From the IMG/VR virus record IMGVR_UViG_3300021137_000070, positions 1 to 28,444 of that record: a DNA stretch of 28,444 nucleotides; one strand, given 5' to 3'. Below the pieces are notes generated by a model that had not been told where the DNA came from, did not search any database, and worked only from the letters and a program-made list of their open reading frames with translations. The stretch's first letter is position 1, and every line of letters starts with the position of its first letter. The DNA comes from a virus. Of the stretch, positions 1-28,444 are shown in pieces. The translations under genes and the position numbers were made by a program.

Positions 1-369
1 TACCATAATCCAATTGTTGTAGTATTCATCCGTTTCCATAACGCCACGGATAAATTGCTCTTTTGCTTCGAGATAACCACATTCGCCTTTGGACTGGCAG
101 AGATGTAAAATTTCACGGGTGAATTGTTCATGACCTAATGATAACACATCTTTAGCTAGTTCGGCACTACTTCCATAGTAAGTTTGCCAATCGCTTGGTG
201 CTTTGTATCGTTTCTTTTTACCTTTGACTTGCTTGGTTTTGGCAGAATAAAAGAATTTCTTGCCTATGTACATTTTGTTATTCGTCAGGTTTTTAATCTG
301 ATACACGAACCCGTAATTATCACCAATTAAGTCATCTGTAAAATCTTTACCTTCATATTGCCATATCAT
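1..369 (-). CDS. GIY-YIG-type endonuclease, 3' end cut by window edge
   Basis: The minus strand stays open from an ATG at 367-369 to the window edge (123 codons, no stop seen). Near the N-terminus the protein has GFVYQI at residues 20-25 and MYIGKKFF at 33-40, which are the two halves of a GIY-YIG nuclease core. A conserved SDWQTYYGSS (59-68) and KGECGYLEAKEQF (94-106) follow, with the glutamates E101 and E104 as candidates for the metal-binding residue. I remember this layout as a common stand-alone protein of T4-like marine phages, usually only slightly longer than the part seen here. The ATG lies three bases after the stop of the upstream 86-residue gene. It may be a homing endonuclease or a domesticated Seg-like nuclease; no DNA-binding module is visible in this part. 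Confidence 0.75.
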   Translation of the reverse strand, partial: MIWQYEGKDFTDDLIGDNYGFVYQIKNLTNNKMYIGKKFFYSAKTKQVKGKKKRYKAPSDWQTYYGSSAELAKDVLSLGHEQFTREILHLCQSKGECGYLEAKEQFIRGVMETDEYYNNWIMV

Positions 370-371
370 TA

Positions 372-632
372 TTAAAGCTCATCAATATGTTTGGCATATT
401 GTTTGGCATTAATTTTTTTGCTTTGGCGCCATTGTGACAAAACATCCAACTTATGTTTTTTGGTTGGTTGTTTTTTTAATTTTTCATTTCTTAAAAAGTG
501 TTCATAACCTTCAATGCCTTGACTTTTTATAATATCTTTATGTTCTTGGGGTAAATCAGATTCCAACAGAACATCTTCAGATGTAATTTGTTCACCTAAA
601 AGTGTTTTTATGATGGTTGTTCTCAAATCCAT
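372..632 (-). CDS. Small hypothetical protein (86 aa)
   Basis: I do not recognise this protein. It is 86 residues, starts MDLRTTIIKTLL, has an acidic middle and a lysine-rich second half, and ends HIDEL. I chose the ATG at 630-632 because GGAG sits seven bases upstream; a longer frame up to 680 would run back through the divergent late promoter and leader of the forward-strand endonuclease. It lies between two GIY-YIG genes and is almost fused to the next one (stop to ATG gap of 2 nt). No minus-strand promoter is evident in the 77-base gap above it, so its mRNA probably comes from read-through antisense to the forward-strand gene. Confidence 0.6.
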   Translation of the reverse strand: MDLRTTIIKTLLGEQITSEDVLLESDLPQEHKDIIKSQGIEGYEHFLRNEKLKKQPTKKHKLDVLSQWRQSKKINAKQYAKHIDEL

Positions 633-643
633 GTTATTCTCCG

Positions 644-651
644 TATAAATA
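644..651 (+). promoter_or_regulatory. T4-type late promoter (TATAAATA)
   Basis: A perfect TATAAATA octamer, the -10-like element read by T4-family late sigma (gp55) with the clamp, lies 59 bp before the ATG of the only forward-strand gene. Transcription would begin around 657. It matches the habit of free-standing phage homing endonucleases of carrying their own late promoter. Confidence 0.75.
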
Positions 652-654
652 AGT

Positions 655-684
655 GTATGTCGCCGGACTGGCATCCGCACATAC
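655..684 (+). promoter_or_regulatory. Possible leader hairpin before the GIY-YIG gene
   Basis: GTATGT (655-660) can pair with ACATAC (679-684), with an inner GCC/GGC pairing (662-664 with 670-672). It sits just at or after the predicted start of the late transcript and upstream of the AAAGGA ribosome site (694-699). It has no U-tract, so it is not a terminator. It could shape or stabilise the 5' end of the transcript, but the stem is short. Confidence 0.25.
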
Positions 685-709
685 TCTAATACGAAAGGAC
701 CGTGTCAGC

Positions 710-1243
710 ATGAGTATTTATCATTTCATTTATCAGACAACACATATTAACGGAAACTACTATTATGGTAGACATTCTACTACAAATCTAAATGATGGTT
801 ATATGGGTTCGGGTACTTGGGTAAGAAAAATAAAAAAACTATCCAATTTATCCAGAGAAATTATAGAATACGCAGATTCCATTGATTCACTCAAAGTTTT
901 GGAACAAAAATACTTGTATGAACATTTTGGTAAACCAAGATGTATGAACCGTAGAAAAAGTTCTTGTGGTTTTGATAGTGAAACTAATCCTATGAAAACT
1001 ATGAGAACCAACAAAGGTTCATTCAAAAAAGGTCATAAACCAGTGTTTTCACCGGAAAGTAATATGAAAAAGAGTTTAACCAAATTAGGAAAAAATAATC
1101 CTATGTTTGGTAAACCTGAAGCTTCGAAACACCTAAATGTACCAAACAAACAATGTCGTTACTGTGGTATAATTACAACAATAGGAAATATTGGTCGTTG
1201 GCACAACGATAAGTGTAAATTAGTCCCAATCTCCAATATCTAA
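710..1243 (+). CDS. GIY-YIG homing endonuclease with NUMOD3 and zinc finger
   Basis: This 177-residue protein is the only forward-strand gene. The GIY-YIG core is at the N-terminus: HFIYQT (5-10) and YYYGRHST (17-24), with E65 in LEQKYL as the likely catalytic glutamate. A NUMOD3 DNA-binding motif, GKNNPMFGK, is at 127-135, and the C-terminus has a Cys2-His-Cys zinc site (C149, C152, H165, C169). This is the build of free-standing Seg/Mob-type homing endonucleases. I chose ATG 710 over an upstream ATG at 653 because AAAGGA (694-699) precedes it and because the protein family begins here. It has its own late promoter at 644-651. Its last 24 bases overlap, tail to tail, the 3' end of the minus-strand zinc-ribbon gene. 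Orientation, private promoter and lack of neighbours on its strand all suggest insertion as a mobile gene. Confidence 0.88.
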   Translation: MSIYHFIYQTTHINGNYYYGRHSTTNLNDGYMGSGTWVRKIKKLSNLSREIIEYADSIDSLKVLEQKYLYEHFGKPRCMNRRKSSCGFDSETNPMKTMRTNKGSFKKGHKPVFSPESNMKKSLTKLGKNNPMFGKPEASKHLNVPNKQCRYCGIITTIGNIGRWHNDKCKLVPISNI

Positions 1244-1405
1244 ATCATCTTCTTCTTCGGTATATTCTTCAGTTAGTTCTTCTATTTCAGAACCACAAAA
1301 CGGACAATGCTCCGGTAAATCTTGAGAAACCATTTCTTCCATAAATGATACCGTATAAGTTGATTCGCAATTGGCACAATCGCCAGATAGATGTTTCTGA
1401 GTCAT
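1220..1405 (-). CDS. Small zinc-ribbon-like protein
   Basis: The 61-residue product has two CxxC-type knuckles, CANC (10-13) and CPFC (34-37), followed by a strongly acidic tail (EELTEEYTEEEDDLD). This fits a zinc ribbon; the function is unknown. AAAGGT lies a few bases before the ATG at 1403-1405. It follows the ribonucleotide reductase gene by 9 bp, so the two are probably co-transcribed. Its 3' end overlaps the end of the forward-strand GIY-YIG gene by 24 bp. A role as a small redox or metal partner of the reductase is possible from position alone. Confidence 0.7.
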   Translation of the reverse strand: MTQKHLSGDCANCESTYTVSFMEEMVSQDLPEHCPFCGSEIEELTEEYTEEEDDLDIGDWD

Positions 1406-1414
1406 TCTTTACCT

Positions 1415-3289
1415 TTATTTAATTTCACAAGCACCGCCACCACAAGCTGCTTGGTCGGTAAGTGTTGTGTTGTCATCGAATTCGATAACTTGAGTTAGAT
1501 CAATACTATGTAGTAAAGGCACCATCTCATTAAATTTTTCTTCGGTAATATCTTCAAATGGTGCCTGAATATATGTGCCACCATCATATGGTAAAACGGC
1601 AATTCCATTATAACTTTCTCTGTTATCCCACATCCAATTTCCACATTTTTCCCATTCATTGGCTTTCAATGAAATGGTGCAAGATACATTATGATTATTT
1701 AATCCATCACGGTGACCAGGTGCAATCCATTCTTTACTAAACTTATTTACTCTTTTCAATAAGTGCATGAATGATTCGGTTCTAAGAATGGATCCAGCAG
1801 GTGCTTTCTGTGGAAAGGACATAACTGCTTCGATATGGGGTTTGAAATTACAATCTTCAATTAACGCAGGAAGATTTTCACTCATGTAACGATACAAGGC
1901 TTCGTTCTTACCTACACGCATACGCCGAACATAGAAGTCATTATGCCATGCGTGAATACCTGATGATGTGCCTAATACCAATGAAGTCGTGCCGGCAGGT
2001 TTAACTGCTGTTGTTCTTGCAGCCTTATTAATACCAATCAACTCAGCAACTCTAGCATTTTCTTCCAATACTACTTTTGCGGCTGCAGTCATGTCCAAAT
2101 GAGTAACTTTATCTGAACCAATTCCCGTCATTGATACACCAATCAAAGCATCCAATTCGGTTGTTTCTTTCCAAATGGAACGGAGATAATGGAAGTCCGT
2201 ATAACTGGCTTGTAGTGTTCCAATGAAAGCACCAGCTCTTGCTCGAGCATTTAAATCTTCTTGGTCAACTAAGTCTGAAACATTAACCTCCGTTAGATTA
2301 CAGAACTGGAAGGGGCGCAAACCAATTTCGACACACGGATTTGTACCCCAATCATAATCGTTTGTCCAATAGACTCCTGGTTCACCTGCACCAGATTCTT
2401 CAACCTTCTTCCAAACAATATCAAACTGTTCTCTTGTGGTATACTCACGGTGTAACACTACTGAATTATTAGCACGGCCACGCTGTGGGTTTAATTCCCA
2501 CCACGGTCCAGCTTTACACGATAACATATCCAAATCATCAAAACTGAATAGAGCAATCATAGCGGCTCTACGAATACCACCAGAAAGAACGGCATCTGCA
2601 ATATGGCAATTAATGTCGTGTGCTTCTAGTGATGTTATATGACGACCACGAGCACCATTCAATACTGCGTGAATTTTATCAATGCAGATACGCAATGGAT
2701 CGGGACCTGGTGCTTTACCACCAGAAGTAATCAAACGAGCGCCTTTAGGTCGAACATCACGATAATCAAAAATCGGATCCGATTTACCTTTGAAGTGAGC
2801 TTTGATTAACACCTTAATTGCATCAGCCCAACCTTCGATGGAATCACCTACTAAAAATCTACGACCTTTGGATGTAGGACCTTGTACGATAGGTAATTTA
2901 TCAACATGATGTTTTTGAACCGAATAACCTACACCTGTTCCTGATAACAATAGAAACATCACTTCGGAAAAGGCATCAATATCATCAATAGGTAAAAATG
3001 AGCAATTAAAAATTCTTGTATTGGATATTTCGATTGGTGCTCCACCAAACTGCATTGACCTCATTGAAGGCAAAACTTTTTTGGTGAATACGAATTCTTT
3101 GTAAACAGATTGAATTTCTGTTCTTAACTGTGGAAACTTCTTAATATGCATGGCCATGTTGCGTTCAACAATTTCTTCCCATGACTCTCTACGTTTTAAT
3201 TCTGGAATATATTTTGCGTACTTATTGTAAACTGTTATTTCTGATAAAATCTCTTGTGTGATGTCCATGTTACTATTAACTACGCTCAT
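1415..3289 (-). CDS. nrdJ: Class II (B12-dependent) ribonucleoside-triphosphate reductase
   Basis: This enzyme converts ribonucleotides to deoxyribonucleotides for phage DNA synthesis. The 624-residue chain has NPCVEI at 317-322 (N317, thiyl-radical C319, E321). C96 (in FNCSF) and C330, eleven residues after C319, form the active-site redox pair; RTPR of Lactobacillus has the same eleven-residue spacing. The C-terminal CGGGAC (C616, C621, four residues between) is the swinging dithiol arm. VKPAGTTS in the second half is also typical. It has no ATP-cone, and no NrdB partner is visible in the window, which fits the monomeric, adenosylcobalamin-dependent class II type. It is somewhat shorter than the cellular enzyme (about 740 residues). 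The start at 3289 has AGGA upstream; M8 is a weaker alternative. The phage must rely on host or environmental cobalamin. Confidence 0.9.
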   Translation of the reverse strand: MSVVNSNMDITQEILSEITVYNKYAKYIPELKRRESWEEIVERNMAMHIKKFPQLRTEIQSVYKEFVFTKKVLPSMRSMQFGGAPIEISNTRIFNCSFLPIDDIDAFSEVMFLLLSGTGVGYSVQKHHVDKLPIVQGPTSKGRRFLVGDSIEGWADAIKVLIKAHFKGKSDPIFDYRDVRPKGARLITSGGKAPGPDPLRICIDKIHAVLNGARGRHITSLEAHDINCHIADAVLSGGIRRAAMIALFSFDDLDMLSCKAGPWWELNPQRGRANNSVVLHREYTTREQFDIVWKKVEESGAGEPGVYWTNDYDWGTNPCVEIGLRPFQFCNLTEVNVSDLVDQEDLNARARAGAFIGTLQASYTDFHYLRSIWKETTELDALIGVSMTGIGSDKVTHLDMTAAAKVVLEENARVAELIGINKAARTTAVKPAGTTSLVLGTSSGIHAWHNDFYVRRMRVGKNEALYRYMSENLPALIEDCNFKPHIEAVMSFPQKAPAGSILRTESFMHLLKRVNKFSKEWIAPGHRDGLNNHNVSCTISLKANEWEKCGNWMWDNRESYNGIAVLPYDGGTYIQAPFEDITEEKFNEMVPLLHSIDLTQVIEFDDNTTLTDQAACGGGACEIK

Positions 3290-3306
3290 GTTATTTTCCT
3301 TTATTA

Positions 3307-3780
3307 TTATTTTTTACTGCCGTATGCAAATATTTCTTTTTTATATTCTTCTGACCAAGAATCGTAATACTTCGTCTTTAATAGCTTACTACGAGCCTCT
3401 TCTAATTTATTTCGGGGTTGTACAAGAACTGCGGGATATTCACCGTTACTAGTATTCACTCCATTAATAAATCCAGGATTATCTGGATGGTCTTTCAAAA
3501 ATACCATGTCTGGCATCTTGTCTTGTAGTTTTGATATAATACTTAATAAATCTTCATCTGTCAAGTTTTTTTTGAGATTGTAGAAAACTATTACCTCAAA
3601 ATCTTCAATTGTTGCTTCAATATATCTTAGTATGTATGCTACTGGTTCCTGTCCGATGTATGACCAGAAAACTTTTTTTTCTTCTAGTGCTTTCTTAGCA
3701 AAAGGACAAACACTAAACCCACCAAGTTCATCCTTCTTCTCAGAAATCCTTTGTACCCAATTGATTAAATCTTTTTCCAA
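3307..3780 (-). CDS. Conserved T4-like phage protein, function unknown, TTG start
   Basis: The 157-residue protein has WVQRISEKKDELGGFSVCPFA near the N-terminus (8-28), and FLKDHPDNPGFINGV followed by YPAVLVQP in the second half. The tryptophan and CPFA stretch loosely recalls the start of DUF1415, but the rest does not clearly follow that family. I remember similar proteins beside nucleotide-metabolism genes in marine T4-like phages. No ATG is available: the frame opens with TTG at 3778-3780, with GGAG about eight bases upstream, inside the last codons of the primase gene (16-nt overlap). This suggests translational coupling to the primase. Function unknown. Confidence 0.7.
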   Translation of the reverse strand: MEKDLINWVQRISEKKDELGGFSVCPFAKKALEEKKVFWSYIGQEPVAYILRYIEATIEDFEVIVFYNLKKNLTDEDLLSIISKLQDKMPDMVFLKDHPDNPGFINGVNTSNGEYPAVLVQPRNKLEEARSKLLKTKYYDSWSEEYKKEIFAYGSKK

Positions 3781-4781
3781 TTCACAAACTCCATTTTCGC
3801 TCTTAAATTTACAAAGGTATTTTTATCTATAATATCTTGGATTTCATCCAATGAAAAATTATCTTTGACGACCATATCATTGATGTCTTTTTCACCAATG
3901 AATTCTGGCCAAATAACAACATTAAAATGGTTGTCTATTGCGTGTTCTATCTTATTAACGATCTCTTTGTTACGAGGCTCGTTATCGAACACCAGAACCA
4001 CCTCCGATTTGTCCAATACATCGGTAATCGATTCTAGGTTAGAGTCTGCTGTTGCTACACCATTCTCCAGGAACATGGAATCAATAGGACCTTCGGTTAC
4101 ACATATTAACGATTCCGTATTGGCTCGGTCTAGTCCAAAGACCTTTTTATTATCATCATGTAACTTTAATGTGATATACCTGAGTTTCGATTCACCCAAC
4201 GAGCGACCCTGGATAGCCACAAGATTTTTCTCTTTGTTATAGAAGGGAATGACGAGCCGTTTGTCGTTTTTATAAAGACCCTCTTTTTCAATCCCAAGAG
4301 TTTGTATGAAGGCTGCAAAGTCTTCCGCATAGTATAGTTGCGAGTGAAAGGTCTCTGGAATCCTTCTCTGCTGAACATATATCTTAGCAAAGTGCGCCTC
4401 TGGTAATGAGTCAATTGTCGGAAGTTCAAGGGACTTCTTGAAGGTCGGTTTCTCCGTTTTGAATTCCTCAAAATTTGGCTTTGGATAATTGTTGTTGCCG
4501 GTTTCTCCATTTTTATATCTTTCCAATTGGTATTCTTGTAATAGGCTAGGATCAACCTGTTTTAAGAAATTATAGAAGGTGGTAGATACACCACAATTGT
4601 GGCACATATAGAAGTAGTCATTCTTTTTACGGAAGACAAAACCACGGGCTTTAGTTTTATTTTTTTGGGAATCCCCACAGAGTGGACAACGGAAATTATA
4701 GAGGTCGTCCTTTTTACGGGAGAACCTCTGTAATTTTGGTGAAACTTGGAGGAGGAAATTTCTATCAATATAAACGCTCAT
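3765..4781 (-). CDS. DNA primase, gp61-like
   Basis: This protein makes the RNA primers for lagging-strand synthesis with the gp41 helicase. The 338-residue chain has an N-terminal zinc ribbon (C32, C35, C60, C63) that in this family recognises the priming site. A TOPRIM catalytic core follows, with VTEGPIDS (E230) and VFDNEP (D266, E268) as the metal-binding acids. Length and order fit T4 gp61. There is no good Shine-Dalgarno sequence before the ATG at 4779-4781, and the 25-base gap upstream shows no promoter, so it is probably read from the lysis genes or from an unrecognised promoter. The gene is far from the helicase gene (25.6 kb), unlike T4, where 41 and 61 are neighbours. Confidence 0.87.
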   Translation of the reverse strand: MSVYIDRNFLLQVSPKLQRFSRKKDDLYNFRCPLCGDSQKNKTKARGFVFRKKNDYFYMCHNCGVSTTFYNFLKQVDPSLLQEYQLERYKNGETGNNNYPKPNFEEFKTEKPTFKKSLELPTIDSLPEAHFAKIYVQQRRIPETFHSQLYYAEDFAAFIQTLGIEKEGLYKNDKRLVIPFYNKEKNLVAIQGRSLGESKLRYITLKLHDDNKKVFGLDRANTESLICVTEGPIDSMFLENGVATADSNLESITDVLDKSEVVLVFDNEPRNKEIVNKIEHAIDNHFNVVIWPEFIGEKDINDMVVKDNFSLDEIQDIIDKNTFVNLRAKMEFVNWKKI

Positions 4782-4806
4782 AATCTATGATAATACTACA
4801 ATAATA

Positions 4807-5223
4807 CTACTTTGTCAAGTGTCCTATAACTTCTACCACACGACTAACAATAAATGCTGCGGCAATAATACCACCAACAATCATCCAGTTTCTATTAGAA
4901 ATATTATCCAATTTGCCGGAATCTTTTTCTTGCCTTTTGCTTAGTTCTGCTCGCAATTGTTTAATTTCATCCATAATGCGCAATTCGGTAATTTGAACTT
5001 TATCAATAACGGTATCAATGCGGTCGTGAATCTCTTTGATCTCGGCATTCTTTTCTATTCTACGATTTTCCATGTCTTTGTAAATTTGTGCGGTATATTT
5101 TTCTTGTTGGTCCACAAGTTTCTCAATAACCGTATCCATTTTTGTACAAAGGGAAGTTATTGTGGTGACTTGGGTTTTTAATACTTCCACATCAACTTTT
5201 AATTGCGTAACATTGTCTGCCAT
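4807..5223 (-). CDS. Coiled-coil protein with C-terminal membrane anchor (XhlA-like build)
   Basis: The 138-residue protein is predicted to be mostly coiled coil (roughly 5-108, rich in E, K, I, L and V in heptad-like spacing). One hydrophobic segment, WMIVGGIIAAAFIVSRVV, is near 112-130, and the tail is short. This is the architecture of XhlA-type lysis accessory proteins, which sit beside holins in other phages, and here it follows a holin candidate at the end of the lysis cassette. I see no specific sequence signature, so the family is inferred from shape and place only. It starts ATG at 5221-5223 after a modest AAGAG ribosome site. Confidence 0.6.
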   Translation of the reverse strand: MADNVTQLKVDVEVLKTQVTTITSLCTKMDTVIEKLVDQQEKYTAQIYKDMENRRIEKNAEIKEIHDRIDTVIDKVQITELRIMDEIKQLRAELSKRQEKDSGKLDNISNRNWMIVGGIIAAAFIVSRVVEVIGHLTK

Positions 5224-5232
5224 CTTGATCTC

Positions 5233-5493
5233 TTATTTATTATTATTATTTTGATCTGAATCAGCTTGTGGACTAGGCTCAGTATCCCTTTTGGCCCAAA
5301 TAGCTGCACCATGAACTCCAACAATAGCAGCTATTGAACGACCAAAATCTTCCAATGTAAATGGTATGTTGTGTATTAAGTTGTATATGCAAAATGCAAT
5401 AGTTGCAAGTACGCAAAGAACCCAAGATATACGACCTAAATCGTAAGTTTCATTATCTTTACCTGTTAACAATTGTTTTACTATTTGTTTCAT
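5233..5493 (-). CDS. Holin candidate, two membrane segments
   Basis: The 86-residue protein has two hydrophobic helices, about 22-42 (ISWVLCVLATIAFCIYNLI) and 50-66 (FGRSIAAIVGVHGAAIWA), then a charged, asparagine-rich C-terminus. The pattern of a short cytoplasmic TGKDNETYDLGRI lead, two helices and a K-x-D-T-E-P tail is one I remember from proteins next to Rz genes in many tailed phages, usually annotated as holin-like. It starts in an ATGA overlap with the inner spanin gene, so the two are translationally coupled. It would make the membrane holes that release the endolysin. The Asn-repeat tail comes from an AAT tract at the DNA level. Confidence 0.6.
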   Translation of the reverse strand: MKQIVKQLLTGKDNETYDLGRISWVLCVLATIAFCIYNLIHNIPFTLEDFGRSIAAIVGVHGAAIWAKRDTEPSPQADSDQNNNNK

Positions 5494-6095
5494 TTATTAT
5501 TCTTTTGTTGCTCTCTAATCCATTCTTGTAATAGATCGTTTTTATTTTTTAATGCGTTATACTTGTTATAATTTTCTATAATTATTTTTTCAACGGCACT
5601 AAGCTCAACTCCGGAGCTGGTTGCATCAACTGATCTGGTGGGGTTGGGAAGGTCGTTTTTTGCGGCAGCGTTGAGCAACTCGATAGTAGAATTGTGCAAG
5701 TTACAGTCGCTATCATTTTTAGTGTTAACATATTTAATAATTTCATCACCCTTCTCCTTAATAATCTTATCTCTATAAACATACTTAATTTCGGTCTGAA
5801 CAGTTATATCTTTTGCTGATTCATTAATTTTAGCAATTTCTTGGTTCTTTTTATCCAATTCTTTTTTAAATTGGGCATCACTAAACGATATACCTAAAAA
5901 GAAAATACTTGATCCCATTAATAATACACCAATTAATCTCATAAGAGCTGGTGTTAAATAACTCGATGTTACAATCTGAGCAATTCGCATTGTGGCCATC
6001 TCAGAAAAGAGATAAAGCACCACACCTATTGCAAATGCAATGTATATAAAGAATGTTGGTATGTAATTAAACAACCAAAGTAATAATGTCATCAT
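5490..6095 (-). CDS. Inner-membrane spanin (Rz-like)
   Basis: The 201-residue protein has hydrophobic segments at about 4-30 and 50-70, then a long, charged, coiled-coil periplasmic part (74-200). This suits an i-spanin that spans the periplasm and joins an outer-membrane lipoprotein to fuse the two membranes in the last step of lysis. The key support is that an outer spanin gene is embedded in another frame inside it (5582-5746). The start overlaps the endolysin stop (ATGA), and the stop overlaps the holin start. Two N-terminal membrane segments are more than the single one of lambda Rz, which is unusual. An alternative start one codon later is possible. Confidence 0.72.
   Translation of the reverse strand: MMTLLLWLFNYIPTFFIYIAFAIGVVLYLFSEMATMRIAQIVTSSYLTPALMRLIGVLLMGSSIFFLGISFSDAQFKKELDKKNQEIAKINESAKDITVQTEIKYVYRDKIIKEKGDEIIKYVNTKNDSDCNLHNSTIELLNAAAKNDLPNPTRSVDATSSGVELSAVEKIIIENYNKYNALKNKNDLLQEWIREQQKNNK
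5582..5746 (-). CDS. Outer-membrane spanin lipoprotein (Rz1-like), embedded gene
   Basis: This 54-residue protein is read in a different frame wholly inside the inner spanin gene. It has a lysine-led hydrophobic signal peptide ending in a lipobox LSSC, with C24 as the lipidated residue. The mature peptide of about 31 residues is rich in proline (TTFPTPPDQL, QPAPEL). Both traits are hallmarks of Rz1-type o-spanins, which complete the spanin bridge from the outer membrane. The start at 5744-5746 is set by a perfect AAGGAG eight bases upstream (5754-5759), the best ribosome site in the cassette. A longer frame up to 5782 lacks such a site. Confidence 0.82.
   Translation of the reverse strand: MKLLNMLTLKMIATVTCTILLSSCSTLPQKTTFPTPPDQLMQPAPELSLVPLKK
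5754..5759 (-). promoter_or_regulatory. Ribosome binding site for the embedded Rz1-like gene
   Basis: AAGGAG on the minus strand lies inside the inner spanin coding sequence (codons for Lys-Glu) and seven bases before the ATG of the embedded lipoprotein gene. It decides the start of that gene and shows that the overlap is functional. Confidence 0.75.
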
Positions 6096-6697
6096 AATAC
6101 TGACTTCGCCTTTTCGTAATACATTGTTCTCTGCGACAATCCTAATTCAGCAGCATTAATCTTGTGTGTCATACTTTCAATATCATCAGAATCACAATCA
6201 TCATTAATATTATGCATCTTCCAATAAAAACAAGCAGACTCCACGGCACCAGACAATGATTCACAATAAGCAACTGTTTTATCTATTGGCATTCCAATAG
6301 AAACTGCAAATACCTTATAATTGTCGTGAAAGGTGGTTTGAATAGCACCACGACCACGGTATAACCATCCATCACCACTTGTTACACTACCGTTACCATA
6401 CCTATTTGCATAAACATAATTAGCAAGCTTTTCTGGTTGGTGAGCATATTGTTCTGCTATACCAACATAAGGAAACAATTTTGGCCAAGTTCTCATTAAA
6501 CTTTGTGGACCATAATTTAAATTTTCTTTTAATGTTGTAAACTCAATCGACTCAACTGCACATTGCGCTAAAAAACCAGCAATTCTATTCTTTGTATTAA
6601 TATCATATTTTGGTAATAAGTCATTTAACACCGAACACAAAGAATTTAATGTTGTGTTATGTGGCAGTATTACTTGAAGTTGTTCTACTGTTATCAT
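6092..6697 (-). CDS. Endolysin, GH19 chitinase/lysozyme type
   Basis: This enzyme cuts peptidoglycan glycan strands at the end of infection. The 201-residue protein is a single GH19-type domain: AGFLAQCAVES (40-50, catalytic E49), ENLNY (58-62, second acid E58), and GDGWLYRGRGAIQTT (108-122) with a following N-Y, the classic substrate-cleft motif. There is no signal peptide, so it needs the holin encoded two genes downstream. Its first 41 bases overlap the 83-residue gene upstream, and its stop overlaps the start of the inner spanin gene (ATGA). The ribosome site is weak (A-rich), so translation may depend on coupling to the upstream gene. Confidence 0.88.
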   Translation of the reverse strand: MITVEQLQVILPHNTTLNSLCSVLNDLLPKYDINTKNRIAGFLAQCAVESIEFTTLKENLNYGPQSLMRTWPKLFPYVGIAEQYAHQPEKLANYVYANRYGNGSVTSGDGWLYRGRGAIQTTFHDNYKVFAVSIGMPIDKTVAYCESLSGAVESACFYWKMHNINDDCDSDDIESMTHKINAAELGLSQRTMYYEKAKSVL

Positions 6698-6908
6698 TTT
6701 TTTCTATTTTAATCCATCCATCATCGGAGAACTCAAATGTTTTTCTGTTCTTTACACTAACATAAGTGTTATGAAATTCTACTCCAATCCAATCAGCAAG
6801 AGAAACGTTATCTAATCCTTGAACTCTTAAAAATAAAACATTTGCTGCTTCAACTACTTCTGCTTCTAATCCAAATTTCTCTTTGATTCTTTTTTGGATG
6901 TCAATCAC
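6657..6908 (-). CDS. Small hypothetical protein (83 aa), GTG start
   Basis: I do not recognise this protein. It is 83 residues, with an N-terminal amphipathic stretch (IDIQKRIKEKFGLEAE), a middle that could form beta strands (FLRVQGL, DWIGVEFHNTYVSV), and a Ser/Thr/Asn tail. The start codon is GTG at 6906-6908, overlapping the TGA of the gene upstream (GTGA), which points to translational coupling. The 3' end overlaps the endolysin start by 41 bases. Position just before the lysis genes is the only hint of a role. Confidence 0.6.
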   Translation of the reverse strand: MIDIQKRIKEKFGLEAEVVEAANVLFLRVQGLDNVSLADWIGVEFHNTYVSVKNRKTFEFSDDGWIKIEKNDNSRTTSSNTAT

Positions 6909-7291
6909 TTAGGTGCCTTTCTGGTGGCCATTCTCATTAAAATAGGACTACGTTTCTTTTTTCTATTAACAGCAGTAGCACTTGCTGGATCGGTAGAAGT
7001 TGCAACACCAGTTACATTAGTTGGTCCGGTAGCAACTGCACCACCACCACCACCACCTATGCCATCTTCTTTAATATTTGATATTGGTTCATTACCCATA
7101 CGGAATGGTTTAGTTTGTTTGGGTACAGGTTTACCAGATTTAGTTTTAGTGAAGTCATATTTGGAAGCTTTCTTTTCCAATTCAGATTCTTCTGGTACAC
7201 AATTGGGTACCATACGGTTACCTTTTTTCTTCATGCCTTTGGCTGTATATCCTGTCCAGCAAGCTTCAGTATATTGTTTAAATGATTTCAT
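6905..7291 (-). CDS. Small basic protein with T4 CTS-like N-terminus
   Basis: The 128-residue protein begins MKSFKQYTEA, which resembles the capsid-targeting peptide of T4 internal proteins (cleavage expected after E9). It continues with CWTGYTAKGMKKKGNRMVPNC (11-31), a motif I remember from many small proteins of T4-like marine phages. The middle has a run of six glycines coded by a GGT-type repeat, then a low-complexity Ala/Thr/Ser stretch and a basic end (NRKKKRSP). It is likely disordered. AAGGA precedes the ATG, and the start overlaps the stop of the upstream gene (ATGA). Role unknown; a head-associated or DNA-contacting peptide is a fair guess. Confidence 0.65.
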   Translation of the reverse strand: MKSFKQYTEACWTGYTAKGMKKKGNRMVPNCVPEESELEKKASKYDFTKTKSGKPVPKQTKPFRMGNEPISNIKEDGIGGGGGGAVATGPTNVTGVATSTDPASATAVNRKKKRSPILMRMATRKAPK

Positions 7292-7674
7292 ATTTTCCTT
7301 AATATCTCTGCGATATGTAAATCCATAGGTATATCGTATGAATTTATATTTTTACCCTTAATGCCGTAAATCATTTCTGGCATTATATTTAAATAACACA
7401 AAAAAGTTTTTAATATATCGTAATCTCGTTCATCTATTCTATAAAATAATATTCTTGCAGTAACTTCTGGTCCAAAAACATTATTCAATAGAATGATATG
7501 ATTCAATATCAATCGTTCTTTGAGAATTTTAGCAACCTTATATCTACGAAATAAACGTTTTAGATATTTGGTTCTTTTAATATCTCCTTCAAATTCTGAC
7601 ATAACACAATTTGGTGAAGTATAACACTTCATTGCGTACATCATAAAATTATCTTCATTCAATTCATCAAACAT
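7288..7674 (-). CDS. Conserved T4-like phage protein, function unknown
   Basis: The 128-residue helical protein has MMYAMKCYTSPNC near the start, a basic KRTKYLKRLFRRYK stretch, then ERLILNHIILLNNVFGPE and LNIMPEMIYGI. I remember this as a well-conserved small protein of marine T4-like phages with no known role. It is the first gene after the strong terminator at 7704-7735, so it must have its own promoter or depend on read-through; I see no clear late promoter in the 29 bases between. Its stop overlaps the next gene's ATG (ATGA). Confidence 0.72.
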   Translation of the reverse strand: MFDELNEDNFMMYAMKCYTSPNCVMSEFEGDIKRTKYLKRLFRRYKVAKILKERLILNHIILLNNVFGPEVTARILFYRIDERDYDILKTFLCYLNIMPEMIYGIKGKNINSYDIPMDLHIAEILRKI

Positions 7675-7703
7675 ATTTTTATTCTTATTATATTGTCATA
7701 ATG

Positions 7704-7735
7704 AAAAAAGTTGTGGCACCGAAGCACCACAACTT
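7704..7735 (-). terminator. Intrinsic terminator with UUCG loop
   Basis: On the minus strand, AAGTTGTGG (7735-7727) pairs with CCACAACTT (7716-7708). The stem extends inward by two G-U pairs and a C-G pair to a UUCG tetraloop, and is followed at once by a run of T. This twelve-pair hairpin lies eight bases after the stop of the 204-residue structural-type gene and should end its transcript. Confidence 0.9.
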
Positions 7736-7742
7736 GGATTAA

Positions 7743-8357
7743 TTACAGACCTGTAACTACAGAACCAAAACTTGTATTACCTGAACTTGTGTTGGAAGCC
7801 ACAGGATTAGCAAGAGCAACTAAAGTTTCTTTCAGATAACGAACTGTGCCATCGTTATTGGTTTTCTTCTGAATATGAACCCAACCAGCACTAAAGTTAC
7901 CTGTATTAGCAATAGCAGTATTTCCGTTAGCTGCACGGGTAGGAGTAACCAAAATGGTATCAGCAAAATATGTAACTGCTTGTGTACCTGAATGGAAGCT
8001 AATTGCATTAGCAAAATATACTGGTTGGCCAGCAGCTAATGTTGCAATAACATTATTAGCTAAACGAACTGAACTATTTGCAGTACTAACAGCAGCAACA
8101 GTATTATTGGATTTTAAGAAAGCAACATCATTAGGATCAATGATAGATGTATCTACAAATCTAGCAACTGCATTGTTGGCGTCAAGCGTATAAACATAAG
8201 AACCAACCAAATTTGTGTCTGGTGGTGTTGTGAATACGACATTGCTACCGCTTGTAGTTGCGTTTGCCGTGTATAAAACTGTTACTTCCCTAACTTGGCG
8301 CTCTACTGGTAATAAAGGCTTACTGTTAGCGGAATCGGTATTTCCCCATTTTGACAT
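7743..8357 (-). CDS. Probable virion structural protein
   Basis: The 204-residue protein starts MSKWGNTDSANSKPLLPVERQ and is rich in Ala, Thr, Asn, Val and Ser with few charges, like a beta-rich capsid or tail decoration protein. The C-terminal GWVHIQKKTNNDGTVRYLKETLVAL is a pattern I remember from structural proteins of marine T4-like phages (a Gly-Trp-Val strand, then an ETLVA end). It is a single-gene unit: GATAAATA (one mismatch from the late consensus) lies about 34 bp upstream, the ribosome site AAGGAG is strong, and a UUCG terminator follows. Such a unit suggests a highly expressed late protein. The exact virion position is not visible from sequence. Confidence 0.65.
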   Translation of the reverse strand: MSKWGNTDSANSKPLLPVERQVREVTVLYTANATTSGSNVVFTTPPDTNLVGSYVYTLDANNAVARFVDTSIIDPNDVAFLKSNNTVAAVSTANSSVRLANNVIATLAAGQPVYFANAISFHSGTQAVTYFADTILVTPTRAANGNTAIANTGNFSAGWVHIQKKTNNDGTVRYLKETLVALANPVASNTSSGNTSFGSVVTGL

Positions 8358-8390
8358 TTTTTTCTCCTTGATTGTCCTTGGTTATCTTAC

Positions 8391-8398
8391 TATTTATC
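8391..8398 (-). promoter_or_regulatory. Near-consensus late promoter (GATAAATA)
   Basis: On the minus strand GATAAATA differs from TATAAATA at the first base only. It lies 34 bp before the ATG of the structural-type gene and directly after the stop of the 370-residue gene, where a separate promoter would be expected. The leader then carries AAGGAG. Confidence 0.5.
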
Positions 8399-9511
8399 TT
8401 ATTTCTTTTCTTCTTTTTTACCATCTTTACCGTCTTTTTTCTTGTCATCCTTCTTGAATGGATCAGGTTGACCTGGACGGACTCTCATCATCGGATCAAT
8501 TTCCACATCATCACGTTTTTCACCGGTTAAAGTTGTTCCACCAGTTAAAGTTGCTGCGGCCGTTGGTTTATTCTCACCGCCATCATCTTTTTCAGATTTA
8601 TCAAACTTTGGTTTCTTACCATAAGTAGCCACAGATTTATCTTCTTTTTCGTGGTCGTACAAATCTTCTTTGACCATTCTTTTACTCTTATATAATGCTT
8701 TAATCATACGAGCAGATTTGGACATTTGTTTCTTTTTCTCGGATACTGGCTCTAATTGTGGACTAGGTAGACCATCAGCATTTACGGCAGCCTTGCCATC
8801 ACCAACATCTTCTTTATTCAAATGTTTCTCTAATCGGTCAATAGCAGAACTCATACCGGAACCATCTTTAGTTTCTTTACTCTTAATCTCAGCATGTTTC
8901 TTAACACGCTTCTTAGTATCTTGTCGGAATCTCTCTAAAGCACTTGGCTTTTGAACTGCTTCTGGCGTTAATTCAGGAGTTTGCGAACCTTCTTTTTTCA
9001 AAGCTCCAGGTGGAGTAGCAATTTTATAATGCTTCATTGCTTTCTTTAAAATATCTGCTCTACTCTTGGTTGGAGAATCAGAATCAGTATTTCGAATGGT
9101 ATCATCGGTACCTTTTTCTCGACCAGTAGTAATAGATTCACGCATATGACTTTGTTTCCAAGTTAAGAACTCATTTGACTTAGAGTAAGCAATTTTCTTA
9201 TCCGTTGGAAGATATTTTGGATTGATACCCCTAGAACTTAAATATCTGTCCAGTAAAGCACTTTCGATTAAAGTTTCTTCAAACATATGATTCTGCTTCC
9301 ATTTTTTATATTCGTTAGATTTTGCATGAGAAATTTTAGTATCCCTAGAAACAAATTTAGGATTGATACCTCTGGAAGAAAGAAAAGTATTCAAAGAACC
9401 ATCTTCTGAAACTTGGTTGGTTGCAGAATATTGGCCTAGTTGACCAGGATCAACATTTGCTGATTTTGCTGGTTCGGGATTCTTTTTAATCATAGCTTTT
9501 AATTTCTTCAT
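8399..9511 (-). CDS. Lysine-rich virion-block protein with internal duplication
   Basis: I do not recognise the function of this 370-residue protein. It contains a tandem domain, residues 40-78 and 87-125, sharing LSSRGINPK, KSNE, WKQ and HM (23 of 39 positions identical by my count). The remainder is low-complexity and highly charged. The C-terminus (about 305-370) alternates K, D, E and G and ends GKDGKKEEKK, which suggests a disordered, nucleic-acid- or partner-binding tail. LSSRGINPK-type repeats occur in proteins of other marine T4-like phages as I remember them. It lies between the mosaic 562-residue gene and a structural gene in the block opened by the late promoter at 15327, so a head or scaffold-linked role is likely. 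Confidence 0.6.
   Translation of the reverse strand: MKKLKAMIKKNPEPAKSANVDPGQLGQYSATNQVSEDGSLNTFLSSRGINPKFVSRDTKISHAKSNEYKKWKQNHMFEETLIESALLDRYLSSRGINPKYLPTDKKIAYSKSNEFLTWKQSHMRESITTGREKGTDDTIRNTDSDSPTKSRADILKKAMKHYKIATPPGALKKEGSQTPELTPEAVQKPSALERFRQDTKKRVKKHAEIKSKETKDGSGMSSAIDRLEKHLNKEDVGDGKAAVNADGLPSPQLEPVSEKKKQMSKSARMIKALYKSKRMVKEDLYDHEKEDKSVATYGKKPKFDKSEKDDGGENKPTAAATLTGGTTLTGEKRDDVEIDPMMRVRPGQPDPFKKDDKKKDGKDGKKEEKK
9137..9253 (-). repeat. Second copy of internal 39-residue repeat
   Basis: Codes for residues 87-125 of the 370-residue protein: LDRYLSSRGINPKYLPTDKK and what follows, to HMRE. It pairs with 9278-9394, with copy starts 47 codons apart. Confidence 0.75.
9278..9394 (-). repeat. 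First copy of internal 39-residue repeat
   Basis: Codes for residues 40-78 of the 370-residue protein: LNTFLSSRGINPKFVSRDTK and what follows, to HMFE. The LSSRGINPK, KSNE, WKQ and HM blocks are shared with the copy at 9137-9253. Confidence 0.75.
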
Positions 9512-9520
9512 CGTATTCTC

Positions 9521-11209
9521 TTAATTAGAGATTTTGCCTAACATTTCATTCTTAATCTTTTTGAATGATTGACGAGCTAAATCTTTTGCACGGGACATTG
9601 GAGTATGAACTGCGCCAGATTTATCTTTAACGTTCTTTGGCATTTTTTCCCAACCAGGAGTTCCAGCAATAACTTTTTCTTCTAATTCAGCTTCTTCTTT
9701 AGAATGAACCAATTTACTTTGTTTCTGGTCTTTTGCAAAATCATTTACTTCTTGGTCACGCATCTTTCCTTCTTTTTGGCGAATCTGCTTTAACTCTCCA
9801 CGGACAGCTTCAGTATTTAATTTTTTTTTATCAGAAAAATGGCTTTGCGGTGTAGGATTGCCCAACTTATCATCAAATTTAATTTCTACTGGACCTGGAT
9901 TAGTAGTAATTTTTTGTTTTTCTTTTGTATCTTCACCCTTATCAACTTCGTTTGGAATTGATTCTTCACCAGAAGTTACTAAATTTACTTTGAAGTTTTT
10001 GAAGGCATTTAATTTTCCGCCTTCAACACGACCTTTTAACATATCTGTTGTGGTTTTGTGTACATTTTTATCTTGGATAACTTCAATATCTTCTTCAACA
10101 AATTCAATTTCTTCGTTACGAGCTTTAGCAAGGTTATCTTTGTGTGAAATAGAATCTTTATCACCAGATTTAACATCTTTCATTGATAATGGTTTGTCGC
10201 CACGCATTTTGCGTAAGAAAGCGGGAACATCGGACTTCTTAACTTCTTCACCATAAACTTCATGAGATACTCCACAAGCTTTCATAAACTTGTGATGGTC
10301 AAAACGTGGATTTTGTTGAGCAAAAATGGCAGCATGATGGCCAGCTAATTCTTTGCGCTTATCGTGACTATCATTTGCACGGATTAAATCAGCAACCATT
10401 TGAAAGTCTTTACGAGTTGCGGCTTCATCCAATTCAACTTCTTCTTTAAATTCTTCACCTTCCCACTCATCAGAAGAATCTTCTTTCATAGCTTGCTTAG
10501 TAGCAGTAGCATACATCACATTCTTCCAATTTTTACCGTAACGTTGTTTCATACCAGCTTCACCTTTTTTCATGGACATAACAATCTTCTCACGCTTCTT
10601 CATTTGAGCGTCAGACATTTCACCAAGATTGTTGTCGGTGAAATTTTCAATTGTGCCATCAGTTTTATTTTCTGTAAGTGAAGCTTTCAATCTTTCAGCA
10701 AAAGTCATTTCTTCTTTGTGCATTTTCTTTTCATGTTTTGCAACTTCACCAGATTTACCGTGCATACCTTTTTCGTGCTTACCAACTTCCTTTTTAGCAA
10801 TATCTTTTGCTTGTGGCTTAGTTACACAATCACTTTCTTCTTCAACAGCTTCAGCATGAGATTTTGCTGTAACCGGATATTTTTTACCTTGAAATTCGAA
10901 ATGAGATTGTCCTGCTTTCTTGGCACCGTGAGCGGCTTTATGAAAACCAGTTTCATCAATTTCATCGTCTTTTAATAACTCTTTGTCCTTAGGACCTTTC
11001 ATTGTATCAACAGCAGCTTTGGTCTGGTCTTTACGAGCTTTGGCGGAGTTACCATAACTTGTGCCATAAACTCTCATGCCGGTTGGAGTAGGTACTTTTT
11101 CGGCAGCTTCATCTAATAGTACTTGTGGAGAAACTTCTTCTTTGGTTTCACCAAGAACTTGATTAACTGCATCAATCATAGATTGTGATACAAACTTTTT
11201 AGCAAACAT
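9521..11209 (-). CDS. Mosaic, charged virion-associated protein (562 aa)
   Basis: The protein is a string of short modules joined by acidic and lysine-rich linkers. After MFAKKFVSQSMIDAVNQVLGE come a HFEFQGKKYPV element (103-113), a KHEKxMH repeat (144-164), a MKKREKIVMSMKKGEAGMKQ/RYGKNWKNVMYATATKQA element (203-240), and a RKDFQMVADLI...NPRFDHHKF..ACGV module (266-313) that I remember as a widespread stand-alone small phage domain. A C-terminal GTPGWEKMPKNVKDKSG...RAKDLARQSFKK element closes it. L-G-E and similar sites could be cut by a gp21-type prohead protease. The gene lies in the late-promoter block between the nucleotidyltransferase-kinase and the duplicated-domain protein, so an internal head or scaffold-linked role is likely. 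GGGAG precedes the ATG. No catalytic motif is seen. Confidence 0.6.
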   Translation of the reverse strand: MFAKKFVSQSMIDAVNQVLGETKEEVSPQVLLDEAAEKVPTPTGMRVYGTSYGNSAKARKDQTKAAVDTMKGPKDKELLKDDEIDETGFHKAAHGAKKAGQSHFEFQGKKYPVTAKSHAEAVEEESDCVTKPQAKDIAKKEVGKHEKGMHGKSGEVAKHEKKMHKEEMTFAERLKASLTENKTDGTIENFTDNNLGEMSDAQMKKREKIVMSMKKGEAGMKQRYGKNWKNVMYATATKQAMKEDSSDEWEGEEFKEEVELDEAATRKDFQMVADLIRANDSHDKRKELAGHHAAIFAQQNPRFDHHKFMKACGVSHEVYGEEVKKSDVPAFLRKMRGDKPLSMKDVKSGDKDSISHKDNLAKARNEEIEFVEEDIEVIQDKNVHKTTTDMLKGRVEGGKLNAFKNFKVNLVTSGEESIPNEVDKGEDTKEKQKITTNPGPVEIKFDDKLGNPTPQSHFSDKKKLNTEAVRGELKQIRQKEGKMRDQEVNDFAKDQKQSKLVHSKEEAELEEKVIAGTPGWEKMPKNVKDKSGAVHTPMSRAKDLARQSFKKIKNEMLGKISN

Positions 11210-11210
11210 T

Positions 11211-13136
11211 TTATTGTGCTCCCTTTTTCTTTTTCTTTTTGATTATTTCAATACCAATATTTCTATTTTGATCTTTATAGGTATCCATACCTTCTTTATT
11301 ACCAGAACCGCCTAGTACTCCACCGACACCGGATTCAACATCGTTTTGGAATCCATTAAACTCTTTAATTGTTTTTCTAAAATATTTAAAATTCTTTTTC
11401 TTCGGCTCATAAGCTGAACTCAAAGGATTTGGCGACATAACACTACTTCCTGGTAATGCTGAACTGGAAGGTTGTGCGTTACTATATTCCTGACTTTCAC
11501 CCATGCCTTGTCCTAGACCGGCGCCTGCTGCAGCACCTTGACCGCCTGCACGGGTATCATAACTCTGTCCTACTCCGTCTGGTCTACCTACACGACCAGC
11601 GCTTAATGAAGTATCACCACGCTTTAACTTTTTGTTTTTGTCGTTGTCTTTTTGGAAGTTCGGCTCTTTGGGGACTGGACTGATTTTGAGTGTGGGCTGC
11701 GCTTCTTCGTATGCGCCGCTCCAAGATCCGCCCGTGACTGAGCTGGTTGTTTTTTTCCTTGGTCCCGTGTCGCCTTTGATTGAATCTTGGCCGCTGACGA
11801 GGGAGCCGGAGTTGTCTGGCTTAATGTCGGCTGGACCTTTGGCTGATCTAAAGTTGGGGTTGTATTTACCAACGGTTTTAGTCTGAATAGACTTAGAATC
11901 TTTTTTAACATTATCTTCCTTAAATAGTGAGGCAAATCTTTCGTTAATATCTACTTTATTGTTTCTTGTAAACCAATCATCGGCAATCTCATTAATTGCT
12001 CTAGAATCTAGAAAAAGTTTTGTTGTGAGGTATATTTCAGTAATATCTTCTTCTTTGGACTCTATTCTACCAGTATTATCAAACTCAATAAAGTTAGTGA
12101 ATGCCTCGGTGAAATATTTAGTGTTTTCTTGTGCTTTCACCCATTTTTCTTGTCTTACCGACTCAACCATCATTCTGGACAATAGAGAATTTCTTTCTTG
12201 GCTGGCTTCGTTTGTGGTATTAACAAAAATCATCAAGGTTTCGTAACCTAATTCTTCAAGTTCTTCTCTGATATAAGAAATACGAGCAACATCATCAGCA
12301 GGACCATTAATAATCAATGGACCACGATTCCTGAGACCTTCTTTGCGGAAGTCACTAGATTTTTCTGATAACCTTTGTTTATCCGATAGGTAGTCATAGG
12401 CCTGAACTAGGTTGAGTTCTACAATTTTAGACTCAGCGATGGCTTCACGAATGATAATGTCTTTACCTGAACCAGGTCCGCCAGTCACAAAGATGGCTCT
12501 AAACTGACCACGGTTTACGGATTCATTTAATCCCATACCAGCACGAACATCGTGCATAAGTTCTTTGGCATGGTTATCGGACACATGGGCAGGAACACCT
12601 TGGCGGAATGATGAAAAATCTTTGTTTTTTGCGTGTTCTCTCATTTTGGTACCAGACATACCTTCTGCACCTTCGGCATCAGGATCACGGTGACCAGCGG
12701 ATACTACTGAAATTTTCTTAAAATTATAGTGTCCGTGGCGACCTTCTACACCATTATATTTGTGTAACAAATCGTGCATCTCTTTAACCCGGTCAGAACC
12801 AGCAACAACAGTCAATTTATCATGGCCTTTTGCGTGTAATTTTGCTGCATGGTGTAATATTGTTGGTTCTTCTTTTGAAGATTTTTCAAAATGAGTTCCT
12901 GGTGAATACCGTTTAAGGTGTTTGACTTTTTGTTCACCACTTAATGGATTTTTTTTGGAATCTTGTGAATGAGAAACAATAACGACATGATTTGCACCTT
13001 GTTTTTCTGCTTCACCACGAACCTTATCAATTAATTTAAGGTGTCCGGTGGTTGGAGGATTCATACGACCAAAAGCCATTACCACAGGCTTCTTTGTGGT
13101 TTCTTTTTCTTCGTATAATTCTAAAAATGACTTCAT
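11211..13136 (-). CDS. Nucleotidyltransferase-kinase fusion with CTS-like N-terminus
   Basis: The 641-residue protein has three parts. After MKSFLELYEEKE comes a cytidylyltransferase/NMNAT-like domain (17-200) with FGRMNPPTTGH (22-32; the HxGH-type motif is TTGH) and MSGTKMRE (160-167, the ISxTxxR-type motif). Next is a P-loop domain with GGPGSGKD (219-226), where Asp replaces the usual Ser/Thr after the lysine; it could be a nucleoside or polynucleotide kinase. The last 240 residues are low-complexity (Gly, Ser, Pro, Lys), probably disordered, ending KKKKKKGAQ. Similar fusions are annotated as cytidyltransferase in marine T4-like phages, as I recall. The start forms a TAATG overlap with the stop of the nuclease-like gene. 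A GC-rich tract lies at about 11640-11840. The substrate is unknown: NAD, a CDP-linked compound or nucleic-acid ends are all possible. Confidence 0.75.
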   Translation of the reverse strand: MKSFLELYEEKETTKKPVVMAFGRMNPPTTGHLKLIDKVRGEAEKQGANHVVIVSHSQDSKKNPLSGEQKVKHLKRYSPGTHFEKSSKEEPTILHHAAKLHAKGHDKLTVVAGSDRVKEMHDLLHKYNGVEGRHGHYNFKKISVVSAGHRDPDAEGAEGMSGTKMREHAKNKDFSSFRQGVPAHVSDNHAKELMHDVRAGMGLNESVNRGQFRAIFVTGGPGSGKDIIIREAIAESKIVELNLVQAYDYLSDKQRLSEKSSDFRKEGLRNRGPLIINGPADDVARISYIREELEELGYETLMIFVNTTNEASQERNSLLSRMMVESVRQEKWVKAQENTKYFTEAFTNFIEFDNTGRIESKEEDITEIYLTTKLFLDSRAINEIADDWFTRNNKVDINERFASLFKEDNVKKDSKSIQTKTVGKYNPNFRSAKGPADIKPDNSGSLVSGQDSIKGDTGPRKKTTSSVTGGSWSGAYEEAQPTLKISPVPKEPNFQKDNDKNKKLKRGDTSLSAGRVGRPDGVGQSYDTRAGGQGAAAGAGLGQGMGESQEYSNAQPSSSALPGSSVMSPNPLSSAYEPKKKNFKYFRKTIKEFNGFQNDVESGVGGVLGGSGNKEGMDTYKDQNRNIGIEIIKKKKKKGAQ

Positions 13137-14107
13137 TAATCTCTGTGTCCTAATGTTTTGGCAAAATGTTCTAGATGGTCGTCATTATCTAAATTAACAT
13201 GACTTTTTTCCAAACCTTTTACACCATCTGGATGGAAAGCAATTGTCCTTGCTCTTTTGTTTCCAGCTTGTTTTTCACGAATTATGAATTTACCTTTGCC
13301 TTTGATTGATGGCAGTCCATGATCTGTCACATCTTTATTATTTACTTTATATGTTCCATAACCACTACCCACATGCAAAACATCAACATGGTGGTCTTTT
13401 AGGTAGGATACTGCAGGACTCAAATCTGGATGTTTAAATGTAATTGATTTTGCACGACCAGAAGCAGTAGTTTCAATTTTGTGTTTATCTGGATCCTGAT
13501 GTTTATTCATGTGTTCTAGTAATCCGGCCTTTTCAATTGCGGCCGCATACTTTGGCCTATTTTTTCTTGCTTTATCAGTAATATGCCACCCATTTTCCGG
13601 AGTATGGTTAATGGTTAGTTGTCCCATTGCAGCAGTTGTACCTTCTTTTACTTCACCAGAAATAATATTACCTTTATGGATTTCTTTCTTTCTTTTATTT
13701 TCAATTGGAACATCTGTACCTGCGGTTGAACCAGCATGACTAGCATCAGCAGGTGTTATGCCTGCTTTTTTGAATCTTTCGAATGTAGCAATTTCATATT
13801 TGTGTCCTTCATTCTTAGGAGCTTCGCCAGGCTTACGAATTTTTGAAATCGGAATAACGTGACTTTCTTTTGTATTATCATCAAAAGCATGCACATGAAG
13901 TTTTCCATCTAAACGTTCGGCTTTAGTTAATCGCAAATTTGAACCAGCAGGAACTCCATCATGATTTTTATCTAACACATGAGTAAATTCTTCACTGCCC
14001 AAGTGTGGAGTAATATATTTTTTTTCGTGTTCGAGTGATGCTGGACCACTTGCGGTCATTGTTCCACGACCTTCCGCTTCGGACAACATTTCTAAAAAAC
14101 TTTTCAT
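13136..14107 (-). CDS. PD-(D/E)XK nuclease-like protein with CTS-like N-terminus
   Basis: The 323-residue protein starts MKSFLEMLSEAEG, which fits the T4 internal-protein targeting peptide almost position for position (expected cut after E10, before A11). Residues 103-163 look like a restriction-endonuclease fold core: E105/E110 in a helix (KYEIATFERF), AGSTAGTDV with D132, then GEVK (E152, K154) and GQ at 162-163. D132 and E152-x-K154 would be the metal-binding and catalytic set. The C-terminal part has beta-like segments (VLHVGSGYGTYKV, KFIIREKQAG). The ATG overlaps the stop of the ligase-like gene (ATGA), with GAGGA just upstream. Targets are unknown; if packaged, it could act on host DNA or RNA on entry. 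Family assignment rests on motifs only. Confidence 0.6.
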   Translation of the reverse strand: MKSFLEMLSEAEGRGTMTASGPASLEHEKKYITPHLGSEEFTHVLDKNHDGVPAGSNLRLTKAERLDGKLHVHAFDDNTKESHVIPISKIRKPGEAPKNEGHKYEIATFERFKKAGITPADASHAGSTAGTDVPIENKRKKEIHKGNIISGEVKEGTTAAMGQLTINHTPENGWHITDKARKNRPKYAAAIEKAGLLEHMNKHQDPDKHKIETTASGRAKSITFKHPDLSPAVSYLKDHHVDVLHVGSGYGTYKVNNKDVTDHGLPSIKGKGKFIIREKQAGNKRARTIAFHPDGVKGLEKSHVNLDNDDHLEHFAKTLGHRD

Positions 14108-15282
14108 TTCCTCACCTTCAACAAGTTAGCTTTAGCAAATTCAGCACGATTTACCAATTTAGTTGGTTCTCCGGCATGATTCACAACAAAACCTTCTGGT
14201 CCGGTTTTCTTGTCGTCAATATGATGTTCTAGACCACCTTCGTGTTGTGCTAGTGTGGATACTAATAGATTTTTTGCCTGTTGTAAATGGTGGTGCATCG
14301 CCAAAAGCTTATCATAGTGTTGTTTATTAGCATCAATATGCTGCAAGTGACTTTGGCTTTCAGTATTCTTACGACTTTGAGCTATTGGAGTTTTTAACTT
14401 TGCTCCAGCCTTTTTATATTGATTTGCAATATGTTTTTTTAGGCCTTCGGCTGTAGGAACTTCATCAGTCCTAACAGTATGATTAATATATGTTGCCAAA
14501 TGACCAGCTTCACCACGATGTGGCTCTGTAGCTTTATACATTGTCATTTTGTTGTCGTTATGTATTTTTTGAGCACTAGCCAAGTGTTTTTCAAATTCTT
14601 TCTGGTCACTTTCAGAATAGTGAATTTGTTTTGTATCATGGTTAGCTGACTTGTGCCACACATCAGTATGATGAGCAAAATTATGCAAGTCTGGATGCGG
14701 ATCGGCAGCCATTGATTCCAAATCTTTGCCGTGATATTGCTGATGGATTATGATACCAAGTTTGGATGCTTTAATTTTATCGGCATCAGTACCTTTGGCA
14801 GTATATGTAATGGTATTAGGAGTAAATGAAATTCCTTTTTTGGATTCTTTCTTATCACCCTCGGAATACATCAAATCTCCTTGGTATACACCACTCTTGG
14901 GTGCAATTTTCTTGAGGTGATTCAAAGATGCATGGAGTTTTTCTACAAGACCGGGTGCGTGACCATGGTTCTTTATAATGTCTTTGTGGTTATAATTAAG
15001 TTTTGGGTTTTTATTGAAAGCAGATTTTGATGCAACAAAGAATTTGCCTGTTTCAGGATGGTGTCCAAATACAACGGCAGGAGAGCCATCATATTTCATT
15101 GTTAGTGCAGAACTATGCCCACCAGACTTAATATGTTCGTGTGCTTGATTTAAAGCATTATATGCGTGTTCAAACCCTTTGGTACCATGCAACAATGGAC
15201 GATCTTCAGCATGGTGTATGTGCTTAAGTTTGCCATCGCCGGCCTCTGATTCTTCTTTTAGAAAAGTTAAAAACGACTGCAT
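14104..15282 (-). CDS. Ligase-superfamily-like nucleotidyltransferase with CTS-like N-terminus
   Basis: The 392-residue protein begins MQSFLTFLKEESEAG, a CTS-like peptide (possible cut after E10). It has the marks of a covalent nucleotidyltransferase: motif I KYDG (K63 as the nucleotide-bound lysine, in LTMKYDGSPAV), GVYQGDLMYS (131-140) in the place of motif III, KLGIIIHQQYHG (174-185) resembling motif IIIa, and EGFVV (363-367, motif IV) followed by TKLVNR (374-379, motif V-like). The gap between the motif I half and motif IV is long and His-rich, so there is a large insertion. I recall the same chain as phage family DUF6267; a ligase link is my inference. I chose ATG 15280-15282 over an upstream GTG because AGAAGGA precedes it. 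It is the first gene behind a perfect late promoter. Confidence 0.65.
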   Translation of the reverse strand: MQSFLTFLKEESEAGDGKLKHIHHAEDRPLLHGTKGFEHAYNALNQAHEHIKSGGHSSALTMKYDGSPAVVFGHHPETGKFFVASKSAFNKNPKLNYNHKDIIKNHGHAPGLVEKLHASLNHLKKIAPKSGVYQGDLMYSEGDKKESKKGISFTPNTITYTAKGTDADKIKASKLGIIIHQQYHGKDLESMAADPHPDLHNFAHHTDVWHKSANHDTKQIHYSESDQKEFEKHLASAQKIHNDNKMTMYKATEPHRGEAGHLATYINHTVRTDEVPTAEGLKKHIANQYKKAGAKLKTPIAQSRKNTESQSHLQHIDANKQHYDKLLAMHHHLQQAKNLLVSTLAQHEGGLEHHIDDKKTGPEGFVVNHAGEPTKLVNRAEFAKANLLKVRK

Positions 15283-15326
15283 TAGGATCCTTCTGATATG
15301 CAACACACTTTGGTTGCCGGTTTACT

Positions 15327-15334
15327 TATTTATA
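15327..15334 (-). promoter_or_regulatory. T4-type late promoter (TATAAATA) for the virion block
   Basis: A perfect TATAAATA on the minus strand lies 45 bp before the ATG of the ligase-like gene, in the 122-base gap after the sugar block. Transcription would start near 15321 and could run through five linked genes to 8399. It marks these genes as late, which fits virion proteins. The rest of the gap (15335-15404) shows no gene and no clear terminator hairpin. Confidence 0.8.
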
Positions 15335-15404
15335 CAACTTTTACCTGAACCATTCTAAACCGTAGAAAGGTTGGGTTAGATACATAGTCACTTAAATGTT
15401 GGGT

Positions 15405-16112
15405 TTAAAACTTGGTTCCTTCAAAATCCAACCAATAAGTTGCCATTTTTCCTTTGCCTTCCATGAGATAGAATGGTAAAGTATGGACTAAACCTCGACT
15501 GGAGTTATAGTATAACATAGTTTTAGGTGCCCTGTCAAGCGAAAACGCAAAATGTGTTGTTCCTGTGTCACCACCAATGAATATTTCGGCATCCATAATG
15601 TGGTATATGTTTTCCATAAAGTCGGTACTATTAATCCAATCTTCACCAAAATAAGCAGGTTCTTTCGTACATATTAACTTAATGTACTCATCATATTCTT
15701 TGGCATTATATTTTTCAATTAGATGTTGAAGTAAATTTCTTGGCCAATTACGATATTGATTATATGGAGCATCAAAGAGTGGAAATATAACAATCTTTTT
15801 CCTCATTTCTTTTGTGTTTGGTACTTTAACCAAATCACCAGATATATCACGAAAATCCCAAAGATTAACTCTTTCCCATTGTAAACTGTCCTGACTTTGA
15901 TGTTCGGAGAACCAATCGGTTTGTTTCTTTAAGAATTCAAAAAACTTCTGACAATATTCTTCCGAACTGATTGCACCCGGCATCATGTGAAATTTGATGT
16001 GTGGTTGATTGTTTACTTTTCTTAAATGTTCAATAACATTACCGACAGCAATTAAATCACCATTGCGAATACAATCACCAAAACAGCCTTTATGAATGTT
16101 TAAAATGGTCAA
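15405..16112 (-). CDS. GT9/heptosyltransferase-like glycosyltransferase, probable TTG start
   Basis: The protein is GT-B-like. The N-terminal MTILNIHKGCFGDCIRNGDL matches the Gly-Asp loop start of this family, and the C-terminal IFIGGDTGTTHFAFSLDRAP is the classic sugar-nucleotide site of ADP-heptose:LPS heptosyltransferases (GGDTGxxHxA). An ATG at 16134-16136 would add eight residues, but a TTG at 16110-16112 has GGAG seven bases upstream and gives the natural family start, so I prefer TTG (235 residues). It overlaps the end of the next upstream gene by 23 bases. It is the last gene of the ten-gene sugar block. Acceptor unknown; LPS core or a virion glycan are both possible. Confidence 0.72.
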   Translation of the reverse strand: MTILNIHKGCFGDCIRNGDLIAVGNVIEHLRKVNNQPHIKFHMMPGAISSEEYCQKFFEFLKKQTDWFSEHQSQDSLQWERVNLWDFRDISGDLVKVPNTKEMRKKIVIFPLFDAPYNQYRNWPRNLLQHLIEKYNAKEYDEYIKLICTKEPAYFGEDWINSTDFMENIYHIMDAEIFIGGDTGTTHFAFSLDRAPKTMLYYNSSRGLVHTLPFYLMEGKGKMATYWLDFEGTKF

Positions 16113-16851
16113 GTTTTTTCTCCAAATCTTTTGCATGAACCAGTTTTGCTTGGCGGTTCAAATAAAAATGCTTCTCAAATACTTTATCAATATTTTTGCC
16201 ATTATCCCAAGACACATCATTACCAACTCTAAACTCAGGTTTCCAATCTTCTGCTTTCCAAACACAATACAACGGAACATTGCAAAGGTCTGCTAACATA
16301 CCAATACCGGTAAAGTTTGTGATAAATGGTTTCTTTAGATTCTTAATAATGTAAGCATTTTCCAACATTGGTCTATCATAATCAATGAAATTATATTTCT
16401 CAAGGTGAGATAGAATATGAGTTTCTCTGCGGTCATCAATTTCACCTACAGCCCATCGGTCACCAACATAATATTCATCTTTCACATCAATATCATATTC
16501 CGGTGTTTTTACTGTGAAATCATCATCTACTTCAAATAACATCCTGTAGTGGTCATTCAACCAATTTTCATAACGACAAGTTTCGATTGGTCGATATGGG
16601 TCATTCTTATCTTCCCGCATTGGCCAAGAACTTAATTGTATCATTTCACCGTACATGAATACTTCATCGTCAAATACAACATCGGTAAATAGGTCTTGAT
16701 ACATCAAAAATTCTTTGATGCCTTTAAACTTACGCATACCACTTTTAATGATTAACTCATACTTACCAATATATTTACTAACACCAGACATTACTGGCAT
16801 TCCATTTAAAAAGTCGCCTAGATTAGCAGTTCCACTAAGATATATTCTCAT
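16090..16851 (-). CDS. Divergent GT9-like glycosyltransferase
   Basis: The 253-residue protein starts MRIYLSGTANLGDFLNGMPV, which resembles the Gly-Asp loop of GT9 enzymes. The end of its second half has KKPFITNFTGIGMLADLCNV, parallel to the sugar-nucleotide site but with the usual Asp-Ser/Thr-Gly replaced by Asn-Phe-Thr-Gly. It may be a divergent or partly inactive partner of the GT9-like protein encoded next to it. The start overlaps the stop of the HtrL-like gene (ATGA). Confidence in a glycosyltransferase role is moderate. Confidence 0.55.
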   Translation of the reverse strand: MRIYLSGTANLGDFLNGMPVMSGVSKYIGKYELIIKSGMRKFKGIKEFLMYQDLFTDVVFDDEVFMYGEMIQLSSWPMREDKNDPYRPIETCRYENWLNDHYRMLFEVDDDFTVKTPEYDIDVKDEYYVGDRWAVGEIDDRRETHILSHLEKYNFIDYDRPMLENAYIIKNLKKPFITNFTGIGMLADLCNVPLYCVWKAEDWKPEFRVGNDVSWDNGKNIDKVFEKHFYLNRQAKLVHAKDLEKKLDHFKHS

Positions 16852-17672
16852 TTTACTGTATCATTATAATTGTTAAACAAAACAAACGAATCATGACCTA
16901 ATTGGTGGTCAGGAATGATGTTCAGATTAAACATTTCTGGTTTCTTCAATGAAGCCATCAACCACAAGGTTTGGTCATCATCAATCAAATTCTTTGCTTG
17001 TAATTCTTCCATACTTTCACAAATCAAGTTATTCACTTCAGGCCACAGATTCTTGTGACCAACTTGTTTGGCGCCCAAAATATAAACTGTATTATTAAAG
17101 ATTACATCTTCGATTGTTTTATCTTTTGGAAATTCACGATAGCCAAATAATTGGAATTTATCTTCACCAAAATTATATGTCCACTTTTTACTTGGTGGAA
17201 TTTTATCTTGTGTACGACAATATCCAAAATCAATCTGTGCAACATAATCATTGGTGATTAGATTTGCTTCTAATGCCCATTTAACAAAGAATGATTTTAG
17301 AAACATCAGGTGTACATAATTAGCGTTCCAATATTCCGGATTAATCTGTTGTGAAGGACTTACTTTTCTTTGGAACTCTGTTGTTCTTTGAATGTCATAA
17401 ATCTTTTTCTTCTCACCGTGGAACATTGAAAGATAATCCATAGGTACAATCTTAGTCTTATCTTCTTTACCTTTACGCAAAGCAGCAACTCGTTCAACAA
17501 AATCTGGATGTGTAAAGATAACCATTTCATTATCTAATTGAGCCATATAACTGAATCGCTCAAAGTAAGTATCTACGGTACGATGCAGATAATGTGGAAA
17601 TCCTTTTTCTGGAGTCCAGTCGCCTCGACCCATATCAAAGAAGAATGTTACAATACTAATATCATTATTCAT
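16848..17672 (-). CDS. HtrL/YibB-like glycosyltransferase
   Basis: The 274-residue protein starts ISIVTFFFDMGRGDW, followed by a YFERFSYMAQLDNEMVIFT stretch, AQIDFGYCR (a possible acidic metal site), VYILGAK and DDDQTLWLMA. This order is that of the HtrL/YibB family (also WlaTC), which sits in LPS and capsule loci of Gram-negative bacteria and is thought to transfer sugars. It starts in an ATGA overlap with the epimerase-like gene and ends in an ATGA overlap with the GT9-like gene. The acceptor and sugar cannot be read from sequence. Confidence 0.75.
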   Translation of the reverse strand: MNNDISIVTFFFDMGRGDWTPEKGFPHYLHRTVDTYFERFSYMAQLDNEMVIFTHPDFVERVAALRKGKEDKTKIVPMDYLSMFHGEKKKIYDIQRTTEFQRKVSPSQQINPEYWNANYVHLMFLKSFFVKWALEANLITNDYVAQIDFGYCRTQDKIPPSKKWTYNFGEDKFQLFGYREFPKDKTIEDVIFNNTVYILGAKQVGHKNLWPEVNNLICESMEELQAKNLIDDDQTLWLMASLKKPEMFNLNIIPDHQLGHDSFVLFNNYNDTVK

Positions 17673-18442
17673 AATTTTTCACCAAGTTTTTTAATATATT
17701 TTCTCTGAAAGATAGGCAATTCAATATCCAATGTTTTCAATAATTTTCTATTGTCCAAAATAAATTGGTCTTTTATTTGACCAGATTCAATAAATTTACC
17801 AGATTCATATCCTTCAATCAAAGCTCTCGCAACTTCACCAATCTCTGTTCCGTAACTGGAACTTAAATTATATATTCCTGTAGGTTTCTTCTCTACAATT
17901 TTATTCAATACTTTACATACAGATTTAATTGAAATAAAATCTCGTTTAGATTTACCGCTAATTGTATATACAATTTCATCATTATGTTTTAATTGATTCA
18001 TGCAGAAACCCATAAAAGAATTTCTGCCGTATTCAAAACCGTAAATATTGGATGCTCTTAATATTGTATGAGAACCTCCCAAATCTACTATTTTTCTTTC
18101 GGATGTTGCTTTGTTATCTCCATAATAATCGTTGGCCTCAAGTTTGGATTCTTCATTTAAAATTTGCAAATCATCACAAGTACCATAAACTTTTCTGGTA
18201 CTCATCATAATATAATGGCATTTATTTGCAGCTGCCAAAATGGCTACTTGATAATCCAAATCATTTCGTTGTTTATAATCTTCAATTTTAAATTCGGGAG
18301 TAATTGCGCAATTCAATATAGTATTATACTTGGAAAAATCTACTTTGTCAACATCGGAATAAGAAATAATATCCACGTTTTTGGTAGCATGATAAAAATG
18401 TTTACCAATAAAGCTATTCTTACCAATAATTAATGTTTTCAT
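17669..18442 (-). CDS. NAD-dependent epimerase/dehydratase-like protein (SDR)
   Basis: The 257-residue protein is an extended short-chain dehydrogenase. It has a nucleotide loop LIIGKNSFIGKHF at the start, STRKVYG in the active-site strand, and YGDNK as the Y-x3-K catalytic pair. TILRASNIYG and KRDFISIKSVC also match sugar epimerases/reductases. It would oxidise, epimerise or reduce a nucleotide sugar for the neighbouring transferases. I chose the ATG at 18440-18442 because it overlaps the stop of the upstream gene (ATGA); a start two codons earlier is possible. It is shorter than typical epimerases (about 310-340), so the C-terminal substrate domain is reduced. Confidence 0.75.
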   Translation of the reverse strand: MKTLIIGKNSFIGKHFYHATKNVDIISYSDVDKVDFSKYNTILNCAITPEFKIEDYKQRNDLDYQVAILAAANKCHYIMMSTRKVYGTCDDLQILNEESKLEANDYYGDNKATSERKIVDLGGSHTILRASNIYGFEYGRNSFMGFCMNQLKHNDEIVYTISGKSKRDFISIKSVCKVLNKIVEKKPTGIYNLSSSYGTEIGEVARALIEGYESGKFIESGQIKDQFILDNRKLLKTLDIELPIFQRKYIKKLGEKL

Positions 18443-19167
18443 GTCCAATAATATTTCTTATAGTTATTCACAATTTCAATGTGACTAGGTTGATCATTTG
18501 CAAATTTATCATAATCGTAACCATCATTTGTATGGTGGTGTGAATCCGTCATGTAAGAATTAACATCATAATCTTTTGCACACAACATATAATAAACTAC
18601 CATGTAACAGTCCATATAACCAAGCGGGTTGTATTGTTGTTGGAAAGTATCATGGTTCAATTTAAACCATTCAATTACTCTATCATAGTTATCTAAGAAG
18701 GTCGATACCTTAAAGATGGATCCTCCACCGCAACCATATTGATTTGTGAGTGGTTTTTTACCAGAAAATTCCGTAATGCTGTCTATAATATTTTTAGGAA
18801 TAATATTGCCAACTGTAATATTGTGGCCTGCCATTTCCCAACTATCATCTACTGTAATATTCTTTTTAATCCAAACATCATCTTCCATCATCATTATATG
18901 TGAAGTATTACACTTTAGGCAAGCATAACGGAATCGTTCAAACCATAATAATATTTTTTCTAGATTATAACTAGGATAACCTACTTTTTTGGTATAAAAA
19001 CGATAGTCGCAATTATATGAAAATGCAATCTCAGATAAATTGTCAGCTGCGTCTGAGGCTAAAAAATAATAAGCATCAGGATAATATATACGAACATTAT
19101 CTACCATTTTTAATGTTGATAGTTTTTTACCTGCTGAAGCAAGATGGCAAAACGATATACTAGTCAT
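18439..19167 (-). CDS. GT-A-like glycosyltransferase
   Basis: The 242-residue protein has an N-terminal SISFCHLASAGKKLSTLKMV, an ordered alpha/beta first half, and HIMMMEDDVWI, an acidic D-x-D-like motif that binds the metal and sugar nucleotide in GT-A enzymes. YGCGGGSIFK in the second half is a typical acceptor-loop glycine motif. I cannot name a specific family. The start overlaps the methyltransferase gene upstream by 8 bases, and the stop overlaps the epimerase start. It is part of the ten-gene sugar block. Confidence 0.62.
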   Translation of the reverse strand: MTSISFCHLASAGKKLSTLKMVDNVRIYYPDAYYFLASDAADNLSEIAFSYNCDYRFYTKKVGYPSYNLEKILLWFERFRYACLKCNTSHIMMMEDDVWIKKNITVDDSWEMAGHNITVGNIIPKNIIDSITEFSGKKPLTNQYGCGGGSIFKVSTFLDNYDRVIEWFKLNHDTFQQQYNPLGYMDCYMVVYYMLCAKDYDVNSYMTDSHHHTNDGYDYDKFANDQPSHIEIVNNYKKYYWT

Positions 19168-19726
19168 ATCTTACCACAAACATAATAGAATCGGACATGC
19201 CAGAAATTTCACGAGCATCAATCACTTCATAACTCATATTGTTTGGTACTATCATTTTATATTCTTCGGTCCACTCCATTTGAGCAATATCTTCAATAAC
19301 AAAAACACCGCCGGAGTTTAATTTTGGTAAATAAAGATTTAATGACTGTAAATGACTTTCTTTGGTGTGCGGACCATCATCAATGATAATATCAAAACTA
19401 GGTAAAAAACTGGAAAACTGTTCTTTATATCCGTCAGCATAAAAAATCTTTATTCTAGGAAAAGATTCACAATTTTTTATAGCACCAAAATCAAACGGAT
19501 CAACACCACAAATTTCAGCATTTTTAAAATATTCATGAAATACTGCTAATCCTCCGCCACGGTGGACTCCAATTTCCAATAACTTAATTTCTTTGTCTTT
19601 ATACTTTAAAAATTCTTTATCATAAAATGCTGTACAATAACGATGATTAAACTCTTTATCTGTACCAAATTCATAATGTGTATCATTACGCCAATTGTTT
19701 TCTACCATAATATCAACTAAAGTCAT
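19160..19726 (-). CDS. SAM-dependent methyltransferase, class I
   Basis: The 188-residue protein has the SAM loop LLEIGVHRGGG (49-59), a following ICGVDPF strand end, FDIIIDDGPHTKESHLQSLN as motif IV, and SGGVFVIEDI. IDDGPH followed by a helix and GG-V-x-V-IED is the pattern of methyltransferases that act on sugars or macrolides (Methyltransf_24 or cephalosporin-hydroxylase-like). In this block it probably methylates a sugar. The start forms a TAATG overlap with the epimerase gene upstream. Confidence 0.75.
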   Translation of the reverse strand: MTLVDIMVENNWRNDTHYEFGTDKEFNHRYCTAFYDKEFLKYKDKEIKLLEIGVHRGGGLAVFHEYFKNAEICGVDPFDFGAIKNCESFPRIKIFYADGYKEQFSSFLPSFDIIIDDGPHTKESHLQSLNLYLPKLNSGGVFVIEDIAQMEWTEEYKMIVPNNMSYEVIDAREISGMSDSIMFVVRYD

Positions 19727-20739
19727 TACATTATCCTATCTTTCCATGTTTTTGGTGTTTTATCTGAGATAATTTCAAGTGGGTAAGTATAATCGAAAGG
19801 TTTTGATCCTTTTCGTTTAACATATTCAACAGTTTCTTGAATTGCTTTTTCTAAATTAGTTTTGGTTTCATAGTTCAATAATTTACGAGCTTTATCGGCA
19901 GAACAAGATGCGTGTTTTACTTCTCTTGGTCGGTCAGGCATATGAATTGGTGGCCATATGTTATCTTTTCTCATATCAGTTGCTTCAGCGACCAAATAAG
20001 CCAAATGAGCAACAGTAATTGTACCTTCATCAGGACCAATGTTAATTGTTTCGCTTACGATATTAGGATCTAATGCCATTTTTTCTAAACAACTAATACA
20101 ATCGCCAATATAAGAAAAACAACGAGTTTGTAAACCATCACCATAAATGATTGAAGGTTTATTTTGCAAATTACGATTAATCATAATACTCATAACATTA
20201 CGGAATGGGTCATCGTAACGTTGCCGTGGTCCTACGATATTATGTGGAATAGCAATGTTCCATTCCATACCATGAGTTTCGCAAAGCATTTTTAAAATAT
20301 CTTCACTAGCAACTTTGGCCACTGCGTATGGATCTTCAGGCATTGGAGTCATATCTTCCGTATATGGAGTTTGTTGATTGCCATAACGAGCCATACTAGA
20401 ACAGAAAACAAATCTTTTTACTTTATTTTGAATTGCAGCTGAGATTGTTGATACACTAGCTTCAAAAATATTTCGTGTAATGAAACTAGGAGAGAATACA
20501 GATAATCCTTCGTGTGCCGTTGCAGCACAATGAATTACAATATCACAACCTTCCATAACATAAGTCATCTTTTCATTATCACAACAATCTATAATATAGA
20601 GTTTTGCTTTTTTAGGAACATTATCACGATAACCACCAATTAAGGTGTCGTTACCAATGACCTCATGTCCTAATTCTAGCATTCTGTCGGCAAGGTGGCT
20701 ACCTAGAAACCCTGCGATGCCTGTAATAAAGATTTTCAT
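19726..20739 (-). CDS. NAD-dependent nucleotide-sugar epimerase
   Basis: The 337-residue protein is a full-length extended SDR of the UDP-glucose 4-epimerase type. It has TGIAGFLGSHLADRML at the start (NAD loop), HCAATAHEG, CSSMARYG in the active-site strand and YAVAK (Y-x3-K). NIGPDEGTITV and the RPREVKHASCSADKARKLL stretch near the end are also typical. It would interconvert a nucleotide sugar to feed the transferases in the block. AGGA precedes the ATG at 20737-20739, one base after the stop of the upstream gene. Confidence 0.86.
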   Translation of the reverse strand: MKIFITGIAGFLGSHLADRMLELGHEVIGNDTLIGGYRDNVPKKAKLYIIDCCDNEKMTYVMEGCDIVIHCAATAHEGLSVFSPSFITRNIFEASVSTISAAIQNKVKRFVFCSSMARYGNQQTPYTEDMTPMPEDPYAVAKVASEDILKMLCETHGMEWNIAIPHNIVGPRQRYDDPFRNVMSIMINRNLQNKPSIIYGDGLQTRCFSYIGDCISCLEKMALDPNIVSETINIGPDEGTITVAHLAYLVAEATDMRKDNIWPPIHMPDRPREVKHASCSADKARKLLNYETKTNLEKAIQETVEYVKRKGSKPFDYTYPLEIISDKTPKTWKDRIM

Positions 20740-21579
20740 TTAAGTCCTGTAAATAAAATATTGTGATTCATCTTCTTGGCCATATTTCTCTTGGACAAAC
20801 TTCTTTAAAACTGGTACTCTATCATATTGATGTACAATTGAGTAAGGTTTACCTTGGTATTTTACTAATCCATCTTCAAATGTAGGTTCATCACACAATA
20901 AGTTTGGTCTAAAATGTTGAATCTTAGATGGATCCATAATTGTACCTAACTCAGCCGCCCAATCAAATGTAGTGTATCGAATATCAAGGAATGGTTGTGT
21001 ATTCATCAATACATTGAATACTGCTTGGTCTACAATGGGAATAGGTCTATTAATTGCGTTAGTAAATATGTGGAAAATAACATCTTTAACATATTCAAAT
21101 TCACCACCAAAAGTGCCAACATTTAATATTTGATTATTTTTAAATTGTTCATACACATAAGGACCATAAGTTTGCATTAGATTCTCATTGCCCCAAGGTT
21201 CATCACAATATGCCAAACCTTCAGAAGCAACAATTAATTCAATCTGATTTTCTTCTATTTGTACAAATGGGTCTTTTTGGAAGTAAACATCTTTTACGTC
21301 CGTGGTGACAACATAACGATATTCATTTTGATGATTATGTAGATAATCATAGATCGATAAGAATCGTAAAACATGAATTGGTATACCTTGAACCTGCAAC
21401 ATTGGAACAACTTGAACACCTTGTTCTACTAACCAATCTAATGTTTCTTTAGATGCATTACCATAAACTAAAACAACATCATTTGATCCAGCAACTTCTT
21501 TTGCTGATAGAACCCAAGGTTTTAGTTGATTGATGCCGTAGTTTGTGAAACCACCAATGATTAAGTTTTTTGACGCCAT
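20740..21579 (-). CDS. Glycosyltransferase, GT-A-like with D-x-x-D motif
   Basis: The 279-residue protein starts KNLIIGGFTNYG, has YRYVVTTDVKDVYFQKDPF (an acidic TDVKDV metal site), then NQILNVGTFGGE and PIVDQAVFNVL. The end, YSIVHQYDRVP, is a conserved His-Gln patch also seen in plant-type nucleotide-sugar transferases. I do not assign a CAZy family. GGAG lies seven bases before the ATG at 21577-21579, and the start overlaps the GT2 gene by 19 bases. Confidence 0.72.
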   Translation of the reverse strand: MASKNLIIGGFTNYGINQLKPWVLSAKEVAGSNDVVLVYGNASKETLDWLVEQGVQVVPMLQVQGIPIHVLRFLSIYDYLHNHQNEYRYVVTTDVKDVYFQKDPFVQIEENQIELIVASEGLAYCDEPWGNENLMQTYGPYVYEQFKNNQILNVGTFGGEFEYVKDVIFHIFTNAINRPIPIVDQAVFNVLMNTQPFLDIRYTTFDWAAELGTIMDPSKIQHFRPNLLCDEPTFEDGLVKYQGKPYSIVHQYDRVPVLKKFVQEKYGQEDESQYFIYRT

Positions 21580-22283
21580 GGGAAAACTCCATTATATTTT
21601 TTATTCATCACTTCATTACCATTAATAAAGAAGTCCGCTGTTACAGAACCTTCACCACCATCAACACGATAATGGGTTGTATATTCGTTTGTACAATCCC
21701 ACTTTGGAAAGTATTGAGTTACTGCACTAAGAAACACTCTATCTTGACCCCAACCACCATGCCAAGCACTCGCTAATTTTACAGCAATTGATGTCTTTAG
21801 GCAATAGGAGTTTGTATCTATGTGATTAATACCGTGATAAGTTTGCCATTTACCAAGAGATTCACAATCATCGTTACAGATAAAATCACCGTCTTTATTG
21901 TGTACTTGTCGCAGAGAATAACACCAATCTAAATTACGTTTTTCAATGGTATCAACACAAGTTTGTACATGGTTAGGTGCCAACCAATTATCTTGGTCAA
22001 GATACATTACATATTCAGTATCAACAAGATGTGTAAAGGCTGCATACACACGGTGACCATAAAATCCTTTGGCACCAACATTGATTGGTAAACCACAAAA
22101 TATAATTTTTTTGTAATTTGGATGTTTTTCAAATTGTTTAATGTGGTTTTTTACAGCATAAACAAATTCTGGACCATCACAAACAATATAACACTTAGTA
22201 TCGTAGGTTTGTTCTAGTACGGATTTAATTGATTCGTGTACTGGTGCAGCACCAGTAGTTGGTATAATTACGGTTGCAGACAT
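21561..22283 (-). CDS. GT2-family glycosyltransferase
   Basis: The 240-residue protein has the GT2 opening SATVIIPTTGAAPVHESIKS, VLEQTYDTK, and YVMYLDQDNW with the D-x-D (DQD) metal motif, then a C-terminal GGWGQDRVFLSAV near the catalytic base. The fold is a single GT-A domain without a membrane segment, so it acts in the cytoplasm on a sugar nucleotide. GGAG precedes the ATG at 22281-22283. Confidence 0.8.
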   Translation of the reverse strand: MSATVIIPTTGAAPVHESIKSVLEQTYDTKCYIVCDGPEFVYAVKNHIKQFEKHPNYKKIIFCGLPINVGAKGFYGHRVYAAFTHLVDTEYVMYLDQDNWLAPNHVQTCVDTIEKRNLDWCYSLRQVHNKDGDFICNDDCESLGKWQTYHGINHIDTNSYCLKTSIAVKLASAWHGGWGQDRVFLSAVTQYFPKWDCTNEYTTHYRVDGGEGSVTADFFINGNEVMNKKYNGVFPWRQKT

Positions 22284-22284
22284 A

Positions 22285-22878
22285 TTATAATATTCTCCAA
22301 AATAATTGATATCCTACTTCACAAGGCTCTATTCCTAGTTTGGACATATAGTCGTTAATAATTTTTCCTTTACCCTCAAGTCTATCATTTTCAACCCAAT
22401 TATCATCAACTCCAATTAAAGCTCCGGATTTTAATGATGGCATTATCGTAGATAACTCATATAAATGATGTAACGCACTACGGAAGAGAACTTCAGGATT
22501 ATTACGGGGAGCATCAAAACTATCTAGATATAAAAAATCAATTTTCTTTTCTTGTTCTAGTAAAATTTTGTTTAGTTGTTTTAGTTGTGTAATACTATCA
22601 CCTAAAGTAACAATACTATTTTCGGAAGTCATTTTACTTTTGGAATAATTTACCGATTCTTCTGCAAGGTCTACTGTCCAAAAATAGCCATTGTATTCTT
22701 TTATATATTTGTCAAATAACAAACTACTTTGGCCATCACCTTCATAATTGTCTAATTGACGAGCGCAGCCAGTTTCTACTATGAATGGATCTTCTATTGT
22801 TTTGAGGTAATCAAAGATATAATCAAATCCAGTTTGTCTATGTCCAAGTCTATCTCTCACATCATTATAAAATTGCAT
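22285..22878 (-). CDS. SAM-dependent methyltransferase-like protein
   Basis: The 197-residue protein has FIVETGCAR as the SAM loop, FWTVDLAEESV as the strand that ends at the ribose acid, and IDFLYLDSFD as motif IV, then SGALIGVDDNW. This is the class I methyltransferase order. It is the first gene of the sugar block and follows a small conserved phage gene by 2 bases, so it may be read with the replication genes. Substrate unknown; a sugar hydroxyl or lipid-linked glycan is possible. Confidence 0.7.
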   Translation of the reverse strand: MQFYNDVRDRLGHRQTGFDYIFDYLKTIEDPFIVETGCARQLDNYEGDGQSSLLFDKYIKEYNGYFWTVDLAEESVNYSKSKMTSENSIVTLGDSITQLKQLNKILLEQEKKIDFLYLDSFDAPRNNPEVLFRSALHHLYELSTIMPSLKSGALIGVDDNWVENDRLEGKGKIINDYMSKLGIEPCEVGYQLFWRIL

Positions 22879-22880
22879 AA

Positions 22881-23159
22881 TTAATCTTTCGTCAGTTTTA
22901 GTATCTTCTCAATTTGTGCTTCGATTATTGGTTTACGATTAGGCCAATATATATATTCTTTATCTCCGGTCGAATGTAACTTGGTGAGGAATGGAATAAT
23001 CATTTTTTCCAATTCGGCCAATCGAGCTTTATAATCATCTGCCGTTGCAGCAGTTTTATTGATTACTGAGTTGTATTCTTCTTCGGATACGGCAGAGAAT
23101 CCAAAATCATCGGAGTTCTCATACTGCTTTGCAAGTTTATCAAAATCAACGAGTGCCAT
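22881..23159 (-). CDS. Small conserved T4-like phage protein
   Basis: The 92-residue protein has FDKLAKQYENSDDFGFSAVS at the start, a helical middle and KEYIYWPNRKPIIEAQIEKIL near the end. I remember the YIYWPNR motif from small proteins in T4-like marine phages; no function is known. It starts with its ATG overlapping the stop of the 454-residue gene by one base (TAATG), with AAAGGT upstream. Confidence 0.65.
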   Translation of the reverse strand: MALVDFDKLAKQYENSDDFGFSAVSEEEYNSVINKTAATADDYKARLAELEKMIIPFLTKLHSTGDKEYIYWPNRKPIIEAQIEKILKLTKD

Positions 23160-24523
23160 TAGTATACCTTTCCAAATGGACCATATTTTTTACCTTTTTT
23201 CTGAGCAAAGAAAACAATATCAGTTAATAATTTACTCAATTCTTTGTCGGATAATGATAATAATTCAGAAATTAAATCTAATTGCATTAATTTAGACACC
23301 GCAGATCCTAGATCGGATTTATAAACCATTTTTAAATTTGTTTTAAATTCTTTATCTGAAGCGATTGAGGAGCTGAATTTTACTCCTGCTTTGTTTTTAG
23401 CTTTATTAAATTTATCAACAATCTTATCTATTTCTTTATCATCAATTTTTCTTAGGTATTGATTGTGATCATTTTTAAAATTAACTCCATAATCTCCAAA
23501 GATTTTATCAACATCTTTTACTCCAGCTTGTCCTAATTTCGCCAGAGGTTTACCAACTTGGCCGGGTTCATATTTTAAATTTTTAAGATGCCGAACATCC
23601 GTTGACATTATATCAAATTTATATTTTACATTATAATAATTATCTGTTATAAAAATTTCAGTATGTTTTGCGTGAAAACTCATAGGATTGTCAGGATAAT
23701 ATTTTGTTGAAACACCAACATCTTCCATTATTGATTTAAAAAGTTCAATGTTTCCAACAGGTACAGGTTTAATATTTAATTTGCAAACAATTTCAGAAAT
23801 TTCACAACGCAAATCTTTAATGATATCAAATTCTTTCATTGTTTTTTCTTCGTTTGCTAAAACATTAACAGGAACATATATTGCATTTTGATCCGTTTGT
23901 TTTAATGATACTCCAATAACAATTGATTTTCTATAATACCCTCTTAATAAAGAATTTAATTCTTGAATTTTCTCATCTTTTTCTCTAATGTTATTAGGAA
24001 GTCTATTACCATATTTAATTGTTTCTTCCAATTTTTTTTCTAAATCGGGTTCTTTTTTCGTATCAACTATCCACAAATCAGCAGGATTCCAAGTATTGAT
24101 ATTTCCAGATCCTCCTGCTTTCCTAAACATTTTATCAACAAATTCCATAAAGTTTTCTCCTCGATCAAACCGAGCCTCTTTAAATTGTGGAGCTGAATAT
24201 TTGTCCAATAGTGCTTTTTGTTGGCCAAAATAGGACAGTAACCATTTATCTGGAATAGGATCACTATCTTTTTTTATGTTAAATGTTGGATCAAAGATTT
24301 TTTGTAATTCGGAATATTTTTTATCCAATTTAACATTCATCCAATCAGGCCATTTTAACTTTTTTTTTGGATTGGAATTCTCATAGGCCGATATAACTTC
24401 ACCTTGTTCTTTTTTACTAATGAATTGATTGGTGGGCATTAATTTGGTATAATTTACGTTGTCCTTCAATGCTCTCTGAAAGATCCATTTTGAACCATTT
24501 TCTTGATTATCTGTTTTAGCCAT
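23159..24523 (-). CDS. Phage protein with restriction-endonuclease-like motifs
   Basis: The 454-residue protein has TWNPADLWIV (144-153) and, about 50 residues on, IVIGVSLKQT (201-210). NPAD-x-W followed by a beta strand with SLK resembles the D...(E/S)xK core of some PD-(D/E)XK phage nucleases, with Ser in place of the acidic residue. E124 and E127/E128-like acids in the helix before it (GENFMEFVDKMF) could supply the missing ligand. The C-terminal half is lysine-rich and helical with no known motif. It lies after the DruA-like gene in the replication block. A TATAAATA is present 88 bp upstream inside the neighbouring gene. The ribosome site is weak. Confidence 0.5.
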   Translation of the reverse strand: MAKTDNQENGSKWIFQRALKDNVNYTKLMPTNQFISKKEQGEVISAYENSNPKKKLKWPDWMNVKLDKKYSELQKIFDPTFNIKKDSDPIPDKWLLSYFGQQKALLDKYSAPQFKEARFDRGENFMEFVDKMFRKAGGSGNINTWNPADLWIVDTKKEPDLEKKLEETIKYGNRLPNNIREKDEKIQELNSLLRGYYRKSIVIGVSLKQTDQNAIYVPVNVLANEEKTMKEFDIIKDLRCEISEIVCKLNIKPVPVGNIELFKSIMEDVGVSTKYYPDNPMSFHAKHTEIFITDNYYNVKYKFDIMSTDVRHLKNLKYEPGQVGKPLAKLGQAGVKDVDKIFGDYGVNFKNDHNQYLRKIDDKEIDKIVDKFNKAKNKAGVKFSSSIASDKEFKTNLKMVYKSDLGSAVSKLMQLDLISELLSLSDKELSKLLTDIVFFAQKKGKKYGPFGKVY

Positions 24524-24524
24524 T

Positions 24525-25634
24525 TTATCTTATAATTTGAATGTCTTTACCTGAAGTCCAGATTTCAAGTTCTGTCCTCAATCTACCCTCAGTCTTGAGA
24601 GTTTCGTATCTATTTATAGCTTTATTCCGCCACCATTCAACAATGTTTTTTAACTCATGCTTTTCATAATTAGGACCAGGAATTAAAGTATCAGTTTTAC
24701 AATTCATGTAATCAACTGAATTATTATACCCAAAATCGGATGTATAATATCTTTTCTTCTCTGTCAACTTTTTAGCGTTCTCAATCGTTAAAGAGAATGC
24801 ATCCCCTTCAGAAGTTCCTTTTAAAGCTGCTTTAGTGAGAGCTATAATCTTGGTAAAGGTTCTTAGCTTTCTACTGGTGCTCGATGTATCGCCTGCCAAT
24901 AAATCTCCAGTAATATTCTCCACATAGTTCTTCAAATCATGGTATCGCTCACCGTGCATCATTGGAACAATATCAGATTCAGTTAATCCTTGAAAACGAA
25001 TATAGGGTTTCATACCATCATATTGTGATACCGTTTTAGTCGATCCATATAAACTGGTAGTTTCAAATAGGCAAACATTCATGCCATATTTCTTATTGCA
25101 AATTTCTCTTACAGTATGACTAACGCAAATGGCAGAGAGAAGTTTACCACCAAGATAGTTAAATCCAAATGGCTGTGCTGGTACAATTACAAATCCCATA
25201 ACACAAGCAGTATTGAATCTTTTAGCAGTATCTTCCTGTTGAATCCAGACCTGTCCTAAGAGTTCATTACGAGGTTTCATATAGATGACTGGTGATCCTA
25301 ACCGAATGAATCCTAGAATCTTTCCTGAGTTCTTCTCTTTGACTGCCAATTGTATATTTTTGCCAACTGGTGCTTTGTTGATGTGAGAACTGGTAATGGA
25401 AAGTAATGTTTCAAATTGGCTTCCTGGTATTTCACACACCTCAATATTCATGTCTTTTGGGTGCATGGAGAAATCCGAGAACAAATCATCTTCTGGTGGA
25501 AATAATGATGATGGTAAGTTTTCAAGATTTTTCAACTTCTCATCACGCATGTATTCTTCGGTACTTCCCATATTACTAAAATAATCGTGAAATACTTTTG
25601 CCACATAGAGAGCATCCGCTCTTTCTAATTTCAT
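24525..25634 (-). CDS. DUF4338/DruA-like protein
   Basis: The 369-residue protein has ILGFIRLGSP (106-115) and LFETTSLYGS (189-198), which match the GSP and LYGS motifs I recall for DUF4338, the family that includes DruA of the Druantia anti-phage system. Between them, MGFVIVPAQPFGFNYLGGKL (146-165) has a strand-loop-helix form like an acetyltransferase (GNAT) cofactor site. The family is known from bacteria and viruses and its reaction is unknown to me. It overlaps the stop of the gp41 helicase gene (ATGA), so it is made with the replisome. A role in DNA handling or modification is likely; a defence role is not shown. Confidence 0.6.
   Translation of the reverse strand: MKLERADALYVAKVFHDYFSNMGSTEEYMRDEKLKNLENLPSSLFPPEDDLFSDFSMHPKDMNIEVCEIPGSQFETLLSITSSHINKAPVGKNIQLAVKEKNSGKILGFIRLGSPVIYMKPRNELLGQVWIQQEDTAKRFNTACVMGFVIVPAQPFGFNYLGGKLLSAICVSHTVREICNKKYGMNVCLFETTSLYGSTKTVSQYDGMKPYIRFQGLTESDIVPMMHGERYHDLKNYVENITGDLLAGDTSSTSRKLRTFTKIIALTKAALKGTSEGDAFSLTIENAKKLTEKKRYYTSDFGYNNSVDYMNCKTDTLIPGPNYEKHELKNIVEWWRNKAINRYETLKTEGRLRTELEIWTSGKDIQIIR
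24611..24618 (-). promoter_or_regulatory. Possible internal late promoter (TATAAATA)
   Basis: A perfect minus-strand TATAAATA lies near the 3' end of the DUF4338-like gene, 88 bp before the ATG of the nuclease-like gene. It also codes for Ile-Asn, so it may be chance. If used, it would give late expression of the 454-residue protein, the small protein and perhaps the sugar block. Confidence 0.35.
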
Positions 25635-27007
25635 ACTTTAAAGCCTTCAAACTTCTTACTGTGTTGTATTTTATTGTGAGTGCCAATATGGCCGGCATCA
25701 GCAATACCTTGTTGTGCTGATTGTTCAACATCAAATAGTTTCATCTTGGCTCTATCAACACCAATTGTAAATCGTTTGTAATATGTTGGATCATTATAAC
25801 GATTCTTCAATTGTTTGACCATCATCTGTCCCATTTCTTCCAATTCTTCAGAAGAAATCAAAGCAAACATCAAGTCTGCGGTGGCGGGAAGTCCAAACGA
25901 TTCACTCGTATCTTCAAGTCCTGGATCACTCGATGTAAATCCTGATCTGGTAGTCTGTGTCGCAGATACAATAGGAACGTTATACTCAACAGCAAGACCC
26001 CGAAGCTCCTCTGCAATTGATTTAACATAGGTGTACGAATTAATATTCGCACCAGCCTTAATACGAGAACTGCAACAGATATTAAGGTAATCAATAAAAA
26101 TAATATCAGGTACGAAAGACCTTTTGAGATTAAGTTCATTCAATAAAGTCCTAAAGTGAGTAGTAGACGCTGAAGCGGTTGGATACTCTTTAATAATGAG
26201 TTTGCCAGTACACTTCTCACGAACACGATTGACCTTTTTATCATACATATCCTTTGGTAAGTCTATTAAATCATCAAGTGTTACATTCAAAAGATTTGCA
26301 TCAATACGTTCAGCAATCTTTTCTTCAGCCATTTCAAGTGTAATATACAACACATTTTTACCTTGAACCATTGCTCCTGCTGCCACATGGCACATAAACA
26401 AAGATTTACCAACGCCAGTCCCAGCAAGAGCAATATTGAGAGTTTTAGCTGGCAGACCACCTTTTGTAATCTTGTTGAAGCAGTCCAAGTCAAAAGGAAT
26501 TCGTTCCTCTTTTCTATGATAAAATTCAAATCGATCATCTGAGTTTTCTAAGTAATCATGTCCTACGGTTGTATCGAAAGAGATGGCCAAAGCGTCCGAT
26601 AATATCTTGGGAATCGCACCTTTGTCGTGGCTTTTGTCCTTACCATCGAGAATTGAAATAGACCCCAATACAGCATTGTATATGGCTTTCTCTTGGCAAA
26701 ACTTTTCGGTCTTATCAATAAGCCATTGAATCTCGGCTTCTGTTTTGCTATTTGCTTCAATCTCTTTGATATAATCTTCACACTTCTGAACTTCGTCATC
26801 CGAGAGATTGTTCTTTTCTTTGACGGCAATACTAAGTGCTTCAACCGTTGGCGGGTTATTATAAGTTTCCGTGAATGATGTAATTTCATTGAATATTGTC
26901 CTCTCGGTTCTGTCCGAGAAATAATCACTTTTAATAAATGGTAATACTTTTCTTAAATAGTCCTCGTTATAGACCAGATTCTTGAGAATCGCTTGTTCCA
27001 GTTTCAT
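25631..27007 (-). CDS. Replicative DNA helicase, gp41 (DnaB-like)
   Basis: This ring helicase unwinds DNA at the fork and works with the gp61 primase. The 458-residue chain has an N-terminal helical domain (1-140), the Walker A loop GTGVGKS (196-202), YITLEMAEEKIAERI (221-235, with the catalytic Glu region), the Walker B strand PDIIFIDYLN (300-309, D306), and SATQTTRSG with the sensor and arginine-finger area after it. The order and length fit T4 gp41. I start it at ATG 27005-27007; a TTG one codon earlier is less likely. The start overlaps the small gene upstream by 41 bases. Confidence 0.93.
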   Translation of the reverse strand: MKLEQAILKNLVYNEDYLRKVLPFIKSDYFSDRTERTIFNEITSFTETYNNPPTVEALSIAVKEKNNLSDDEVQKCEDYIKEIEANSKTEAEIQWLIDKTEKFCQEKAIYNAVLGSISILDGKDKSHDKGAIPKILSDALAISFDTTVGHDYLENSDDRFEFYHRKEERIPFDLDCFNKITKGGLPAKTLNIALAGTGVGKSLFMCHVAAGAMVQGKNVLYITLEMAEEKIAERIDANLLNVTLDDLIDLPKDMYDKKVNRVREKCTGKLIIKEYPTASASTTHFRTLLNELNLKRSFVPDIIFIDYLNICCSSRIKAGANINSYTYVKSIAEELRGLAVEYNVPIVSATQTTRSGFTSSDPGLEDTSESFGLPATADLMFALISSEELEEMGQMMVKQLKNRYNDPTYYKRFTIGVDRAKMKLFDVEQSAQQGIADAGHIGTHNKIQHSKKFEGFKV

Positions 27008-27287
27008 CAATTAATTCCTGCTCAATGTTAGCCGACATAAGTTCGACAAGTAAATCACCAATATAATTCTTAAACGTTTCATCTTTTTCCAACTTCTTTG
27101 GTTTGTTCACGGTGGATTCTAACACATCGTAACCAAAAAGTAAATACATCTGTTCATCTTTTTCTTCAAACTTTACCTTACCGAACTTAAATATGGTATC
27201 TTTATAAGGTCCATCCAAAAATTTAATATTAACACCTTGTGAATCCTCTTTTGGGTAGATAAAACAATAATCAATTCCTTCAATCAT
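26967..27287 (-). CDS. Small protein in the gene-40 position between uvsX and 41
   Basis: The 106-residue protein starts MIEGIDYCFIYPKEDSQGVN and has FLDGPYKDTIFKFGKVKFEE (a beta-rich first half), then a charged helical end. I do not recognise the function. T4 has gene 40 in this place, but I see no clear likeness. I chose the ATG at 27285-27287 because GGAG lies about nine bases upstream; a longer frame to 27383 runs inside uvsX. It overlaps uvsX by 8 bases and the helicase gene by about 41, so all three are coupled. Confidence 0.62.
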   Translation of the reverse strand: MIEGIDYCFIYPKEDSQGVNIKFLDGPYKDTIFKFGKVKFEEKDEQMYLLFGYDVLESTVNKPKKLEKDETFKNYIGDLLVELMSANIEQELIDETGTSDSQESGL

Positions 27288-28359
27288 CTTCGACTCCGTT
27301 TGAAGTAACAATATCATCAAATAGATTTTCGGATCCACCTTGCATAATATCACCGGCAGCAATCTGGTATTTACTTTGTACAAATTCTTGGAACTTTTTG
27401 GTTTTCAGAATTGGCATCCAAAAATCAGCAGTATCAGTTTCTTTGATACGATACTTCTTATCTTCTATGACGCCATCCTCGTCCACCTTTGAGTACCAAC
27501 CATTAGATGGTTTAACAACAAATCCACCATCAAGTGATATATCAAGTAACCCACTCCAGCGGCTAATGCCACCATCATGCCGAACAGTAACAGGTATTTT
27601 AGATTTTTCACGGACATATCTCGATTTCTCCACATTAATAATAAAGTTATAACCAATAACCTCAGTACCTTCTTTTTCTTGCTGGCGGCCTATAACGAAA
27701 ATATTATCGGCTGAATAATATGATCCCGTTCCACCACCAACAATGGCTTTAGGGAACATACCAATTTCCATGTAAGTATGATTTACTACAATCATTGGAA
27801 TATCTTTAAGATTCAAATGTGGAGTTACCATACGAAATAATGATTTGACTGCCTTGGCTCTCGACATATCACCAACAGTTTTACCTTCTAACGCATCATT
27901 AACTTCTTTGATTGATGCCAGATTACCAATCGAATCGACTACAATAATTAAATGTTCACCACGCTCAACTTCATTGAGTTGTTGCATGATATCAATTTTC
28001 AGTTTTTCAATATCAGTAATAGGGGTATGTAACACACGATTAGTGTCAATACCAAAGGAATCAAAATAAGACTGCGGCGTTCCAAACTCCGAATCATAGA
28101 ATAAAAGGGCTGCATCAGGATATTTGTCCAAGTAAGATTTGGCCATCAATAATGAAAATGCTGTCTTAAAATGTTTGGATGGACCTGCCCACATTGTAAG
28201 ACCTGGTGTTAAACCCCCATCTAATTTACCGCTTAATGCCACATTGATAATGGGCACCGAGGTGGGAATCATGTCCTTCTGTGTAAAGAACTTTGATTTG
28301 GATAGAATAGCTGAATCTTTAATACTACTATTCTTTTTGATTTTATCTAATATACTCAT
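27280..28359 (-). CDS. uvsX: UvsX, RecA-like recombinase
   Basis: This protein coats single-stranded DNA and drives strand exchange in recombination-dependent replication. The 359-residue chain has the Walker A loop GPSKHFKT (59-66, the UvsX form with GPSKxFK), FYDSEFG (87-93, catalytic E91), and the Walker B strand LIIVVDSIGN (137-146, D142). VVNHTY marks the sensor strand. It is a little shorter than T4 UvsX (about 390). AAGGAAA lies before the ATG at 28357-28359, which overlaps the TGA of the gene upstream. Confidence 0.93.
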   Translation of the reverse strand: MSILDKIKKNSSIKDSAILSKSKFFTQKDMIPTSVPIINVALSGKLDGGLTPGLTMWAGPSKHFKTAFSLLMAKSYLDKYPDAALLFYDSEFGTPQSYFDSFGIDTNRVLHTPITDIEKLKIDIMQQLNEVERGEHLIIVVDSIGNLASIKEVNDALEGKTVGDMSRAKAVKSLFRMVTPHLNLKDIPMIVVNHTYMEIGMFPKAIVGGGTGSYYSADNIFVIGRQQEKEGTEVIGYNFIINVEKSRYVREKSKIPVTVRHDGGISRWSGLLDISLDGGFVVKPSNGWYSKVDEDGVIEDKKYRIKETDTADFWMPILKTKKFQEFVQSKYQIAAGDIMQGGSENLFDDIVTSNGVEDD

Positions 28360-28444
28360 TTATTTTCCTTTTCACGAAATGCTAATTCTGATTCATAATC
28401 ATACTTAGGTTCTAATTTTTTAGTTGGGACAATACGCTCTTCAT
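28356..28444 (-). CDS. C-terminal end of an unidentified gene, cut by window edge
   Basis: One minus-strand frame is open from the window edge to a TGA at 28356-28358 that overlaps the uvsX start (ATGA). It codes for 28 residues, EERIVPTKKLEPKYDYESEL followed by AFREKENK, a charged tail. Coupling to uvsX suggests a replication or recombination gene, but too little is present to name it. Confidence 0.6.
   Translation of the reverse strand, partial: EERIVPTKKLEPKYDYESELAFREKENK

What the first reader, a model, noticed from the sequence alone, without database searches (positions are those of the whole stretch)
14104..15282. Ligase-superfamily motifs in a phage protein of unknown function
KYDG (residues 63-66), a GxYxGDLM strand, a KLGIIIH strand and EGFVV plus TKLVNR at the C-terminus follow the order of motifs I, III, IIIa, IV and V of RNA/DNA ligases and capping enzymes. 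The spacing between the motif I half and motif IV is stretched by some 170 His-rich residues. If right, this widely shared phage family is an end-sealing or nucleotidyl-transfer enzyme, not just a DUF.
Basis: partly seen in the sequence, partly recalled or inferred. Interest (0 to 1): 0.7.

Follow-up and report, generated by a model that had tools for sequence, protein, structure and literature searches.

The report
Ligase-fold phage protein with capsid tag
A protein of unknown function carried by most ocean cyanobacterial T4-like viruses and their freshwater relatives is predicted to have the fold and almost all the active-site residues of RNA/DNA ligases, and in this virus it also starts with a short tag like the one phage T4 uses to pack proteins into its head, so it may be an end-joining enzyme injected with the viral DNA.

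Summary
Across 97 divergent homologues K63, D65, G66, D136, E363, G364, K375 and R379 never vary. AlphaFold2 models of the window protein (pLDDT 91, pTM 0.89) and of a short, 28%-identical variant (pLDDT 92) both match only polynucleotide ligases among the 50 best PDB entries (best Naegleria Rnl, Z 8.8-8.9; T4 Rnl1, 7.9-8.2). Neither stated refutation occurred. Profile comparison with T4 Rnl1/Rnl2 is not significant, there is no OB domain, motif III has D instead of E, and a helical insertion (224-344) is distinctive, so it is a divergent branch of the covalent nucleotidyltransferases, not a member of a named ligase family. The His-richness is peculiar to the window's clade. New here: 87 of 97 distinct N-terminal extensions carry a T4 capsid-targeting-like start (0.7 expected by shuffling), and in phage S-CREM2 the same motif marks virion proteins (5 of 6, p = 0.004). 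The gene sits in an operon with an NMNAT-like/P-loop protein; NMNAT-like relatives were found in virions. Substrate and activity are untested.

The parts
14104..15282 (-). DUF6267 protein, 392 aa: predicted covalent lysine nucleotidyltransferase (ligase fold)
   Evidence: PF19782 E 5e-94, phrog_455 E 7.5e-90, AF2 + VIA-align
15253..15282 (-). residues 1-10 MQSFLTFLKE, T4 capsid-targeting-sequence-like N-terminus (T4 IPII/IPIII: MKTYQEFIAE)
   Evidence: residues 1-17 have pLDDT under 50 in the model
15085..15096 (-). motif I K63-Y-D65-G66 (predicted nucleotidyl-lysine K63)
   Evidence: K, D, G invariant in 97/97
15010..15027 (-). motif Ia-like K86SAFNK
   Evidence: K86 96/97, R in one
14869..14892 (-). 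motif III strand GVYQGD136LM (Asp in place of the usual Glu)
   Evidence: D136 97/97; strand 132-140
14743..14763 (-). motif IIIa strand KLGIIIH180
   Evidence: H180 97/97; strand 175-184
14251..14613 (-). all-helical insertion, residues 224-344, with invariant N267 and K337 and nearly invariant R271
   Evidence: shortened in 296-aa variants
14182..14196 (-). motif IV E363GFVV
   Evidence: E363, G364 97/97
14146..14163 (-). motif V TK375LVNR379
   Evidence: K375, R379 97/97
13136..14107 (-). 323-aa ORF, start overlaps the DUF6267 stop (ATGA), capsid-targeting-like start MKSFLEMLSEA; nuclease-like by eye only
   Evidence: no Pfam/PHROG match
11211..13136 (-). 641-aa ORF: capsid-targeting-like start MKSFLELYEE, NMNAT-like nucleotidyltransferase domain plus P-loop domain
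   Evidence: PF01467 E 1.4e-7, phrog_3041/395/455
23159..24523 (-). homologue of the gene (T4-GC_533/phrog_1462) that precedes DUF6267 in marine cyanophages; here 8 kb away
   Evidence: phrog_1462 E 1.3e-53; synteny

Best explanation
The gene encodes a covalent lysine nucleotidyltransferase of the polynucleotide-ligase fold. K63 would attack the alpha-phosphate of ATP (most likely) to form lysyl-AMP, with K86, D136, E363 and K375 binding the nucleotide and metals. The AMP would then go to a 5'-phosphate end and the ends be joined. It resembles RNA ligases (Rnl5, Rnl1, Rnl2) more than DNA ligases: it stops about 13 residues after motif V, with no OB domain, and a helical insertion with invariant Asn/Lys probably serves as the substrate clamp. 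In this virus and its freshwater and heterotroph-infecting relatives a 10-residue T4-type capsid-targeting start should put it into the prohead, be removed by the prohead protease, and let it be injected with the DNA, together with its operon partner, the NMNAT-like/P-loop protein. The most likely job is repair of nucleic-acid ends (RNA such as cut tRNA, or DNA nicks) early in infection. Shown by computation: family, conservation, predicted fold, N-terminal motif, operon. Inferred: catalysis, donor nucleotide, substrate, packaging of this particular protein, biological role.
For: Invariant catalytic residues in 97 divergent members. AF2 pLDDT 91.1, pTM 0.89; all 50 listed PDB matches are ligases, NgrRnl Z 8.9 over 186 residues at 3.8-4.0 A, TbREL1 8.2, T4 Rnl1 7.9, T4 Rnl2 7.8, DNA ligases about 6.3. 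Replicated with the 296-aa variant: NgrRnl Z 8.8 over 178 residues, T4 Rnl1 8.2. C-terminal register agrees: E363 lies 27 residues before the aligned end at 390, as E312 does before 339 in NgrRnl (residue names from the mutant titles). Capsid-targeting-like start in 154 of 168 extended homologues; 87 of 97 distinct extensions against 0.7 in shuffles. The same motif marks virion proteins in S-CREM2, 5 of 6, Fisher p 0.004 (virion list from PMC10665884). NMNAT-like neighbour 42/42, 37/45 and 22/25 in three clades; P-loop 42/42 and 16/25 in two; DUF6267-NMNAT fusion in S-PM2. NMNAT-like (cytidylyltransferase) proteins detected in virions of S-SM1 (PMC3037559), S-SZBM1 (PMC9146016) and S-CREM2.
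Against: No significant sequence or profile match to any ligase: HMMER against Pfam and PDB and hhalign against T4 Rnl1/Rnl2, whose scores lie within the column-shuffled range. Foldseek's own best E to PDB is only 0.016. Motif III has Asp, and motif V lacks the second Lys (K-L-V-N-R). Best Z (8.9) is only a little above the level that the tool notes as typical for models without a clear match. DUF6267 itself was not in the displayed virion list of S-SZBM1 or in that of S-CREM2, but the S-SZBM1 copy lacks the N-terminal tag and the S-CREM2 copy is of the short form. Some carriers also have an ordinary DNA or RNA ligase, so it is not simply their substitute.
Confidence: 0.6

Rival explanations
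1. It is the missing replicative DNA ligase of cyanophages: a stripped-down nick-sealing enzyme that replaces T4 gp30 for Okazaki fragments.
For: 15 of 18 DUF6267 reference phages have no PF01068 ligase and none has an NAD ligase. The cyanomyovirus review notes that gp30 homologues are missing and may be too distant to detect, and lists S-PM2_138, this family, as an unknown signature gene (PMC2984593). The gene lies close to gp41 primase-helicase and MazG in most marine cyanophages examined.
Against: S-CRM01, DLP6 and XG4 have both. No OB domain or motif VI after motif V, which DNA ligases need (established knowledge; model). Structural match is better to RNA ligases. A capsid tag is unexpected for a replication enzyme; host ligase could suffice.
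Confidence: 0.15
2. An active nucleotidyltransferase whose acceptor is not a nucleic-acid end: it transfers AMP or another nucleotide to protein or a metabolite, coupled with the NMNAT-like partner in NAD metabolism.
For: Constant pairing and even fusion with an NMNAT-like domain; NMNAT-like proteins in virions are thought to act on NAD+ (PMC10665884).
Against: Characterised enzymes with this fold and motif set act on polynucleotide 5' ends (established knowledge); all listed structural neighbours are polynucleotide ligases; the NMNAT gene is not found downstream of 32 of 34 short-form members.
Confidence: 0.12
3. A catalytically dead or purely structural relative that kept the fold, for example a nucleic-acid-binding internal head protein.
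For: Capsid-targeting-like start; Asp in motif III and loss of the second motif V Lys; operon with relatives of virion proteins.
Against: K63, D65, G66, E363, K375 invariant in 97 of 97, including members without the capsid tag; a dead protein would not be expected to keep them.
Confidence: 0.08
4. The motif resemblance and the fold match are coincidence; DUF6267 is an unrelated fold.
For: No significant profile-profile score; Foldseek E above 0.01.
Against: Two high-confidence models of proteins 28% identical both return only ligases in 50 of 50 rows, with motifs on the expected strands.
Confidence: 0.05

Closest known systems
Naegleria gruberi RNA ligase / Rnl5 group
   Same: Best structural match for both models (Z 8.8-8.9); NTase domain at the C-terminus with little after motif V; K-x-D motif I (K170, D172) and motif IV E312 in equivalent register
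   Different: Rnl5 has an N-terminal OB-type domain that DUF6267 lacks; DUF6267 has a large helical insertion between IIIa and IV, and D instead of E in motif III; no sequence similarity detected
T4 RNA ligase 1 (gp63, RnlA) with PseT kinase-phosphatase
   Same: Motif order; E363 and K375 align with the EGYV...K motif IV-V of T4 Rnl1 in hhalign (not significant); some members sit beside a P-loop protein matching PHROG polynucleotide kinase
   Different: No significant homology; Rnl1 has a separate C-terminal helical domain, here helices are inserted before motif IV; RnlA is not packaged in the head as far as I know
T4 gp30 and other ATP-dependent DNA ligases
   Same: Same NTase fold (Z about 6.3) and motifs I, III-V
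   Different: No OB domain or motif VI; three of 18 carriers tested encode both
T4 internal proteins IPII/IPIII and Alt
   Same: N-terminal MxxFxxFLxE start like MKTYQEFIAE; prohead protease gene present in T4-like relatives
   Different: IPs are small and Alt is an ADP-ribosyltransferase; a ligase-fold cargo has not been described to my knowledge

Membership tests
DUF6267 (PF19782) | Score above the curated Pfam cut-off over the full model | tested here: met
   316 bits against 27, model positions 2-373 of 376
Covalent nucleotidyltransferase superfamily (ligases, capping enzymes) | NTase-domain fold | tested here: met
   Two AF2 models, 50 of 50 best PDB rows are ligases; prediction, not experiment
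Covalent nucleotidyltransferase superfamily (ligases, capping enzymes) | Motif I K-x-D-G with invariant nucleophile Lys | tested here: met
   K63, D65, G66 in 97/97
Covalent nucleotidyltransferase superfamily (ligases, capping enzymes) | Motif III acidic residue (usually Glu) | tested here: inconclusive
   Invariant Asp D136 on the expected strand
Covalent nucleotidyltransferase superfamily (ligases, capping enzymes) | Motif IV Glu and motif V Lys | tested here: met
   E363, K375 97/97; second Lys of KxK is missing, R379 invariant
Covalent nucleotidyltransferase superfamily (ligases, capping enzymes) | Covalent lysyl-nucleotide intermediate and end sealing | not testable with these tools
   needs protein
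Rnl1/Rnl2 RNA ligases | Detectable sequence homology to the family | tested here: not met
   Pfam scan of 97 members lists no ligase family among the 25 most frequent; hhalign to T4 Rnl1/Rnl2 within shuffled range
Rnl5 RNA ligases | N-terminal OB-type accessory domain | tested here: not met
   Residues 1-55 modelled as disorder plus helix only
Rnl5 RNA ligases | Detectable sequence homology to the family | not tested
   no Rnl5 alignment was built
ATP-dependent DNA ligases | C-terminal OB domain with motif VI | tested here: not met
   Protein ends 13 residues after motif V, in a helix
T4-type capsid-targeted internal proteins | About 10-residue N-terminal targeting sequence with an E at the cleavage position | tested here: met
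   MQSFLTFLKE; 87/97 distinct family extensions match, 0.7 expected; T4 reference sequences
T4-type capsid-targeted internal proteins | Protein present and processed in the virion | not testable with these tools
   Only neighbours and untagged homologues are covered by the published virion lists read

The most novel reading that the evidence does not exclude
A new branch of polynucleotide ligases, without OB domain and with a helical clamp inserted before motif IV, is packed into the phage head by a T4-type targeting sequence and injected together with an NMNAT-like/P-loop partner. It would be a ready-made end-healing and sealing kit that repairs host-inflicted cuts (tRNA or DNA) before any phage gene is expressed. 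The untagged form would supply the sealing activity that marine cyanophages were thought to lack.
Probability: 0.35. Interest if true: 0.82.

Novelty: new variant of a known kind. Interest (0 to 1): 0.62.

Why it matters
DUF6267 is found in 471 phage records, nearly all T4-like marine cyanophages, where it was filed as a signature gene of unknown function; the same group was noted to lack a recognisable DNA ligase (PMC2984593). A ligase-fold assignment turns a common ocean-virus gene of unknown function into a testable enzyme. The capsid-targeting-like start suggests that some T4-like phages inject end-processing enzymes, and gives a simple sequence rule for predicting virion cargo that agreed with one published proteome.

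Tried and rejected
Sequence-only proof failed: phmmer/hmmsearch against PDB gave no ligase, Pfam scans of all 97 members showed no ligase family in the 25 listed, hhalign with full and insertion-removed profiles was not better than column-shuffled controls (the removed-insertion profile was the one compared with shuffles). Foldseek alone was weak (E 0.016 and 0.12), although its best ranks were ligases. 'Missing gp30' as the sole explanation was weakened by co-occurrence with PF01068 ligases in S-CRM01, DLP6, XG4 and two IMG/VR records. 'His-rich' as a functional feature was dropped: it is confined to the window's clade. No paper names DUF6267, PF19782, phrog_455 or T4-GC71.

Full report
What was checked. 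The finding covers 14104-15282; the gene is on the minus strand, 392 codons from ATG at 15282. All five motifs lie at the stated residues. The protein is Pfam DUF6267 (E 5e-94) and PHROG 455, unknown function. tblastn finds it in 471 phage records, nearly all T4-like cyanophages, with a few pelagiphages, methylotroph phages, Vibrio, Pseudoalteromonas and Stenotrophomonas phages. The window itself is a virus record of 28,444 bases. No paper in the library names the family.

Conservation. From five viral-contig scans I built a 97-sequence alignment of representatives. K63, D65, G66, D136, H180, N267, K337, E363, G364, V366, K375 and R379 are invariant and K86 nearly so.

Fold. AlphaFold2 on that alignment gave pLDDT 91.1 and pTM 0.89. 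Motif I ends strand 60-63, motif III is in strand 132-140, IIIa in 175-184, IV in 364-369, V in 372-376, followed by one helix; residues 224-344 form an all-helical insertion and residues 1-17 have low confidence. VIA-align against PDB listed 50 entries, all polynucleotide ligases: Naegleria RNA ligase Z 8.9 (186 residues, 3.8-4.0 A), TbREL1 8.2, T4 Rnl1 7.9, T4 Rnl2 7.8, Trl1 7.6, DNA ligases about 6.3. A second model, of a 296-aa variant 28% identical to the window protein (alignment), gave pLDDT 91.6 and again 50 of 50 ligases, NgrRnl 8.8, T4 Rnl1 8.2. The Z values are moderate and a note of the tool warns that 7-8 is common, but a list made of one superfamily only, twice, is not. In the structural alignments E363 is 27 residues from the aligned end, as NgrRnl E312 is from 339, and 25 from 388, as T4 Rnl1 E227 is from 252; the T4 residue number is from my own knowledge.

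What does not fit a named family. HMMER and hhalign do not detect ligases. There is no OB domain on either side, motif III is Asp, motif V has one Lys. I therefore place it in the superfamily by fold and active site, and do not file it under Rnl1, Rnl2, Rnl5 or DNA ligases.

Neighbourhood. In the window the stop overlaps the start of a 323-aa ORF (ATGA), followed by a 641-aa ORF with an NMNAT-like (PF01467) and a P-loop domain. Among IMG/VR loci with at least 3.5 kb downstream the NMNAT-like gene follows in 42/42 window-like, 37/45 DLP6-like, 22/25 S-CRM01-like and 2/34 short-form loci, and the P-loop domain in 42/42 window-like and 16/25 S-CRM01-like. S-PM2 fuses DUF6267 to the NMNAT-like domain. 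In HTVC008M the P-loop protein is separate and matches Zeta_toxin (E 3e-13) and PHROG polynucleotide kinase (E 8.5e-8). In most marine cyanophages examined, the gene lies shortly after gp41 and MazG.

Capsid-targeting-like start. The window protein begins MQSFLTFLKE; T4 IPII and IPIII begin MKTYQEFIAE. T4's roughly 10-residue targeting sequence directs even foreign proteins into the head, and the gp21 protease trims small N-terminal peptides off the internal proteins (PMC9958956). 154 of 168 homologues with an N-terminal extension match the motif; among distinct extensions 87 of 97 do, against 0.7 in shuffles. In S-CRM01, 5 of 180 genes match (0.35 expected), three of them just downstream of DUF6267, one being the kinase gene annotated PKN8; a later paper says that such kinases were found in S-CRM01 virions. 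In S-CREM2, with a published virion list, 5 of 6 matching genes are virion proteins, Fisher p = 0.004. Cytidylyltransferase/NMNAT-like proteins were found in virions of S-SM1 (PMC3037559), S-SZBM1 (its start is MRFRQFIIEA) and S-CREM2 (starts MKNFSSFLTEA). DUF6267 of S-SZBM1 begins MAKNTHLEH without a tag, that of S-CREM2 is the short form, and neither is in those lists as far as shown (the end of the S-SZBM1 table was cut). So packaging is predicted for the tagged clades only, and the authors of PMC10665884 themselves caution that virion lists can contain contaminants.

Missing ligase question. A review of cyanomyoviruses states that gp30 DNA ligase homologues are not found and may be too distant, and lists S-PM2_138, which the locus tag shows to be this protein, as an unknown signature gene (PMC2984593). 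Of 18 reference carriers, 15 lack PF01068, all lack PF01653, 17 lack PF09414 and 17 lack PF09511, with T4 as positive control for PF01068, PF09414 and PF09511. Three carriers have an ordinary DNA ligase as well, so simple replacement is not the general rule, but in the others DUF6267 is the only recognised ligase-fold candidate.

Judgement. Ligase-fold covalent nucleotidyltransferase with an intact active site: about 0.88. Acts on polynucleotide ends: about 0.65. RNA rather than DNA ends: about 0.5. Packaged in the window's lineage: about 0.65. The overall statement is given 0.6, for its core (ligase-fold enzyme acting on nucleic-acid ends); its detailed steps are inferred.

Noticed in passing
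window 13136-14107 and 11211-13136 (-): Both ORFs directly downstream also start with T4 capsid-targeting-like sequences (MKSFLEMLSEA, MKSFLELYEE); the 323-aa one has no Pfam or PHROG match and shows a D...GEVK pattern suggestive of a PD-(D/E)xK nuclease by eye.
   Followed up: partly
window 6905-7291 (-): Small ORF starting MKSFKQYTEA, a near match to the capsid-targeting start, with a stretch shared by several PHROG families of unknown function.
   Followed up: no
window 23159-24523 (-): Homologue of phrog_1462 (T4-GC_533), which precedes DUF6267 in marine cyanophages, carries W-N-P-A-D-L-W...I-G-V-S-L-K, a PD-(D/E)xK-like pattern by eye; here it is separated from DUF6267 by a cluster of sugar and glycosyltransferase-type genes.
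   Followed up: partly
window 15405-22878 (-): Run of nucleotide-sugar epimerase, glycosyltransferase and methyltransferase-like ORFs (by eye) between the replication genes and the DUF6267 operon, perhaps for glycan modification.
   Followed up: no
L392 7704-10313 (S-CREM2 gp12): The virion-detected 'Cas9-like' protein has an internal capsid-targeting-like stretch LRFASFMAEA about 17 residues in, suggesting either a wrongly annotated start or a longer leader; the Cas9 label itself looks doubtful.
   Followed up: no
BFVD A0A4Y5JUK8 (Pseudomonas phage PA5oct) and others: Distant fold relatives of DUF6267 (12-20% identity) occur in other phages, among them a jumbo phage that also carries the NMNAT-like gene, so the family is probably wider than Pfam DUF6267.
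   Followed up: no
L187, L189 (593 aa), L188 (549 aa): Further long DUF6267 ORFs in viral contigs, of the length of the S-PM2 DUF6267-NMNAT fusion.
   Followed up: no
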